A stretch of 64,000 nucleotides of DNA from Apilactobacillus kunkeei (GTDB lineage Bacteria > Bacillota > Bacilli > Lactobacillales > Lactobacillaceae), in the NCBI RefSeq assembly GCF_001308195.1, contig NZ_JXDF01000012.1, positions 62,001-126,000 of the forward strand, given 5' to 3'. A program made the translations under genes and the position numbers. Position 1 is the stretch's first letter, and every line of letters starts with the position of its first letter. This document shows, piece after piece, positions 1 through 64,000 of the stretch. The notes under the pieces were generated by a model. The model saw nothing but the letters and a program-made list of their open reading frames with translations. It had not been told where the DNA came from and did no database searches.

Positions 1-37
1 TAACAAAAAATAATCCTCTTTTTAGGAAGTGAATAAA

Positions 38-859
38 ATGTCAATTGCGTTAAATCCAATTGCGTTTAGTCTGGGACCTATCTTAGTTCACTGGTACGGG
101 ATTTTTATTGCCACAGCAGTATTAATTGCCGTTTACCTTTCAGTTAAGGAAGGAAGAAAACGCGGGATTCAACCAGATAATATTTACGATATGATTCTAT
201 GGGCTTTGCCAGTGGCAATCATTTGTGCTCGTATTTATTATGTTGTATTTCAATGGTCGTACTACAGCCAACATCTAAACGAGATTGTTAAAATCTGGGA
301 TGGGGGGATTGCCATCTATGGTGCCTTGATTGGTGCGTTTGTCGTGGTATTCTTATACTGTAGAAGTAAATTAATCTCAGTTTGGGCAATGCTTGATGTG
401 ATTGCACCAACTGTGATTATGGGCCAAGGAATTGGTAGATGGGGAAACTTCATGAACCAAGAAGCTTTTGGTAAGATTACCAGCTTAGCGTTCTTGAAGT
501 CTCTACACTTACCAAATTTCATCATTAACCAAATGTTTATTCAAGGATTTTACCGCCAACCAACTTTCTTGTATGAATCACTATGGGACTTGTTAGGATT
601 TGTTCTATTGATGAATCTTCGCCAAATCCAAGGATTCTTCAAGCGTGGTGAAGTGGTATTATCTTACGTTATTTGGTACTCATTCGGGCGATTCTTTGTC
701 GAAGGGATGAGAACAGATAGCTTAATGCTATTTGGTGGAATTCGAGTTTCACAATTATTATCGATTATCCTATTCTTGGGAGCAATCGGATTAATGATCT
801 ATCGTCGCAAAAATGATTCTGATTTGCCTTACTACCTAGATGGTAGCAAGTTACAATAA
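38..859 (+). CDS. lgt: Prolipoprotein diacylglyceryl transferase
   Basis: Lgt transfers diacylglycerol from phosphatidylglycerol to the lipobox cysteine of prelipoproteins in the cytoplasmic membrane. The 273-residue product is rich in membrane segments and carries the family signature region GQGIGRWGNFMNQEAFG near residues 130-147, plus a C-terminal YSFGRFFVEGMRTDS stretch whose arginine is typical of the family. An in-frame GTG lies at 29, but AGGAAG at 24-29 is spaced correctly only for the ATG at 38, so I start there. Gene order lgt-gpsA-galU matches lactobacilli, where hprK usually precedes lgt; that gene would lie outside the window. Recognition is firm. Confidence 0.96.
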   Translation: MSIALNPIAFSLGPILVHWYGIFIATAVLIAVYLSVKEGRKRGIQPDNIYDMILWALPVAIICARIYYVVFQWSYYSQHLNEIVKIWDGGIAIYGALIGAFVVVFLYCRSKLISVWAMLDVIAPTVIMGQGIGRWGNFMNQEAFGKITSLAFLKSLHLPNFIINQMFIQGFYRQPTFLYESLWDLLGFVLLMNLRQIQGFFKRGEVVLSYVIWYSFGRFFVEGMRTDSLMLFGGIRVSQLLSIILFLGAIGLMIYRRKNDSDLPYYLDGSKLQ

Positions 860-880
860 TTTTAAGGAGCTATATTTATT

Positions 881-1897
881 ATGGTAGAAAAAATTGCAGT
901 GTTAGGAGCAGGCTCATGGGGCAGCATGCTTGCTAATATTTTAGTTGAAAATGGTAACGAAGTGCGTTTATGGTCATACAAACAATCACAAGTTGATGAA
1001 CTAAACAACAAGCACACAAACGAAAAATACATCAAAGATTTTACATATCCAAAAGAACTAGTTGCTTACGCTGATATGAAGGAAGCAATTAGAGGTGTTG
1101 ATGATATTTTATTTGTTGTTCCAGCACAAGTTACAAGAAGTACTGCAAAACAAGTAAACGAAATCCTAGAAGAACTAGACATGAAGGTAAACATTATTCA
1201 TGGTAGTAAAGGGATTGAACAAAAGACATACAAACGTATGTCAGAAGTTCTGGCTGATGAAATCGATGAAAGTCATCGTAAGTCAATCTCAGTTATTTCA
1301 GGTCCTAGTCAAGCAGAATCAGTTGCTAAACACGATATTACTTTAGTAACTACTGCTTCAGAAAACATCAAAGATGCTGAACATATCCAATCATTATTCA
1401 TTAATGATTACTTCAGAGTTTATACTAATGACGACATCATCGGTGTTGAAATTGGTGCAGCTCTAAAGAACATCATTGCTATTGGTGCCGGTGCACTTTA
1501 TGGTCTAGGCTACGCTGACAATGCTAAAGCAGCATTGATGACACGTGGACTTGCCGAAATTTCTCGTTTGGGAACTTCATTCGGTGCTAACCCATTAACA
1601 TTCACTGGACTATCAGGTTTCGGTGATGTAATCGTTACTGCAACAAGTAGTGACTCACGTAACTGGCGTGCAGGATATCAACTAGGTAAAGGAGAGACCT
1701 TAGATGATATCGTTAAGAACATGGGAATGGTTATTGAAGGTATCGCAACTGCAGAAGCTGCATACGAACTAGCCAACCAACGTGGCATTGATATGCCAAT
1801 TACTTCAGCAATCTACAAGGTATTACACAAGGAAATTACAATTGATGATGCAATTTCTCAACTAATGCACCGTAAGGGTAGAGCTGAATTAGATTAA
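881..1897 (+). CDS. gpsA: Glycerol-3-phosphate dehydrogenase [NAD(P)+]
   Basis: GpsA reduces dihydroxyacetone phosphate to sn-glycerol 3-phosphate, the backbone for phospholipids, in the cytoplasm. The 338-residue protein has an N-terminal Rossmann motif GAGSWG at about residues 8-13, the GPSQAESVA loop near 140 and the ALKNIIAIGAG segment with the conserved lysine near residue 190. Length is normal for the family. AAGGAG at 863-868 serves the ATG. It sits 21 nt after lgt and is probably co-transcribed with it, which fits a shared role in lipid supply (Lgt consumes phosphatidylglycerol). Confidence 0.97.
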   Translation: MVEKIAVLGAGSWGSMLANILVENGNEVRLWSYKQSQVDELNNKHTNEKYIKDFTYPKELVAYADMKEAIRGVDDILFVVPAQVTRSTAKQVNEILEELDMKVNIIHGSKGIEQKTYKRMSEVLADEIDESHRKSISVISGPSQAESVAKHDITLVTTASENIKDAEHIQSLFINDYFRVYTNDDIIGVEIGAALKNIIAIGAGALYGLGYADNAKAALMTRGLAEISRLGTSFGANPLTFTGLSGFGDVIVTATSSDSRNWRAGYQLGKGETLDDIVKNMGMVIEGIATAEAAYELANQRGIDMPITSAIYKVLHKEITIDDAISQLMHRKGRAELD

Positions 1898-1941
1898 TAT
1901 TTAAGAAATAGGAAAATACGAGAAAATAGGAGTTTATATTC

Positions 1942-2817
1942 ATGAAGAAAATCAGAAAAGCAATTATCCCAGCAGCAGGTTTAGGAACTAGATTCCTACC
2001 AGAAACTAAGGCAATGCCAAAGGAAATGCTACCAGTAGTTGATAAGCCAGCTATTCAATTAATCGTTGAAGAAGCTATCGCATCAGGGATTACTGACATT
2101 TTAATTATTATTGGTAAGGGTAAACGTGCTATTGAAGATCATTTCGATTCAAACACTGAACTTGAATTGAACCTTGAATCAAAGGGTAAGGATGAAATGC
2201 TAAAAGCTGTTAAAGAAACTAACGGTTTGAACATTTACTTTAAGCGTCAAGAACATCCAAATGGTCTAGGTGATGCTGTTCATACTGCTAAGAGTTTCGT
2301 TGGTGAAGATCCATTTGTTATCATGCTAGGTGATGATTTGATGACAGATGAAACTCCATTGACTAAGCAATTAATTGACAGTTATGAAGAAACAGGTTCA
2401 TCAACACTTGCTGTTATGAAGGTTCCTCATGAAGATACATCAAAATATGGTGTTATCAACCCAGCTAAGAAAGTTAGCGACGGTTTATACGATGTTACTA
2501 ATTTCGTTGAAAAGCCAAACCCAGAAGATGCTCCAAGTGATCTAGCAATTATTGGTCGTTACCTATTAACTGCTGACATCTTTGACATCTTAGAAAACAC
2601 TAAACCTGGTAAGGGTAACGAAATTCAATTAACTGATGCCATCGATACTCTAAACAAAAAGGGTAAGGTATACGCCCACGAATTCAAGGGTGACAGATAC
2701 GACACCGGTAACAAGTTTGGTTGGTTACAAACTAACATCGAATTTGGTCTAAAACACCCAGAAGTTTCTGATGAATTAAAACAATACATCAAGGACTTAG
2801 CTAAGAAGTTAGATTAA
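1942..2817 (+). CDS. galU: UTP-glucose-1-phosphate uridylyltransferase
   Basis: GalU makes UDP-glucose from UTP and glucose 1-phosphate, feeding glycolipids, teichoic acid glycosylation and exopolysaccharide. The 291-residue protein has the nucleotidyltransferase start [21 protein letters not shown] broken here as [11 protein letters not shown] and KAMPKEMLP (residues 10-31), a [11 protein letters not shown] metal-binding segment near residue 130 and the [11 protein letters not shown] loop near 188. It is the third gene of a likely lgt-gpsA-galU unit. In many lactobacilli a phosphoglucomutase gene lies nearby downstream of trxB; none is seen here. Confidence 0.97.
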
Positions 2818-2904
2818 AATTAGTTTGTGTGCAAATTAATGGACAAATGTTTTATATGATAGTAAAGTATCATATATTAATTCAATGAAAGGGGGAGCTT
2901 AATT

Positions 2905-3825
2905 ATGGAAAAGTATGACGTAATTATTATTGGTGCAGGGCCTGGTGGAATGACATCTGCACTATATGCTTCTCGTGCAAATTTATCAGTAATGATGATT
3001 GACCGTGGTATCTACGGTGGTCAAATGAACAACACTGCTGAAATCGAAAACTACCCAGGATTCAAGTCAATCCTAGGTCCAGATTTAGCAAAAGAAATGT
3101 ATGAAAGTTCCACAAACTTCGGTGCTAAGTACGAATATGGAACAGTTGAATCAATCGAAGACAAAGGTGATTCTAAGATTGTTAAGACTGACCAAGGTAG
3201 CTACGAAGCAGGTGCTGTTATCATTGGTACTGGTTCACAATACAGAAAGCTAGGCGTTCCTGGCGAAGACGAATATGGTGGAAGAGGTGTCTCATACTGT
3301 GCCGTATGTGATGGGGCATTCTTCAAGAACCGTGAAGTTGTCGTTGTCGGTGGTGGAGATTCAGCTATCTCTGAAGCACTATACCTTGCAGGTTTAGCTT
3401 CAAAGGTTACTGTTATTCACCGTCGTGATCAATTACGTGCACAAAAGGTTATCCAAGACCGTGCATTTGCTAACGACAAGATTGAATTTGTTTGGGACAC
3501 TAACGTAACCGAAGTTGTCGGTGACAACATGAAGGTTACTGGTGTTAAGACTATCAACAACAAGACAAACGAAGAAGGCGAAATTGCTGCTTCAGGTGTC
3601 TTCATCTATGTTGGTAACAACCCAATGACTGAACCTTTCAGTAACTTAAACATTACTGACGAAAAAGGTTGGATTAAGACAAACGAACGTATGGAAACTT
3701 CAGTAAAGGGTATCTTTGCTATTGGTGACGTACGTGAAAAAGAATTAAGACAAGTAACTACAGCTGTTGGTGACGGTGGTATTGCTGGTCAAAACGCATT
3801 CGAATACGTATCTTCATTACACTAA
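2905..3825 (+). CDS. trxB: Thioredoxin-disulfide reductase
   Basis: TrxB uses NADPH and FAD to reduce thioredoxin. The 306-residue protein shows an N-terminal FAD motif GAGPGG (residues 10-15), the redox-active CAVC pair in SYCAVCDGAFF (about residues 133-136), the NADPH motif GGGDSA near 151 and the C-terminal FAIGDVRE flavin segment. Length is standard. The ribosome site AAAGGGGG precedes the ATG. An 87-nt gap before the gene and an intrinsic terminator after it suggest a separate transcription unit. Confidence 0.97.
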   Translation: MEKYDVIIIGAGPGGMTSALYASRANLSVMMIDRGIYGGQMNNTAEIENYPGFKSILGPDLAKEMYESSTNFGAKYEYGTVESIEDKGDSKIVKTDQGSYEAGAVIIGTGSQYRKLGVPGEDEYGGRGVSYCAVCDGAFFKNREVVVVGGGDSAISEALYLAGLASKVTVIHRRDQLRAQKVIQDRAFANDKIEFVWDTNVTEVVGDNMKVTGVKTINNKTNEEGEIAASGVFIYVGNNPMTEPFSNLNITDEKGWIKTNERMETSVKGIFAIGDVREKELRQVTTAVGDGGIAGQNAFEYVSSLH

Positions 3826-3836
3826 AAGGTGTGATT

Positions 3837-3867
3837 AAAAAGACTGGTCTATTGGCCAGTCTTTTTT
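3837..3867 (+). terminator. Intrinsic terminator after trxB
   Basis: AGACTGG pairs with CCAGTCT across an 8-nt loop, followed by a run of T. It lies 11 nt past the trxB stop. Confidence 0.9.
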
Positions 3868-3978
3868 GTGCCTACAAGGAGAACATTAGTTTTAGAAAGT
3901 TTGTTCGTATGTTAGAATATTATTAAACTACAGTGAATGAGCCTAGAGCTCCGAGTTAAAAACAAAGGAGGACTTTGT

Positions 3979-5991
3979 TTGGAAATAAAACGTGAAGAGA
4001 ACAATAAATTTGACTTAGTTTCAAAATACAAACCTACTGGTGACCAACCCGAAGCGATTAGTAAGTTAACTAAGGGTGTTTTGGATGGTCAAAAGAACCA
4101 AATCTTATTAGGTGCCACTGGGACTGGTAAGACCTTTACAATTTCTAATGTGATTAAAAACGTTAATAAGCCTACATTGATTTTGTCACATAATAAGACA
4201 CTTGCTGGACAACTATACAGTGAATTTAAGGAATTCTTCCCTAACAATGCGGTTGAATACTTCGTTAGTTATTATGATTACTACCAACCGGAAGCTTATG
4301 TTCCATCAAGTGATACCTACATTGAAAAGGATTCTTCAATCAATGATGAAATTGATAAACTTCGTCATGCGGCCACTAACTCATTGCTTACCAGAAATGA
4401 TGTCATTATCGTCGCATCCGTTTCATCAATCTTTGGATTAGGTAGTCCTAAGGAATACTACAAACACACCATTCCATTGAGTGTTGGCCAACAAATTGAA
4501 AGAGACGAGCTACTTAGAAAGTTAGTCGAAATTCAATTTGATAGAAATGATATCGACTTCCAACGTGGTCGTTTCAGAGTGCACGGGGATGTTGTCGACA
4601 TTTTCCCAGCTTCTGGGGATCAACATGCATACCGAGTTGAATTCTTCGGTGATGAAATTGATTCAATCAAAGAAATCGATACATTGACCGGTGAATTCAT
4701 TGGTAAGAAAGACGATATCATCATCTTCCCAGCGACCCACTTCTTGACCGATGATCAAAACATGGATCACGCTTTGAAGGGTATCAAGGAAGAAATGAAG
4801 GAACAAGTTGCCGAATTTGAAAAAGAGGGTAAGCTACTAGAAGCCCAACGTTTGAAGCAACGTACCACTTATGATATCGAAATGATGGCCGAAATGGGTT
4901 ACACCAACGGAATTGAAAATTATTCCAGATACATGGACAACAGAAAACCGGGTGAAGCTCCTTACACATTACTAGATTTCTTCCCCGATGATTACTTATT
5001 AGTTGTCGATGAATCCCATCAAACATTGCCACAAGTAGGTGGAATGTACAATGGTGATAAGGCCAGAAAAGAACGTCTAATCGAATATGGATTCAGACTT
5101 CCAAGTGCTTTGGATAACCGTCCATTGAAGATGCCTGAATTCAAAGAACGTGTTAACCAAGCAATCTACATGTCAGCAACTCCTGGTCCACGTGAACTAG
5201 AAGAAACCGCTGAAAAGAATATCGTTCAACAAATCATTCGTCCAACCGGACTATTGGATCCAACTGTTGAAGTGCGTCCAATCATGGGTCAAATGGATGA
5301 TTTGGTTGGTGAAATCAATGAAAGAATTGCTAAGAATGAAAGAACGTTTGTAACCACCTTGACCAAGAAGATGTCCGAAGATTTAACCGACTATTTAAAG
5401 GACTTAGGAATCAAGGTTGCATACCTACACTCTGACGTTAAGACACTAGAACGTACCAAGATTATTCGTGATCTTCGTCTAGGTAAATACGATGTATTGG
5501 TTGGAATTAACCTTCTAAGAGAAGGAATTGATGTTCCTGAAGTATCCTTGGTTGCCATCTTGGATGCTGATAAGGAAGGTTTCCTAAGAAATGAACGTTC
5601 ATTAATTCAAACCATTGGTCGTGCCGCCAGAAATGAAAATGGTGCGGTTATTATGTACGCCGATAACATGACCGATTCAATGCAAAAGGCGATTGATGAA
5701 ACCGCTAGAAGAAGAAGTATTCAAAAGAAATACAACGAAGACCATGGTATTACACCACATACCATTAAGAAGCCAATTAGAGACCTTATTAGCTACGACA
5801 ATAATAAGAACGATGATTCTTCAGAAGATCACTCATTTGTTGAATCAGACTTCCAAAAGCTATCTAAGAAGGATCAAAAGCAAATGATTGAAACATTGAC
5901 CAAGGAAATGAAGCATGCAGCTGCTAAACTTGATTTCGAAAAAGCAGCAGCTTTGCGTGATACTGTCATGGAATTAAAGGGTCAAATGTAA
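3979..5991 (+). CDS. uvrB: Excinuclease ABC subunit B
   Basis: UvrB is the damage-verifying helicase of nucleotide excision repair and works with UvrA and UvrC. Visible features are Walker A GATGTGKT (about residue 44), the beta-hairpin region [10 protein letters not shown] (about 92-101), VDESH helicase motif II, helicase motif [11 protein letters not shown] and the C-terminal UvrC-binding coiled coil (last 35 residues, [20 protein letters not shown]). An ATG lies at 3937, but AAAGGAGG at 3964-3971 fixes the start at TTG 3979. That also gives the usual N terminus just before [17 protein letters not shown]. uvrA follows 12 nt later, so this is a uvrBA operon. Confidence 0.96.
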
Positions 5992-6003
5992 GGGGGCAAA
6001 AAC

Positions 6004-8859
6004 TTGCAAAACGATAAAATTGTCATTAAAGGTGCTAGAGCACATAACTTAAAAGATATTAGTGTTGAAATTCCTAAGAACAAATTGACTGTTATGACCG
6101 GTTTATCAGGTTCAGGAAAGAGTTCATTAGCATTCGATACGCTATATGCTGAAGGACAACGTCGATACGTTGAAAGTTTGTCTTCATACGCACGTCAATT
6201 CTTGGGTCAAATGGACAAACCAGACGTTGATTCAATCGAAGGATTAAGTCCAGCGATTGCGATTGACCAAAAGACCACTTCCAAGAATCCACGTTCAACA
6301 GTTGGAACTGTTACTGAAATTAACGACTACTTTAGATTGCTATGGGCACGTGTTGGAACACCAATCTGTCCAAACGATGGAACCAAGATTACTAGACAAT
6401 CAATTGATCAAATGATTGATGAAGTTCTTGCTTTGCCTGAAAGAACTAAGCTTCAAATCTTATCACCAGTGGTTAGACAACAAAGAGGTCAACACAAGAA
6501 AGTTATCGATAAGATTAAGCGTGAAGGTTTCGTTAGATACCGTGCTGACGGAGAAGTTCACGAAATTGAAGATGACGTTCCACTAGACAAGAACAAGTAT
6601 CACGACATTGAAATCGTGGTTGATAGAATCATCGTTAAAGATGGTATCAAATCTCGTTTATCAGACTCACTTGAAACCGCATTGAGACTAAGTGACGGTT
6701 ATGCCGTTGCCGACTTGATGGGTAGGGGTGACAACTTAATTTTTTCCGAACACTACGCATGTCCACTTTGTGGATTTACAGTTAGTGAATTGGAACCACG
6801 TCTATTCTCATTTAACTCACCAATTGGCGCTTGTCCAAGCTGTGATGGTTTAGGGATGAAACTTGAAGTAGACGAAAGCCTAGTTGTACCTGACAAGGAT
6901 AAGACGTTAAACGAAGGGGCAATTGAACCCTGGAATCCAATTAGCTCCAAGTTCTATCCAAGCTTGCTAGAACAAGCCTGTGAAGCATTTGGTATCGATA
7001 TGGATACTCCGTTTAAAAAGCTTCCTAAGAAGCAACGTGACCTAATTTTATACGGTTCCAACGGAAAAGAATTCCACTTCCACTTCAACAGTAACTTCGG
7101 TGGAATTAGAGACACCGATGCACCTTTTGAAGGGGTTATTAACAACATTGACCGTCGTTACAAGGAAACTAACAGTGACTTCACCAGAGACCAAATGCGT
7201 CTATATATGACTGAATTAACATGTCAAACTTGTCACGGTTTCCGTTTAAACAGAGAAGCACTAAGTTTGAAGGTTGACGGATTAAACATCAGTGAAGCAA
7301 CCGACCTAGACGTTGTTAAAGAATTAAACTTCTTCTCTCAATTGAAGTTCGGTGAAAAGGATAGTGTTGTCGCTAAACCAATCCTAAAGGAAATCATTGA
7401 TCGACTAACTTTCCTAAAGAACGTGGGATTGGATTACCTAACACTTTCCAGAACTGCCGGAACACTATCTGGTGGTGAATCACAACGTATTCGTTTAGCT
7501 ACTCAAATCGGTTCAAACCTATCAGGAGTGCTATACGTATTGGATGAACCATCAATTGGGTTACATCAACGCGATAACGACCGTTTGATTTCTTCACTAA
7601 AATCAATGCGTGACTTGGGTAATACCCTAGTTGTCGTAGAACACGGTGAAGACACTCAACGTTCTGCCGACTACATTGTTGATATCGGACCAGGTGCTGG
7701 AACCAACGGTGGTAAGGTAATGGCCGTTGGAACTCCCGACGAAGTGGCTCAAAACGACAACTCATTGACTGGTCAATACCTATCAGGTAAGAAGTTCATT
7801 CCAGTCCCATTGAAACGTCGTAAGGGTAACGGTAAGAAGATTAAGGTTACCGGCGCTTCTGAAAACAACTTGAAGAACGTTACTGCCGAAATTCCATTAG
7901 GTGAGTTTAACGTCGTAACTGGTGTTTCTGGTTCAGGTAAATCAACATTGATTAACCGCATTGTTAAACGTGCGATTGCCCAAAAGCTAAACCACAACTC
8001 CGAAAAGCCAGGTAAGTACAAGTCAATCTCTGGATATAAGAATATAGATAAGCTAATTAACATCGACCAAAGTCCAATCGGAAGAACGCCTCGTAGTAAT
8101 CCTGCTACCTATACTGGAGTGTTTGACGACATTAGAACATTGTTTGCTGAAACAAACGAAGCTAAACTTCGTGGTTACCAAAAGGGTCGTTTCAGTTTTA
8201 ATGTTAAGGGTGGTCGTTGTGAAACCTGTCATGGGGATGGAATTCTAAAGATTGAAATGAACTTCCTACCAGATGTTTACGTACCTTGTGAAGTTTGCCA
8301 TGGTAAACGTTACAACGCCGAAACACTGGAAGTTGAATACAAGGGCAAGAACATTTCTGATGTCTTGGACATGACTGTGGATCAAGCACTTGATTTCTTC
8401 TCATCAATTCCAAAAATTACTAGAAAACTAGAAACCATTGATGAAGTAGGACTTGGCTATGTTCAACTTGGCCAATCAGCAACTACCTTGTCTGGTGGGG
8501 AAGCGCAAAGAATGAAGTTAGCTTCTGAACTATACAAAAAGTCAGCTGGAAACAACTTATACATCTTAGATGAACCAACCATTGGTTTACACACCGATGA
8601 CATTAACCGCTTGTTAGTTGTCCTACATGAACTAGTCGAACAAGGCAACACTGTTTTAATTATCGAACATAACCTAGACGTGATTAAGACAGCCGATCAC
8701 ATTATCGACCTAGGACCTGAAGGAGGAGATGGTGGTGGTGAAATCATCGCTACTGGAACTCCTGAAGAAATCGTCAAGGTGAAGGAAAGCTATACTGGTC
8801 AATATTTAAAACCAGTCTTAGAACGTGATACCAAACGAACTAAAGAAGCAAGAAAATAA
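6004..8859 (+). CDS. uvrA: Excinuclease ABC subunit A
   Basis: UvrA is the dimeric ATPase that finds bulky DNA lesions and loads UvrB. The 951-residue protein has two ABC modules: Walker [10 protein letters not shown] near residue 32 and GVSGSGKST near residue 640, and LSGGE signatures near 485 and 830. It also has two zinc modules, CPLC/CPSC around residues 252-283 and CETC/CEVC around 740-766. It starts at TTG 6004 after AGGGGG. Length is normal, with no sign of damage. In many Firmicutes rapZ comes next; here yvcK follows directly. Confidence 0.97.
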
Positions 8860-8884
8860 AAAAGCGTGATGACACGCTTTTTTA
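8858..8884 (+). terminator. Intrinsic terminator after uvrA
   Basis: AAAGCGTG and CACGCTTT form an 8-bp stem with a short loop followed by T residues, directly after the uvrA stop. Confidence 0.88.
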
Positions 8885-8897
8885 TTTGTGTTTGAAA

Positions 8898-8925
8898 TGA
8901 CACGCCCGGGTATGTGTGTTATACT
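8898..8925 (+). promoter_or_regulatory. Promoter of yvcK-whiA
   Basis: A TGACAC -35 and a TATACT -10 are separated by 16 bp. TGT directly before the -10 gives an extended -10. It sits between the uvrA terminator and the yvcK ribosome site, so yvcK-whiA probably has its own promoter. Confidence 0.55.
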
Positions 8926-8962
8926 TTCTTAGTTGAAAAAATTGAAAGGAGGAAACGATTTG

Positions 8963-9949
8963 ATGAAGGACAATCAGGCGAGAAAAAGCGTTGTCGTCAT
9001 TGGTGGCGGAACTGGTTTACCAGTTATCTTAAATAATCTAAAGAACGAAAATATTGACATCACTGCGATTGTGAACATCTCAGATGATGGTGGATCATCA
9101 GGTCGTTTGCGCAATGAAATTAATATTGTTCCTCCTGGAGATATCAGAAATGTCTTGGTATCATTATCTAATTTGTCAAAGGACAAGCTAGACTTGTTTC
9201 AATACCGTTTTAAAAAGGGCAATCATTTCTTGTCTGAACATTCGTTAGGTAACTTAATCATTGCCGCAATGACAGAAATGAAGGGTGATGTGAACGTCGC
9301 CGTTGAAGCACTAAGTCAGATGATGGAAATCACTGGTAAGATTTATCCAGCCACCAACGAAAAACTACAGCTATGCGCCGAGTTCGATGATGGTTCAACC
9401 ATGACCGGTGAATACGAAATCACCTATGCGGATAAAAAAATTAACCGTGTTTGGGTAGAATCCAGTGACAATCAAGACGAAATTCCGCATGCCAATCAAA
9501 AGGTCATTGATGCCATTTTGGCCGCCGACCAAATTGTTTTAGGTCCTGGCAGTCTGTTTACCAGCATCTTGCCAAACCTAATGATTAAGAACCTAGGAAA
9601 GGCTGTTTTAGCGTCTAAAGCACAGGTGGTATACATTTGTAATATCATGACACAAAAGGGTGAAACAGACCATTTTTCAGACGCTCAACACGTTGAAGTT
9701 TTAAACCGTCATATGAAGTCCAACTTCATTGACGTCGTAATCGTAAACAAACAACCAGTTAATACTGATCTAATTAATCGAGAAGTGTTTAACGAGATTG
9801 AAAATCCGGTTAAACACGATGAAAAAGCAATTCAGGCAATGGGATGTGAATGCATCTACGATGACTTCTTAATGTTAAGTCACCAAGGGGCATTCCATGA
9901 TGGAAAAAAGGTTGCCGATACATTATTCAAACTGGTTTCAAAAAGATAG
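8963..9949 (+). CDS. yvcK: YvcK family gluconeogenesis/cell-wall factor
   Basis: YvcK (CofD-like family) binds UDP-sugars and is needed for normal carbon flux and wall synthesis in Bacillus and Listeria. The approximately 328-residue protein has the N-terminal GGGTGLPV motif (about residues 15-22), the NISDDGGSSGRLR loop and PPGDIRN, then SLGNLIIAAM near 95. ATG 8963 lies 10 nt after AGGAGG (8947-8952); the adjacent in-frame TTG at 8960 is an equally possible start. rapZ, which usually precedes yvcK, is absent. whiA follows 11 nt later. Confidence 0.93.
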   Translation: MKDNQARKSVVVIGGGTGLPVILNNLKNENIDITAIVNISDDGGSSGRLRNEINIVPPGDIRNVLVSLSNLSKDKLDLFQYRFKKGNHFLSEHSLGNLIIAAMTEMKGDVNVAVEALSQMMEITGKIYPATNEKLQLCAEFDDGSTMTGEYEITYADKKINRVWVESSDNQDEIPHANQKVIDAILAADQIVLGPGSLFTSILPNLMIKNLGKAVLASKAQVVYICNIMTQKGETDHFSDAQHVEVLNRHMKSNFIDVVIVNKQPVNTDLINREVFNEIENPVKHDEKAIQAMGCECIYDDFLMLSHQGAFHDGKKVADTLFKLVSKR

Positions 9950-9960
9950 GATGATTAAAA

Positions 9961-10899
9961 ATGTCATACGCAAGTGACGTAAAAAAGGAACTAACGACTC
10001 TAGAAGTTCATAAGGAAAATGCCAAGGCAGAACTAATGGCATTAATTCGAATGAACGGATCAATTTCGTTAGCCAATCGTAAAATTATTTTAAATATTCA
10101 AACCGAAAATCCAGCCATCGCTCGTCGTATCTATAAGTTGATTTTAGAATTCTACGAAGTGGAAAGTAAGCTTGTTGTTAGAAAGAAAATGAAGTTAAAC
10201 AAGAACAATGTCTACGTCGTAAGAATCGCTAACCAAGCGCAAGCAATCCTAGATGACTTAGGGATTTTTGATAACTACCAAATCGTGGAAAGAGTGCCAA
10301 TTGAATTACTAAAGGATGATTCCCAAGTGAGATCATATCTAAGAGGGGCCTTTTTAGCTGGGGGTTCTGTGAACAACCCAGAAACTTCCAGATACCATCT
10401 AGAAATCTACTCATTGTACGAAGAACACAACGACATGATTTCAGAAATGATGAACAAATACGAATTGAATTCCAGAACTACCGATCGAAGAAGTGGATAC
10501 ATCACATACTTGAAAGAAGCAGAAAAGATTGCTAACTTCTTGCAATTAATTGGTGCAACCAATGCGATGTTGAAATTCGAAGATGTCAGAATCATGCGTG
10601 ATATGAGAAATTCTGTGAATAGATTAGTAAACTGTGAAAATGCTAATATGAATAAGGTTGCTAATGCTTCAACCAAGCAAATTTCTAATATTCAATTCAT
10701 TGATGACACCGTTGGATTGGATAAGTTACCTGAAAAACTATACGAAGTTGCCATCACCAGAATGAAGATGCCAGAAGTTAGTTTAAAGGAATTAAGTGAA
10801 TCATTGCCAAGTGGGGCGATTTCTAAGTCAGGAATCAATCACCGTTTGAGAAAGATTAATGAATTCGCTGATAAAATCAGAGAAGAAGCCGTTTCATAA
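9961..10899 (+). CDS. whiA: DNA-binding protein WhiA
   Basis: WhiA combines a degenerate LAGLIDADG homing-endonuclease-like N-terminal domain with a C-terminal helix-turn-helix. It affects cell division and chromosome segregation in Firmicutes and sporulation in Streptomyces. The 312-residue product shows [23 protein letters not shown] (written here in part as [15 protein letters not shown], about residues 120-135) and a C-terminal region [19 protein letters not shown] that fits the HTH. It is directly downstream of yvcK, the conserved arrangement. A terminator shared with convergent clpP follows. Confidence 0.95.
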
Positions 10900-10907
10900 A
10901 AGGACAC

Positions 10908-10943
10908 AAAAAAAGACGTTAACCAAAGTTAACGTCTTTTTTA
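10908..10943. terminator. Bidirectional terminator between whiA and clpP
   Basis: GACGTTAAC and GTTAACGTC form a perfect 9-bp stem with a 4-nt loop, flanked by A-runs on the left and T-runs on the right, so it can work for both converging genes. Confidence 0.9.
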
Positions 10944-10951
10944 TTATCTAA

Positions 10952-11545
10952 TTATTTTCTTTCAGAACTGTTAGTCATGATGCTATCAATCAATCCGTAG
11001 TTGACAGCTTCTTGAGCGCTTAAGTACTTATCACGTTCAGTATCTAGGTTAACCTTTTCAATTGATTGACCTGAGTTTTGAGCTAAGATTTCGTTGATCA
11101 TCTTTCTAGTCTTTAAGATTGATTCGGCAGCAATAGCAATTTCAGTTTGTTGACCTTGAGCACCACCAGAAGGTTGGTGAATCAATACTTCAGAGTGAGG
11201 TAGAGCAAAACGCTTACCCTTAGTACCTGAAGAAGCCAAGACACTGGCCATTGATGCAGCCATACCCATAACGATAGTTTGAACATCAGCCTTGATGAAT
11301 TGCATAGTGTCGTAGATGGCCATACCGGCTGTTACAACACCACCAGGTGAGTTGATGTATAAGTAGATGTCTTTTTCAGAATCTTGTGCATCTAGGAATA
11401 ATAATTGAGCAATGATGGTGTTTGCCATGTTGTCTTCAATTGGACCAGATAACATAATAATTCTGTCTTTTAATAATCTTGAGTAAATGTCATATGCGCG
11501 TTCACCGTTTGATGATTGTTCAATGACAGTTGGGACTAAATTCAT
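10952..11545 (-). CDS. clpP: ATP-dependent Clp protease proteolytic subunit
   Basis: ClpP is the serine peptidase core that degrades proteins fed by ClpC/ClpX/ClpE. The 197-residue product has the catalytic Ser in [14 protein letters not shown] (about residue 98), His in [14 protein letters not shown] (about 123) and the Asp in [11 protein letters not shown] (about 172). An upstream in-frame codon extends the frame to 11569, but AGGGAGGAT at 11552-11559 is spaced for the ATG at 11545, giving the expected N terminus [11 protein letters not shown] CtsR operator overlaps its -35 box, so heat and protein stress should derepress it. Confidence 0.97.
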
Positions 11546-11579
11546 AATTTTATCCTCCCTTGCTTTCAATTCAATTTGA

Positions 11580-11607
11580 ATTATATTAATTTTATATCAA
11601 TGGTCAA
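11580..11607 (-). promoter_or_regulatory. clpP promoter
   Basis: On the minus strand, -35 TTGACC (11602-11607) and -10 TATAAT (11580-11585) are separated by 16 bp, upstream of the clpP ribosome site. The -35 is one half of the CtsR box. Confidence 0.8.
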
Positions 11608-11618
11608 TTAAGGTCAAA
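11602..11618 (+). promoter_or_regulatory. CtsR operator
   Basis: Two direct copies of GGTCAAW start 10 bp apart (11602 and 11612) with a TAA spacer. This matches the known CtsR heptad repeat GGTCAAA-NAN-GGTCAAA in all but one base. It overlaps the clpP -35 box, the classic layout for class III heat-shock repression. Confidence 0.85.
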
Positions 11619-11643
11619 TGATTTTATCTGACTTAATCACCAA

Positions 11644-11715
11644 TGCATCTGGAGGGAATCGAACCCCCATCGAAAGAACCGGAATCTTTAGTGCTATCCA
11701 TTACACTACAGATGC
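11644..11715 (-). tRNA. tRNA-Arg (anticodon CCG)
   Basis: Read on the minus strand, the acceptor arms GCATCTG and CAGATGC pair over 7 bp, with discriminator A. The T arm contains GGTTCGATTCC and the D arm AGTGTAATGGATAGC. The anticodon stem AAAGA/TCTTT holds the loop TTCCGGT, giving anticodon CCG, which reads CGG arginine codons. CCA is not encoded. It sits between clpP and gap. Confidence 0.93.
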
Positions 11716-11781
11716 ATTTCAACACGTTAAACTATAAATGAAAAGGGGGTTAAATTCAAGAAACACACTGAGTTAATTGAT

Positions 11782-11810
11782 TTGCAAACTAAAATTAGCA
11801 CTGATATACT
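11782..11810 (+). promoter_or_regulatory. Promoter upstream of gap
   Basis: TTGCAA, a 17-bp spacer and TATACT make a good sigma-A promoter. It would give a leader of about 150 nt that includes a terminator-like hairpin at 11836-11870 before gap. Confidence 0.65.
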
Positions 11811-11835
11811 TAGAGTGTAAGGATTTGATACAGAA

Positions 11836-11870
11836 AATAACTGTTACAAATTAGTACTGGTTATTTTTTT
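11836..11870 (+). terminator. Terminator-like hairpin in the gap leader
   Basis: AATAACTG and TGGTTATT pair (six Watson-Crick plus two G-U), with an inner TAC/GTA helix after one mismatch, and seven T residues follow. It lies about 20 nt past the likely transcription start and 100 nt before gap, so it could be an attenuator. A second, weaker -10-like TATTAT just downstream at 11888 could alternatively start gap transcription after this stop. Confidence 0.5.
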
Positions 11871-11969
11871 AAAATTACTGAGCATGTATTATAGACTGAT
11901 CGGTAAAAAAGTAGTAGTATTTAATCCGTACGTAGTACTCAAATTTATTTCTCTAGGAGGAAAACAGTT

Positions 11970-12983
11970 ATGACTGTAAAAATTGGTATTAACGGTTTTG
12001 GTCGTATTGGTCGTTTGGCTTTCAAACGTATCCACGAACTAAACTCAGACGAAATTGAAGTTGCTGCTATTAATGATTTAACAACTCCTTCAATGCTTGC
12101 ATACTTATTAAAATATGATTCAACACATGGTAAATTCCCAGGTGAAGTTACTTCAACTGATAACGGAATCGTTGTTGACGGTAAGGAAGTTCCAGTTTAC
12201 GCTGAACGAAATGCCGCTGACCTACCATGGGTTAAAAATGATGGTGTTGACTTTGTACTAGAATGTACTGGTTTCTACACTTCAGAAGAAAAATCACAAG
12301 CTCACTTAGACGCTGGTGCAAAGCGTGTTCTAATCTCTGCACCTGCAGGTCAAATCAAGACTGTTGTTCCTGGTGTTAACTTGGATACTCTAACTGCTGA
12401 CGACAAGATCGTTTCAGCTGGTTCATGTACTACAAGTAGTATCGCTCCTACAGCATACTTCTTAAACAAAGACTTTGGTATCAAAGTTGGTACTATGACT
12501 ACTATCCACGCATTCACTTCAACTCAAGCTATCCTAGATGGTCCTCGTGGTAAGAAGTTCAGAAACAACCGTACTGCTTCAACTAACACTATTCCTCACT
12601 CAACTGGTGCTGCTAAGGCCTTAGGTCTTGTTGTTCCAGAACTTGACGGTAAGTTAAACGGTGTGGCTCAACGTGTTGGTATCGTTGACGGTTCATTAAC
12701 TGAATTAACTGCTATCGTTGACAAGAAGAACGTTACTGCTGACGAAGTTAACGCTAAGATGAAAGAACACACTGAAGGTAACGAAGCATTTGGTTACAAT
12801 GACGAACCAATCGTTTCAAGTGATATCATTGGTGATACTCACGGATCAGTATTTGATGCTACTCAAACTGATGTTACTACTTTTGGTGATGACCAACTTG
12901 TTAAGGTATGGTCATGGTACGATAACGAATGGGGCTTCACTTGCAACATGGTTCGTACTTTACTACACTTCGCTCAACTATAA
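11970..12983 (+). CDS. gap: Glyceraldehyde-3-phosphate dehydrogenase, type I
   Basis: This enzyme oxidises glyceraldehyde 3-phosphate to 1,3-bisphosphoglycerate with NAD+. The 337-residue protein begins with the Rossmann motif INGFGRIGR and has the catalytic cysteine in SCTTSS (about residue 153), followed by HAFTSTQ and the C-terminal [10 protein letters not shown]. The residues after the catalytic SCTT are SSIAP rather than the more common NCLAP. AGGAGG precedes the ATG. No cggR repressor gene precedes it, unlike many Firmicutes. A very strong palindromic terminator ends the gene. Confidence 0.96.
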
Positions 12984-13012
12984 TCTAAATTATAATTTAG
13001 CAAGGCATAAGG

Positions 13013-13042
13013 TGGAGGAGGCAATTGCCTCCTCCATTTTTT
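13013..13042 (+). terminator. Strong intrinsic terminator after gap
   Basis: A perfect 24-nt palindrome (TGGAGGAGGC pairing with GCCTCCTCCA around AATT) is followed by six T. It should separate gap from pgk transcription. Confidence 0.93.
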
Positions 13043-13071
13043 ATAACAATTACTTTCTGCTTAAAAATTCT

Positions 13072-13100
13072 TTGAAATAAAGAAATAAATGAAGTATATT
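13072..13100 (+). promoter_or_regulatory. pgk promoter
   Basis: TTGAAA, a 17-bp spacer and TATATT lie between the gap terminator and the pgk ribosome site GGGAGG. pgk therefore has its own start. Confidence 0.7.
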
Positions 13101-13146
13101 GAAATTGTTACATCAATTTTAAATAATTTTTGGGAGGTAATCTAGA

Positions 13147-14361
13147 TTGGCTAAGACAGTTGTTTCTGATTTAGATTTAAAAGGCAAAAAAGTTTTAATG
13201 CGTGTCGACTTCAACGTTCCTATTAAAGACGGTGTTGTTGGTGACACAAGTCGTATCGTTGGTGCTATTCCAACAATCAAATACGTAATCGAACATGGTG
13301 GAAAGGCAGTTCTATTCTCTCACCTTGGTCGTATCAAGACTGAAGATGACAAGAAAGAACTATCATTACGTCCAGTTGCTGCAAAGCTTTCTGAACTAAT
13401 TGACAAACCTGTTACTTTCGTTCCCGAAACTGAAGGTCCAAAGCTTGAAGAAGCTATCAACAACATGAATGATGGTGACATCGTTGTTGTTGAAAACACT
13501 CGTTTTGAAGATGTTGTAAATGGTGAAAACGTAAAACGTGAATCTGGTAACGATCCTAAGTTAGGTCAATACTGGGCTTCACTAGGTGATTGCTTCGTAA
13601 ACGATGCATTCGGTACTGCTCACCGTGAACATGCTTCAAACGTTGGTATTGCACGTGCAATGGAAGCAGAAAACAAGCCAGTTGCCGCTGGTTTCCTAAT
13701 GGAAAAAGAAATTAAGTTTATCGGTGGTGCCGTAAACAATCCTAAACGTCCATTTGTTGCCATCTTAGGTGGTGCAAAGGTTTCAGATAAGATTGGTGTT
13801 ATCGATAACCTATTAGACAAAGCAGACCACATCATCATTGGTGGTGGTATGACTTACACATTCTACGCTGCTAAAGGCTTCACTATTGGTAACTCATTAG
13901 TTGAAAAGGACAAGATTGACACTGCTAAGGAAATCCTAGCAAAGGGTGGCGACAAGATCGTTCTACCTGTTGACTCAGTTGTTGCTCCAGAATTCAACAA
14001 TGATGCACCTACTCAAGTAGTTGGTGAAAACATTCCTGATGGCCAAATGGCACTAGACATTGGTCCTAAGAGTATCGAACTATTCGAAAACGTTCTAAGA
14101 GACGCTAAGACTGTAGTTTGGAATGGACCTATGGGTGTATTTGAAATGAGTAACTTTGCTAAGGGTACTCTAGCTATTGGTAAGTTCTTAGGTGACTTAA
14201 CTGACGCTACTACTGTTGTTGGTGGTGGTGACTCAACTGCTGCATGTAACGAACTAGGTGTAGCTGACAAGCTATCACACGTTTCAACCGGTGGTGGTGC
14301 TTCACTAGAATACATGGAAGGTAAGACTCTTCCAGGTATCGCCGCTATTACTGATAAATAA
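13147..14361 (+). CDS. pgk: Phosphoglycerate kinase
   Basis: Pgk makes ATP by transferring the acyl phosphate of 1,3-bisphosphoglycerate to ADP. The 404-residue protein starts at TTG 13147 after GGGAGG and shows the N-terminal substrate-binding [12 protein letters not shown] (about residues 19-31), HLGR near 60, [11 protein letters not shown] near 155 and the C-terminal nucleotide loop GGGDSTAA (about 358). Length is usual. It is flanked by terminators on both sides with its own promoter, so it is probably monocistronic. Confidence 0.97.
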
Positions 14362-14376
14362 GAATAATATCTTTTT

Positions 14377-14409
14377 AAGATTCGATGTATAACATCGGGT
14401 CTTTTTTTT
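14377..14409 (+). terminator. Intrinsic terminator after pgk
   Basis: AGATTCGATG pairs with CATCGGGTCT (including two G-U pairs) and is followed by eight T. Confidence 0.85.
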
Positions 14410-14435
14410 GTATAATAAAAGGAGTGAAATTTTTA

Positions 14436-14515
14436 TTAAAACAGATGCGCAATTTGTTAATATCAATTGTTTAGTGATATCATTGATATATAGCGATTTT
14501 TAATAATCTGTTTAA
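14436..14515 (+). promoter_or_regulatory. Structured tpiA 5' leader
   Basis: TTAAAACAGAT at 14436-14446 can pair with ATCTGTTTAA at 14506-14515 (10 bp with one bulged A). Inside it, ATATCAAT at 14460-14467 pairs with ATTGATAT at 14482-14489. A TATAAT at 14411-14416 upstream is a plausible -10. The structure ends just before the tpiA ribosome site, so it could tune translation or stability. No known riboswitch is recognised. Confidence 0.4.
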
Positions 14516-14533
14516 AAGAATAGGAGGTAAAAA

Positions 14534-15295
14534 ATGAGAACTCCTTTTATCGTTGGAAATTGGAAAATGAATTTAACATTACATGAAGTTGAAGAATTCT
14601 TAGATGCAGTCAAAGGAAACCTACCAGATCCTAAAAACGTTGAATGCGCAATTGCTGCATCATCAATTTACATGGATGTATTAACTAGATTTTGTAAAGA
14701 AGAAACAAATCTAAAAGCTGCTGCTCAAAACTGTTTCTATAAAGATTCAGGTGCATATACCGGTGAAGTAAGTCCGATGGCACTTGCCGATATGGGCGTT
14801 AATTACGTCATGTTAGGTCATTCAGAACGTCGCAAATACTTTGACGAAACCAATAAGATGATTAACAAAAAGGTTAAGGCCGTTTTAGCTAACAACATGG
14901 TGCCAATTATTTGTTGTGACGAAACAATGGCTAAGAGAAAGACATACGATGAAATGAACTGGGTGGTAAATCCAGTCATTGAAGCATTAAAGGGAATTTC
15001 AGAAGACGATGCTAAAAACGTTGTCATTGGTTATGAACCAAGTTGGGCAATCGGTACTGGAAAGTCAGCCAGTGGTGCTGAAATTCAAGAAGCATGTTTT
15101 CTAATTCGTGAAACATTAAAAGATTTATATGGTGATGACATCGCAAACCAAATCCGAATCGTTTACGGGGGAAGCGTTAACGCCAAAAATGTTTCAGAAA
15201 TTATGAGTCAAGATGATGTTGATGGAGTCTTACCTGGAAAGAGTAGTTTAAAGGCCAAAGAATTCATCAAAATTGTCAATTACCAAAATAATTAA
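14534..15295 (+). CDS. tpiA: Triose-phosphate isomerase
   Basis: TpiA interconverts dihydroxyacetone phosphate and glyceraldehyde 3-phosphate. The 253-residue TIM barrel has NWKMN with the active lysine at about residue 12, the electrophilic histidine in LGHSERR (about 96), the catalytic glutamate in GYEPSWAIGTG (about 168) and the phosphate loop VYGGSVNAKN. GGAGG precedes the ATG. It has a roughly 120-nt structured leader. No terminator separates it from eno, which nevertheless has its own promoter. Confidence 0.96.
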   Translation: MRTPFIVGNWKMNLTLHEVEEFLDAVKGNLPDPKNVECAIAASSIYMDVLTRFCKEETNLKAAAQNCFYKDSGAYTGEVSPMALADMGVNYVMLGHSERRKYFDETNKMINKKVKAVLANNMVPIICCDETMAKRKTYDEMNWVVNPVIEALKGISEDDAKNVVIGYEPSWAIGTGKSASGAEIQEACFLIRETLKDLYGDDIANQIRIVYGGSVNAKNVSEIMSQDDVDGVLPGKSSLKAKEFIKIVNYQNN

Positions 15296-15314
15296 CAGAT
15301 TGAACAGTTTTTTA

Positions 15315-15343
15315 TTGAAACTTGGTCTGTAAAATAATAAAAT
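15315..15343 (+). promoter_or_regulatory. eno promoter
   Basis: TTGAAA, a 17-bp spacer and TAAAAT lie 50-80 nt before eno. The -35 sits within an inverted repeat at 15295-15330 (ACAGATT/GGTCTGT outer arms, AGTTT/AAACT inner arms). Confidence 0.65.
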
Positions 15344-15381
15344 GAAGATAGCCTTGATTCCGAGGTAACAACTTTCATTAA

Positions 15382-16713
<1,332 letters not shown>

Positions 16714-16728
16714 TAACTAACTGTTACT

Positions 16729-16762
16729 AAAAAAAGCATTGAATTATTTCAATGCTTTTTTT
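16729..16762 (+). terminator. Intrinsic terminator after eno
   Basis: AAAGCATTGAA and TTCAATGCTTT pair around a 4-nt loop, followed by a T-run. Confidence 0.92.
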
Positions 16763-16777
16763 GTACATAAAATTATA

Positions 16778-16796
16778 TGGTATGATTGATATACCA
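16778..16796 (+). promoter_or_regulatory. Inverted repeat over the ClC-gene -10 region
   Basis: TGGTAT (16778-16783) and ATACCA (16791-16796) are separated by 7 bp. The left arm runs into a TATGAT that, preceded by TGG, looks like an extended -10 for the ClC gene. It may be an operator; no regulator is identified. Confidence 0.4.
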
Positions 16797-16816
16797 ATAA
16801 AAAGAAGGCGAACATA

Positions 16817-18343
16817 TTGCAAAGTGATAATTTAAGACGATTTAAATCAGTGCTGTACGGTTTATTAATTGGACTGGCAGTCGGAATGGTGGTTAGTCTA
16901 TTTCGAATATCGATTGAAGGACTATCGGATCAATTTTTAAAACTAGCGAAGCTAGCGCGAACTAATATATTCGTACTGATTACGCTAATCATCTTGAATT
17001 TGCTAATCGCATTTTTCGTATATTACTTAGTAAAACGAGATAAAAACATCAAGGGATCTGGGATTCCACAGGTCGAAGGTCAGTTAAACGGTGAACTAGA
17101 TTATTCATGGTTCTCTGTATTAAGCAAGAAGTTCATTGGTGGGGTGCTTGCCATTTCCAGTGGGCTATTTTTAGGCCGTGAAGGGCCTTCCATCCAATTG
17201 GGTGCTGCTACTGCTCAAGGACTAGCAGATACCTTTAAACAAACAAAACAAGCACGTAAAACGATTATCTCTGGTGGGGCAGCCGCGGGGTTATCCGCTG
17301 CTTTTAACGCTCCAATCGCCAGTACGTTGTTTGTGCTAGAAGAAATCTATCATAACTTTTCAACATCGGTCTGGTTAACTTCACTTTCAGCCGCAATTAG
17401 TGCGAACTTTGTTTCAACTGCGGTCTTTGGGAAAGTGCCGGTATTACACATGAGTTATTCACACGTGATTCCGCTACATATCTACCCATACTTAATCGGA
17501 TTGGGAATCGTAATTGGAATCGGTGGATTAATTTATGAGTATGCGACACTTCACGTAAACGACTGGTACGCTAAGTTAGATTGGGTGCCCAACATTGTCT
17601 GGGTATTAATCCCATTTATCTTAGTCATTCCGTTTGAAATGTACTTACCCACAATCGTAGGTGGGGGAAGCACAATGGTATTAATGATTGCCAAGGCCGC
17701 ACCAACGATTACGGTATTGCTTTGGTTCTTGTTGATTCGTTTCGTAATGTCGATACTATCATATTCAACCGGCTTACCTGGTGGCATCTTCCTACCAATG
17801 CTTTCATTAGGAGCATTGATAGGGGCGATTTATTCAGAGGTTTTGATTCAATTAGGCGTATTACCACAAAGTTATTTTGTTAACTTCATCATCATTTCAA
17901 TGAGTGGATTCTTCGCCTGTGTCGGGAAGGCACCATTTACCGCCATTCTCCTAATTACCGAAATGGTTGGATCATTGCAAAACCTAATGTCATTAGCCTT
18001 TGTCACATTGGTGGCATACGAAGTTACCGACTTATTAGGTGGTAGTCCAATCTACAATGAAATGTTGCAAAAGATGTTGAGCCCGCAAAAGTTGTCAACA
18101 AGTGGACAACTAACCAACCTATATTTCTCAGTTCAATTGGGATCAGATATGGATGGTAAGGCTGTTAAATCAATCAATTGGCCAGATGGTTGTTTGATTA
18201 GTTCCATCAAACGAAATGAACAATACATTATCCCCGATGGAGATACAATCCTAAAGGCTGGGGATAACATTGAAATATCCACAAACTACGATAACCGTGG
18301 TTATGTATATACACATGTGGAAAAACTAACATTAGATAATTAA
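16817..18343 (+). CDS. ClC-family chloride channel/transporter with TrkA-C domain
   Basis: This 508-residue membrane protein belongs to the EriC/ClC family, moving chloride or fluoride, often coupled to protons. It shows GSGIPQVEG (about 76-84), GREGPSIQLG (about 118-127, whose glutamate is the gating/proton residue) and GLPGGIFLPML (about 320). About ten to twelve hydrophobic segments are followed by a roughly 70-residue soluble C terminus resembling a TrkA-C (RCK-C) domain (LGSDMDGKAVKSINWP onward). It starts at TTG 16817 after GAAGG. It appears to be a single-gene unit. Ion specificity cannot be read from the sequence. Confidence 0.88.
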   Translation: MQSDNLRRFKSVLYGLLIGLAVGMVVSLFRISIEGLSDQFLKLAKLARTNIFVLITLIILNLLIAFFVYYLVKRDKNIKGSGIPQVEGQLNGELDYSWFSVLSKKFIGGVLAISSGLFLGREGPSIQLGAATAQGLADTFKQTKQARKTIISGGAAAGLSAAFNAPIASTLFVLEEIYHNFSTSVWLTSLSAAISANFVSTAVFGKVPVLHMSYSHVIPLHIYPYLIGLGIVIGIGGLIYEYATLHVNDWYAKLDWVPNIVWVLIPFILVIPFEMYLPTIVGGGSTMVLMIAKAAPTITVLLWFLLIRFVMSILSYSTGLPGGIFLPMLSLGALIGAIYSEVLIQLGVLPQSYFVNFIIISMSGFFACVGKAPFTAILLITEMVGSLQNLMSLAFVTLVAYEVTDLLGGSPIYNEMLQKMLSPQKLSTSGQLTNLYFSVQLGSDMDGKAVKSINWPDGCLISSIKRNEQYIIPDGDTILKAGDNIEISTNYDNRGYVYTHVEKLTLDN

Positions 18344-18443
18344 AATTTTGATTAATTGGCATGTTAGAAAGTATTATGATAAACTAAACAGTAAAGATAA
18401 AGTTAAAGATGAAACCTATGTATTTTAGGTAGGAGGCAACGAA

Positions 18444-18683
18444 TTGTATAATTTCTTAATGAATATAATTTGGATTGACAGTGTATTAATTATCATCGCT
18501 GTCTTGATGCAACCAGCAAAGACTAACAACGATGCAATGTCTTCTTTAACCGGTGGTGCTGATGATTTGTTTGCCAACTCTAAGCCACGTGGTTTTGAAG
18601 CCTTTATGCAAAAAGTAACAGTTGTATTATTGATTATTTTCTTTGCATCAGCATTAGGATTAGTTTGGTTATCATCACACTAG
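18444..18683 (+). CDS. secG: Preprotein translocase subunit SecG
   Basis: SecG is the small membrane subunit of the SecYEG channel. The 79-residue protein has two membrane segments (about residues 3-22 and 55-76) joined by a polar loop containing SSLTGGADDLFANSKPRGFEAF, the family hallmark (quoted in part: LTGGADDLF). It starts at TTG 18444 with GGAGG 10 nt upstream. It precedes rnr and smpB, the classic secG-rnr-smpB order, but a terminator separates it from rnr. Confidence 0.93.
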   Translation: MYNFLMNIIWIDSVLIIIAVLMQPAKTNNDAMSSLTGGADDLFANSKPRGFEAFMQKVTVVLLIIFFASALGLVWLSSH

Positions 18684-18692
18684 TTGATAAGA

Positions 18693-18721
18693 CTCCTGTA
18701 ATTTTTACAGGAGCTTTTTTT
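18693..18721 (+). terminator. Intrinsic terminator after secG
   Basis: CTCCTGTA and TACAGGAG form an 8-bp stem with a T-rich loop, followed by a run of seven T. Confidence 0.9.
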
Positions 18722-18833
18722 ATGTGAAACCGAAAAAACCGTTTAGGATAGACGGTATAAAAATGTTAGAATACTAGATATGAGTTATCGAATTTGATTT
18801 AAGATCGAAAATTTAAAACTTAAGGAGTAAATC

Positions 18834-21185
18834 GTGGAAGATAATAGTTTAAAACAAGAAATTCATGCTGTTCTTCAAAAGTTCCCAAATCGCGAATTTT
18901 CAGTAGAAGAACTAGCTGATGAATTAGGATACCATGGTGCAAATGCATTTAAACTAATTGTCCAATCATTAGCTGTTCTAGAACGTGAAAAGACAGTTAT
19001 GGTTACTGAAACAGGCAATTTTAAGTTAAACGTGCAAGGTGAAACAATCGAAGGCACTTTTCATGCAAATCCAAAGGGGTTCGGATTTGTTAACTATGAC
19101 GAAAACCTAGAAGATGCATTCATCGCACCTGACAACACACTACAAGCAATGAACGGTGATACTGTTCAAATTGAAATTGTAAGACGTGCCGACCAAAACT
19201 CTGGTAAAGGTCCAGAAGGTAAGGTTGTAAACATCGTTGAAAGAAACTACGAACAAGTAGTTGGTGAATTCACCCGTACTGACGATGATCATGGCTACGT
19301 TGGTCAAGTTAAGCTAAAAGAAAAGAAGCTTATTAACTACAAGTTTTACGTTACAGGTGTTGGTCTAAAACCTACACCAGGTGAAGTAATTACTGCCGAA
19401 ATTACTGAATACCCAAATGCTGACCACCCAGACTACATGGTTGGTATCGCTAAGGAAGTAATCGGAAGCGTTGATGACCCAGGAATCGACATCCTACAAA
19501 TCGTCTACGCTCACGATATTCCAGCTCAATTCCCAGAAGACGTATTGCAAGAAGCAGATGCGATTCCAGAAGAAATTAGTGAAGAAGAAAAGCAAGGTCG
19601 AGAAGACATTACTGATCAAACACTAGTTACTATTGATGGGGAATCATCAAAGGACTTGGATGACGCCGTTACTGTATGGAAATTACCAAATGGTAACTAC
19701 CACTTAGGTGTTCACATCGCCGATGTTTCTCATTACGTAAAACCAGGTAGTCTTCTAGACGAAGAAGCATACAAGCGTGGTACTTCTGTTTACTTAACTG
19801 ACAGAGTTATCCCAATGCTTCCAAGAAGATTATCAAATGGAATTTGTTCATTGAACGAAGGTGAACTTCGTCTATGTATGAGTTGTGATATGGAAATCAA
19901 CCCAGCCGGAAACGTTGTTGACCATCGTATTCACCCAAGTGTGATGAGATCTAAGGCTCGAATGACTTACAAGGCTGTAAATGACATCCTAGAAGCACAT
20001 GATGAAAACACTATGGAACGTTACAAAGACTTAGTTCCTATGTTTGAAGAAATGGGCGAACTACACAATATTCTATACAAACAACGTCGCCGTCGTGGTG
20101 CCATTGACTTCGATGATAACGAATCAGAAATCATCGTTGATGAAACTGGTCACCCAATCGACATTAAGCTAAGAGTGCGTGGTACTGCTGAAAGAATGAT
20201 CGAATCATTCATGTTAGCTGCCAACGAAACTGTTGCTGAACATTACTGTAAAGCACACGCACCATTCATCTACCGTGTTCACGAAACACCAGATGGAGAA
20301 CGTGTGAAGAACTTCTTCGAATTCTTAACTGCATTCGGTGTAGAAGTTAAGGGTGATCCAGATCACTTGAAGCCAAAGGTATTACAAAACGTATTGAAGA
20401 AGGTTGCTGGTAAGCCAGAAGAACCTGCCGTATCAGTTATGATGCTTAGAAGTTTGAAGCAAGCTAGATATACTGACCAACCACTTGGTCACTTTGGTCT
20501 AGGTGCTGAATTCTACACTCATTTCACTTCTCCAATCAGAAGATACCCAGATACAACTGTTCACCGTTTAATTCACCACTACGAAGATAACGGTATCAAT
20601 AAGGAATCAAAGGCCAAATACGCCGGATTACTTGAAGAAATTTCAGATCATTCATCAAAGGCAGAACGTCGCTCAATCGATGCAGAACGTGATACTGATG
20701 CAATGAAGAAGGCTGAATACATGGCAGACCACATCGGAGAAGAATTCGATGCAACTGTTAGTTCAGTGCTTAAGTTTGGTATGTTTATCGAACTTGAAAA
20801 TACTGTTGAAGGATTAGTTCACATTAGTCGCATGAAAGATGACTACTATGAATACATTGAAAAGTACCTAGCACTTGTTGGTAGAAATACTCACCGTACC
20901 TACAGAATTGGTCAACCAGTTCGTGTTAAGGTGGTTAACGTCGACGTTGACCAAAGTGCTGTGGACTTTGATATTGTTAATCCAGAAGACACACCAATGT
21001 CTAAACTAAAACCTGAAAGTCACAGTAATGGTGCTCACGGTCGTGGTGGAAGAAACAACGGTGGTCGTCGTAACAATAACAGAAGAAACGACAACAAGAA
21101 TGGTAAGTTTGGTAGAAACAACAATAACCGCCATTCAAGAAACAACAACCGTAATGGTCGTAATCATTCCAATTCAAAACATTAA
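18834..21185 (+). CDS. rnr: Ribonuclease R
   Basis: RNase R is a processive 3'-5' exoribonuclease that degrades structured RNA and, with SmpB/tmRNA, non-stop mRNAs. In the 783 residues I see an N-terminal helix-turn-helix (FSVEELADELG), OB/cold-shock folds, the RNB catalytic core with DGESSKDLDDAVTV (acidic metal ligands), the HFTSPIRRYPD motif near 560 and an S1 domain near 640-715. The last 60 residues are a basic Arg/Asn/Gly-rich tail probably binding RNA. It starts at GTG 18834 after AAGGAG. smpB follows 21 nt after the stop. Confidence 0.96.
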   Translation: MEDNSLKQEIHAVLQKFPNREFSVEELADELGYHGANAFKLIVQSLAVLEREKTVMVTETGNFKLNVQGETIEGTFHANPKGFGFVNYDENLEDAFIAPDNTLQAMNGDTVQIEIVRRADQNSGKGPEGKVVNIVERNYEQVVGEFTRTDDDHGYVGQVKLKEKKLINYKFYVTGVGLKPTPGEVITAEITEYPNADHPDYMVGIAKEVIGSVDDPGIDILQIVYAHDIPAQFPEDVLQEADAIPEEISEEEKQGREDITDQTLVTIDGESSKDLDDAVTVWKLPNGNYHLGVHIADVSHYVKPGSLLDEEAYKRGTSVYLTDRVIPMLPRRLSNGICSLNEGELRLCMSCDMEINPAGNVVDHRIHPSVMRSKARMTYKAVNDILEAHDENTMERYKDLVPMFEEMGELHNILYKQRRRRGAIDFDDNESEIIVDETGHPIDIKLRVRGTAERMIESFMLAANETVAEHYCKAHAPFIYRVHETPDGERVKNFFEFLTAFGVEVKGDPDHLKPKVLQNVLKKVAGKPEEPAVSVMMLRSLKQARYTDQPLGHFGLGAEFYTHFTSPIRRYPDTTVHRLIHHYEDNGINKESKAKYAGLLEEISDHSSKAERRSIDAERDTDAMKKAEYMADHIGEEFDATVSSVLKFGMFIELENTVEGLVHISRMKDDYYEYIEKYLALVGRNTHRTYRIGQPVRVKVVNVDVDQSAVDFDIVNPEDTPMSKLKPESHSNGAHGRGGRNNGGRRNNNRRNDNKNGKFGRNNNNRHSRNNNRNGRNHSNSKH

Positions 21186-21206
21186 TTGGTTGAGAGGTGA
21201 TTGATA

Positions 21207-21680
21207 ATGGTTAAGAAGAAACCAACTAATAAAGACGATAACTTGGTTGCGCAAAATCGCAAAGCTCGTCATGATTACCGCGTTTTACAAACTTATGAAG
21301 CAGGGATTGCATTGACTGGTACTGAAATCAAGTCTGTTCGTGCAAGTCGTGTCAATCTAAAGGATGGGTTCGCCCAAATTAGAGATGGCCAAGCTACATT
21401 GATGAATGTTCACATTAGTGAATATGAACAAGGTAATCAGTTCAATCATGATCCACTTAGAAATCGTAAATTGCTTTTACACAAGCAAGAAATCAAGCGA
21501 CTAGCAAAGGAAACAGACAAAAAGGGAGTTACAATCGTTCCCTTGAAGATGTACCTTAAGAAAGGTTTTGCTAAGGTCTTGATTGGTGTTGCCGAAGGTA
21601 AGCATGAATACGATAAACGTGAAACAATGAAGAAACGTGATCAAGAACGTGAAATCTCACGTGTATTAAAACACTACTAA
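21207..21680 (+). CDS. smpB: SsrA-binding protein SmpB
   Basis: SmpB carries tmRNA into stalled ribosomes for trans-translation. The 157-residue product has the oligonucleotide-binding core [20 protein letters not shown] (residues 13-32), [18 protein letters not shown] and the C-terminal [20 protein letters not shown] tail typical of the family. A TTG at 21201 is in frame, but GAGAGGTGA (21192-21199) is correctly spaced only for ATG 21207. It follows rnr as in most Firmicutes. The tmRNA gene itself is not in this window. Confidence 0.96.
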
Positions 21681-21711
21681 AAAAAGCGTCCCGGAATGGG
21701 GCGCTTTTTTG
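21681..21711 (+). terminator. Intrinsic terminator after smpB
   Basis: AGCGTCCC pairs with GGGGCGCT (one G-U) followed by T residues. Confidence 0.9.
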
Positions 21712-21762
21712 CGATGTGAATTTATTTTATATATGATAAAATTATATATAGAGGTGTTATAA

Positions 21763-22452
21763 ATGAAACCTTTTATTCACAATGACTGGTGGGATGTATT
21801 GAAGCCAGAATTTGAAAAAGAGTATTACCAAGATTTACGCAAATTTTTAGTTGAAGAATATGAAAATCATGAAATCCATCCAAACGCTAATCAAATCTAT
21901 GAAGCATTTGAATGGACACCATTCTCAAAAGTAAAAGTAGTTATTTTAGGCCAAGACCCATACCATGAACCCAATCAAGCACATGGTTTGAGTTTCTCAG
22001 TCCTACCAGGAGTGAAGGTGCCACCTTCGCTTCGAAATATTTACAAGGAATTAGAAAGTGATTTAGGCATCAAACCGGTTAATCATGGCTACCTTGAAAA
22101 GTGGGCCAAACAAGGTGTTCTATTATTGAACTCAGTATTGACCGTAAGAGATGGAATTGCATTTTCCCACAAATCAAAGGGATGGGAGAAATTAACCGAT
22201 ACTGCAATTGAAAAGTTATCACAACGTCCTGAACCAGTCGTATTTATCCTTTGGGGGAGAGCGGCTAGAGACAAGGTGAAGTTGATTAATACCAAGACCA
22301 ATATTGTGATTGAATCAGCTCATCCAAGTCCATTGTCAGCACACCGTGGTTTCTTCGGATCCAAACCATTTTCAAAGACTAATATTGCCCTAGAATCATT
22401 GGGCGAAAAGCCAATTGATTGGCAATTACCAGAACACGTTACAATCCATTAG
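21763..22452 (+). CDS. ung: Uracil-DNA glycosylase
   Basis: Ung excises uracil from DNA to start base-excision repair. The 229-residue family-1 enzyme contains the water-activating loop [20 protein letters not shown] (catalytic Asp about residue 66), [10 protein letters not shown] and the DNA-intercalation loop [20 protein letters not shown] (catalytic His about 188). It has its own promoter region with a TATATA-rich stretch. The pta ribosome site overlaps its stop codon, so ung-pta-tsaE are one transcription unit, as in many lactobacilli. Confidence 0.97.
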
Positions 22453-22463
22453 GAGGAAGAAAT

Positions 22464-23429
22464 ATGAGTTTACTAGATGAATTAAAAGAAAAGATTAGTG
22501 GTTTAAACAAGAAAATCGTTTTCCCAGAAGGAGACGACATTAGAATTATCGAAGCAGCTAGTCGTTTAGCTGACGAAAACCTAATCCACCCAGTACTATT
22601 AGGTGACCCAGCAGAAATCAAACAAAACGCCGGTGACTTCAACCTATCAAACGTTGAAATTGTCGACATTAACAACTACCCAGAAAAAGACTTCGAAGAA
22701 ATGCTAGATGCATTAGAAGAACGTCGTAACGGTAAGAACACCCGTGAACAATTAGCTGAATGGCTAAAGGATGCTAACTACTTCGGTACTATGTTAGTTT
22801 ACATGGATAAGGCTGACGGAATGGTATCAGGTGCAGCTCATGCTACCGGTGATACTGTTAGACCTGCTCTTCAAATCATCAAGACCCAAGAAGGCATGCG
22901 TCGTATCTCAGGTTCATTCTTGATGCAAAAGGGTGACACTAGATACGTCTTTGCCGACTGTGCTATTAACATCGAACTAGATGCTAAAGGCATGGTTGAA
23001 GTTGCTAAGCAAAGTGTTATCACTGCTAAACAATTCAACATCGATCCAAAGGTTGCCTTTCTAAGTTTCTCAACTAAGGGATCAGCTAAGGGCGACATGG
23101 TAACCAAGGTGCAAGAAGCAGCTGCAATGGCCAAAGACGAACTAGATGTTCCTTCAGATGGTGAACTACAATTTGATGCCGCACTAGTACCAGAAGTTGC
23201 TAACAAGAAAGCACCTGGTTCAGAAGTTGCTGGACAAGCTAACGTTTTCGTATTCCCTGAACTACAATCAGGAAACATTGGTTACAAGATTGCTCAACGT
23301 CTAGGTGGCTTTGAAGCATTTGGTCCACTACTACAAGGTTTGGCAAAACCAGTTTCAGATCTTTCACGTGGATGTGTCGCAGAAGATGTTTACAACGTTG
23401 CAATCATTAACGCAATCCAATCTCTATAA
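22464..23429 (+). CDS. pta: Phosphate acetyltransferase
   Basis: Pta converts acetyl-CoA and phosphate to acetyl phosphate. In heterofermenters it can run the other way toward ethanol. The 321-residue protein has KIVFPEGDDIRI (residues 14-25), AHATGDTVRPALQIIK near 130, the KGSAKGDMV loop near 206 and the C-terminal GFEAFGPLLQGLAKPVSDLSRG. The frame stays open back to 22419, but AGGAGG at 22451-22456 fixes ATG 22464. Short type-I Pta without the N-terminal extension found in enterobacteria. Confidence 0.96.
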   Translation: MSLLDELKEKISGLNKKIVFPEGDDIRIIEAASRLADENLIHPVLLGDPAEIKQNAGDFNLSNVEIVDINNYPEKDFEEMLDALEERRNGKNTREQLAEWLKDANYFGTMLVYMDKADGMVSGAAHATGDTVRPALQIIKTQEGMRRISGSFLMQKGDTRYVFADCAINIELDAKGMVEVAKQSVITAKQFNIDPKVAFLSFSTKGSAKGDMVTKVQEAAAMAKDELDVPSDGELQFDAALVPEVANKKAPGSEVAGQANVFVFPELQSGNIGYKIAQRLGGFEAFGPLLQGLAKPVSDLSRGCVAEDVYNVAIINAIQSL

Positions 23430-23448
23430 GCAAAAGGAGGGATGATTC

Positions 23449-23925
23449 TTGGTTAAAGTTAACGTAGAATCACCTGATGAAACAAAACAATATGGTGAAC
23501 AATTGGCACCATTATTAAAGGCTAAAGACGTCATCTTGTTGGATGGTGACCTAGGTGCGGGTAAGACAACTTTCACCAAGGGATTAGCTAAGGGCTTGGG
23601 TATTAAACGTAATATCAAGAGTCCGACATTTACCATTATCCGTGAGTATCAAGGTGGCAGATTGCCACTTTACCACATGGATATCTATCGTTTAGACGAT
23701 GGTAGCGGGGATGAACTAGGACTAGAAGAATACTTCAACGGTGACGGTGTTAACGTTATCGAATGGTCCGAATTCATTGCCGATGAACTACCTGACGATT
23801 ACTTGAAGATTGTTTTCCGTCGTGATGATGAAAAGGGTGAAGACTTTAGAACCATTTCATTTGAACCAAGCGGCAAACGCTTTGAAGACATCGTTAAGCA
23901 AATTTTTCCACAGGTGGAAAAATAG
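23449..23925 (+). CDS. tsaE: tRNA threonylcarbamoyladenosine biosynthesis ATPase TsaE
   Basis: TsaE is the small P-loop ATPase that works with TsaB and TsaD to make t6A37 in ANN-decoding tRNAs. The 158-residue product shows Walker A GDLGAGKTTF (about residues 33-42), SPTFTIIREYQG (about 58-69) and VNVIEWSEFI (about 97). It starts at TTG 23449, 8 nt after AAAGGAGG. It lies directly after pta, a common lactobacillus arrangement. The next gene starts 3 nt after its stop. Confidence 0.94.
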   Translation: MVKVNVESPDETKQYGEQLAPLLKAKDVILLDGDLGAGKTTFTKGLAKGLGIKRNIKSPTFTIIREYQGGRLPLYHMDIYRLDDGSGDELGLEEYFNGDGVNVIEWSEFIADELPDDYLKIVFRRDDEKGEDFRTISFEPSGKRFEDIVKQIFPQVEK

Positions 23926-23927
23926 CG

Positions 23928-24428
23928 ATGTGTAATTTAGAGGTGCGTTGTGCACAACCAGACGATGCAGATAAGTTAATCGAATTGATTGCACAATTAA
24001 AACAAGAATCAGACCAATACACGATTGATCCAAATATTGGGAATTTATCCGTTGATGATCAAGCTCAACAAATAATGCTGGTTAATCAAACCCGTAGTTT
24101 TATCATTGGTTTAGCATTTTTGGATGATCAACCGGTAGGGATGATTCAGGTCCAAGAACTACAAGATTCCGGAATCGGTGAGCTTGGCATTGCCGTCTTA
24201 AATCAATATAGTCACCAAGGAATTGGTGGCCAGTTAATGGATTTTGTAATTGATTGGGCAACCTATGACAGTAACTTATCCACATTGGCACTGGTTGTGA
24301 AAAAGACCAACGAACACGCAATTCACTTATACGCAAAAAGTGGCTTTACCGTCGTAAAGAAAAGGGTAATTAATGCACTTGGAAGTGTATTATCCACACA
24401 AGAAATGCAATATAACCTAAAAAAATAA
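23928..24428 (+). CDS. GNAT-family N-acetyltransferase
   Basis: This 166-residue protein has the GNAT fold. The acetyl-CoA loop is NQYSHQGIGGQL (about residues 91-102, QxxGxG), followed by LALVVKKTNEHAIHLYAKSGF (quoted in part: NEHAIHLYAKSGF, about 128-140) from motif B. The substrate is unknown. In many Firmicutes tsaE is followed by tsaB and the ribosomal acetyltransferase rimI, but this protein does not look like a clear RimI. It starts 3 nt after tsaE, so it is translationally coupled in the ung-pta-tsaE unit. Confidence 0.85.
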   Translation: MCNLEVRCAQPDDADKLIELIAQLKQESDQYTIDPNIGNLSVDDQAQQIMLVNQTRSFIIGLAFLDDQPVGMIQVQELQDSGIGELGIAVLNQYSHQGIGGQLMDFVIDWATYDSNLSTLALVVKKTNEHAIHLYAKSGFTVVKKRVINALGSVLSTQEMQYNLKK

Positions 24429-24455
24429 GCACCCATTTGGATGCTTATTTTTTTA
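24420..24455. terminator. Bidirectional terminator
   Basis: AATAAGCA and TGCTTATT pair across a loop, flanked by A- and T-runs. It lies between the GNAT gene and the convergent exonuclease gene and overlaps the end of both. Confidence 0.85.
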
Positions 24456-24981
24456 CCTTGATGAATGACTTGATCACGTCATCATCAAAGTGTTCTTGTT
24501 GATAAATTAAAATATTAGCGCAAGCTAAGCTATCATCTAACGCATTATGATGATGGTGAAGTCTGATTCCTAAGTTGGCACAAACCGTATTTAGTTTGTG
24601 ATTCTTAAACTCTGGGAAAAGATATTTACAAGTCTTAACCGTATCTAATGTTTTATAAATTGGAACGGTTAGTCCATAACGCATTAAGGTACGTGCCAAT
24701 ACACTATTATCAAATGAGTTGTTGTGGGCAATTACTAATTGATCCTTGGTAAAAAATTGCTTGATTACCGGCCAGATTTCAGGGAAGGTAGGCGCGTCAG
24801 CAACATCGCTTTCGTGAATACCGTGAATATCGACGTTTCGATAATTAAAATCGGTTTCAGGATTAATTAGAGTATAGAATTCATCAACAACCTTGTTATC
24901 GCGGACAACGGTTAATGCTAATGAACAGGCACTAGCTCGTTGATTATTGGCAGTTTCAAAATCAATTGCAACGAAGTTCAT
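24445..24981 (-). CDS. DEDDh 3'-5' exonuclease (DnaQ/epsilon-like)
   Basis: A 178-residue stand-alone exonuclease of the DnaQ superfamily. Motif ExoI is VAIDFETA (Asp7/Glu9), ExoII lies in IAHNNSFDNSVLARTL (about 83-98) and ExoIII is HHNALDDSLACA (His and Asp about 143-148), giving the DEDDh set. It lacks the extra domains of PolC or DinG, so it may be a proofreading or nucleic-acid processing nuclease. AAAGGACG precedes the ATG. It is monocistronic. Confidence 0.86.
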   Translation of the reverse strand: MNFVAIDFETANNQRASACSLALTVVRDNKVVDEFYTLINPETDFNYRNVDIHGIHESDVADAPTFPEIWPVIKQFFTKDQLVIAHNNSFDNSVLARTLMRYGLTVPIYKTLDTVKTCKYLFPEFKNHKLNTVCANLGIRLHHHHNALDDSLACANILIYQQEHFDDDVIKSFIKVKK

Positions 24982-25153
24982 TAATAACGTCCTTTCGTTT
25001 TATTCTTTCAACATTATAACATGGTCTTACTATGTGATATCGTGGTAAAATTAAAAATGTATTAATACGAGTTATCTCGTTGTAAATATTAAAAGTATGT
25101 GTTTTCTACGAATAAACTCGTATAAATTATGATAATTAAGGAAAATGATTAAA

Positions 25154-26029
25154 ATGGAAAAAATTAAGCTTTTAAAAAATGAACCATTATCAAAATATAC
25201 ATTCACAGAAACTGGTGGACCTGCTGACCTGGTTGCCTTTCCTAAAAATACAGACGAAGTCAGAGAATTACTATCAATGGCAAAACGTGATGATCTACCA
25301 ATCACCATTTTAGGAAATGCCAGTAATTTAATCATCAAGGATGGTGGAATTAGGGGATTAGTCATCATCTTAACTGAGATGAATGAAATTACATCTCACG
25401 ATGATTTAGTAATTGCTCAAGCGGGTGCTAGATACATCGATACTACCATTGTTGCCCAACAACACGGTTTAACCGGAATGGAATTTGCTGCCGGAATTCC
25501 GGGTAGTATCGGAGGAGCAGTCTTCATGAATGCTGGTGCATACGGTGGCGAAACCGCCGAAGTGATTGAATCAGTCACTGTTTTAACACCAGAAAATGAA
25601 ATCAAGACACTATCAAATAGTGAATTAGATTTTGGTTACAGACATAGCGCTGTGCAAGACCAAGACGACATCGTTTTGGAAGCAACATTTAAGTTATCCG
25701 CTGGGGATAAAGATGAAATCCAAGCAGAAATGGATCGTTTAAATGCATTACGTGAATCAAAACAACCACTTGATCTACCGTCTTGTGGAAGTGTGTTCAA
25801 GAGACCAGAGGGTTACTTTGCTGGTAAGTTAATTCACGATGCCGGTCTTCAAGGATACCAATCAGGGGGTGCCCAAGTATCTAAGAAACATGCTGGGTTC
25901 ATTGTGAACATTGATAACGCCACTGCTACCGATTACTTAGACGTAATCAAGCATGTGCAAGAAACTGTTTACGCTAAAAACAAAGTACATCTAGAAACGG
26001 AAGTAAGAATTATCGGACAAGACAAATAG
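25154..26029 (+). CDS. murB: UDP-N-acetylenolpyruvoylglucosamine reductase
   Basis: MurB reduces UDP-GlcNAc-enolpyruvate to UDP-MurNAc with FAD and NADPH, the second committed step of peptidoglycan synthesis. The 291-residue protein has [16 protein letters not shown] (about residues 15-30), the FAD loop ILGNASNLI (about 55), [26 protein letters not shown] (quoted in part: [17 protein letters not shown]) and [18 protein letters not shown] with the proton-donor serine. Of two in-frame ATGs (25145, 25154), AAGGA at 25138-25142 fits the second. In many lactobacilli murB is near cdaA; here two genes lie between. Confidence 0.95.
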
Positions 26030-26040
26030 GGGGATAATCC

Positions 26041-28002
26041 ATGCAGCTTATTGAAATTATTTTATTTTTAACATTACTACTGCTTCTATCAACAATCATT
26101 AATCACTATGTTAAGGCCATTCCAGTTAGTTTAATCCAGGTCGTATTCGGATGTGGATTAGCATTGATTGGTAACTTCAGCATTAACCTAAGTACAGACT
26201 GGTTTTTACTATTATTCATTGCACCGTTGCTATTTAACGACGGGCGTCGTTTTCCCAAGGATGAACTTTGGGAATTGAGATGGCCCATCTTCGCAAACGC
26301 AATCATCTTAGTATTTATCACCATGTTCTTTGGTGGTTTGTTAATTTATAAATTAATTCCATCAATGCCACTTCCAGTAGCATTCTCATTAGCTGCAATT
26401 TTATCACCAACTGATCCAATTGCCGTTGAATCAATCGCCAAAAAGGTGCGCTTACCAAAGAACATTTTGCACTTGGTAAACGGAGAAAGTTTAATCAATG
26501 ATGCCAGTGGTTTGATTGGTTTTAAGTATGCCATTGCCGCAACTGTTTATGGTGCCTTTTCATTAAAAAATGCCGTAGGGGACTTCTTCTACATCAGTAT
26601 TGTTGGTGCCATCATTGGGGTAGTTACAATGCTAGTTATCTCATTGGTACGTAAATGGTTATACAAGAACGGTTTAACGAACTTAGTATTTAACGTAGTT
26701 CTACAAATTGTTTCACCATTCGTGATCTACATGTTATCTGAAGATGTTTTCCATGCTTCAGGGGTAATTGCGGTTGTAACAGCCGGAATTGTGTACCATG
26801 TGAATAACACATCCACACAATCATCATCAGCTGAGTTACAACTAATTAGTGAACAAGCTTGGAACATTATCGTTTACCTACTAAACGGAATCGTGTTCTT
26901 GATTCTAGGAATTGAACTACCATTTGCGATGGAAGCCGTTATTAACGACATGAAGTTCAACACATTCCAATCCATTGGTTACGCCGTTGTAACCTGGTTG
27001 ATTATTCTAATCATTCGAATTGTGTGGATTATTCTATACGAAATCTGTCACAACCTAATTACCACTAAGAAGGTTGGACCAATCGATATCAGAACTGCAA
27101 ACATTGTTGGGTTCTCAGGTGTTCGTGGTGCCATTACTATGGCCGGGATTCTTTCGATTCCATTGATTACCGTACAAAACGAGGCATTCCCTGATCGTGA
27201 ATTGGTACTATTCATCGCATCAATCGTCATCGTTTTAAGTCTACTAGCTGCGGTAACTGTGTTGCCATTAATTTCTAAAAACGATCCGGTCGTTTCTTAC
27301 AACAATGATAACCATTGGAGTGAAGAAAAGGCGCGTATCTACGTTCTAAACTACGTGATTGATGACATCAAACAAATGGACCGTCCTGATAAACACATTT
27401 GCAATATTTTAATCGATCAATGTGAATTGATGATTAGACAACTATCTTCAATCAAACCAGATGAGTTAGAAAAGAGTATTCGTTCATTGGCTGTTGAATA
27501 TGAACACCAAGCGGTTAAGAAATTAGTCGCAGACAAGATTGTTACTAGCAAGGAAGCCAATGCGATTAACTATCAAATTAACCATCGTGAATTGAAGAAC
27601 CTAGTTGCATTTAATGATTTCAACTTAAAACTAGAATTCATGTCAGCCGTTCAAACAACCAAGTTATGGCTATTCAAACAACGTTCTGACAAGGAACAAA
27701 AACTAAAGATTCAAAAAGCTTTGATTATGGTCAATGACTATACCGTTCAAAAGCTAAAAGAACATGGTGATTCAAAAGTAATTAATTCCATTGTGGATGA
27801 ATACACCAACCTTAGTTTAGCTTTAAGAACTCGTTCATTGGATTACGAAAAGTACTACCGTATCGCTAAGGAACGTGAACTAGAAGCTTACCGTAAAGGA
27901 ATTCAAGAATTATTGATCAACGATAAGATTAGCTTAAAACTTGCTTCTAAATTAAGACAAGAAGTTAACTACGTTGAAAATAACGAATTAAGCACAGACT
28001 AA
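26041..28002 (+). CDS. CPA1-family Na+/H+ antiporter
   Basis: A 653-residue cation/proton antiporter of the NhaP/NhaK/NHE type. About eleven membrane segments span residues 1-405, with AAILSPTDPIAVESIAKK (about 117-134) and NGESLINDASGLIGFKYAIA (about 145-164, the acidic ion-binding pair) and GFSGVRGAITMAG (about 357). The remaining 240 residues form a cytoplasmic helical tail. AGGGGGAT precedes the ATG, and it starts 11 nt after murB, so the two are co-transcribed. A role in pH or sodium homeostasis is inferred from the family. Confidence 0.92.
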   Translation: MQLIEIILFLTLLLLLSTIINHYVKAIPVSLIQVVFGCGLALIGNFSINLSTDWFLLLFIAPLLFNDGRRFPKDELWELRWPIFANAIILVFITMFFGGLLIYKLIPSMPLPVAFSLAAILSPTDPIAVESIAKKVRLPKNILHLVNGESLINDASGLIGFKYAIAATVYGAFSLKNAVGDFFYISIVGAIIGVVTMLVISLVRKWLYKNGLTNLVFNVVLQIVSPFVIYMLSEDVFHASGVIAVVTAGIVYHVNNTSTQSSSAELQLISEQAWNIIVYLLNGIVFLILGIELPFAMEAVINDMKFNTFQSIGYAVVTWLIILIIRIVWIILYEICHNLITTKKVGPIDIRTANIVGFSGVRGAITMAGILSIPLITVQNEAFPDRELVLFIASIVIVLSLLAAVTVLPLISKNDPVVSYNNDNHWSEEKARIYVLNYVIDDIKQMDRPDKHICNILIDQCELMIRQLSSIKPDELEKSIRSLAVEYEHQAVKKLVADKIVTSKEANAINYQINHRELKNLVAFNDFNLKLEFMSAVQTTKLWLFKQRSDKEQKLKIQKALIMVNDYTVQKLKEHGDSKVINSIVDEYTNLSLALRTRSLDYEKYYRIAKERELEAYRKGIQELLINDKISLKLASKLRQEVNYVENNELSTD

Positions 28003-28033
28003 AAAAAGACAGCCAATAAAGGCTGTCTTTTTA
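28001..28033. terminator. Bidirectional terminator
   Basis: AAAGACAGCC and GGCTGTCTTT pair around AATAAA, with A-run and T-run flanks. It serves the antiporter gene and the convergent DUF1361 gene. Confidence 0.92.
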
Positions 28034-28693
28034 TTATTCTTTTGAATCTTTCACATCTTTTAGGATTAGGTATAAAATCCAGTAGATAAAGCATTGAACA
28101 ACTGTCATGATGAAGACAAATACTAACATTTTTAATGTCCACATCTCAGTTAATTGTTTGATCACCAAACGAGGTGAGAATAACAAGTAGATGGTGTGGA
28201 ATCTAAGGAATCTACCAACGTAAATTCCGATTGATGAAACAACGTTTAAAGCAAAGATTAGCAATACTTTTGCCACTTTGGAATGAATTGAGAAGAATGC
28301 GAAGCAACGGTTTACGATTTGGAATAATCCGTAGAAACCAAGCATTGAGCATCCTAAAGCACTAATCATTAAGAATGAGTAGTTCATCCACATGTGAGCA
28401 GATAATCTTAGTAGTCCGTTTGTTCCATAGGGTTGAAGTAGTGATAAGTGGAATAGATCGGTCAATAGGTAGGGTGCATTTGGATAAAAGATTAACCAAA
28501 GTGCAAAGATTGGCCAAAAAATCCATGACTTTTCAACGTACTTATTTGTTAGTTCCAAACTCAGTTCAATGGGGATGTAACCCAAGAAGGTGTTTAATAC
28601 TAAAAATTCAAACGGTGGCTTTGCGACCACGAATAAAAATATTATCCACAAAATGAAAAATAGGCGTACTTGCCAACGTGCGTTTTTAAACAT
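28034..28693 (-). CDS. DUF1361 integral membrane protein
   Basis: A 219-residue protein with about six hydrophobic segments and the DUF1361 hallmark FYPNAPYLLTDLFHLSLL (about residues 70-87). The function of this family is not established. The ribosome site GAGGGG precedes the ATG. It lies on the opposite strand between the murB-antiporter pair and the cdaA operon, and interrupts what is a tighter cluster in related bacteria. Confidence 0.82.
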   Translation of the reverse strand: MFKNARWQVRLFFILWIIFLFVVAKPPFEFLVLNTFLGYIPIELSLELTNKYVEKSWIFWPIFALWLIFYPNAPYLLTDLFHLSLLQPYGTNGLLRLSAHMWMNYSFLMISALGCSMLGFYGLFQIVNRCFAFFSIHSKVAKVLLIFALNVVSSIGIYVGRFLRFHTIYLLFSPRLVIKQLTEMWTLKMLVFVFIMTVVQCFIYWILYLILKDVKDSKE

Positions 28694-28853
28694 GATTTGG
28701 ACCCCTCAAAATATTATTAACCCTATTTTAACCCTTAAATGGCAAATATTGAATGATTATTACTTAAAAATTCTATCAAAAATGATAATGCTAAAAATAA
28801 ACGAAAATGAGTGATATAATATAAAATATGAATGAAATTATGGAGGAATAGGT

Positions 28854-29699
28854 ATGGGGATAAATTGGAGTAACATCTTAACACTAAGTAACCTTTTAGA
28901 TATCTTAGTTGTTTGGTTCATTATCTATGAGGTAATTATCTTACTTAAGGGCACAAAAGCTGTCCAATTATTCCGTGGTGTTTTAGTAATTGCCATCGTG
29001 AAAATTATCAGTGTAATCTTCGGATTCACAACTGTATCATACTTAACTGACCAAGTTATTAACTGGGGAGTTATCGCGATTATTGTTATTTTCCAACCTG
29101 AAATCAGACGTGGCCTAGAACATTTAGGTCGTGGCTCAATTATTAAACACGCACAAAACCAAAACGTTGAAAATGAAAAGATGATTTTGGAACTTGATAA
29201 AGCCATCCAATATATGTCCAAGCGTAGAATTGGTGCTTTAATGACTATTCAAATGGATACCGGATTGGAAGACTACATCGAAACTGGAATTAAGCTAGAT
29301 GCTGATATTACCGGTGAACTTTTGATTAATACATTTATTCCAAACACACCATTACATGATGGTGCAGTTATCATCAGTAATAATCGTGTTGCCGTGGCAG
29401 CTGCATACCTACCATTGTCACAAAGTAACCTAATTCCAAAGGAATTGGGAACTAGACACCGTGCAGCCGTTGGTATATCTGAAGTAACTGATGCCTTAAC
29501 AATTGTTATCTCTGAAGAAACAGGGGAAGTATCAATTACCAAGAACAACGAGTTATTACGTGGAATGAATAAGGACGACTATATGAAGTTCTTACGTGAT
29601 CAATTGATTACTAAGCAAGATTCAATGAATAAAAACTTATTTACAACCATCTTTAATTGGTTCGACAAGATCAAGCAATCAACAGGGGGGCAAAAGTAA
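28854..29699 (+). CDS. cdaA: Diadenylate cyclase CdaA
   Basis: CdaA makes the second messenger c-di-AMP, which controls potassium and osmolyte uptake and wall homeostasis. The 281-residue protein has three N-terminal membrane helices (residues 10-90) and a DAC domain with the two catalytic motifs PLHDGAVIIS (DGA, about residue 171) and GTRHRAAVGIS (RHR, about 203). A TATAAT preceded by TGA at 28810-28820 is a likely extended -10. It overlaps cdaR by one base (TAATG). The Kup transporter gene in this window is a typical c-di-AMP target. Confidence 0.96.
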   Translation: MGINWSNILTLSNLLDILVVWFIIYEVIILLKGTKAVQLFRGVLVIAIVKIISVIFGFTTVSYLTDQVINWGVIAIIVIFQPEIRRGLEHLGRGSIIKHAQNQNVENEKMILELDKAIQYMSKRRIGALMTIQMDTGLEDYIETGIKLDADITGELLINTFIPNTPLHDGAVIISNNRVAVAAAYLPLSQSNLIPKELGTRHRAAVGISEVTDALTIVISEETGEVSITKNNELLRGMNKDDYMKFLRDQLITKQDSMNKNLFTTIFNWFDKIKQSTGGQK

Positions 29700-30658
29700 T
29701 GAAGAAGTTTAATAGCCCATGGTACCTAAGATTATTGGCATTGATTTTTGCCATCTTATTATTTGCTTATGTTAACCAGTCAAAACTTTTTGGTTCAGGC
29801 AGTAACTATGGTAGTTCTGAAGACATTACTCAATTGACTTCTAACAAGTCAGCCAATATCTCAGTGCCACTACAATTAAATGTCGATAACAGCAAGTATT
29901 TTGTTACCGGATATCCTGAAAAGGTATCAGTTAAGATTGTAGGACCTACAGCGTTAGTTACTACCACAGTCAACACACAAAACTTTAAGGTGTATGCTGA
30001 TCTTTCCAGACTAGGCGTTGGAACTCATAAGGTTCGTTTGTATCAAGATGGTTTAAACAACGAATTAAGATACTACATCAACCCAAGTTATATCTACGTT
30101 AATATTCAACCTAGAAAGACAGTGGAATTCCCAGTCAAAGCCGAATACGAATCAGCTAACATTGCTGATGGTTATTCAGCTGGAAAACCAGTTCTTGGTA
30201 CCAACAAGGTGAAGGTGACTGGAGCAGCCAACGAAATTGCTAAGATTAAGCAAGTTGTTGCTAAGCTAAGCATTCCACAAAACACCAAGAAATCAATGAG
30301 CTCTTCAGCTGTTTTAGAAGCATTAGACTCAAAGGGTAGAATTGTTAACGTCATCTTGACGCCATCAACAACATCTGTTAACTTGCCAATTAGTAGTGGA
30401 AATAATAAAAACGTTCCACTAAAATTAAAGGTTGAAAATGGCTCAAGTAATCAAAAATACGAACTAACATCAGACACTGATAAGGTGAAGGTTTTTGGAA
30501 CGAAAAAAGAGCTAGAATCAATTGATAAAGTAGTCGCTTATGTTGATGTTTCTGGAATTACATCAAAGAAAGTGATTAATGTGGAACTAGATAAGAATCT
30601 AAATAACGTTACTGGTTTCGATCCTGAAAACATCAAAGTAACAGTTATTCCACAATAG
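29699..30658 (+). CDS. cdaR: CdaA regulatory protein (YbbR domains)
   Basis: CdaR is a membrane-anchored regulator that modulates CdaA. The 319-residue protein has one N-terminal membrane helix (about residues 9-26) followed by extracellular YbbR repeats (segments beginning VPLQLNVDNSKYFVTGYP, VEFPVKAEYESANIADGYS and VPLKLKVENGSSNQKYEL). The frame opens at 29657, but the real start is ATG 29699, overlapping the cdaA stop, with AGGGGGG just upstream. It is in the conserved cdaA-cdaR-glmM operon. Confidence 0.94.
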   Translation: MKKFNSPWYLRLLALIFAILLFAYVNQSKLFGSGSNYGSSEDITQLTSNKSANISVPLQLNVDNSKYFVTGYPEKVSVKIVGPTALVTTTVNTQNFKVYADLSRLGVGTHKVRLYQDGLNNELRYYINPSYIYVNIQPRKTVEFPVKAEYESANIADGYSAGKPVLGTNKVKVTGAANEIAKIKQVVAKLSIPQNTKKSMSSSAVLEALDSKGRIVNVILTPSTTSVNLPISSGNNKNVPLKLKVENGSSNQKYELTSDTDKVKVFGTKKELESIDKVVAYVDVSGITSKKVINVELDKNLNNVTGFDPENIKVTVIPQ

Positions 30659-30694
30659 ATTTTAAAGAATCGAATGATGAATGGAGATAAAATT

Positions 30695-32047
30695 ATGAAG
30701 TATTTTGGAACAGACGGAGTTAGAGGGGTAGCTAACAAAGATTTAAGCCCTGAACTAGCTTTCAAATGTGGACGTGCCGGTGGTTACATTTTAACCAAGC
30801 ACAGCCAAGCTGAAGGACAACCCCAAGTATTAGTTGCTAGAGATACAAGAATTTCTGGTCAAATGTTAGAAAGTGCTTTAATTGCCGGATTGCTATCAGT
30901 CGGAATTGAAGTTCTTCAACTAGGTGTCGTTACAACTCCAGGTGTTGCTTACCTTGTTAGAACTCAAGGAGCAGCTGCCGGTGTTATGATTACCGCTTCA
31001 CATAATCCAGCTGAATACAATGGTATCAAGTTCTTTGGTTCAGATGGTTACAAGCTATCAGATGAATTAGAAGAAGAAATCGAAGCAATTCTAGAAGCTG
31101 ACCAAGATGATTTACCACGTCCATCAGCTAAGGGTCTAGGTAGTGTTGATGATTACTCAGAAGGTAGTCAAAAATACATTCGTTTCCTAGAACAAACTGT
31201 TCCTGATGACTTATCAGGTATGAAGATTTGCGTTGATTCAGCAAACGGTGCAACAAGTAACCTAGTTTCACGTTTATACGCTGACTTAGGTATCGAATTT
31301 GAAACCATGGCAACTATGCCAAATGGAATCAACATTAACGACCAAGTTGGTTCAACTCACCCAGAACAACTACAAAAGATGGTTGTAGAACAAGGTGCTG
31401 AAATTGGATTAGCATTTGATGGTGACGGTGACCGTTGTTTAGCTGTTGATGAAAACGGTGAACTAGTTGATGGTGACAAGATTATGTACATTTGTGGTAA
31501 GTACATGTCAGATCACGGTCGTCTAAAACAAGATACTGTGGTAACTACTGTTATGAGTAACCTAGGTATGTACAAGGCAATGGAAGCAAATGGTATGCAT
31601 AACGTTCAAACCAAGGTTGGTGACAGATATGTTGTTGAAGAAATGAACAAATCTGGTTACAACCTAGGTGGAGAACAATCAGGACATATCGTTTTCCTAG
31701 ATTTCAACACTACCGGTGATGGCCTACTAACCAGTTTACAATTACTACACGTAATGAAGGACACTGGTAAGAAATTATCAGAACTTGCTGGTGAAGTAAC
31801 TAAGTACCCACAACAACTAATCAACGTTAAGGTTAGCGATAAAGATGGTGCCCAAGCTGATGATCAAGTGAAGGCAGTTATCGCTGAAGTTGAAAAAGAA
31901 ATGAACGGTGACGGTCGTGTCCTAGTTCGTCCTAGTGGTACTGAACCACTTCTACGTGTGATGGCAGAAGCCCCAACACAAGAATTAGTAGATGGCTACA
32001 CTAAACGTATTGCAGACGTTGTTCAAGAACGTTTTGGAATTGAATAA
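30695..32047 (+). CDS. glmM: Phosphoglucosamine mutase
   Basis: GlmM converts glucosamine 6-phosphate to glucosamine 1-phosphate for UDP-GlcNAc. The 450-residue protein begins [11 protein letters not shown], has the active phosphoserine in [11 protein letters not shown] (about residue 101), the metal loop AFDGDGDRC (about 240) and the C-terminal phosphate loop [17 protein letters not shown] precedes ATG 30695. In several bacteria CdaA, CdaR and GlmM form a complex in which GlmM restrains c-di-AMP synthesis, and the operon fits this. Confidence 0.97.
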
Positions 32048-32053
32048 AAAATT

Positions 32054-32083
32054 AAAAGCAATCTAATTAGATTGCTTTTTTTA
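32054..32083 (+). terminator. Intrinsic terminator after glmM
   Basis: AAAGCAATCT and AGATTGCTTT form a long perfect stem followed by seven T. Confidence 0.93.
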
Positions 32084-32102
32084 TTGCCATTTTTCACCGT
32101 AA

Positions 32103-32119
32103 ATTTGTCCATACCAATT
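32103..32119 (-). promoter_or_regulatory. dre-like (NagR/GntR-type) operator upstream of glmS
   Basis: On the minus strand this reads AATTGGTATGGACAAAT, resembling dre operators bound by GntR/HutC-family NagR regulators (TGGTATAGACA-like). It overlaps a second inverted pair ATACCA...TGGTAT at 32111-32132. NagR is known to control glmS in some streptococci. No nagR gene is in the window, so this is by resemblance only. Confidence 0.45.
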
Positions 32120-32216
32120 TTTTAAATGGTATAAAATGAGTCGAATTTAATCTTAATTTTTGTTTCTATTACGCTTATTGATACCAACATGACGCAATTT
32201 TTTGAATTTTTTTCAT

Positions 32217-32231
32217 AAACTATACCAATTT
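32217..32231 (-). promoter_or_regulatory. Second dre-like half site before glmS promoter
   Basis: The minus strand reads CAAATTGGTATAGTT. The left half, TTGGTATAG, matches the dre type, while the right half is degenerate. It lies 13 bp upstream of the glmS -35 box. Confidence 0.35.
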
Positions 32232-32243
32232 GATATTTATCGA

Positions 32244-32272
32244 TTGACATTGATAATTAAAACTTGTAATCT
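32244..32272 (+). promoter_or_regulatory. glmS promoter
   Basis: A consensus TTGACA -35, a 17-bp spacer and TAATCT -10 lie about 80 nt before the start codon. Confidence 0.75.
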
Positions 32273-32351
32273 AGAATATGTCGAAAATGATAAAAAAGAT
32301 ATAAATTTATTTAAAACAATTAATAAATATAGAGTGAAAGGAAAATATAAT

Positions 32352-34175
32352 ATGTGTGGAATTGTTGGTGTAACAGGGAACAAAAATGCCGTTGATATTT
32401 TAGTTAATGGTTTACAAAAACTAGAATACCGTGGCTATGATTCTGCTGGATTATACGTAAACGATGAAGGTAAGAAGGATTACCTTGTAAAGAGAACCGG
32501 TGCGATTAGTAATCTAAGAGACGCCGTAAATGATATGAAGATTAACGGAAGTGCAGGAATTGCGCATACCAGATGGGCTACTCACGGGGGAGTAACTGTC
32601 GAAAACGCACATCCTCACTTCTCACAAGACAAGAGATTCTACCTAGTTCACAATGGTGTTATCGAAAACTACCGTGATTTAAAGGAAAAATACTTAAGTG
32701 ATGTTGAATTCACTTCACAAACAGATACAGAAGTTGTTGTTCAACTAGTTGATCACTTCGCTGTAACTGAAAACCTAAATGCTAAAGAAGCATTTAAGAA
32801 GACTCTATCACTATTAAAGGGTGCTTCATACGCATTCCAATTAATGGATAGAGAAGAACCAAACACTATCTACGTTGCTAAGAACAAGAGTCCGCTATTA
32901 ATCGGTCTAGGGGAAGACTGCAACGTTGTATGTTCAGATTCTCTAGCAATGCTAAATGTTACTCATGACTTTCTAGAATTGGATGACGGTGACTTTGTGA
33001 CTGTTAAACCAGATTCAGTAACTATCGAAAACAAAGATGGTGAAGTCGTCACCGATAGACAACCATTCCATGTTGATATCGATGCTAGTGACACTGACAA
33101 GGGTACTTACCCATACTACATGCTAAAAGAAATTGACGAACAACCAAACGTTATGAGAAAACTTTCAGCTGAATACCTAAATGAAAACGGTGATCCAGTA
33201 ATCGAAGACGACCTATTAGATTCAATTAAAGAATCAGACCGTCTATACATCATTGCTGCTGGTACTAGTTACCATGCCGGCTTAGTTGGTAAAGAACTAT
33301 TTGAAAAGTTGGCACAAGTACCAACTGAGGTTCATGTTTCTTCAGAATTTGCTTACAACATGCCACTACTTTCAAAGAAACCATTCTTTATCTTCCTAAG
33401 TCAAAGTGGTGAAACAGCTGATAGTCGTGAAGTATTAGTTAACCTAAACCAATTAGGCTACAAGAGTTTAACAATTACAAACGTTGCTAACTCAACACTT
33501 TCACGTGAATCAAACTACACATTGCTACTACATGCTGGTCCAGAAATCTCAGTTGCATCAACTAAGGCTTACACAGCACAAATTACTGTTGAAGCAATCC
33601 TAGCTAAGGCTTTAGGTGAATCATCAGAAATTAAGGCTGCTAAGGACTTTAACTTGAAACAACAATTAGGTTTCGTTGCCACAGGTATGCAATCAATTGT
33701 TGACGAAAAAGAAATGATTAACGAAATTTCTAAGAAGTACTTCGTTAATGCTAACCGTGCATTCTACATTGGTAGAGGAATTGACTACTTCGTTTCACTA
33801 GAATCATCATTGAAACTAAAGGAAATTTCATACATTCTAGCTGAAGGTTTCGCTTCAGGAGAATTGAAACACGGAACCATTGCGTTGATTGAAGAAAACA
33901 CACCAGTTGTTGGTATCATTACTCAATCAAACACTGCTGGTTTAACTAGAAGTAACCTAGAAGAAACCATGGCTCGTGGTGCTAAGGCAATTACCATTGC
34001 TACTGAATCACTTGCTAAGGATAACGATGACATCGTTATTCCAGACGTTGATCAACTACTAACACCACTATTGAGTGTTATTCCTGCTCAACTATTGGCT
34101 TACTACACTAGTTTGAACAAGGGATTAGATGTTGACCATCCAAGAAACCTTGCTAAGAGTGTTACTGTTCAATAA
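32352..34175 (+). CDS. glmS: Glutamine-fructose-6-phosphate aminotransferase (isomerising)
   Basis: GlmS makes glucosamine 6-phosphate, the entry to amino-sugar and peptidoglycan synthesis. The start must be ATG 32352, because Met removal exposes the nucleophile Cys in MCGIVGVTG; the frame is open back to 32202. The 607-residue protein has an N-terminal glutaminase domain (HTRWATHGG about residues 75-83, HNGVIENY about 98) and two SIS domains (SQSGETADS about 350). AAAGGA precedes the ATG. I looked for the glmS ribozyme core in the 300-nt upstream region and do not see it; operators are present instead. Confidence 0.97.
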   Translation: MCGIVGVTGNKNAVDILVNGLQKLEYRGYDSAGLYVNDEGKKDYLVKRTGAISNLRDAVNDMKINGSAGIAHTRWATHGGVTVENAHPHFSQDKRFYLVHNGVIENYRDLKEKYLSDVEFTSQTDTEVVVQLVDHFAVTENLNAKEAFKKTLSLLKGASYAFQLMDREEPNTIYVAKNKSPLLIGLGEDCNVVCSDSLAMLNVTHDFLELDDGDFVTVKPDSVTIENKDGEVVTDRQPFHVDIDASDTDKGTYPYYMLKEIDEQPNVMRKLSAEYLNENGDPVIEDDLLDSIKESDRLYIIAAGTSYHAGLVGKELFEKLAQVPTEVHVSSEFAYNMPLLSKKPFFIFLSQSGETADSREVLVNLNQLGYKSLTITNVANSTLSRESNYTLLLHAGPEISVASTKAYTAQITVEAILAKALGESSEIKAAKDFNLKQQLGFVATGMQSIVDEKEMINEISKKYFVNANRAFYIGRGIDYFVSLESSLKLKEISYILAEGFASGELKHGTIALIEENTPVVGIITQSNTAGLTRSNLEETMARGAKAITIATESLAKDNDDIVIPDVDQLLTPLLSVIPAQLLAYYTSLNKGLDVDHPRNLAKSVTVQ

Positions 34176-34186
34176 TTTAATAACCA

Positions 34187-34213
34187 AAAGGGTGCCTTTG
34201 GCACTCTTTTTTA
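34187..34213 (+). terminator. Intrinsic terminator after glmS
   Basis: AAGGGTGCC and GGCACTCTT pair (one G-U) around a 3-nt loop, followed by T residues. Confidence 0.88.
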
Positions 34214-34306
34214 TTTGATGAAAATTAAAAAGAGACTAATTTTTCTTATAAGATTTTATAAAAATTTACTGTGACATGTTATAATCATTAACTGGGAGTG
34301 TTTTTG

Positions 34307-34429
34307 ATGAAATTTACTAAGAAAACAAAAAACAATTCGAATAAACAAGCTAAGGCGGACAAGACTTTTAATAAGTTTAAGGAACAACAAAACCGTCTTA
34401 GTGCCAGCCGTAGAGGCGTAAAGAGATAA
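34307..34429 (+). CDS. Small basic protein, 40 residues, unknown function
   Basis: A 40-residue reading frame starts at ATG 34307, 8 nt after GGGAG, and ends at TAA 34427-34429. An extended -10 (TGTTATAAT, 34278-34285) lies upstream. The product starts MKFTKKTKNNSNKQAKADK, contains FNKFKEQQNRLSASRR and is very basic (Lys/Arg-rich) with many Asn and Gln. It has no membrane segment. Codon use matches neighbouring real genes. It is 38 nt before the autolysin gene and could be co-transcribed. I do not recognise a family. Confidence 0.65.
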   Translation: MKFTKKTKNNSNKQAKADKTFNKFKEQQNRLSASRRGVKR

Positions 34430-34467
34430 GAGAGAATAAAAAGATTTTTAATGGAGAGAGAATAATT

Positions 34468-36129
34468 ATGAGAAGAAAACCGATCGTCAAATCATTGCTG
34501 TATGTCCTGAGTGCCAGTGCCGTTATTTCAGCAGGACATGTTTATGTTTCACATGCGGATGATTTAGACAATGGTGCAAATAATACTGCCACTGCAGCTA
34601 CTGTTACCACAAACGTTACTAATGCTTCAACCAATAATATTTTGGGATCACAGTTAACTGCTGACAACTTTATTTCAACAATTTCACCAATTGCTCAATC
34701 TATTGCAAAAAGCAATAATCTATATGCTTCAACAATGGTTGCTCAAGCAGCACTAGAAAGTGGTTATGGAACTAGTTACTTAACGCAAATTGCTAACAAC
34801 TTGTTTGGTATTAAATCATTTGATGGTACCGGTGTTAAGCTAAAGACTTCGGAATACAATTCCAAGGGACAAGCATATAGCACTGACGCATACTTTAAGA
34901 GCTATAACAGTGTGATAGACAGTCTTCAAGGCTACGCCACTTTTCTAACTGTTAATTCACGTTATGCCAACGTATTTAAGTCACAATCTAAGGACGGATT
35001 CGAAGCAGCAACCAACATCCAAAAAGATGGTTATGCAACCGATCCAAGTTATGCTACTAAGTTAACTAATATCATTAATACTTATAACCTAACTGCCTTA
35101 GACGGTAATACAACATCAACTACTACTAATACCAATAACAATACAAGTACGCCAAGTACTCCAAGCACGCCAAATACAAATAGTAGTAGCAACACGACAA
35201 ACATAAACACAAATAGTAGTAGTAATACGACAAACACAAATAATACTACTAACACTCAACCCACAACTACAAAGCCTGAGAAGACACTAGCGACTGCTAC
35301 TTATACATATGGTAATCCGCTAGAAACTTTCCAATTATCATCTAAGTTTGCAAATTACAACTTATACACTCACGTTAAAGATACTACTGATAATAATGAG
35401 ACCGGCAATTGGCCTAGTCATCTAAAAGCAGGAAGTAACGTATACGTCGATTGTTTAGCTGTGCGTACCTACAAGGGTGCAAGTACTACTTGGTATCGAA
35501 TCAAGACTAGCAAGCACGCCAAGAGTTATTGGGTAAGTGCTAAGGCCATTGATTTTCCAACCATTCACGTTAAAGATTACAATGGTAAGGCAAAACTAAG
35601 TCACGCAAACCGTGGACTATACAGCAATGCTTTCAATTCTCAAACATTAGCTAAATCACTAGGTTCATCCAATAGTTATAAGGATCAAACATTTAACGTA
35701 AACCAAATTGCTACCTACACTTATCACGGTAAGGAAAACACTTGGTACCGTATCAATGTTTCCAACCTAGGAGATGTTTGGATAAACAAGACAGGTGTTA
35801 CTTACACCAAGGCCGAAAAGAAGAAAGTTACTAAAAAGAAGGCTAAGAAGGTTGCAAAAAAGAAGACAACCACTAAGTCATCAGTTTATGCAAAAGCATC
35901 AGGACATGCATATTTGAATAACTACGGTAAGTTTGCTCTATACAACCATATTCCTGGTACCTATAAGCACATTCAAAAGACCGCTTGGTCACAAGTAAAG
36001 GTACCAAAGGATTACAAGGTTGGCGTTAATTTAAAGGGAATTAGAACTGAGTACAACACTACTTGGTATCGTATCGTTTTAAATCATAAGAATTATTGGA
36101 TTTCTGCCAAATCACTACTTTTTTATTAA
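34468..36129 (+). CDS. Secreted GH73 N-acetylglucosaminidase with GW/SH3-like modules
   Basis: A 553-residue secreted autolysin. Residues 1-31 are a signal peptide (RRK n-region, hydrophobic core, cut near SHAD). Residues about 60-210 are a GH73 endo-beta-N-acetylglucosaminidase domain with the catalytic glutamate in AALESGYGTSYL and NLFGIKS, FKSYNSVIDSL. A Ser/Thr/Asn-rich linker (about 215-272) includes two 33-bp DNA repeats. Three roughly 80-residue GW/SH3-like wall-binding modules follow, the last two separated by a Lys-rich stretch (KKKVTKKKAKK). It likely trims peptidoglycan during cell separation. GGAGAG precedes the ATG. Confidence 0.9.
   Translation: MRRKPIVKSLLYVLSASAVISAGHVYVSHADDLDNGANNTATAATVTTNVTNASTNNILGSQLTADNFISTISPIAQSIAKSNNLYASTMVAQAALESGYGTSYLTQIANNLFGIKSFDGTGVKLKTSEYNSKGQAYSTDAYFKSYNSVIDSLQGYATFLTVNSRYANVFKSQSKDGFEAATNIQKDGYATDPSYATKLTNIINTYNLTALDGNTTSTTTNTNNNTSTPSTPSTPNTNSSSNTTNINTNSSSNTTNTNNTTNTQPTTTKPEKTLATATYTYGNPLETFQLSSKFANYNLYTHVKDTTDNNETGNWPSHLKAGSNVYVDCLAVRTYKGASTTWYRIKTSKHAKSYWVSAKAIDFPTIHVKDYNGKAKLSHANRGLYSNAFNSQTLAKSLGSSNSYKDQTFNVNQIATYTYHGKENTWYRINVSNLGDVWINKTGVTYTKAEKKKVTKKKAKKVAKKKTTTKSSVYAKASGHAYLNNYGKFALYNHIPGTYKHIQKTAWSQVKVPKDYKVGVNLKGIRTEYNTTWYRIVLNHKNYWISAKSLLFY
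35172..35237 (+). repeat. Two 33-bp tandem repeats in the linker of the GH73 gene
   Basis: Units start at 35172 and 35205 and share AACACAAATAGTAGTAG-like sequence; they encode NTNSSSNTTN-type peptides. Copy number may vary between strains. Confidence 0.7.
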
Positions 36130-36194
36130 TTTGATATAATTGGTAGTTAGTTTTATAATGATTAAATCGAAATAAAATATAGGAAGTATTAAGA

Positions 36195-37352
36195 ATGACT
36201 GAAGATTATAAGATTAAGGTTCAAAACGTAACTAAAGAGTACGATTTGTTCAAAACACAAGCTGATAAATTAAAATCATTTTTCTCCATTAAGACTGATG
36301 TTCCTCATTTCTGGTCACTAATGGGAGTATCTTTTGAAGTTAAACCAGGTGAAGCACTTGGTTTAATTGGTGTTAACGGTTCAGGTAAATCAACTATTTC
36401 TAACATTATTTCTGGAATTATTCCTCAAACAACTGGTTATGTTGATGTAAAGGGTGACACTTCAATCGTTGCTATTAGTGCAGGTCTAAGAAAGAACCTA
36501 ACTGGTAGAGAAAATATTAGATTGAAGTCATTGATGCAAGGTTTAACTAACGAAGAAATCGATGCATTAATGGACGACATCGTTTCATTTGCTGATATTG
36601 GTGACTTTGTGGACCAACCGGTTAAGAGTTACTCATCAGGTATGAAATCACGTCTAGGATTCTCAATCGCCGTACACATTAACCCTGACATCTTGATCAT
36701 TGATGAAGCATTATCTGTGGGGGATGATACTTTCTACCAAAAGTGTGTGGACAAGATTGCTGACTTTAAAGAACAAGGTAAGACTATTATCTTCGTTTCT
36801 CACTCACTAAAACAAATTGAATTCTTATGTGACCGTGTTGCTTGGATTAACTACGGTAAGCTAAGAATGATTGGTGAAACTCAAGAAGTAACTACTAAGT
36901 ACCGTGAGTTTATTGAATGGTTCAAGAAGCTATCTAAGAAAGATAAGGCTAAATTTGAAGCAGAACAAAAACAAATTCAAAAAGACTTTGATATCGATGA
37001 ATACCAAAGACAAGTTACTGAAGAAGAACAAGCACAACATCCAGACGATAAGCATGTTGCCGCTAAGGTTAAGAAGCGTTTCTACGGCTCAGTAATTAGT
37101 GAAAAGATGCCTAAGACATCAGTTCTATTTACTTGGTTAGTAACTATCGCTACTTTATTCTTCTGCTTAGTTAACGTTTCAGGACATCCACTAAGCCACA
37201 TCATTGAACACCCAGCATCAATCGTAAAACCAACTAAGAAGTTAGTATTACCTAAGGGTGTTGCTAAAGATAACAAGAAGACTACAAAGAAACATCATAA
37301 AAAGACCGCTACTGAAAAGAAGACATCATCAGTAAAGGCAACTATTAAATAA
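36195..37352 (+). CDS. tagH: TagH/TarH-type ABC transporter ATPase (wall teichoic acid export)
   Basis: A 385-residue ABC ATPase. The N-terminal 230 residues have Walker A GVNGSGKST (about 58), signature YSSGMKSRLG (about 146), Walker B DILIIDEAL (about 167) and the H-loop FVSHS. This is the polysaccharide-export subfamily with the FFSIKTDVPHFWSLMGVSFEVKPGE-like start (SLMGVSFEVKPGE). A charged linker is followed by one membrane helix (about 305-325) and a Lys-rich tail, as in TagH proteins. The permease partner TagG is not adjacent and would have to be elsewhere. An extended -10 TGATATAAT lies at 36132-36140. Confidence 0.8.
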   Translation: MTEDYKIKVQNVTKEYDLFKTQADKLKSFFSIKTDVPHFWSLMGVSFEVKPGEALGLIGVNGSGKSTISNIISGIIPQTTGYVDVKGDTSIVAISAGLRKNLTGRENIRLKSLMQGLTNEEIDALMDDIVSFADIGDFVDQPVKSYSSGMKSRLGFSIAVHINPDILIIDEALSVGDDTFYQKCVDKIADFKEQGKTIIFVSHSLKQIEFLCDRVAWINYGKLRMIGETQEVTTKYREFIEWFKKLSKKDKAKFEAEQKQIQKDFDIDEYQRQVTEEEQAQHPDDKHVAAKVKKRFYGSVISEKMPKTSVLFTWLVTIATLFFCLVNVSGHPLSHIIEHPASIVKPTKKLVLPKGVAKDNKKTTKKHHKKTATEKKTSSVKATIK

Positions 37353-37355
37353 TCA

Positions 37356-37388
37356 AAAAATCCGTTTTCTTTGAACGGATTTTTTTTG
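37356..37388 (+). terminator. Intrinsic terminator after tagH
   Basis: AAATCCGTT and AACGGATTT pair across a short loop, followed by a T-run. Confidence 0.9.
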
Positions 37389-37408
37389 CGAGGGGAGATT
37401 AAATTAAG

Positions 37409-37729
37409 ATGGCTAAAGAAATGAAGAGTCATGAAACATTGGATTTAATTGAACAAATTACTAGATTAGATGGTACCAAGTACATGGAAATTAGTAACAT
37501 GGTTCAAAACGGGAGAGCTGAACTAGCTGCAGAACGAGGCTTTATTAAGGAAGTTCGAATCCTGCAACTAAACATTCCGCATTCAGAACACGTTATTAAT
37601 TACGAAAACTACATTAATGAAAATTTTGAAATGCCTGATGAAAGCATGGATCATTTTGAAGAATGGACCAAGACACCAGAAATGGAAAAAGAAGTGGCCA
37701 TGATTCTAAAAGAAAATCACGTTGGATAA
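37409..37729 (+). CDS. Conserved-looking protein of unknown function, 106 residues
   Basis: A 106-residue soluble, acidic protein starting at ATG 37409 after AGGGGAG. It is mostly predicted helical, with segments HETLDLIEQITRLDG and MVQNGRAELAAERGFI. It has no signal peptide, membrane segment or motif that I recognise. It is flanked by terminators on both sides and has no visible promoter, so it may be expressed by read-through from tagH. Confidence 0.7.
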   Translation: MAKEMKSHETLDLIEQITRLDGTKYMEISNMVQNGRAELAAERGFIKEVRILQLNIPHSEHVINYENYINENFEMPDESMDHFEEWTKTPEMEKEVAMILKENHVG

Positions 37730-37732
37730 CAA

Positions 37733-37769
37733 AAAAAGGAAGTCATCGGTAGGTTGATGACTTCCTTTT
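37733..37769 (+). terminator. Intrinsic terminator
   Basis: AAAAGGAAGTCATC and GATGACTTCCTTTT form a 14-bp stem with an 8-nt loop. Confidence 0.93.
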
Positions 37770-37914
37770 ATAATATGTGTCCACTTCTAATGCTGCGAAA
37801 AAATAATAGCTAAATAACGAGCAACATTTAGTGGGATGACTTGAATATGTACTATTTATTATAAATGATGATATTTAGTATGACAATAAAAAATTTGAAA
37901 AAAATTAAAAAAGT

Positions 37915-37928
37915 ACGACATTTGTCGT
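37915..37928. promoter_or_regulatory. Inverted repeat ACGACA-N2-TGTCGT
   Basis: Perfect 6-bp arms around a TT spacer, upstream of the small membrane-protein gene. The shape recalls BlaI/MecI/CopY-type operators (ACA-N2-TGT core), though the flanking bases differ. A second inverted repeat, TCGATA-N5-TATCGA, lies at 37946-37962. Confidence 0.4.
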
Positions 37929-38002
37929 GTTATTATTAAACCAATTCGATATCACTTATCGACGATAGGATTAGGTATATTAACAACGGGAGAGTATTAT
38001 TC

Positions 38003-38269
38003 ATGAAAACAATTATTAAGGAAATATTATTAAATATCGCATTATACATCTTTCCACTCATTTTTATTATTAGTGGAATCAGTGGATCAAATGTAATGTA
38101 TGTTGTTGGATTTATCCTAGCTGGAATTATTAGCGTTCTAATGGTGCTTATGTACACAACATACATATTTACCCATAAAAAAGGAGAAAGGGCCTTATAT
38201 CGCATTATTTTACTGATAATCGAAATAATTATCCTTCTATTCTGTATTTACGTCGTTTTTACTAGATAA
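38003..38269 (+). CDS. Small integral membrane protein, 88 residues
   Basis: An 88-residue hydrophobic protein with three likely membrane segments (about residues 8-24, 31-54, 66-86) and a short KKGER loop. GGGAGAG precedes ATG 38003. No family is recognised. The upstream region holds two perfect inverted repeats, so the gene may be under a dedicated repressor. Confidence 0.65.
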   Translation: MKTIIKEILLNIALYIFPLIFIISGISGSNVMYVVGFILAGIISVLMVLMYTTYIFTHKKGERALYRIILLIIEIIILLFCIYVVFTR

Positions 38270-38303
38270 TTTATATTATTATTAGAAAATGATTAGAAAA
38301 CTA

Positions 38304-38332
38304 TTGAAATTTTAATCTCACAGTACTATATT
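38304..38332 (+). promoter_or_regulatory. Promoter of the aminotransferase gene
   Basis: TTGAAA, a 17-bp spacer and TATATT. The predicted start (about 38339) falls inside the inverted repeat at 38336-38359. Confidence 0.6.
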
Positions 38333-38335
38333 ATT

Positions 38336-38365
38336 GTTAACGCAAAAAAAGGCGTTAACTTTTTT
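38336..38365 (+). promoter_or_regulatory. Inverted repeat at transcription start, terminator-like
   Basis: GTTAACGC (38336-38343) and GCGTTAAC (38352-38359) are perfect arms followed by six T. It looks like an intrinsic terminator of the upstream gene but also straddles the predicted start of the aminotransferase transcript, so it may be an operator. Confidence 0.5.
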
Positions 38366-38387
38366 ATTAAGAATGGAGTGATTTTGT

Positions 38388-39575
38388 ATGGATTTCAAGT
38401 TTTCAAGTCGTGTACCGAATGTAGATAATGATGTGGTGGGAGAAATTTTAAAGGTAGCTGGTGATCCAGAAATCATTTCATTTGCTGGTGGGCTACCTGC
38501 ACCCGAATTATTCCCGGTAAAGGAAATGCACGAAGCAGCCGATAAGGTTTTTGAAAAACACGGTGCTGAAGCATTACAATATACCGCTGCAATCGGTAAC
38601 CCGCATTTACGAGAATTAATCGTTGAGCGAATGCAAACCAACAAAGAAGTAACAACCACTGTGGATAATGTTTGTATTACCACTGGTTCAGAACAATCAA
38701 TCGACTTAGTTGCTAAGATGATGGTTGATAAAGGTGACGTTATCTTAGTTGAAAAACCAACATATCTTTGTGCGTTAGACGTATTTAGAAGTTATGGAGC
38801 CAAGGTTGTGGGTGTTGATATGGATGAAGAAGGTATGAAGATGGATGCCTTAGATGAAAAATTAAGTGAATATCCAGATACTAAGTTCATCTACACAATT
38901 CCTAACTTCCAAAACCCAACCGGTCGTACCATGACTGCTGAACGTCGTGCTAAAATGGTTGAATTAGCAGAAGCACATGGTGTAACCATTCTAGAAGATG
39001 ACCCATATGGTGAAATCAGATACTCAGGTGTTGCTGTACCACCAGTTAAACACTTTGATAAGAATGGAACAGTGGTGTACATGAACACATTCTCAAAGAT
39101 CTTAGCCCCAGGGATGAGATTAGGATGGATTGTGGCTGATAAGAAATTTATCGATATGTTCGTTGTTATGAAGCAATCTGCTGACTTACATTCAGATAAC
39201 TTATCACAATTTATCGTTGCTCAATACATGGAAGACAACGACTTAGACAAACATATTAAGGCTATTTCAGATGTTTACTACGAACGTGCATCTCTTATGT
39301 TAAAGGAAATTGATGAACAATTCCCAGCAGGCGTTAAGCATAGTAATCCAGAAGGTGGAATGTTTATCTGGGTAGAAGTACCCGGAAACGTTAATACCAT
39401 GGACTTATTTAACAACTGTGTTAAGCATAATGTTGCCTTTGTACCAGGGGAACCATTCTATCCTGATGAAGTAATCCCAGGAACATTTAGAATGAACTTC
39501 TCCAACATGAAAGCAGATCAAATTCATGAAGGTGTTCGCCGTATGGCCGCAGCCATTGATGAAATGATGAATTAA
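38388..39575 (+). CDS. PLP-dependent aminotransferase, class I/II
   Basis: A 395-residue fold-type I aminotransferase close to the 2-aminoadipate/aromatic (LysN, kynurenine aminotransferase II-like) branch. Visible features are ISFAGGLPAPELFP near residue 27, TTGSEQSIDLVAKM near 100, the NFQNPTGRTM segment (Asn/Pro, about 172), the PLP lysine in NTFSKILAPGMRLGW (about 235) and the C-terminal FRMNFSN arginine. Substrate cannot be fixed from sequence; aromatic or branched amino acids are likely. GGAGTG precedes the ATG. Own promoter; convergent with kup. Confidence 0.87.
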   Translation: MDFKFSSRVPNVDNDVVGEILKVAGDPEIISFAGGLPAPELFPVKEMHEAADKVFEKHGAEALQYTAAIGNPHLRELIVERMQTNKEVTTTVDNVCITTGSEQSIDLVAKMMVDKGDVILVEKPTYLCALDVFRSYGAKVVGVDMDEEGMKMDALDEKLSEYPDTKFIYTIPNFQNPTGRTMTAERRAKMVELAEAHGVTILEDDPYGEIRYSGVAVPPVKHFDKNGTVVYMNTFSKILAPGMRLGWIVADKKFIDMFVVMKQSADLHSDNLSQFIVAQYMEDNDLDKHIKAISDVYYERASLMLKEIDEQFPAGVKHSNPEGGMFIWVEVPGNVNTMDLFNNCVKHNVAFVPGEPFYPDEVIPGTFRMNFSNMKADQIHEGVRRMAAAIDEMMN

Positions 39576-39582
39576 GCACACA

Positions 39583-39618
39583 AAAAAAGGACTTACCAAT
39601 TTGGTAAGTCCTTTTTAT
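39583..39618. terminator. Bidirectional terminator
   Basis: AAGGACTTACC and GGTAAGTCCTT pair around AATTT with A- and T-run flanks, between the aminotransferase gene and kup. Confidence 0.93.
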
Positions 39619-39619
39619 T

Positions 39620-41656
39620 TTATATGTTATGTCTTGTATGAATTGAGTGGTAAATCTTTCTTTGTACTAAATATTGATCATGTTGCATGGTAATAAATAG
39701 TGGAGAAGATTCTTCGATAACATTACTGAATTCCAAACCATACCATGAGATAGGGGAAGCAGTGATGTTTTGTAGGAAGATACGTCCAGAGATTAATTGT
39801 CTGTCAAAGGCATTGATTTCTGAGTTCAACGCTAAGTCAGAAGGACGTTCGTTGATGATAACGAACTTGAAGTCTCCAACGTTACCAGGTTTACCATTTG
39901 AAGTATACTTTTGCTTTTGTGGATCGATAACACCTTGCTTGATTAGGTAGTTAACAATTTGGTGTAGGTAGATACTTACACTTTGTTGCTTTCTAAATCC
40001 AAGGTATAGTTGAACGTCAACAACGTTCTTAGTATCCAACAAGTCAACAGTGTAGTTACTTTCATAAGGATTACTTGTTTCATTAACAGTAACGAACCAG
40101 TATACCTTAGCTCGCTTTGGTTCCTTGTCTAAGATTGAATACATTGTACTACGCTTGATTTGGTAGTCGTTCTTAATCTTAGTCATGTATACCAAGTTAG
40201 AAGTGTATAGCGGAATTGATTCGTCTTCACTCAAAGCAGATAGTTGATCTTTGTAGTGAGTAAGTGAAACGTATTCGCTTTCCTTTTCGTAATGGTCACG
40301 ACGCTTGTTACCGAAGTACCATAGAATCATGACGATTAGGATAGCACCCATGATGATTAGAGTAACGAAACCACCATGAACGAACTTAATAATACTTGCA
40401 ATGAAGAATGTAAATTCGATAACTGCGAAGAATGCAGCGATGAAGAAAGCCCATAGTCTTCTCATCTTACCTGATAGGTATTCGAATAGAAGAACAGTAG
40501 TCATAAGCATAGTAATTGTAATTGCTAAACCATATGCAGATTCCATTCTTTCTGAACTACCGAATGACCAAACAACGATGAAGGTAACGATACATAGGAA
40601 CCAGTTAACAGTTGAAATGTAAATTTGGCTACGAACGTTACTTGGATGTCTAACAATCATTCGAGGTAAGAACTTAAGACCAATTGCTTCATCAACTAAA
40701 GTAAATGATCCAGTAATCAATGCTTGAGAAGCGATGATTGCGGCTAAAGCTGCAATTACAATCGCAAATCCACGAAGTGAATCAGGAAGCATTTCATAGA
40801 ATGGGTTTAAGTTACTTAAGTTAGCAAATTGAGGGTTATGAGCATTGTTGATAACCCAAGCACCTTGTCCTAAGTAGTTCATGATTAGGGCAAAGTAAAC
40901 GAATGGCCAAGTACCGTAGATGTTCTTCTTACCAACGTGACCCATGTCTGAATACAATGCTTCAGCACCGGTAGTTGCCAAGAAGATACTACCTAGAATA
41001 AAAATACCAGCTTTGTTAACGGGACTGAATAGAATTTCAATCGCATATACTGGGTTAAAGGCACCTAGGATAGCAGGGTATTTTAGTAGGTTCACAATTC
41101 CCATTACTGCTAGGAAGGTAAACCAGATAAACATTACAGGTCCAAATGAGTTACCAATGATTCCAGTTCCAAATCTTTGGATTAAGAACAAAACCAAAAG
41201 TACACATGAAGTAATGATTAAGACGTTTTGTTGTGAATTACTAAATGAAATCGGACCAAAGTGTTGGCCTTTCAAACCTTCAAGAGCGGACGTTACGGAA
41301 ACCGCAGGGGTCAAAGTACCGTCGGCTAACAATGCGGCACCACCGATTAAAGCAGGCCAAACTAGCCATTTTGCTTTTCTTCTAACTAAAGCGAAGAGGG
41401 CGAAAATACCACCTTCACCGTTGTTATCAGCACGCATCGTAATCAATACGTATTTAATTGTTGTAATCACCATTAATGTCCATATGATTAATGAAATTGA
41501 TCCAATTATGTAGAATGGTTTGATGTTGGACATCTTACCAGCATTACCAATAATTGAATTCATTACATATAGAGGTGAAGTACCGATATCACCATAGACA
41601 ATTCCTAAGGTGATTAGCATTCCCATAATGGAAATCTTATCAAATTTAGCTTTCAT
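39620..41656 (-). CDS. kup: KUP-family potassium uptake protein
   Basis: A 678-residue K+/H+ symporter. The N-terminal 450 residues hold about twelve membrane segments with family signatures GIVYGDIGTSPLYV (about 20-33) and GEGGIFALFALV (about 80-91), and ATTGAEALYSDMGHVG near 252. The last 220 residues are the cytoplasmic domain that in lactococcal Kup proteins binds c-di-AMP, and this window also encodes CdaA. The frame opens at 41671, but GGAGGA (41664-41669) fits ATG 41656. No c-di-AMP riboswitch is evident in the short upstream region. Confidence 0.95.
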   Translation of the reverse strand: MKAKFDKISIMGMLITLGIVYGDIGTSPLYVMNSIIGNAGKMSNIKPFYIIGSISLIIWTLMVITTIKYVLITMRADNNGEGGIFALFALVRRKAKWLVWPALIGGAALLADGTLTPAVSVTSALEGLKGQHFGPISFSNSQQNVLIITSCVLLVLFLIQRFGTGIIGNSFGPVMFIWFTFLAVMGIVNLLKYPAILGAFNPVYAIEILFSPVNKAGIFILGSIFLATTGAEALYSDMGHVGKKNIYGTWPFVYFALIMNYLGQGAWVINNAHNPQFANLSNLNPFYEMLPDSLRGFAIVIAALAAIIASQALITGSFTLVDEAIGLKFLPRMIVRHPSNVRSQIYISTVNWFLCIVTFIVVWSFGSSERMESAYGLAITITMLMTTVLLFEYLSGKMRRLWAFFIAAFFAVIEFTFFIASIIKFVHGGFVTLIIMGAILIVMILWYFGNKRRDHYEKESEYVSLTHYKDQLSALSEDESIPLYTSNLVYMTKIKNDYQIKRSTMYSILDKEPKRAKVYWFVTVNETSNPYESNYTVDLLDTKNVVDVQLYLGFRKQQSVSIYLHQIVNYLIKQGVIDPQKQKYTSNGKPGNVGDFKFVIINERPSDLALNSEINAFDRQLISGRIFLQNITASPISWYGLEFSNVIEESSPLFITMQHDQYLVQRKIYHSIHTRHNI

Positions 41657-41818
41657 GACTAAATCCTCCAAAAGTAATTATGTAAAATTCACACATTGAT
41701 AAAGTACAATTTACCACTTATTTAAGCTAGTTTAAAGAAAAATCTGAAAAACATTTCTTTAAATGTTAAATTATAGGTTAGTAACATCAATATTATTACT
41801 AGGACGGTGTGCAAAAAA

Positions 41819-42919
41819 TTGATACGAACAATTTTCAAAAATATTATTTCAGATACGGTCTTAAAGATTGTAGCTGCAATCTTTTTAATCCTATTAATAT
41901 TCAAACCAATGAACATCAAAGACATTGATTTAGACACCATCATGATTTTGTTTAACCTAATGTTAATCATCTCGTTAGTTAAACGAGCAAAGATTTTAGC
42001 TTACATAAGTAACTCGATTATAAACCATGTCCAAACAACACGCCAAATAACTGCTTATATTACAATCACATCCTTTGTATTATCCATGTTTGTGACCAAT
42101 GACGTTGCAATCATTACACTAGTACCATTATATATTTTGATTGCTAAACAGTTAAAGCTATCGATAGTGTATCCGACGGTGTTAATTACGATTGCGGCCA
42201 ACTTAGGAAGTGCGTTTACACCGATTGGGAATCCACAGAATGTGTTCTTAGTTGAGTTTTACCATATTTCAATTCAGTCTTTCTTTGCCAATTCATTGAT
42301 ACTGTTGGTAATGGGGATGATTTCGATACTGGTATTAGTCTTGTTTAGTGAAAACAAACCACTACAAGAAACACCAACTGAAGACATTAAAATCAATAAG
42401 ATTCATTTATTAATGATTGCCGGATTGTTTGTATTAGTCTTACTAGCCCAGTTTTCATTGTTATCAATTTGGATTGATACATTGATTACTCTAGTAGTAG
42501 TTGAAATATTTTCTCCTAGAAGCATCGCCGATGTGGATTACTCACTATTATTGTTGTTTGTCTTCTTTTTCTTGATTGTGGGGATGCTAAGCCGCATTGA
42601 TCTTGTCGTTTCATTGATTCATCAGTTCACACAAGATGGCATTCATACCTATATAACATCGATTATCACCAGTCAGTTCATCAGTAATGTTCCTTCGGCC
42701 GTGTTGTTGTCCAAATTTTCTGCTGATTTTAAATCCATCTATTATGGAGTGTCGATTGGTGGACTTGGGACTTTGGTTGCCTCATTGGCCAATTTATTGG
42801 CATACAAACAAGTATCACTGAATGCATCACATGCGAGTGGCAAATTTTTGAAGGAATTTACTTTCATCAACTTAATATTATTGTTAGTGTTGTCATTGTT
42901 AAAGATTATCTTAATTTAA
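41819..42919 (+). CDS. SLC13/ArsB-type anion permease
   Basis: A membrane protein of about 366 residues with around ten hydrophobic segments and ion-transporter-superfamily signatures MFVTNDVAIITLVPL (about 100-114) and ANLGSAFTPIGNPQN (about 135-149). Such proteins carry dicarboxylates, citrate, sulfate or arsenite. The substrate is not readable, and the protein is shorter than typical SLC13 members (430-470). The frame is open from a GTG at 41807, but AGGACGG (41801-41807) is better spaced for TTG 41819. It is divergent from kup. Confidence 0.8.
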   Translation: MIRTIFKNIISDTVLKIVAAIFLILLIFKPMNIKDIDLDTIMILFNLMLIISLVKRAKILAYISNSIINHVQTTRQITAYITITSFVLSMFVTNDVAIITLVPLYILIAKQLKLSIVYPTVLITIAANLGSAFTPIGNPQNVFLVEFYHISIQSFFANSLILLVMGMISILVLVLFSENKPLQETPTEDIKINKIHLLMIAGLFVLVLLAQFSLLSIWIDTLITLVVVEIFSPRSIADVDYSLLLLFVFFFLIVGMLSRIDLVVSLIHQFTQDGIHTYITSIITSQFISNVPSAVLLSKFSADFKSIYYGVSIGGLGTLVASLANLLAYKQVSLNASHASGKFLKEFTFINLILLLVLSLLKIILI

Positions 42920-42993
42920 TGTCAGAAAATTTCATTTTGTGGAATTTGTGTCATAATTAAAATAATGAATTCTTTTGGAAAGGAATGATTTTA

Positions 42994-43779
42994 ATGTACA
43001 CAGATTTAAATGGAAAGGTAGCGGTAGTTACTGGTGCCTCAAAGGGAATTGGAAAAGCCATTGCGCTTCGTTTGGCACAAGAACACATGAAGTTAGTGTT
43101 CAACTATCATTCAGATCAAAATGGGGCACAAGAAGCCGTTGACCAAATTCGTGAAAACGGGGGAGACGCAGTTGCCGTCCAAGCTGACGTTTCAAAAGAA
43201 GAAGACGTAAACAAGTTAGTTAAGACAGCTGTTGAACAATTTGGTGATATGGACCTATTTATCAACAACGCTGGAATGGAAAAGGAAACTCCAACTCACA
43301 AGCTAGCGCTTGAAGATTGGAAACGAGTAATTGATGTTAACTTAACAGGTACATTCTTAGGTACCAAGGCAGCATTGAATTACTTCTTGGATCACAAACG
43401 TGAAGGAAACATTATCAACATGTCTTCAGTTCACCAATTGATTTCATGGCCACACTTTGCAGATTATGCTGCATCAAAGGGTGGAAGCAAACTATTCACT
43501 GAAACAGTTGCGAAGGAATACGCTGAACAAGGCATTCGTGTGAACGGAATTGCGCCTGGTGCAATTAACACACCAATCAATGCTAAGAAGTTCGCAGATC
43601 CAGAATTATACGCACAAACAGCTGAATTAGTTCCAATGAATCGTATTGGTAAACCAGAAGAAGTGGCTGCTGCCGCTGCATGGTTAGCTTCTACAGAGTC
43701 ATCATACGTAACTGGTGAAACCATTTATGTTGATGGTGGTATGAAACTATACCCAGAATTTAAAGATGGTCGTGGATAA
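42994..43779 (+). CDS. Glucose 1-dehydrogenase-like short-chain dehydrogenase
   Basis: A 261-residue SDR, the length of Bacillus glucose 1-dehydrogenases. It has the cofactor motif TGASKGIG (about residues 13-20), NNAGME near 90, catalytic Ser in NMSSVHQ (about 145), Tyr/Lys in YAASKGG (about 158/162) and PGAINTPIN. The C terminus ends YPEFKDGRG, like glucose dehydrogenases. Two in-frame ATGs (42985, 42994) exist; AAAGGA (42977-42982) fits the second. It may oxidise glucose or a related sugar with NAD(P)+. It is followed by a strong terminator. Confidence 0.86.
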   Translation: MYTDLNGKVAVVTGASKGIGKAIALRLAQEHMKLVFNYHSDQNGAQEAVDQIRENGGDAVAVQADVSKEEDVNKLVKTAVEQFGDMDLFINNAGMEKETPTHKLALEDWKRVIDVNLTGTFLGTKAALNYFLDHKREGNIINMSSVHQLISWPHFADYAASKGGSKLFTETVAKEYAEQGIRVNGIAPGAINTPINAKKFADPELYAQTAELVPMNRIGKPEEVAAAAAWLASTESSYVTGETIYVDGGMKLYPEFKDGRG

Positions 43780-43787
43780 AATTCCAC

Positions 43788-43823
43788 CAAAAAAGATGGT
43801 ATCAATTCGATACCATCTTTTTT
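43788..43823. terminator. Bidirectional terminator
   Basis: AAAGATGGTATC and GATACCATCTTT pair around AATTC with A/T flanks, between the dehydrogenase and the convergent MFS gene. Confidence 0.93.
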
Positions 43824-43827
43824 ATTT

Positions 43828-45162
43828 TTATAATGCCTTGCTACCGAAATCACGAGGTTGAATAAATACTTCGATGATTGGGTATAGCATTAGGATTCCT
43901 AAGAAGATAAATCCATATTCGTATGCGGTATTAACACTGACAAAACTTGATAGTGCTGATACAACAACGGTGATCAAAGAAACTCCCAAACCTTGTGCCA
44001 TAGTTTGCAATACTGAACTTAATGTATTGGCTGAGTTTCTTTCATTCATTGGAATTTCAGAGAATGTAACGGCGTTATAGCAGGTAAGTGCTAATGAACG
44101 ACCACAACCTGAAATAAAGGCTAGACCAGCAATGATGAAACCAATCGTAGTGGGTTGAATCCATGCCAGTGCAGCGGTACTGATTCCAACAGTAAATAAT
44201 GCTATTAATAATGAAGCTTTGTACTTAATATGTCTAATAATTACGTTTGTAAATGGCTTGATACCAATGTTTCCAATGAATACGAAGATGACATAATATC
44301 CGGCAACCAATGCTGACCAGTGGAAAACAGTTTGTAAGTACACTGTTAATAGGTAAGGAAGGGCACCAACGGATAACCATAGGAAGGTTCCACCGGTTTG
44401 ATAGATTCTAAATGAGCTGACCTTCAATGCCTTGATATCAAATAGTGGGTTATCCACATGTGATAAATGATGGCCGACTACTAGAATCATTAATAGACCG
44501 ATTAATACTAAAATCCCAGCTGTAGGCCAGTATTCTCTACCGTAAGTGGCGATTTCAGCACCGATTAGGATGAAACCAGATGAGATAGCGATTTCGATGA
44601 ATCCTAAGAAGTCAAACTTGGTACGGCTCTTTTGAGTATCTTTTTCAACTAATTTAATACCGATAATAATTGCTAATAGTCCGATTGGTACGTTAATTAA
44701 GAAAATCCATTGCCAAGTAAGATACTTAACAAAGAACCCACCAATGATAGGGGCAATTGCCGGAGCAATTAGTGCAGGCCATACTAGGTAGTTAGCCATT
44801 CTAAGTAGTTGGTTTGAAGGTGTCTTTTCCAACATGATTAAACGAGCGGTAGGAGTCATTAGTGATCCGGCAAAACCTTGGATAAAACGACTCGCTAATA
44901 GGAATGAGAATGTAGGTGCAACGGCATCACCTAATGAACTTAAGACGAATAGTAAGGTTGCCAATAACCAGGCGTTTTTCTTACCAATTCGTTTAGCAAT
45001 CCATCCACTTAATGGGATGAAGATAGCCATAGTAATAAAGTAGATACTTACCGTTAGTGAAAGAGAAGAAGTAGGAACATTAAGACTTCTTCCGATGTAC
45101 GGTAAAGCAGTTGTTACGATTGTCGCATCTAGAAATTGCATGAATAGACTTGAAGCCATCAA
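43828..45162 (-). CDS. DHA2-family MFS drug efflux permease
   Basis: A 444-residue (from TTG 45162) efflux pump with motif FLDATIVTTALP in helix 1, GWIAKRIGKKNAWLLAT (motif A, about 53-69) and LRMANYLVWPALIAPAIAPIIGG (motif C-like). It probably has 13-14 helices. No ribosome site precedes TTG 45162, and helix 1 would be cut short. The frame stays open up to an ATT codon at 45192, which lies 8 nt after AAGGA (45201-45205) and would add ISNYIKVAL. The true start may thus be ATT. Substrate unknown. It is divergent from the CorA gene. Confidence 0.85.
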   Translation of the reverse strand: MMASSLFMQFLDATIVTTALPYIGRSLNVPTSSLSLTVSIYFITMAIFIPLSGWIAKRIGKKNAWLLATLLFVLSSLGDAVAPTFSFLLASRFIQGFAGSLMTPTARLIMLEKTPSNQLLRMANYLVWPALIAPAIAPIIGGFFVKYLTWQWIFLINVPIGLLAIIIGIKLVEKDTQKSRTKFDFLGFIEIAISSGFILIGAEIATYGREYWPTAGILVLIGLLMILVVGHHLSHVDNPLFDIKALKVSSFRIYQTGGTFLWLSVGALPYLLTVYLQTVFHWSALVAGYYVIFVFIGNIGIKPFTNVIIRHIKYKASLLIALFTVGISTAALAWIQPTTIGFIIAGLAFISGCGRSLALTCYNAVTFSEIPMNERNSANTLSSVLQTMAQGLGVSLITVVVSALSSFVSVNTAYEYGFIFLGILMLYPIIEVFIQPRDFGSKAL

Positions 45163-45264
45163 TAGTGCGACTTTAATATAATTGCTGATAATAAATCAGT
45201 TCCTTTCCTATATTTATACTTAAAAAAGTATATCATAAATTTTTTTTAAGATTAATGTTATGGT

Positions 45265-45293
45265 TTGACTGATGAAAGTGATACTGGAATAAT
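45265..45293 (+). promoter_or_regulatory. Promoter of the CorA gene
   Basis: TTGACT, a 17-bp spacer and AATAAT upstream of the corA start. Confidence 0.5.
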
Positions 45294-45333
45294 AAAAATA
45301 TATTGACGTGCGAAATAAAAGGGGGCAATTTAA

Positions 45334-46224
45334 TTGATTAAAATTCATCAACTAACTGATTCAACATGGGTTGAAATGGTCGATGCCAACACCAAGGAAG
45401 TTGTTGAAACCATCGATGACTACAAACTACCAAATATCTTAAAAGGGTATATGTTAGATGCCCATGAACATTCACGTTTTGAATATGACCCGGTTAAGAA
45501 GTACTCCGTCATGATTATGCGCGCGCTAATCAGTGGACAAGATGAAAACGTACAAACTTCACCGGTTGTCATTGCATTTACAAATGACTTAATTATCACC
45601 AAGAGTGATTCAAGATACCGTATCAAACAAGAAACTAGATGTAACAAGTTTGATATGGTGTTTAACATGCTACAAAGAATCAACAAGCCATACATGAACA
45701 AGCTAGATCAAATCAATGAATCTGTTGAAAATCTACAAAACAAGCGTAGTAAGAATAGTGTTAACAATCGTCATCTAAACGAAATTGCGATTCTAAAGAA
45801 TGACTTGGTATACCTAAAGACAGCTACCGCTGCCAATATCATGTCAATCAATCAACTACAAAAGTCTAGTGATAACTTTGAAATTCCAATTTCATTTAAC
45901 CAACGTCAAGATCAACACATCGATGACGTCGCCGTTGAATACGAGGAAAGTAAGTACATGTTCGACGTGCTAGACGAAATTGTTAGTCAAATTGAAGATA
46001 CATACAGTAACATCATTAATAACAACCTAAACGATGTTATGAAGGTGTTGACTGTTTGGTCATTAATCCTAGCAATTCCACCAATTATTAGTGGATTCTA
46101 TGGGATGAACGTTAACGTCTTACCATTCGCTAACAGTAGTTGGTCATGGTTCTTCACACTAGTTATCACCGTAGTTATTATCTACTGGATGATTTACTAC
46201 CTAAAGAAACATCACGATTTATAA
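45334..46224 (+). CDS. corA: CorA-family magnesium transporter
   Basis: A 296-residue member of the CorA family that imports Mg2+ (or Co2+/Ni2+). A cytoplasmic helical domain covers residues 1-235, then two C-terminal membrane helices with the invariant loop GFYGMNVNVLPF (GMN, about residue 258). The tail is basic. It starts at TTG 45334 after AGGGGGC. Single-gene unit ended by a stem-loop terminator. Confidence 0.93.
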   Translation: MIKIHQLTDSTWVEMVDANTKEVVETIDDYKLPNILKGYMLDAHEHSRFEYDPVKKYSVMIMRALISGQDENVQTSPVVIAFTNDLIITKSDSRYRIKQETRCNKFDMVFNMLQRINKPYMNKLDQINESVENLQNKRSKNSVNNRHLNEIAILKNDLVYLKTATAANIMSINQLQKSSDNFEIPISFNQRQDQHIDDVAVEYEESKYMFDVLDEIVSQIEDTYSNIINNNLNDVMKVLTVWSLILAIPPIISGFYGMNVNVLPFANSSWSWFFTLVITVVIIYWMIYYLKKHHDL

Positions 46225-46232
46225 AAGTAACG

Positions 46233-46264
46233 AGCTAATTATGCATTTCATAGTTGGCTTTTTA
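46233..46264 (+). terminator. Intrinsic terminator after corA
   Basis: AGCTAATTATG pairs with CATAGTTGGCT (11 bp including two G-U), followed by TTTTTAT. Confidence 0.75.
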
Positions 46265-46325
46265 TTTGGTCGAAGTTATAAAACGGCTTGAAATATTAAG
46301 AGAAAGTAAAAATGGTAATTTTTTA

Positions 46326-46339
46326 TGTAAGCGCTTTAC
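46326..46339 (+). promoter_or_regulatory. cre-like / LacI-family operator
   Basis: TGTAAGCGCTTTAC has the AAGCGCTT core of CcpA cre and LacI-family operators, with two or three mismatches to a full cre. It overlaps the -35 (46335-46340) of the sugar-transporter promoter, a position suited to repression. Confidence 0.5.
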
Positions 46340-46363
46340 TATGCATTAGGATAAATGTATAAT
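46335..46363 (+). promoter_or_regulatory. Promoter of the sugar transporter gene
   Basis: TTTACT, a 17-bp spacer and a consensus TATAAT, about 100 nt before the start codon. Confidence 0.7.
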
Positions 46364-46461
46364 GAAAAATGTTAAATGGTGGAGTAGTCACTTTCGACTT
46401 ACTTCATTAAAATGAAAATAGATATTATAATTATAATCAGAGTATAAAAGGAAGTGTTAAG

Positions 46462-47331
46462 ATGGATATCTTAATCGGAATATTACCCGCTCTTCTATGG
46501 GGGGTAGGACCACTAATCGCTACTAAGTTTGGTGGTAAACCTGTTGAACAAGTGTTAGGAACTGGATATGGTCAATTAGCAATTGGTATTATTATCTACC
46601 TATTTACTAGACCTGCGATTTCATTCCAAGAATTCCTATGGCCATTCTTAGGTGGGGTTGCATGGGCCGTTGCTCAATACATGCAATTCAGCTCATTCAC
46701 TAAGATGAACGTTTCTACTGCAATGCCTATCTCAACTGGTCTTCAATTAATTGAAATTCCACTTTGTGGGGTTATCTTCTTCGGTGAATGGGGTTCTCCA
46801 TTAGCCAAGTTAATTGGTTTCTTAAGTATCGCACTATTAATTCTAGGAACTACTTGTACCAGTTACGTGGACAAGGGAGTTGTTAGAAAGAAGCTTGATT
46901 ACAAGGCTGGTATGCCTCTACTAATCATCGGATCATTTGGTTACACTGCATGTTCAGTATTCCCAAGAATTACTAATGCTTCTGGATTAGTTGGATTACT
47001 ACCACAAACATTCGGTATGTTCTTAGGTGCTGTTATCGTTACATTCGTATTGAACGGTAAAGAAGCATTTGGTTACCTAAAATCAAAGGTTACACTCAAG
47101 AGTGGAATCATTGGTTTACTAGGTGGACTAGGTACTCTAGCATACCTAACTTCATTGAAGTTAAACGGTGTTGCTAACGCATTCCCATTAACTCAAATGA
47201 ACGTTGTTGTTTCAACTTTAGGTGGTCTAATTATTCTAAAGGAAAACAAAAACAGAAAAGAAATCATCTTTACAGTTATCGGTTTACTAATGATTGTGGT
47301 TTCAGCAGTCTTAATCGGTCACTTAGAATAA
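46462..47331 (+). CDS. GRP-family sugar transporter (GlcU/RbsU-like)
   Basis: A 289-residue, ten-helix protein of the glucose/ribose porter (GRP) family within the drug/metabolite superfamily. It shows LPALLWGVGPLIATKFGGKPVEQ near the N terminus (LLWGVGPLIATKFGG), GVAWAVAQYMQFSSF (about 72-86), STAMPISTGLQL and TQMNVVVSTLGGLIILKENK near the C terminus. Members import glucose (GlcU) or ribose (RbsU) by proton symport. The cre-like operator on its promoter fits carbon control, and the glucose 1-dehydrogenase encoded nearby suggests a possible glucose link. Confidence 0.85.
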   Translation: MDILIGILPALLWGVGPLIATKFGGKPVEQVLGTGYGQLAIGIIIYLFTRPAISFQEFLWPFLGGVAWAVAQYMQFSSFTKMNVSTAMPISTGLQLIEIPLCGVIFFGEWGSPLAKLIGFLSIALLILGTTCTSYVDKGVVRKKLDYKAGMPLLIIGSFGYTACSVFPRITNASGLVGLLPQTFGMFLGAVIVTFVLNGKEAFGYLKSKVTLKSGIIGLLGGLGTLAYLTSLKLNGVANAFPLTQMNVVVSTLGGLIILKENKNRKEIIFTVIGLLMIVVSAVLIGHLE

Positions 47332-47339
47332 TTAAGCAT

Positions 47340-47378
47340 AAAAAAAGACCTGCCAGTTTTTGGCAGGTCTTTTTTTAT
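47340..47378. terminator. Bidirectional terminator
   Basis: AAAGACCTGCC and GGCAGGTCTTT pair around AGTTTTT, between the sugar transporter and the convergent DUF308 gene. Confidence 0.93.
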
Positions 47379-47383
47379 TGGAT

Positions 47384-47890
47384 TTAAATTGAATGAACGA
47401 TCATTAAGATTCCGCTCACTAAGAAGAAAATTCCAACCAAGAAAGCAACTGATAGAGCAGATGCTACTGGAGAAATTAGTAATAAAATACCAACTATTAC
47501 ACCTAGGATAGCAAAGATAACATCCATAATGTAGTAACCGTGGCTGACGTTTTTAACGTATTTAGCAAGTGATAATGCAGTTAGTGAGTCCAGGATGAAC
47601 ATGATTGCAAAGAAGATTGCAATGTATAACATTCCGAATGCACCGTTGAATAGCATTAAGATACCGATTAAGATATCCAAAATACTGTTAAAAATGATCC
47701 AACCCTTTGAGTCGAAGATATCAGTCATGTGGGTAAGTTTGAAAATACCTCTAATGATTGAGAATACCGCAACGATAAGTACGACAGTACTAAATGCTAC
47801 ATCAGGTCTAGATACTGAAATAATTCCAGCAATGACACCTAAGATACCGACAATAAATGAGAATGGATCAAATTCATTGATTCTATTCAT
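47384..47890 (-). CDS. HdeD-like (DUF308) membrane protein
   Basis: A 168-residue protein with six hydrophobic helices arranged in repeated pairs, typical of the HdeD/DUF308 family. It contains FSFIVGILGVIAGIISVSRPDVA (FIVGILGVIAGIIS) and repeats of the GIL(M/L)LFNP-type turn. HdeD is an acid-resistance membrane protein in enterobacteria; the role here is unknown. GTG 47899 is in frame, but AGAGG is spaced for ATG 47890. It is monocistronic. Confidence 0.83.
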   Translation of the reverse strand: MNRINEFDPFSFIVGILGVIAGIISVSRPDVAFSTVVLIVAVFSIIRGIFKLTHMTDIFDSKGWIIFNSILDILIGILMLFNGAFGMLYIAIFFAIMFILDSLTALSLAKYVKNVSHGYYIMDVIFAILGVIVGILLLISPVASALSVAFLVGIFFLVSGILMIVHSI

Positions 47891-48066
47891 GAATTTCACC
47901 TCTTTTAGTTGGCTTATCTTAATTATAATTCAAACTAATGAGTCGAAATCATTATGACGCGTAATTTAAAGAATTTTTAACGTTTGTGGCGAAAAGCTAA
48001 AATATTTCAAACAATCATGAATTATCGGTATAATTATGATTATTAAAAACGATTGAGGGGAAAACC

Positions 48067-48393
48067 ATGGGTAGAGTAATTACAGTTTTAGAACGTCATA
48101 AAAACCTCATCAAGGTTAAGTTTCGAGGTGAGTTTGGTTACTTCTTTCCAGACACGAATTTAGTTAATCAATCAACCAAGGTTGAAACGTTTATTGACGC
48201 TGAAAAGGCATTATCAGATTACTTAGCCAAAGAAGATAATCAACTAATCATGGTTCCACGTGGTTTTGATGTTGATGATTTGTTATTTATTGTCCAAGCA
48301 ATTTCAAAAGAGGAGATTCAATTGGGTCACGAGGGTGATTTAGGCATCTTCGAAATTAATCCTGATGGCAAAATAAAAAGACAGGCAGAATAA
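48067..48393 (+). CDS. Protein of unknown function, 108 residues
   Basis: A 108-residue soluble protein starting at ATG 48067 after GAGGGG. It has alternating strand-like segments (MGRVITVLERHKNLIKVKF; LGIFEINPDG) and the acidic middle GFDVDDLLFIVQAISKEE. No motif is recognised. Its stop codon lies in the loop of its own terminator. Confidence 0.65.
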   Translation: MGRVITVLERHKNLIKVKFRGEFGYFFPDTNLVNQSTKVETFIDAEKALSDYLAKEDNQLIMVPRGFDVDDLLFIVQAISKEEIQLGHEGDLGIFEINPDGKIKRQAE

Positions 48394-48410
48394 TCTGCTT
48401 GTCTTTTTTG
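48376..48410 (+). terminator. Intrinsic terminator overlapping the stop codon
   Basis: AAAAGACAGGCAGA pairs with TCTGCTTGTCTTTT (one G-U), and the TAA stop lies in the loop. Confidence 0.88.
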
Positions 48411-48411
48411 T

Positions 48412-48957
48412 CTATAGAAGATGGTTAAGTTCTTCCTTTAGTAGTTCAACCTTGTATGCTTGAGAGGAGAAGGCATTGTTAATGTCTTTGAAGTGGTTGT
48501 CTTCATCAAACATTTCACCGTTAATGGTTAATAGTGGATTGACGCTGGTAGGTTGCATCTTTAATCCAACTGCAATCATGTTAAATGACATTTGTGCTTG
48601 AAGACCACCGTGGCTTCCGTATGACACTAGTGCCACAATCTTGTTTTTCCATTCAACTGCCAAGTAATCAACCGCATTCTTTAAGACGGCTGGAAAACTC
48701 CAGTTGTATCGAGGGAATAATAATACGACCGAATCCAATGATTTGATCTTGCTACTCCAATCAATACTGTGTTCTTGTTTGTATTCTTGCTTGGCTGGAA
48801 CTTCTTCTTCATCTAAGAAGGGAAGGTTAACTTTGGCTAAATCAATGATTTCTGTTTCAAACTGATCTGAAGATAGTTGTTGGTTTAACCAATCTGCGAT
48901 TTCCGGACTGATTCTACTTGGACGACTACTACCAATGATGATACCAACTTTTTTCAT
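48412..48957 (-). CDS. NADPH-dependent FMN reductase-type flavoprotein
   Basis: A 181-residue flavodoxin-fold reductase. The FMN phosphate loop IIGSSRPSRISPEIADW is at residues 6-22, followed by FPRYNWSFPAVLKNAVDYLAVEW (PRYNWSFPAVLKNAVDYL, about 83-100) and SYGSHGGLQA near 118. Such enzymes reduce quinones, azo dyes or free flavin with NADPH. Good AAAGGAG ribosome site. Single gene. Confidence 0.87.
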   Translation of the reverse strand: MKKVGIIIGSSRPSRISPEIADWLNQQLSSDQFETEIIDLAKVNLPFLDEEEVPAKQEYKQEHSIDWSSKIKSLDSVVLLFPRYNWSFPAVLKNAVDYLAVEWKNKIVALVSYGSHGGLQAQMSFNMIAVGLKMQPTSVNPLLTINGEMFDEDNHFKDINNAFSSQAYKVELLKEELNHLL

Positions 48958-48974
48958 TGTAAAATCTCCTTTAA

Positions 48975-49005
48975 TAAAAGAGCATTCTAAACGAATGCTC
49001 TTTTT
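48975..49005 (-). terminator. Intrinsic terminator after asnS
   Basis: AAAGAGCATTC and GAATGCTCTTT arms with T-run on the minus strand; it also separates the flavoprotein gene. Confidence 0.88.
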
Positions 49006-49013
49006 AAAACTTA

Positions 49014-50402
49014 TTAGAATTTAGCGCTACCTGGTTCACGTGGGAATGGGATAACATCTCTGATGTTTTCCATACCAGTAACGTACATAACTAAACGTTC
49101 GAAACCAATACCGAAACCGGAATGCTTGATTTCACCGTACTTACGTAGGTCTTCGTACCAGTCGTATTCTTCTGGGTTTAAGTCAAATTCTTTGATCTTG
49201 TCGTTTAAGACATCGTAACGTTCTTCACGTTCACTACCACCGACGATTTCACCAATTCCTGGTACTAAACAGTCAGCAGCGGCAACAGTCTTACCATCGT
49301 CGTTATCACGCATGTAGAATGCCTTGATATCTCTTGGGTAATCAGTTAAGAAAGTAGGGCGTTTGTAGACATCTTCACACAAGTATCTTTCGTGTTCTGA
49401 TTGTAAATCAATTCCCCATTCAACTGGAACCTTGAATTCTACATCTGCATCTTGAAGTAACTTAACAGCGTCAGTGTAAGTAACACGGGCGAAGTCTTCG
49501 CTAGCAGTCTTTTGTAGTTTTTCAATTAGGCCTGGTTTAACGTTTTCATCTAAGAATTCTAGTTCATCCTTAGCATAATCTAAAACGTAGTTGATAACGT
49601 ATTTTAGTAAACCTTCAGCAACATCCATCATACCTGGTAGGCGAGTGTATGCCATATCTGGTTCAATCATCCAGAATTCAGAAGCATGACGAGGAGTGTG
49701 TGAATTTTCAGCTCTGAAAGTAGGACCGAAAGTATACACATTCTTGAATGCCATAGTGAATGCTTCTTCTGGAAGTTGACCACTAACAGTTAGGTTAGTT
49801 TCAGTCTTGAAGAAGTCCTTTGAGTTGTCTACGTGACCTTGGTCATCTTTTGGAAGGTTGTCCATGTCCATAGTTGTAACTCTGAACATTTCACCTGCAC
49901 CTTCAGTATCACTACTTGTGATGATTGGGGTGTTAACGTAAACGAAGTCATTGTGTTGTAGGTATTCGTGAACTGCAAATGCAGCTAGTGAACGAATTCT
50001 AAATACTGAGTAGAAAGTATTAGTACGTGGACGCAAGTGAGCGATAGTACGTAGGAATTCGTAAGAAGTCTTCTTCTTTTGTAGAGGGTAGTCAGAGTCT
50101 GAACGACCAACTAGTTCTACCTTTTCTCCGTGCACTTCAAAAGGTTGAGGGGCATCTGGAGTCTTCACAAAGGCACCTTCAACAGTGATTGTTGAAGCGA
50201 TTGGAAGCTTGCTGATTTGTTCAAAGTTTTCGTTACTCTTTTTAACGATAATTTGAGCACTCTTGAAGCAAGAACCATCGTTTAATTCGATAAAACTGAT
50301 GTTTTTTGAACCACGAATGGTCTTAATTGAACCTTCAAGAGAAACTGTTGTGTTATCTTCTAGATCTTTAGTGTATAGATCCTTAACACTAAGTTGTGTC
50401 AT
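49014..50402 (-). CDS. asnS: Asparagine-tRNA ligase
   Basis: AsnS charges tRNA-Asn. The 462-residue class IIb synthetase has an N-terminal OB-fold anticodon domain (about residues 15-115), motif 2 [26 protein letters not shown] ([11 protein letters not shown], about 215) and motif 3 [15 protein letters not shown] near the C terminus, ending [10 protein letters not shown]. The frame opens at 50489 inside the T-box terminator; the correct start is ATG 50402, giving [10 protein letters not shown]. It is controlled by the T-box leader upstream. Confidence 0.97.
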
Positions 50403-50442
50403 GTGATTCACGCCTTTCCGTAAACTATAAATAGCGGTAAAT

Positions 50443-50665
50443 AAAAAACTTCCGCCCCAAAAATTAGGACGAAAGTTCCGCGGTACCACCTAAAGTGCCT
50501 ATAAATAGGCCACTCAATCAAATAACGCTTTGATGTGCGTTCGTCTCTACTAAAGATTCAAAACGAAAACAAATAGGTGTTATTCATTGATGAAAGTATT
50601 ATTAAGCTCTCACTATCCTTAACTCGCTGATAAGATTCATCAACTACTCATCCGTATTTATAGTT
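50443..50665 (-). ncRNA. T-box riboswitch, Asn-specific
   Basis: On the minus strand the leader has the AGCGAG...AGAGCT stem I signature, a closing TTGATGAA/TTCATCAA helix, the candidate specifier AAC (Asn) at 50579-50581 inside GAATAACACC, the conserved T-box AGGTGGTACCGCGG near 50478-50491 and a terminator (AACTTTCGTCC with GGGGCGGAAGTT, then T6). Uncharged tRNA-Asn should stabilise the antiterminator and switch on asnS. Confidence 0.93.
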
Positions 50666-50829
50666 CTATCATATTAACTATTTTTCACATTTAAATATTA
50701 CCACTATTTTGACATTAATTACAATATAAAAGTAGGGCAAAGACAAAAAAGCGTATTGATTGCATTAGATATGTACATATTGGATAATGGTTTCATTAAA
50801 TAACTTATTTTATGTAAGGGGAACGTAAA

Positions 50830-51222
50830 ATGCCAAAAATGAATATTGACGTAATCAAGGGCCATGACCGCGATTACTTAAAGCAACTAATGGATATTTC
50901 TTACCATGTCATGCTAGACTGCTTTGGTGCTCCAGATGGGGATAGATACCAAATTCTAACTCAACATGAAGATTTTGAAATGAACATTCTAGATACCGGA
51001 CTAGGTTTTGATCGTACTAACGACGTTGTTGTATTTAGTCTTACTACCAGACCAAGAACTAAGGAACAGAAGTTGAAGTTCTACCACGACTTGGCTGAAC
51101 AATTAGAAGACAAGCTAGGCATCAAGAAGACCGACTTAATGATTAACTTGACTACCAATACCGATGAAGATTGGAGTTTTGGAAACGGAGTCGCTCAATT
51201 TATTGATGGTCCACTAAAATAA
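50830..51222 (+). CDS. Tautomerase family protein
   Basis: A 130-residue tautomerase-superfamily protein (Tautomerase_2 type). Met is followed by the catalytic Pro2 (MPKMNIDVIKG). The body shows DRYQILTQHEDFEM, FDRTNDVVVFSLTTRPRTKEQK and the C-terminal EDWSFGNGVAQFIDG that marks this group. AAGGGG precedes the ATG. The physiological substrate is unknown. Single gene with its own terminator. Confidence 0.86.
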   Translation: MPKMNIDVIKGHDRDYLKQLMDISYHVMLDCFGAPDGDRYQILTQHEDFEMNILDTGLGFDRTNDVVVFSLTTRPRTKEQKLKFYHDLAEQLEDKLGIKKTDLMINLTTNTDEDWSFGNGVAQFIDGPLK

Positions 51223-51251
51223 AAAAGTGCGGTTATTGAGCCGCACTTTTT
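51221..51251 (+). terminator. Intrinsic terminator
   Basis: AAAGTGCGG and CCGCACTTT pair around TTATTGAG, followed by T residues. Confidence 0.92.
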
Positions 51252-51281
51252 ATGTAGAGTTAGTTTGTAAGTTAAGATAAC

Positions 51282-51370
51282 AAGCTGAGTTGAAAAGGTG
51301 TATCAAGTTATCAGCTTCAAGTCGATAATAGCACGATGTGGCGGCATCGTTAACTAAAAGTTTAGTAACA
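51282..51370 (+). other. Intergenic region with three consecutive hairpins
   Basis: AAGCTGA (51282)/TCAGCTT (51311), ACGATG (51333)/CATCGT (51345) and ACTAAA/TTTAGT (51353-51366) are three inverted repeats in 90 bp, between the tautomerase terminator and the oxidoreductase gene. It may be a small RNA or leader; I recognise no family. Confidence 0.3.
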
Positions 51371-51474
51371 AAATTAATATATACCAGTAGAAGTATTAAA
51401 CGAAATAAAATGAATTTAATCACTGGGTTAAAAGTAGCTAATATATTTTTTTAGAAACTAGTAAATACACCGAT

Positions 51475-51489
51475 TAGACACGTTGTCTA
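51475..51489. promoter_or_regulatory. Inverted repeat upstream of the oxidoreductase gene
   Basis: TAGACA-CGT-TGTCTA, perfect arms, 36 bp before ATG 51525. It suits a dimeric repressor or activator site; the regulator is unknown. Confidence 0.4.
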
Positions 51490-51524
51490 TCTTAAATGAA
51501 AATAAAAGAGTGAGGTTTATATAT

Positions 51525-52487
51525 ATGAAAGTGGTTAATATTGCCAGCGCAAAAAAATCGAATTCCTTGGTTGATGCACCGATGCCAGAACTAAAAGATG
51601 GGGATGTTTTGGTCAAAATCCATGCAGTCGGCGTTAACCATGTTGATTTGTTATGGGCGGATCAAAAGGTTAAACCAGAAGAAACTGTATTAGGATTGGA
51701 AATGGCTGGGGAAGTCGTTAACGGAAATGATACAAAGTATAATGAAGGAACCCGCGTAATGGGATTGATTGATGACGGCGGATATGCTGAATACATCGCT
51801 GTTCCGTCAGAACGATTAATGCCAATTCCAGACAACATTGATTACAAAAAAGCGGCCACCATTCCTGAAAGCTTTCTAACCGCCTATCAAACACTATTTA
51901 CGATTGGGAACCTACAAGATAATCAAACTGTCTTAATTCATGCGGGAGCCAGTGGGGTAGGAACTGCCGCAATTCAATTGGTTAAACTACTTACCAAGGC
52001 TACCGTCATTACAACATCTAGTACCAAGAAGGCCGATATTTGTTTAGACTATGGTGCCGATTACGCAATTGATTATCGCAATAGTGACTTTGCAGAAGAG
52101 GTGCAAAGAATTACCGACGGGCATGGTGCCGACTTAATCTTAGACTTCATCGGTGCCAGTTATTATCAACAAAACATCAAATCAGTTGCAATGGACGGCC
52201 AAATCATTCTAATTGGTAACCTTGGTGGAAGTGAGATTAAAGACGTTAATATCATGGATATTATTGGTAAAAGAATCTCAATTACTGGAACATTATTGTC
52301 ACCTAGAAGTAACGAATACAAGGCCAAACTAATCAGTGACTTCAGTAATGATGTCTATGACCTGTTAGCCGATGATAAGATCAAATTACATGTCAGCAAC
52401 GAGTTTGATTTATCCGAATCAGAACAAGCTTTATCTTGTATGCGTGAGAAACAAAACACTGGTAAAATCATCTTAAATGTTAAATAG
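51525..52487 (+). CDS. Zinc-independent MDR-family quinone oxidoreductase
   Basis: A 320-residue medium-chain dehydrogenase/reductase of the quinone oxidoreductase (QOR/PIG3) type. It has the GroES-like N-terminal domain (GVNHVDLLW, LGLEMAGEV), the NADPH motif HAGASGVGTAAIQLVK (about 145-160) and HGADLILDFIGASYY. It lacks the cysteine cluster of zinc alcohol dehydrogenases. The frame opens at 51483, but GTGAGG precedes ATG 51525. A perfect inverted repeat upstream suggests regulated, perhaps stress-responsive, expression. Confidence 0.87.
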   Translation: MKVVNIASAKKSNSLVDAPMPELKDGDVLVKIHAVGVNHVDLLWADQKVKPEETVLGLEMAGEVVNGNDTKYNEGTRVMGLIDDGGYAEYIAVPSERLMPIPDNIDYKKAATIPESFLTAYQTLFTIGNLQDNQTVLIHAGASGVGTAAIQLVKLLTKATVITTSSTKKADICLDYGADYAIDYRNSDFAEEVQRITDGHGADLILDFIGASYYQQNIKSVAMDGQIILIGNLGGSEIKDVNIMDIIGKRISITGTLLSPRSNEYKAKLISDFSNDVYDLLADDKIKLHVSNEFDLSESEQALSCMREKQNTGKIILNVK

Positions 52488-52488
52488 T

Positions 52489-52514
52489 AAGACGCCTAAA
52501 TAGGCGTCTTTTGT
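52489..52514 (+). terminator. Intrinsic terminator
   Basis: AAGACGCCTA and TAGGCGTCTT pair around AA, with TTTT. Confidence 0.85.
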
Positions 52515-52670
52515 TGTTTTTAAAAATGTCAAGATTAAAAATTTTACAATTTGTAACCAAATATTTAATAATTTGTAAAGAAATTGGGAAAAATTGTAAC
52601 TTGTGTATAGTATTCTTGCAATATTTAGATTGTACAATAGAGGTAATCATAATTGTTAAAGGATGAGAGT

Positions 52671-53879
52671 ATGTATAAACTAAAGTATTTATTGATGAGT
52701 TTTGGGGTCGCGTTGATTGGGGTACTATGTATTTCATTCACATCTGTGAAGAGTAATGCCGTATCTAACAACGTTTACGATTTATCTGAATGGCAAGGTA
52801 ACTTCACCGATAATCAAGTGAAGACATTGAAGAACGAAGTGCCTTTCGTAATTCTTCGTGTTCAATTTGGTAGTGCCTACCATGATAAGACATTTGCCCA
52901 CAACGTTGCTTTAATGAAGAAGTATGGTGTTCCATACGGTGTATATTCATTTAGTCAATACACCAGTCCTTCAGATGCAGCTAGCGAAGCAAAGACATTA
53001 TACAGTCGTGCTCCAGAAGCTAGATTCTATGTTAACGATTATGAACAACAAACTGTTAAGTCAGGTGGAACTAATGCCGCTACCAAAGCATGGGTTGATG
53101 CCTTGAGACCACTAGTTGGTAATAGAAAGATTCTTTTCTATTCCTACCAAAGCTTCATGGCTTCTCATGCCGCCGATGCCGTTAGTTCATATGATGGTTA
53201 CTGGTTAGCAGCTTACCAAACAAATGAACCACAAAGAGAACATGTTTTATGGCAATACACAGATCACTTCTATTCTCCAGCATTGAACCAATACGTTGAT
53301 GCAAGCGTATTAACACAAAAGAATAGCTCTTGGTTTATTGATGCTACAAATAACAGCAACAATAACAATAACAAGCCAAGTAAGCCAAAATCTAATGTGA
53401 CATACACTAAGGAAAACAAGACATTGACTGTGAAGACAGCCGTTAAGTATAACTTCTACAACCATGTTCCTGGAAACAACTACTTTAGTGAACTTCACAG
53501 AACTCACTATGGTCGTACATTCCATGGTAAGAATGTAACGGTAGATTTAAAGGCAACCGTAAATGGTCGCACTTACTACCGTGTATACGAAAATGGTAAG
53601 TTATTAGGTTGGATCAACCAAAATGGATTAGGTCCACACATTAGTTATTCTAAAGTTAACATGCACAAAAAAGTTAAACTAAATAGTAACTACAGATTCT
53701 ACAACCATGTAACACAAAGTCATTTTGCTGATTTCAAGACAATGGGAACAGCAAGTGAATACGCAGGTAAGACAGTCCACATTACTGGTCGTGCAATTAA
53801 AGATGGTTGGAAGACTTATTACTACAAATGTTATTACGAAGGTAAGTTCATTGGTTGGATTTACCAACGTGGAATTTAA
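52671..53879 (+). CDS. Secreted GH25 lysozyme with GW/SH3-like modules
   Basis: A 402-residue secreted muramidase. A signal peptide (about residues 1-29) precedes a GH25 domain with YDLSEWQGNF (catalytic-barrel Asp, about residue 36), FVILRVQFGS and FYVNDYEQQ (Asp/Glu pair, about 122-126), then WQYTD. An Asn/Lys linker (NNNNNKPSKPKS) leads to two roughly 75-residue GW/SH3-like modules, each with YNFYNHVPG or YRFYNHVTQ and ending GWIxQxG, related to those in the GH73 protein. TTG 52653 is in frame, but AAAGGA fits ATG 52671. Confidence 0.9.
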   Translation: MYKLKYLLMSFGVALIGVLCISFTSVKSNAVSNNVYDLSEWQGNFTDNQVKTLKNEVPFVILRVQFGSAYHDKTFAHNVALMKKYGVPYGVYSFSQYTSPSDAASEAKTLYSRAPEARFYVNDYEQQTVKSGGTNAATKAWVDALRPLVGNRKILFYSYQSFMASHAADAVSSYDGYWLAAYQTNEPQREHVLWQYTDHFYSPALNQYVDASVLTQKNSSWFIDATNNSNNNNNKPSKPKSNVTYTKENKTLTVKTAVKYNFYNHVPGNNYFSELHRTHYGRTFHGKNVTVDLKATVNGRTYYRVYENGKLLGWINQNGLGPHISYSKVNMHKKVKLNSNYRFYNHVTQSHFADFKTMGTASEYAGKTVHITGRAIKDGWKTYYYKCYYEGKFIGWIYQRGI

Positions 53880-53884
53880 TAAAT

Positions 53885-53918
53885 TAAAAGACATCGCCTA
53901 AGCGCGATGTCTTTTTTT
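53885..53918. terminator. Bidirectional terminator
   Basis: AAAGACATCGC and GCGATGTCTTT arms with A/T flanks between the lysozyme and tetR genes. Confidence 0.9.
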
Positions 53919-54456
53919 ATTGGATACCATTTTTTAAATACATAATGAATTGTTTTCCCATTTGTTCGGGGGATTCGATGCATCCGTCTTTTAGCCAGTT
54001 GACTAGGAAACTATACGCCGCACCACTATAAAAGTAGAGCTTATAACGATCAATTGACTGGGCTGGCATGTCACCAGCGATATTCATGACACGTTCGTTA
54101 AATAATCCATAAATATAATCACCTAAACGATTTTCCAAAAGAAGGATCAAGTTATCCTTTTCCTGATATAACGAGGTGAATGCCTCGGTAATCAAATGAG
54201 GTTGGTCTAAAAATGATACTAAGTCGTTTGAAGAAATGGTAGTTATCTCCTCGGAATCACGGATGTTATCAAAATAAAAGTCGATAATTTCTTCTTTATT
54301 ATAGAAGTTTCGGTAGTAGCTTGATCTTGATACACCGGACTCCTTGATTAAATCAGAGACGGAAATATCGGTGAACGCCTTTTTCTTTAATAGGCTGAAA
54401 AGACCGTTAACAATCTGTTTTTTAACGCGAATGTTCTCTTGTGTTCCATATCTCAT
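53917..54456 (-). CDS. TetR-family transcriptional regulator
   Basis: A 179-residue TetR-type repressor. The N-terminal HTH covers about residues 10-55 (FTDISVSDLIKESGVSRSSYYRNFYNKEEII, key part VSDLIKESGVSRSSYYRNF). A ligand-binding C terminus follows. It is divergent from the DHA2 efflux gene, with a perfect palindrome between them, so it probably represses that pump and perhaps itself. No Shine-Dalgarno sequence precedes the ATG. A TAAAAT box at 54472-54477 would place the start about 9 nt before the ATG, so the mRNA may be nearly leaderless. Confidence 0.87.
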   Translation of the reverse strand: MRYGTQENIRVKKQIVNGLFSLLKKKAFTDISVSDLIKESGVSRSSYYRNFYNKEEIIDFYFDNIRDSEEITTISSNDLVSFLDQPHLITEAFTSLYQEKDNLILLLENRLGDYIYGLFNERVMNIAGDMPAQSIDRYKLYFYSGAAYSFLVNWLKDGCIESPEQMGKQFIMYLKNGIQ

Positions 54457-54524
54457 TGTTATTGCTGCGACATTTTAGCGGATTTTGTTCCACTAAAAGG
54501 TCTTCTCCTTTCTGATAATTCTGC

Positions 54525-54530
54525 TAGAAT
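54525..54530 (+). promoter_or_regulatory. Extended -10 of the efflux gene promoter
   Basis: TAGAAT preceded by TGC makes an extended -10. The start would fall just before the palindrome at 54544-54560. The -35 is not clear. Confidence 0.5.
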
Positions 54531-54543
54531 AATCTTCGTTAAC

Positions 54544-54560
54544 TGATACAAATTGTATCA
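54544..54560. promoter_or_regulatory. Palindromic operator for the TetR regulator
   Basis: TGATACAAATTGTATCA is a perfect 17-bp palindrome (8-bp arms, central A) just downstream of the -10 of the efflux gene and before its ribosome site GAGAGGAG. Size and place fit a TetR dimer site. Confidence 0.75.
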
Positions 54561-54580
54561 CATAGAGAGGAGAATGAAAA

Positions 54581-56059
54581 ATGCAAGAAAAGAAATACAA
54601 TCGTTCATTGATATTACTTGTATTGATGCTAGCTGCAATGGCTGGGGCATTAATGCAAACATCATTGGGGACGGCATTACCAACTCTAATGCACGCCTTC
54701 AATATTAATTTAAGTACAGCACAACAAGCTACCACTTGGTTCCTATTAGTTAATGGGGCAATGGTTCCGGTCAGCGCATTCTTGGCTAACCGTTTCTCAA
54801 CTAAATGGTTACACGTAGTTGCATATGGATTATTACTAATTGGTATTTTAATCAGTATGTTGACTCCGGAACAAAGTAACTTATGGTGGATCTTCGTAGT
54901 CGGAAGAATTGTTGCTGCAGTCGCAGTTGGAATCATCTTACCATTAATGCAAATTGTGATTTTAAACATGTACAGTCCTAAAGAAAGAGCATTTGCAATG
55001 GGGATGATGGGATTAGTTGTTGGGATGGCTCCAGCATTTGGACCAACATTAACAGGTTGGATTCTAAACAAGAGCCACCACATTTTAGGATTCACACTAA
55101 GTAATGCATGGCAAAACATCTTCATCATTCCACTTATCTTTATTGCTTTGGCAACGGTATTAGCACCATTTTTACTAAAGGATGTTGTTGAAAATACTAA
55201 GCAAAAATTAGACATTACATCATTTATTCTTTCAGTTGCTGGATTTGGACTATTCATCTGGGGATTCACTAACGTAAGTTCACAAGGCTGGGGTGACTTC
55301 AAAGAAGTAATCCTACCAATTCTAATTGGAGTTTTATTCCTAGTAGTGTTTGTCGTAAAACAATTAAGAATGAAGGTTCCTTTCCTAGACGTTCGCGTAT
55401 TTATGAACAAGGACTTCACTATTCCAACTATTTCATTGCTACTTGCTACTATGGCAATGTATGGAATTGAAATGGTACTACCAACTTACCTACAAAACGT
55501 AAGAGGATTAACTCCACTAGATTCTGGTTTAACATTACTATACGGTGCCTTATTCATGGGTATCATGTCACCAATTGCTGGTGCTTTATACAACAAGGTA
55601 GGAATTAAGCTACTAAGTATTGTTGGTTTCTTACTATTAATCTTAGGAACTCTACCATTTGTATTTATCAATGCTGAAACACCAACCATCATCATCACTG
55701 TACTATACGCAATTAGAATGATGGGAATCGCAACTGTAATGATGCCATTAACCACAGCTGCCATGGACTCATTACCAACTAAGAAGGGTGCTGATGGAAC
55801 TGCCGCTAACAACACATTGAGACAAGTAAGTTCAAGTATCGTTGTTGCAATTCTAACTTCAGTAATTCAAAACATCGCTAACAACAATGCACCCGCAAAG
55901 AGTTTGGCACACACTGATCCACTAAGATATGCTGATAAAGCTTTAGATGCATCAATCTACGGATTCAGAGTAGTATTTATCATCAGTTTAGCATTCGCAG
56001 TTGTTGGACTATTATTCGTATTAATTAGTCGTAACAACAAGAAGGAGGTTACAAAATGA
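54581..56059 (+). CDS. DHA2-family MFS multidrug efflux permease
   Basis: A 492-residue, fourteen-helix drug/proton antiporter (LmrB/EmrB type). It shows MAGALMQTSLGTALPTLMHAF in helix 1 (QTSLGTALP), FLANRFSTKWLHVVAYG (motif A, about 64-80), MGLVVGMAPAFGPTLTGWIL (motif C, about 140-159) and GTAANNTLRQVSSS in the C half. GAGAGGAG precedes the ATG. It overlaps the DUF4811 gene by 4 nt (ATGA), a frequent pairing in lactobacilli. Control by the divergent TetR is likely. Confidence 0.93.
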   Translation: MQEKKYNRSLILLVLMLAAMAGALMQTSLGTALPTLMHAFNINLSTAQQATTWFLLVNGAMVPVSAFLANRFSTKWLHVVAYGLLLIGILISMLTPEQSNLWWIFVVGRIVAAVAVGIILPLMQIVILNMYSPKERAFAMGMMGLVVGMAPAFGPTLTGWILNKSHHILGFTLSNAWQNIFIIPLIFIALATVLAPFLLKDVVENTKQKLDITSFILSVAGFGLFIWGFTNVSSQGWGDFKEVILPILIGVLFLVVFVVKQLRMKVPFLDVRVFMNKDFTIPTISLLLATMAMYGIEMVLPTYLQNVRGLTPLDSGLTLLYGALFMGIMSPIAGALYNKVGIKLLSIVGFLLLILGTLPFVFINAETPTIIITVLYAIRMMGIATVMMPLTTAAMDSLPTKKGADGTAANNTLRQVSSSIVVAILTSVIQNIANNNAPAKSLAHTDPLRYADKALDASIYGFRVVFIISLAFAVVGLLFVLISRNNKKEVTK

Positions 56060-56592
56060 TTTTATGGATAATTGGTCTATTCGTTATTTTGACTTTTGTA
56101 TCATGGTTAGTAATTAGCAAGCCAGTATTAAAATGGATTTGTGGAATTATCTCAACATTAGTACTATTGGCTGCCATAATTGGTTTATCAATGAATATGA
56201 GTAATCATTATGGGATGAAAAAAGTCACAACTGTCACAACTACAGAGGTTCACTCAATTACCCCAGCAATTTCACCAGTCAAGGCTGTGGCCGTAAAGAA
56301 GATTGGTACTGATAACTATGTATTGGTATACAAAGACAAATCTACTGATGCAAAACCAAGCGCTCATTTTGTGCCAAACAAGAAAGACATTGTTGAAGCT
56401 GTTAAACAAAGATCAACATACCGCATGGTTTCTGGTCAAAAAGCATATGTAAAGACATCTAAGACCACTTGGAAGTACTCAAGTAAACTTATGAAGAATT
56501 TATTTGATGTTGGTAATGAAACAAAAGAAAACACCGTTTCAATTAAAAACGAAATGATTGTGCCAAATAATTGGCAAGTAATTAAGAAGTAA
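56056..56592 (+). CDS. DUF4811 membrane protein, efflux-pump partner
   Basis: A 178-residue protein with two N-terminal membrane helices (about 1-18 and 28-50) and a roughly 120-residue extracytoplasmic domain rich in Lys/Val. It matches the DUF4811 proteins that lie directly after DHA2 permease genes in lactobacilli; their function is unknown. The ATGA overlap and a GGAGG site inside the permease gene imply translational coupling and stoichiometric expression. Confidence 0.8.
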   Translation: MILWIIGLFVILTFVSWLVISKPVLKWICGIISTLVLLAAIIGLSMNMSNHYGMKKVTTVTTTEVHSITPAISPVKAVAVKKIGTDNYVLVYKDKSTDAKPSAHFVPNKKDIVEAVKQRSTYRMVSGQKAYVKTSKTTWKYSSKLMKNLFDVGNETKENTVSIKNEMIVPNNWQVIKK

Positions 56593-56626
56593 TATAATTA
56601 GTGTATAAATAAAGGAGTGAATACAA

Positions 56627-57475
56627 ATGAAGGATTACAAAATGCAATTTGAAGTGGACGGCAAGAAAATTTCTTTAGCAGAAATTGAAGAAATGGAAAT
56701 GAAACGTTATCATCATGTCTTTGAAATCTTTGGTAAAAAAGGGATTTCAATCAAATTGGACGGTGTCGAAAAGACACAATCTGAATTGCTATCACTTAGT
56801 CTAGAGGATGCCAAGAGAGCATTGGCTCAAACAAGAGAAGAAATTTGTAAAGAAAAGACACTAGAACTATTCAGCGATGAAATTAAGTCAAGTGATCAAA
56901 TGTGGAAAGAAATCAATGAAACTGCAGATTTCTCACAACCATACCAACAAGCAATTGTTGATGTTAAGACGGAAAACATTTCCCTTCCACAATTCATGAT
57001 GTTTAACCAATTACTATCAAAGAAGAATGATTTGTACATGCCTTCAACGATTCACCCTGAACACTACTTCTTTGATGCTAATAACAAAGGTGAACAAAGA
57101 ATTATTGAAACATTTGGTATGTACAAGGATCCATCATATTTAGATTTAAAACCAGCTGGAAGCAAGGATTACCCAATTCAACCAGATGAAGATACTGACA
57201 TCGTTATGATGGGAAAAACTTATTTAGCTGATAATGGACTTGATACTACAATTTTAGGGATGCATCAATTAAAGGACAGAGGAAACAGAATGGAAGTTAA
57301 ACTTGGCGTTTTCCTACCAGCATCTGCTCCTAAAGAAATTATTGATGGTCACAAATGGCATTTAATGGTCGAATTTAAAAATGGACTAGAAATCGCTGCT
57401 AAGAAAAAGCCTAATTTTCTTCAAAAAATCTTGTTTAAGATTGTTTTAAAGAAATTAAAATCAAATAAAAAATAA
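56627..57475 (+). CDS. Protein of unknown function, 282 residues
   Basis: A 282-residue protein, 34 nt after the DUF4811 gene with an AAAGGAG site, so possibly in the same transcript. The N-terminal 95 residues are charged and helical (EIEEMEMKRYHHVFEIFGKK; EDAKRALAQTREEIC). The rest has strand-rich parts (ETFGMYKDPSYLDLKPAGS; MEVKLGVFLPASAPKEIIDGHKW) and a basic tail (FLQKILFKIVLKKLKSNKK) that could be amphipathic. No known catalytic motif is recognised. Confidence 0.7.
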   Translation: MKDYKMQFEVDGKKISLAEIEEMEMKRYHHVFEIFGKKGISIKLDGVEKTQSELLSLSLEDAKRALAQTREEICKEKTLELFSDEIKSSDQMWKEINETADFSQPYQQAIVDVKTENISLPQFMMFNQLLSKKNDLYMPSTIHPEHYFFDANNKGEQRIIETFGMYKDPSYLDLKPAGSKDYPIQPDEDTDIVMMGKTYLADNGLDTTILGMHQLKDRGNRMEVKLGVFLPASAPKEIIDGHKWHLMVEFKNGLEIAAKKKPNFLQKILFKIVLKKLKSNKK

Positions 57476-57502
57476 TAGAAACGATAAGACTCTTGTATAA
57501 TC

Positions 57503-57536
57503 AAAAACGGATACTTGTTATAAGTATCCGTTTTTG
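57503..57536 (+). terminator. Intrinsic terminator
   Basis: AAAACGGATACTT and AAGTATCCGTTTT pair around GTTAT. Confidence 0.93.
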
Positions 57537-57706
57537 ATTTACTTTGTTGGAATATCTGTATAAAAATAAGTGATTTTCTTTAGAAAAAATTTATCAATTT
57601 ACACCTTTCTTAAACTAATTAAACATTATATAATCTTTAGTGTAATCTTAAGAAAAAATTAAGAATTTAAGAGAGGGGCATAATCATTTTATCACTTAAG
57701 CAAATT

Positions 57707-58588
57707 TTGAAGACAGTGATGATTGCAGGAATCGTTTCATCAGGTTTAATGATGGCAAATACGCAACACGCTAAAGCTGAGGCTAACGCATCAGATTCAC
57801 AGGTTAGCTTGAAAAAAGATACCAGCTTATACGACTCACAAAAAATTAAAAAGATTAAAACTAAATCCGCTAAAAAATACTTCGGAAAAGAATCACTATA
57901 CGAAAAGAAAAGTGCTAAGGTTAAGAAGACTACATATAAGTTAGTCCAAAGCAAGAGTAGTAAGAAATCAGGTTGGATGAAATCATCTGATTTATACGTT
58001 GTGAAAAGAAAGGTGACTACCAAGTCTACATATGAACTATCACCACGTATCAATGATTCTTCCGACTTAGATAGTCGACAACTAACTCAACTATCTGATA
58101 GTCAAATCAAATCTAGAATCAGAGCTAAGTTTGTTAACTTTGTCCAAAATCAAAGAAAAAAGACTGATAACGGTTCATGGGTTTCAAGTCGTGGATTAGA
58201 CAAGGTTGCGCAAGAACGTGCCAACTACGTTGATCCAACCATGGGGGAAGCTTCACATTACACTACCAGAGATGGCAAACGTCATCGTCAAGAGGCTGCT
58301 ATCTTAGATGGTCAAAGAATGAAGATTGTTAAGAACCAAAACGATATCTATGAATCAAATGGTTATGCCACTCTAGATAAGAACTACTACAACGTCTCAG
58401 ATTACGTTAGGTACTTTAACGAAATGATTACTGATGATGGCGCTTCAGGTGATAGCCACAAGGCCCAACTACTAGGCAATGAATCAGATGGATTAAGATA
58501 CTACGGAATTGGTTTAAGAGTGATTAGAACCGACATTACCGTTCAAGTAAACATTGTTATCCTATCAGCTGATACTAAATACAAATAA
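57707..58588 (+). CDS. Secreted CAP-domain protein with SH3-like module
   Basis: A 293-residue exported protein. A signal peptide (about residues 1-25, ending HAKAEA) precedes an SH3/GW-like module (about 33-110, with KKSGWMKSSDLYVV), then a CAP/SCP-like domain (about 145-293). The CAP part shows FVNFVQNQRKKTDNGSW, GLDKVAQERANYV, the DGASGDSHKAQLLG His region and YYGIGLRVI. TTG 57707 has no good ribosome site. AGAGGGG (57672-57678) points to an in-frame ATT at 57686, which would extend the signal peptide by seven residues. Function of bacterial CAP proteins is mostly unknown. Confidence 0.82.
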   Translation: MKTVMIAGIVSSGLMMANTQHAKAEANASDSQVSLKKDTSLYDSQKIKKIKTKSAKKYFGKESLYEKKSAKVKKTTYKLVQSKSSKKSGWMKSSDLYVVKRKVTTKSTYELSPRINDSSDLDSRQLTQLSDSQIKSRIRAKFVNFVQNQRKKTDNGSWVSSRGLDKVAQERANYVDPTMGEASHYTTRDGKRHRQEAAILDGQRMKIVKNQNDIYESNGYATLDKNYYNVSDYVRYFNEMITDDGASGDSHKAQLLGNESDGLRYYGIGLRVIRTDITVQVNIVILSADTKYK

Positions 58589-58589
58589 A

Positions 58590-58624
58590 CAAAAAAGGAA
58601 GCCCGCTGGGGCTTCCTTTTTTAT
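58590..58624. terminator. Bidirectional terminator
   Basis: AAAGGAAGCCC and GGGGCTTCCTTT pair (one base shifted in the loop) with A/T flanks between the CAP gene and serA. Confidence 0.92.
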
Positions 58625-59778
58625 TTGCGTTTGATAACGCGAACTCGAATAACTTCGTTGATTGATTTTAAATCGTTTAATAATGGCTCAGTTGGTTCGT
58701 CACAAAAATCGACCATTGTATACGCCATTTCACCCTTAGCACCGTTACTCATTTGATTGATGTTAAAGTTGTTGTCGGCTGCTTTGGTGGCGATTTGACC
58801 AACCATGTTTGGAATGTTCTTATGAATCAAGGTAATGCGGTAAGGTGAGTGCATTGAAACGTTCATGTTTGGTAGGTTCAATGATTGTGATAGGTTACCG
58901 GTTTCTAGGTAACGTTGAATAATCTTAGCACCTCTGACAGCACCGTTTCCTTCAGCTTCGACGGTTGATCCACCGATGTGTGGAGTGATGACGACATCCT
59001 CGCGATTCATTAAGACGTCATCACCAAAGTCGGTAATGTATGAGGCAACTTTTCCTTCATCTAAAGCATCAACGACGGCCTGGTTATTCACGATGCCCAG
59101 ACGCGCATAGTTTAGGATGCTTACGCCAGTCTTCATTTGATTGATTGCATCACCATCGATGAGGTCGGTAGTCTCGTCATTCTTAGGAACGTGGACGGTG
59201 ACGATGTCGGCATCCTTAATTGCATCTTCTAGGGTGTTGGCACGAGTGATATCACTTTCAATGCGCCAAGCAGCGTCTGATGATAGGTAAGGGTCGTATC
59301 CGACAACATCCATGCCTAGGTCGTTAGCGGCGTTGGCTACTAGTGAACCGACGTGACCTAAACCAATCACGGCTAGGGTCTTATCTCTGATTTCTGTTCC
59401 TTTGAAACGTGGATCGATTTTCTTCATCTTTGAGATATCAGCATGTAAGTTGTTAGCTGAGAAGTTCGCTACGGGGAATAGATGACGAACAGAAGCAATA
59501 ATCATTGATAGGACGACTTCCTTTACGGCATTGGCGTTACTTCCTGGAGTGTTGAAGGCGGCGATGCCTAGTTCTGATAGTCGATCGATTGGAAGGTTAT
59601 TAAAACCAGCACCGGCTCTGACAATTACCTTTAGTTTTTCAGGGAAGTCAGCATCTAACATGTTGGCTGAGCGGATTAGGTATGCGTCTGGATTATCGCT
59701 TTGGTTAATCTGGTATTTATCACTGAATTTGTCTAAACCATCCTGTGAAATGGCATTAAAAGTTTTAACGTTATACAT
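58621..59778 (-). CDS. serA: D-3-phosphoglycerate dehydrogenase
   Basis: SerA oxidises 3-phosphoglycerate to 3-phosphohydroxypyruvate, the first step of serine synthesis. The 385-residue protein has the NAD motif VIGLGHVGSLVANAA (about 140-154), VHVPKNDETTDLI, the catalytic His in TPHIGGSTVEAEGNGA (about 268) and a C-terminal ACT domain (about 310-385) that could sense serine. It starts 5 nt after the serC stop with its ribosome site GGGGGTAA across that stop, so serC-serA are translated from one mRNA. Confidence 0.95.
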   Translation of the reverse strand: MYNVKTFNAISQDGLDKFSDKYQINQSDNPDAYLIRSANMLDADFPEKLKVIVRAGAGFNNLPIDRLSELGIAAFNTPGSNANAVKEVVLSMIIASVRHLFPVANFSANNLHADISKMKKIDPRFKGTEIRDKTLAVIGLGHVGSLVANAANDLGMDVVGYDPYLSSDAAWRIESDITRANTLEDAIKDADIVTVHVPKNDETTDLIDGDAINQMKTGVSILNYARLGIVNNQAVVDALDEGKVASYITDFGDDVLMNREDVVITPHIGGSTVEAEGNGAVRGAKIIQRYLETGNLSQSLNLPNMNVSMHSPYRITLIHKNIPNMVGQIATKAADNNFNINQMSNGAKGEMAYTMVDFCDEPTEPLLNDLKSINEVIRVRVIKRK

Positions 59779-59783
59779 AATTA

Positions 59784-60854
59784 TTACCCCCGAGTTTGTT
59801 CGAATTTAGTTAGGACATCAATTAGTTTTTCAACACCTTCAACAGGCATTGCGTTGTATAGACTGGCACGAAGTCCACCGATGCTTCTGTGACCCTTTAG
59901 ACTAATTAGGTCGTGTTCGGCTGCGAAGTCGACGAATTGTGCATCTAGGTCATCGTCATTGGTAGTGAAGACGATGTTGGTGTATGAGCGTTCATCTTTT
60001 TTGACGTTGTTATGGAATAGGCTTGATTGATCAAGATAGTCATATAGCATGCTGCTCTTTTGAATATCGCGTTTTTCCATTTCGGCAATTCCGCCGTTGT
60101 CTAATAACCATTGAGTGGTTAGTTTGGCAGCGTAAATAGGGAAGACCGGTGGAGTGTTAAACATTGAGTTCTTCTTGGCATAGGCTTCGTAGTTAAGAAT
60201 GGTTGGGATATGTTTGGCTGGATCAATTAGGTCATCTCTTACGATAACGATTGTTAGGCCAGCTGGAGCCAAGTTCTTTTGCGCACCCGCAAAGATAAGG
60301 CCAAAGTCGTTTACATCATATGATTCAGCCATGAAGTTGGAAGACATATCACCAACTAATGGGATGTCTTTGACATTTGGTAAATGATTGGGATGGTATG
60401 TAGAGCCTTCAATCGTGTTGTTGATGGTTACATGCAAGTAATCATAAAGATTCTCGTCAAAGTTATCGCTTGGATATGGAAGTTGTCCATCGTCTTTGAT
60501 GATATCGATTCCGTATCCCAGTTGTTCTGCTTCTTGATAGGCCTTCTTATTCCAATGACCACTATCTAGAAAGGCAATCTTTTCTCTGTGGTTAGCTAAG
60601 TTCAACGGAACAGCAGCAAACTGACCGGTCCCACCACCTTGGCAGAATAGAATATGGTAGTTATCAGGAACATGCATTAGGTCCTTGATGTTTTGCTTAG
60701 CGTCATTTAATACATTTTCAAACAGGGTGCTGCGGTGTGAAATCTCCAAAATACTCATGCCACTATCGTTAAACGATGGCATCTCACGTTGAATCTGATC
60801 AATAACTGGTTTCGGCATTACTGCTGGACCAGCTGAAAAATTATATACAGTCAC
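59784..60854 (-). CDS. serC: Phosphoserine aminotransferase
   Basis: SerC transaminates 3-phosphohydroxypyruvate with glutamate to O-phosphoserine. The 356-residue protein begins (GTG)TVYNFSAGPAVMPKPV, has CQGGGTGQFAAVPLN (about 76), the PLP lysine in AGAQKNLAPAG (about 192) and HRSIGGLRASLYNAMP near the C terminus. TTG 60869 is in frame, but GGGAG lies 8 nt before GTG 60854. It is the first gene of serC-serA and is preceded by a leader-peptide attenuator. No serB homologue of the HAD type lies in the window. Confidence 0.95.
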   Translation of the reverse strand: MTVYNFSAGPAVMPKPVIDQIQREMPSFNDSGMSILEISHRSTLFENVLNDAKQNIKDLMHVPDNYHILFCQGGGTGQFAAVPLNLANHREKIAFLDSGHWNKKAYQEAEQLGYGIDIIKDDGQLPYPSDNFDENLYDYLHVTINNTIEGSTYHPNHLPNVKDIPLVGDMSSNFMAESYDVNDFGLIFAGAQKNLAPAGLTIVIVRDDLIDPAKHIPTILNYEAYAKKNSMFNTPPVFPIYAAKLTTQWLLDNGGIAEMEKRDIQKSSMLYDYLDQSSLFHNNVKKDERSYTNIVFTTNDDDLDAQFVDFAAEHDLISLKGHRSIGGLRASLYNAMPVEGVEKLIDVLTKFEQTRG

Positions 60855-60886
60855 AATTCTCACTCCCAAAAATAGATTAAACGAAA

Positions 60887-60919
60887 TAAAAAAGCCCCAC
60901 AGAGACAGTTCTGTGGGGC
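60887..60919 (-). terminator. Attenuator terminator before serC
   Basis: On the minus strand GCCCCACAG and CTGTGGGGC form a perfect 9-bp stem with an 8-nt loop, then TTTTTT. It lies inside the serC leader, 33 nt before the GTG start, so read-through is required for serCA expression. Confidence 0.9.
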
Positions 60920-60954
60920 CACTAGTTCAAGTGTATTGTCTTTTAGACCCCACA
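60912..60954 (-). promoter_or_regulatory. Antiterminator helix in the serC leader
   Basis: TGTGGGG (60948-60954) can pair with CCCCACA (60912-60918), the 5' arm of the terminator, extended by a T-G and a C-G pair. Forming it prevents the terminator. Confidence 0.7.
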
Positions 60955-60963
60955 AAATGTTAA

Positions 60964-61022
60964 CCATCTATGCAGGGCACAAGTTTCGTATAAATAGGCC
61001 TACATAAATGGATGTGTAGACC
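60964..61022 (-). promoter_or_regulatory. Competing hairpins over the Ser codons of the leader peptide
   Basis: Helix A pairs GGTCTACA (61015-61022, covering the Trp-Ser-Thr codons) with TGTAGGCC (60997-61004, containing the TAG stop). Helix B pairs CCATTTATG (61003-61011) with CATAGATGG (60964-60972), 9 bp. They are mutually exclusive, and ribosome position would choose between them. Confidence 0.65.
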
Positions 61023-61065
61023 AGGAAGAGACAATTAAATTATTAATATTTGTATTTCTTAACAT
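61000..61065 (-). CDS. Leader peptide of the serCA operon, 21 residues
   Basis: A 21-codon reading frame on the minus strand starts at ATG 61063-61065, 8 nt after a perfect GGAGGAGG (61074-61081), and ends at TAG 61000-61002. Codons 11-17 read Ile-Val-Ser-Ser-Trp-Ser-Thr, so three of 21 residues are serine, clustered just upstream of alternative RNA hairpins and a terminator. The placement is that of an attenuation leader peptide like those of trp or his operons. Ribosome stalling at the Ser codons during serine shortage would favour read-through into serC-serA. Found by reading; too short for routine annotation. Confidence 0.75.
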   Translation of the reverse strand: MLRNTNINNLIVSSWSTHPFM

Positions 61066-61095
61066 TTTAATTACCTCCTCCTTTAATTTAACCAA

Positions 61096-61124
61096 ATTTT
61101 AACACTCATATAATAATTTGCAAA
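61096..61124 (-). promoter_or_regulatory. serC operon promoter
   Basis: On the minus strand TTTGCA (61119-61124), a 17-bp spacer and TAAAAT (61096-61101), about 30 nt before the leader peptide ATG. A TATAAT on the plus strand at 61134-61139 serves the divergent phosphatase gene. Confidence 0.65.
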
Positions 61125-61180
61125 CAAAAATGTTATAATAAATCAAAATATACGTGTTTCATTGAAAGGAGAGTTTTATT

Positions 61181-61792
61181 TTGACTGAGTTTTATTTTGT
61201 TCGCCACGGTAAAACATTCGCCAATCAACAGGGGTTAAAGCAGGGGACGATTAACTCTGAAATCACCTACTTATCCGATTTAGGGAAGCAACAAGCACAG
61301 CATTTACATGATCATTTTGACATTAGTTTTGCCGATAAAATCTATGTAAGTCCACTTCAAAGAACTCAAGATACTGCTAATTATTTAAATGCTGGAGTCG
61401 GTCTACCGATCGAAAAAGACGAACGATTGTTGGAAATTTCATATGGTAAGTGGGATGGTCAATCCAATGCCGAATTGATGAAGACCTATCCAGAAGTCTT
61501 CGATGAAGAACTAGAGGATGTACTACCTAGTTATGCACCGCTAGCCGATGGGGAAACCTTTGAACACGTCGAACAACGCGTCAGTGAGTTCATGGAAGAA
61601 GTCGCTGCGAAGTATCCAGATGGCAAGTTCATCTTGGTATCACATGGTTTTACTGTGAAGTCAGCCATGTTGGTGGCATTAAGACAACAAGATGATCCAA
61701 TGTCTGTGATTGAACCTGACAACACTTCCGTGACAAAGATTAGATTGAAGAATCATCAATACTACGTGGATTACTTTAACCGCATGTATTAA
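61181..61792 (+). CDS. Histidine phosphatase family protein
   Basis: A 203-residue member of the phosphoglycerate-mutase-like superfamily. The catalytic motif VRHGKT (about 8-13) precedes SPLQRTQDTA (about 60-69), EISYGKWDGQ and the second histidine in LVSHGFTVK (about 154). Members include cofactor-dependent mutases, broad phosphatases and metal-independent phosphoserine phosphatases. Divergence from serC-serA, with no serB visible, makes a phosphoserine phosphatase role possible but unproven. It starts at TTG 61181 after AAAGGAGAG. Confidence 0.85.
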   Translation: MTEFYFVRHGKTFANQQGLKQGTINSEITYLSDLGKQQAQHLHDHFDISFADKIYVSPLQRTQDTANYLNAGVGLPIEKDERLLEISYGKWDGQSNAELMKTYPEVFDEELEDVLPSYAPLADGETFEHVEQRVSEFMEEVAAKYPDGKFILVSHGFTVKSAMLVALRQQDDPMSVIEPDNTSVTKIRLKNHQYYVDYFNRMY

Positions 61793-61818
61793 AAAAAGAG
61801 CCATACTGGCCCTTTTTT
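61793..61818. terminator. Terminator with one mismatch
   Basis: AAAGAGCC and GGCCCTTT pair with one mismatch around ATACT, with A/T flanks, between converging genes. Confidence 0.7.
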
Positions 61819-62185
61819 AGTCGAACATCATTATCTGAATTGCTAGCACAATTGTTGATAGTGATATGATAAGTGTTTCTTTAAACGGAAAGTGACTACC
61901 TAGACCGATTATAAAGATTTCAATCAATAAGATGATAAACGATGCTGATAGCAGTTTCTTCTTACTGGCAGAAATGAAGGTAAAGATAACCTGGAATAGG
62001 TTAATAAAGATGATTAATACACCCAACAGAATAGTCTGTTGGTTAGTATTGTCACCAATAATTAGTGGTAATGCTATGTATGTAAATATGAATAGGTTGA
62101 TAAATGATCCGATGAGTTGAAACCCACCTGTAACAACGTCTCTACGAATCGTTTTTCCCTTCCTTCTATCAATATCAGTTATCAT
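61817..62185 (-). CDS. Integral membrane protein of unknown function, 122 residues
   Basis: A 122-residue protein with a charged start (MITDIDRRKGKTIRRD) and four hydrophobic helices (about 18-42, 48-70, 77-95, 100-120). No family is recognised. The ribosome site is weak (GAGAA). It is divergent from the amidase-like gene, with 54 nt between starts. Confidence 0.6.
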   Translation of the reverse strand: MITDIDRRKGKTIRRDVVTGGFQLIGSFINLFIFTYIALPLIIGDNTNQQTILLGVLIIFINLFQVIFTFISASKKKLLSASFIILLIEIFIIGLGSHFPFKETLIISLSTIVLAIQIMMFD

Positions 62186-62239
62186 AAAATTCTCGATAAT
62201 GTTATCATTTAAATATTAAAAATAAGAAAGAATTTAAAT

Positions 62240-62773
62240 ATGAAAAATGCGGATTTATTACTAATCGAACCAAAGAAAGACGAATTTTCTAACTTAATTG
62301 CTAATTCAACATCTATTAAACATAACTATTCCCATGTTGCGCTAGTTTACGTAAACGATGAAGAAGCGTTTGTGATTCATGCGATTCCTAACCGTGGAGT
62401 CGTCAAACAAAGGATGAGTCAGTTTTTAGATGACCGAAACGATCAAAACATCGACTTGTATCGAGTGACTAAGGATATCGATAGAGACGAAGTGATTGGT
62501 CGTGCGAAAGCAATGCTTGGCAAACCTTATAACAATCTCTTTTTGAATCAACATGCTAGTTTTTACTGCTCACAATTGGTGACACATGCCTATGAAAAAG
62601 AAGGGGTATTTGAGCTAACGCCATTACGATTTGGACAAGGCAAGCAGATTGATGAAGAGTGGGTCAATTACTATCAAGAATACGAAATGACGGTACCAAC
62701 TGATGAAATGGGCAGTAGTCCAAACTCATTGGTAGAGTCTAAGATGATTAAGTTAGTTGAACATGTCCAATAA
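62240..62773 (+). CDS. YiiX/YebB-like NlpC/P60-superfamily cysteine hydrolase
   Basis: A 177-residue papain-like hydrolase of the YiiX/YebB type. It has DLLLIEPKKDEF near the N terminus, the histidine in YSHVALVYV (about 31) and the catalytic cysteine in ASFYCSQLVTHAYEKEG (about 110), preceded by GKPYNNLFL. The His-before-Cys order is the permuted arrangement known for this group. There is no signal peptide, so it probably acts in the cytoplasm. Candidate substrates are amide or ester bonds in lipids or peptides. Short ribosome site AAGAAAG. Confidence 0.8.
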   Translation: MKNADLLLIEPKKDEFSNLIANSTSIKHNYSHVALVYVNDEEAFVIHAIPNRGVVKQRMSQFLDDRNDQNIDLYRVTKDIDRDEVIGRAKAMLGKPYNNLFLNQHASFYCSQLVTHAYEKEGVFELTPLRFGQGKQIDEEWVNYYQEYEMTVPTDEMGSSPNSLVESKMIKLVEHVQ

Positions 62774-62803
62774 AAAAAGAAGCCATCCTGGCTTCTTTTT
62801 TTA
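62772..62803. terminator. Bidirectional terminator
   Basis: AAAGAAGCC and GGCTTCTTT pair around ATCCT with A/T flanks. Confidence 0.9.
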
Positions 62804-62959
62804 TAGTTGTGGAAATTCTTGCATATCAAAGAGGTGGTGTTCACGAATAGTGGTGTAATCTTCGTTCATCCATGCTCATTCCATATGAGCAGCTTGGATT
62901 GCGGGAAAGTCTCTTAATAACTCTTCGTTTAGATTAGTCTTGATGTTGCAAGAACTCAT
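62801..62959 (-). pseudogene. UGA-interrupted small reading frame
   Basis: On the minus strand a frame from ATG 62957-62959 (overlapping the end of the hexosaminidase gene) runs to TAA 62801-62803, directly before the terminator, with one in-frame TGA at 62876-62878. Before the TGA it reads MSSCNIKTNLNEELLRDF...AAHME; after it AWMNEDYTTIREHHLF...PQL. Both parts have normal coding character. It is most likely the decayed 3' end of a gene that once lay here, with Trp TGG changed to TGA. I do not recognise the family. Confidence 0.55.
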
Positions 62960-64000
62960 TTAGATATTCTTGTGATAGTTGGTATATCTTAGCTGAACTG
63001 TATTTTTCGTGTGGTTCACTCCAGATACATAGGGCGGAGTCAATCTTTTGATTACCCTTGTAAATATCGGATGTATTATTGTCGTCCCAGACGCGTTCAT
63101 TCCATTTGTCTAGAAGTTCCTTCCAATGAAAACGAGATGGTGCAGTGTACATCTTAGGGAAGTTAATTACATATAGATAGTAGAAGTTACAGTTAATTAC
63201 CTTAAAACCATGATGGACCAATTGAGGAAGGGTGGCTCTTAATCTGATTAGTTCTTTTCTGTCGTCAGGATCACTTTGTTGGCCATTTTGACTCCAATAG
63301 AAGACGGTAATGTTTTTATGATACCTATTGATGGTTCGTTTATGAAAACTATCATTCCAGGCGGTTAGTTTATAACCCTTTCTATTTACAAATGAATCAA
63401 TCGAGTTGATGTATTTAACGAAGTTATTTTCCTCAGTCTTGTTATCCAATGAGATTTCATCAGCGCCCATGCCAATATGATTGCCCTTAGGTAATAGTGG
63501 CAGGTATTCGGATAAGATTCTCTTAGAAAGCGTTAGGGTGCCTTTCTTGGAAAGTTTGAATTCATTATAGCCGTCTCGATATACCAGTTGTTTCTTCAAA
63601 CGACGACCGGATTTGGTATAACTAAGTAGTTTTAGAATTCCTTTGTCGTGTCCAGGGAGATCGATTTCTGGAATTAACTCGATGTGTCTTTTTTGGGCAT
63701 ATTTAATCAGACTCTTTAGTTGAGCTTTACTTAGAAATGCCTTGTGAGTCTTACGATTGAAATAGATACCATTTTTGACCTTGGCCTTTTTCGTAGTTTG
63801 ACCCAGATAGCTGTTTTCGACACCAAATCGTTCATTGTCGGTCAAATGTAGTAGCATGAATTCCGCATGATTTTTGGACAGGGTATCAATGTATTTACGG
63901 ATTAATTTAGGTGAGTAAAACGATCGCGCACAATCCAATGTCATACCTTTATTACCCTGAATGCTGTTGGCTGATGATGTAATCCCAAACGAGAAAGCAT
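62934..64000 (-). CDS. GH20 beta-N-acetylhexosaminidase, dispersin B-like (5' end outside window)
   Basis: A glycoside hydrolase family 20 enzyme similar in layout to dispersin B, which cuts poly-beta-1,6-GlcNAc. Features: GMTLDCARSFYSPKLIRKYI (start of the barrel), LHLTDNERFGVENSYL, ELIPEIDLPGHDKGIL, the catalytic Asp-Glu pair in IGMGADEISL, LTAWNDSF, FYWSQNG, VINCNFYYLY and ALCIWSE. The frame is open past the internal Met at 63944 to the window edge, reading AFSFGITSSANSIQGNKGM, so the gene is cut by the window end and may carry an export signal there. Substrate (PNAG, chitin or wall GlcNAc) is inferred. Confidence 0.88.
   Translation of the reverse strand, partial: AFSFGITSSANSIQGNKGMTLDCARSFYSPKLIRKYIDTLSKNHAEFMLLHLTDNERFGVENSYLGQTTKKAKVKNGIYFNRKTHKAFLSKAQLKSLIKYAQKRHIELIPEIDLPGHDKGILKLLSYTKSGRRLKKQLVYRDGYNEFKLSKKGTLTLSKRILSEYLPLLPKGNHIGMGADEISLDNKTEENNFVKYINSIDSFVNRKGYKLTAWNDSFHKRTINRYHKNITVFYWSQNGQQSDPDDRKELIRLRATLPQLVHHGFKVINCNFYYLYVINFPKMYTAPSRFHWKELLDKWNERVWDDNNTSDIYKGNQKIDSALCIWSEPHEKYSSAKIYQLSQEYLNEFLQHQD

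Follow-up and report, generated by a model that had tools for sequence, protein, structure and literature searches.

A Probable Serine-Keyed Leader Peptide Attenuator Upstream of serC-serA in Apilactobacillus kunkeei and Other Lactobacillaceae

Leader Peptide Attenuation and the Control of Serine Synthesis

The his operon attenuator of Escherichia coli and Salmonella combines a leader peptide containing regulatory codons with a chain of alternating RNA segments and an intrinsic terminator. Attenuators usually depend on which helix forms first. The Leu/phe leader (Rfam family RF01743) is an attenuator, and the serC RNA motif of the Alphaproteobacteria sits upstream of serC. RF01743 has been described from Lactococcus lactis (PMC2864571), and a leucine-rich attenuator peptide is reported at ilv-leu of Staphylococcus aureus (PMC5794164). 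His leader peptides are reported for Bacilli, Peptostreptococcaceae, and Erysipelotrichaceae, some of them replacing T-boxes, and the his genes of the Lactobacillales are reported to carry T-boxes (PMC2965389, PMC9413887). A Ser T-box is reported to control serA in Paenibacillus polymyxa (PMC8002221). Sun et al. reported in 2013 that the attenuators in Rfam were limited to those for His, Leu, Thr, and Trp (PMC3766115). The literature searched, largely open-access, yielded no serine leader peptide or serine attenuator, in keeping with the initial annotation of the locus described here, which knew of none in lactobacilli.

The window, a stretch of 64,000 nucleotides of Apilactobacillus kunkeei DNA, contains a serC-serA leader that is very probably a ribosome-mediated transcription attenuator with the six-segment layout of the his operon, keyed to serine. 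The initial annotation had proposed an attenuator with a serine leader peptide at this site; its observation is confirmed, and its interpretation is supported and largely right.

Organization of the serC-serA Leader

The stretch from the promoter-like site to the terminator covers 61124-60888 on the minus strand. The parts of the locus are as follows.

61096..61124, minus strand: promoter-like site with -35 TTTGCA, a spacer of 17, TGn, and -10 TAAAAT; consensus match only
61074..61081, minus strand: Shine-Dalgarno sequence of the leader open reading frame (ORF), GGAGGAGG, read directly
61000..61065, minus strand: leader ORF MLRNTNINNLIVSSWSTHPFM, ATG at 61065, 21 codons, stop codon TAG at 61002-61000
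61018..61029, minus strand: sensor codons TCT TCC TGG TCT, encoding Ser13, Ser14, Trp15, and Ser16
61015..61022, minus strand: segment 1, GGTCTACA
60997..61011, minus strand: segment 2, CCATTTATGTAGGCC, which includes the stop codon; partner of 1 or 3
60964..60978, minus strand: segment 3, GCCCTGCATAGATGG; partner of 2 or 4
60946..60954, minus strand: segment 4, TGTGGGGTC; partner of 3 or 5
60911..60920, minus strand: segment 5, GGCCCCACAG, the 5' arm of the terminator, from folding, covariation, and the terminator scan
60888..60902, minus strand: segment 6, CTGTGGGGC (60894-60902), with the T6 tail (60888-60893), from covariation and the terminator scan
59784..60854, minus strand: serC, class V aminotransferase (phosphoserine aminotransferase), GTG start at 60854, Pfam PF00266
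58621..59778, minus strand: serA, D-2-hydroxyacid dehydrogenase family (phosphoglycerate dehydrogenase), Pfam PF02826 and PF00389

A short ORF with its own start codon and Shine-Dalgarno sequence lies 5' of the first gene, and its peptide ends in SSWSTHPFM. An intrinsic terminator is located between this ORF and serC; about 80 nucleotides of structured RNA separate the ORF from the terminator and its T6 tail, and the terminator ends 33 nucleotides upstream of serC. The names serC and serA are those we presume from sequence knowledge, with Pfam giving the families, by which the genes of the operon are serine making. The window SerC is 97% identical to that of A. waqarii, the nearest named record.

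Most elements named in the initial annotation can be read from the DNA where it had placed them. These are the strong Shine-Dalgarno sequence at 61081-61074, the 21-codon frame with three clustered Ser codons (13, 14, and 16), the helix over the Ser codons and the stop codon, the antiterminator, and the terminator with T6 followed by serC. Of the sigma-A promoter it described, the -35 and -10 hexamers with TGn are present, scoring 9 of 12 against the consensus. The promoter call itself is weak, since the 421-base region holds six promoter-like sites against 1.9 expected and one other site scores 10. In the same scan, terminator-like sites number two, overlapping, against 0.1 expected, with the terminator GGCCCCACAG/CTGTGGGGC at 60920-60894. 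The leader folds at -74.6 compared to a shuffle mean of -48.55 (z of -5.96), and none of 200 shuffles is as good.

Rfam 15 contains no family that reaches its gathering score over the leader; the best match below threshold is Spot_42, with 28.2 bits against 80. RF01743, whose threshold is 70 bits, scores 17.4 (E of 1.8), which is at chance level. A T-box leader of the ordinary kind (RF00230, 118 bits) lies elsewhere in the window, at 50462-50670 on the minus strand, 5' of the ORF 49014-50489, an asparaginyl-tRNA synthetase by eye.

A serine T-box in the serC leader itself would have a parallel in the T-box reported at serA of P. polymyxa (PMC8002221), and the window does contain one T-box, at the other site just named. 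The covariance model of RF00230 gives no match at the serC leader, however, and no T-box is found among the 14 Rfam matches over the leader at E values up to 5. None reaches the gathering threshold in 20 serC upstream regions either, and the scanned stretch lacks a Ser leader in 18 of these. The initial annotation had noted that a T-box consensus is absent, and no T-box or riboswitch model reaching threshold bears this out; a T-box here is vanishingly unlikely.

Conservation of the Leader in Lactobacillaceae

Of the 16 genomes of the genus, 7 have serC; in the family, taken as Lactobacillaceae, the gene occurs in 171 of 397 genomes, and the best-scoring 150 of these 171 loci were examined. A leader was counted when at least three Ser codons within six codons, together with a Shine-Dalgarno sequence and a start codon, occurred up to 600 nucleotides upstream of serC. 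This applies to 107 of the 150 loci; genome G159 adds one just beyond that distance, with the leader MFINRYANLIVSSWSTQTSVSA and a terminator located about 600 nucleotides upstream of serC. Ser-codon leaders are thereby found 5' of serC at 108 of the best 150 of the 171 loci and in 14 of 19 genera, and no such leader at 42 of the same 150. All examined loci carry the leader in g1 (7/7), g4 (18/18), g7 (2/2), g12 (8/8), g13 (4/4), g14 (19/19), g20 (1/1), g21 (14/14), g26 (1/1), g32 (2/2), and g38 (20/20). The genera g6 (5/6), g17 (6/8), and g23 (1/9) carry it in part, G159 being counted in this tally, and it occurs at no examined serC locus of g2 (3 loci), g3 (7), g30 (13), g33 (7), and g36 (1). 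At L289, the locus of G159, about 500 nucleotides of hairpin-rich DNA lie between the Ser attenuator and serC; elsewhere in that genus this DNA is absent or shorter.

The leader and the terminator occur together. A scan for terminators over 170 nucleotides upstream of serC gave both elements at 102 of the 150 loci, neither at 38, the leader only at 5, and the terminator only at 5. Three of the leader-only cases lie further upstream and the other two have long-loop terminators missed by the scan, and one of the 38 loci with neither is that of G159, which has both further upstream. Three loci of g2 (L146, L156, and L157) show a terminator 5' of serC and no Ser leader; their ORFs overlap a tRNA gene and were not counted as leaders. 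The leader starts of L061 and L072 were set by hand.

A riboswitch that senses its ligand directly, with the ORF as an incidental feature, would be in line with the strong conserved structure and the terminator. The reading frame speaks against it. In all 102 distinct leaders, the Ser run can be read in frame from a Shine-Dalgarno sequence and a start codon, a figure that follows from the selection of the leaders; for either other frame the figure is 0 of 102, which does not follow from it. In addition, no Rfam family reaches threshold in the window leader or in six Ser leaders, and the leaders of g17 and g7 keep the Ser run while their layout shrinks, by eye, to an apparent four segments. In these shorter Ser attenuators (L133, L134, L142, L143, L145, and L151 of g17; L144 and L155 of g7), segment 2 appears to have the terminator's 5' arm as its direct partner, as in the layout of the trp operon. 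A riboswitch is therefore highly improbable, and the data favor a translated leader peptide.

Sensor Codons

Clustered Ser codons are retained in the relatives. The six-codon sensors of the 102 distinct leaders contain 381 Ser codons, 3 to 5 per leader; their number is not an unbiased measure, since the search itself required three or more. They comprise TCC (190), TCT (94), TCA (74), AGC (12), and AGT (11). TCC thus makes up 190 of 381 sensor codons compared to 58 of 1,036 Ser codons in 38 long ORFs of the window, and TCN makes up 358 of 381 compared to 67% in these ORFs. AGY codons stand mostly first in the Ser run, a place taken in other genera by TCA or by a codon for another amino acid.

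A Trp codon interrupts the Ser codons of the window leader, and the leader could accordingly be read as a sensor of tryptophan or of general translation stress instead of serine. Trp occupies this position after the Ser run in 70 of 107 leaders. In the other 37 it is replaced (L 11, K 8, R 8, T 6, P 2, Q 1, and G 1) with the Ser run intact. The codon also lies within helix 1:2, where its first pair is G-C in 16, G-U in 3, and A-U in 2 of 24 leaders and unpaired in 3, and the downstream genes make serine. Sensing of tryptophan or of translation stress is very doubtful for these reasons, and serine remains the favored signal.

In the free leader, the Shine-Dalgarno sequence pairs with the Ser-codon stretch, which corrects the picture of the leader without a ribosome given in the initial annotation. 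The Ser codons might then be conserved mainly as an anti-Shine-Dalgarno gate on leader translation and not as a sensor. In 61 of 102 leaders, the Ser window ranks in the top 5% of Shine-Dalgarno partners within that leader; in 72 of 102, no more than 5% of synonymous recodings equal its pairing with the Shine-Dalgarno sequence. The excess of TCC over the window ORFs points in the same direction. Against a gate as the main function, 41 and 30 leaders, respectively, fail these two measures, the Ser run includes AGY and TCA codons, and segments 1 to 6 are left unexplained. This reading is unlikely as a replacement for the sensor, and both uses of the Ser codons may hold together. In serine-starved Bacillus subtilis, UCN and not AGY codons are reported to slow ribosomes (PMC3862929). 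The preference for TCC has two possible causes, the pairing with the Shine-Dalgarno sequence and the slow decoding of UCN codons.

Two Alternative Structures and Their Covariation

The terminated structure consists of helices 1:2, 3:4, and 5:6 and the antiterminated structure of 2:3 and 4:5, the two being mutually exclusive. The single competing helix B of the initial annotation resolves into two competing helices, namely, 2:3, formed by CCATTTATGTAGG with CCTGCATAGATGG (13 bp), and 3:4, formed by GCCCTGCA with TGTGGGGT (8 bp, three G-U). This answers the question of how helix B favors the antiterminator.

A MAFFT alignment of 24 leaders picked for diversity was examined for both structures, each read off one leader, L024. 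In the terminated structure, 23 of 33 pairs show two-sided change, compared to 14.6 in shuffles (0 of 500 as high) and at most 15 when the structure is slid, and 84.5% of cells are paired (at most 48.6% when slid). The antiterminated structure shows two-sided change in 14 of 22 pairs (shuffles 9.9, with 3 of 500 reaching 14; slid at most 11) and 87.6% of cells paired (slid at most 52.8%). Both structures therefore covary in this alignment of serC upstream regions, and the frame and the Ser codons are retained in the relatives; the initial annotation had suggested both checks. It had named loss of the frame or of the Ser codons with the hairpins kept, or a match to a riboswitch or T-box model, as evidence against its proposal; neither was encountered.

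A covariance model of the terminated structure only, R1, was built from the 24 leaders and recovers 98 of the 99 six-segment leaders given, including the 24 from which it was made. Ten of the 108 rows, being secondary or on the opposite strand, were removed to give the set of 98 leaders, in which L131 is not represented. The antiterminator helices are not part of R1, and they are paired in 85.5% (2:3) and 91.1% (4:5) of cells in the 98 leaders; sliding them by up to 2 brings these values down to 50.1% and 58.1% or less. In this larger set, the antiterminator stands out by cells paired and not by the number of pairs with two-sided change, which gives no separation (11 against 10 slid for 2:3 and 7 against 7 for 4:5). 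For helix 1:2, the share of paired cells is 94.2%. The number of leaders in which a helix is paired to at least 75% is 97 of 98 for 1:2, 79 for 3:4, 97 for 5:6, 68 for 2:3, and 86 for 4:5.

Folding with and without a Ribosome

Folding with ribosome-masked segments, as proposed in the initial annotation, was carried out in silico. The window transcript ending at segment 4 forms 3:4 when it is free or when a ribosome is at the stop codon, and 2:3 when the A site is occupied by Ser13 or Ser14. A ribosome placed on these Ser codons hides the first hairpin's 5' arm, and the folding moves toward the antiterminator. When the A site is at codon 15 or 16, the transcript returns to 3:4, the fold of the stop state.

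The shift is also seen in most of the 58 relatives folded. They are those of the 102 leaders in which segment 4 is clear, minus the eight from g17 and g7. A stalled ribosome gives an expected 10.6 pairs in 2:3, compared to 4.5 in the free state and 5.1 when a mock stall is set at an early codon; the stall raises this number by more than 3 in 36 of 58 leaders and lowers it in 2. Compared to a ribosome at the stop codon, the stall leaves segment 4 freer in 30 of 58 leaders and less free in 10, and the group means of g12 (3 leaders) and g21 (4 leaders) go in the wrong direction. A cruder accessibility test of 89 of the 102 leaders, with 13 unusable and six terminators set by hand, gives 33 against 4, a weak signal.

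Some results count against the switch. In the full-length window transcript, the terminator wins at equilibrium in all tested states, including the stall, and in a transcript with segment 5 and without segment 6, helix 4:5 wins in all tested states, including the free one and that with a ribosome at the stop codon. The full-length equilibrium terminators of L005, L007, and L008, three close relatives, are weak when a ribosome is at the stop codon (0.14, 0.00, and 0.06), for which the switch model gives no account. Folding energies alone do not yield a switch, so the order of synthesis, that is, which helix forms first, would have to contribute.

The conserved frame, the covarying structures, and the in silico folding shift support the logic of a trp/his-type attenuator keyed to serine, as put forward in the initial annotation, and suggest the following model. 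With ample Ser-tRNA, the ribosome would reach the stop codon and cover segment 2, so that 3:4 could form; without translation, segment 1 would pair with segment 2, and 3:4 would form as well. In both cases, segment 5 would be left for segment 6, and RNA polymerase would stop before serC. When Ser-tRNA is short, the ribosome would stall at codons 13 and 14 and cover segment 1, allowing 2:3 to pair. Segment 4 would then be free and presumably capture segment 5 before segment 6 is made, and serC-serA would be transcribed. In the cell, serine shortage is thus expected to cause ribosome stalling and read-through into serC-serA. The pairing of uncovered Ser codons with the leader's own Shine-Dalgarno sequence might serve as a latch against reinitiation, keeping out a second ribosome after the first has left.

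Distribution and Sister Leaders

At an E value of 0.01, R1 matches 183 of the 397 family genomes; for the order, the figure is 97 of 395. Most of the weak matches are probably due to chance. Among the family matches listed, those with E below 1e-7 all lie 5' of serC, judged by eye, except L214, which has a candidate leader ORF without a Shine-Dalgarno sequence. The best match in the other families of the order (395 genomes) is L222 (E of 2.6e-6), which shows no such leader by eye; L222 was the one match read there, and sister leaders may also occur in other families. The serC upstream regions of 40 out of 158 serC-bearing genomes, covering six other families, showed no such leader near the gene. 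Six of these 40 have a small Ser-containing ORF 284 to 598 nucleotides off, set aside on position alone. Judged from the genomes compared, the serine attenuator looks confined to the Lactobacillaceae. Three weak matches in the A. kunkeei genome itself (E of 0.001 to 0.24) are ordinary terminators by eye.

Thirty places with weaker family matches were read; L221 proved to be serC and L222 to belong to another family. Nine of the remaining 28 show an ORF led by a Shine-Dalgarno sequence and rich in one kind of amino acid, and the genes behind these ORFs are for the most part amino acid genes. VVVVV (L219) precedes an amino acid permease and LHLFLLII (L216) a gene of the lactate/malate dehydrogenase family, both by Pfam, and IIIIII (L267 and L273) precedes a gene without a Pfam match (tested for L273). 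The aromatic leaders FYYYWYA (L271) and FYYYWFMK (L272) lie 5' of DAHP synthase and shikimate dehydrogenase, respectively, again by Pfam. YYFWY, YYFWF, and YYFGYF lie 5' of PTS_EIIC_2 proteins (L215 by PF13303; L223 and L279 by resemblance). No Rfam match was found over the sister leaders in a scan of ten weak-match loci.

Leader peptide attenuation may be general in Lactobacillaceae, to go by these ORFs. The sister leaders also hint at gene function, since aromatic-rich leaders 5' of PTS_EIIC_2 membrane proteins suggest that these proteins carry aromatic amino acids. A wider proposal, whose chances appear evenly balanced, is that the family possesses unrecognized six-segment attenuators for Ser, Ile, Val, Leu, and aromatic amino acids, with the Ser type best conserved; its Ser codons, preferably UCN, would double as an anti-Shine-Dalgarno latch that allows one ribosome at a time on each transcript.

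Comparison with Known Systems

The his operon attenuator shares with the serC-serA leader the leader peptide with regulatory codons, the alternating segment chain, and the terminator; it senses histidine and belongs to another phylum, whereas the leader described here is keyed to serine and matches no Rfam leader family at threshold. RF01743 comes from the same order and is the only leader-type family among the 14 matches below threshold, spanning 61092-60899, but it senses other amino acids. The ilv-leu leader of S. aureus is likewise a case of leader peptide attenuation in a Firmicute, with leucine as the signal and a different operon as the target. The His leader peptides of Firmicutes are similar in kind and differ in responding to histidine instead of serine. 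The alphaproteobacterial serC RNA motif is also located upstream of serC and gives no match at the window leader. The T-box of P. polymyxa serA also provides serine-responsive antitermination at a gene of serine synthesis, in its case without a leader peptide (PMC8002221).

The leader would offer a codon-level serine sensor for testing the difference between UCN and AGY slowing reported for B. subtilis (PMC3862929). If the model is true, serine would be a new specificity for leader peptide attenuation, in an order whose histidine genes are reported to be T-box controlled (PMC9413887). Leader peptide attenuators in Firmicutes and T-box-run serine synthesis are already known; what appears new is the serine-keyed leader.
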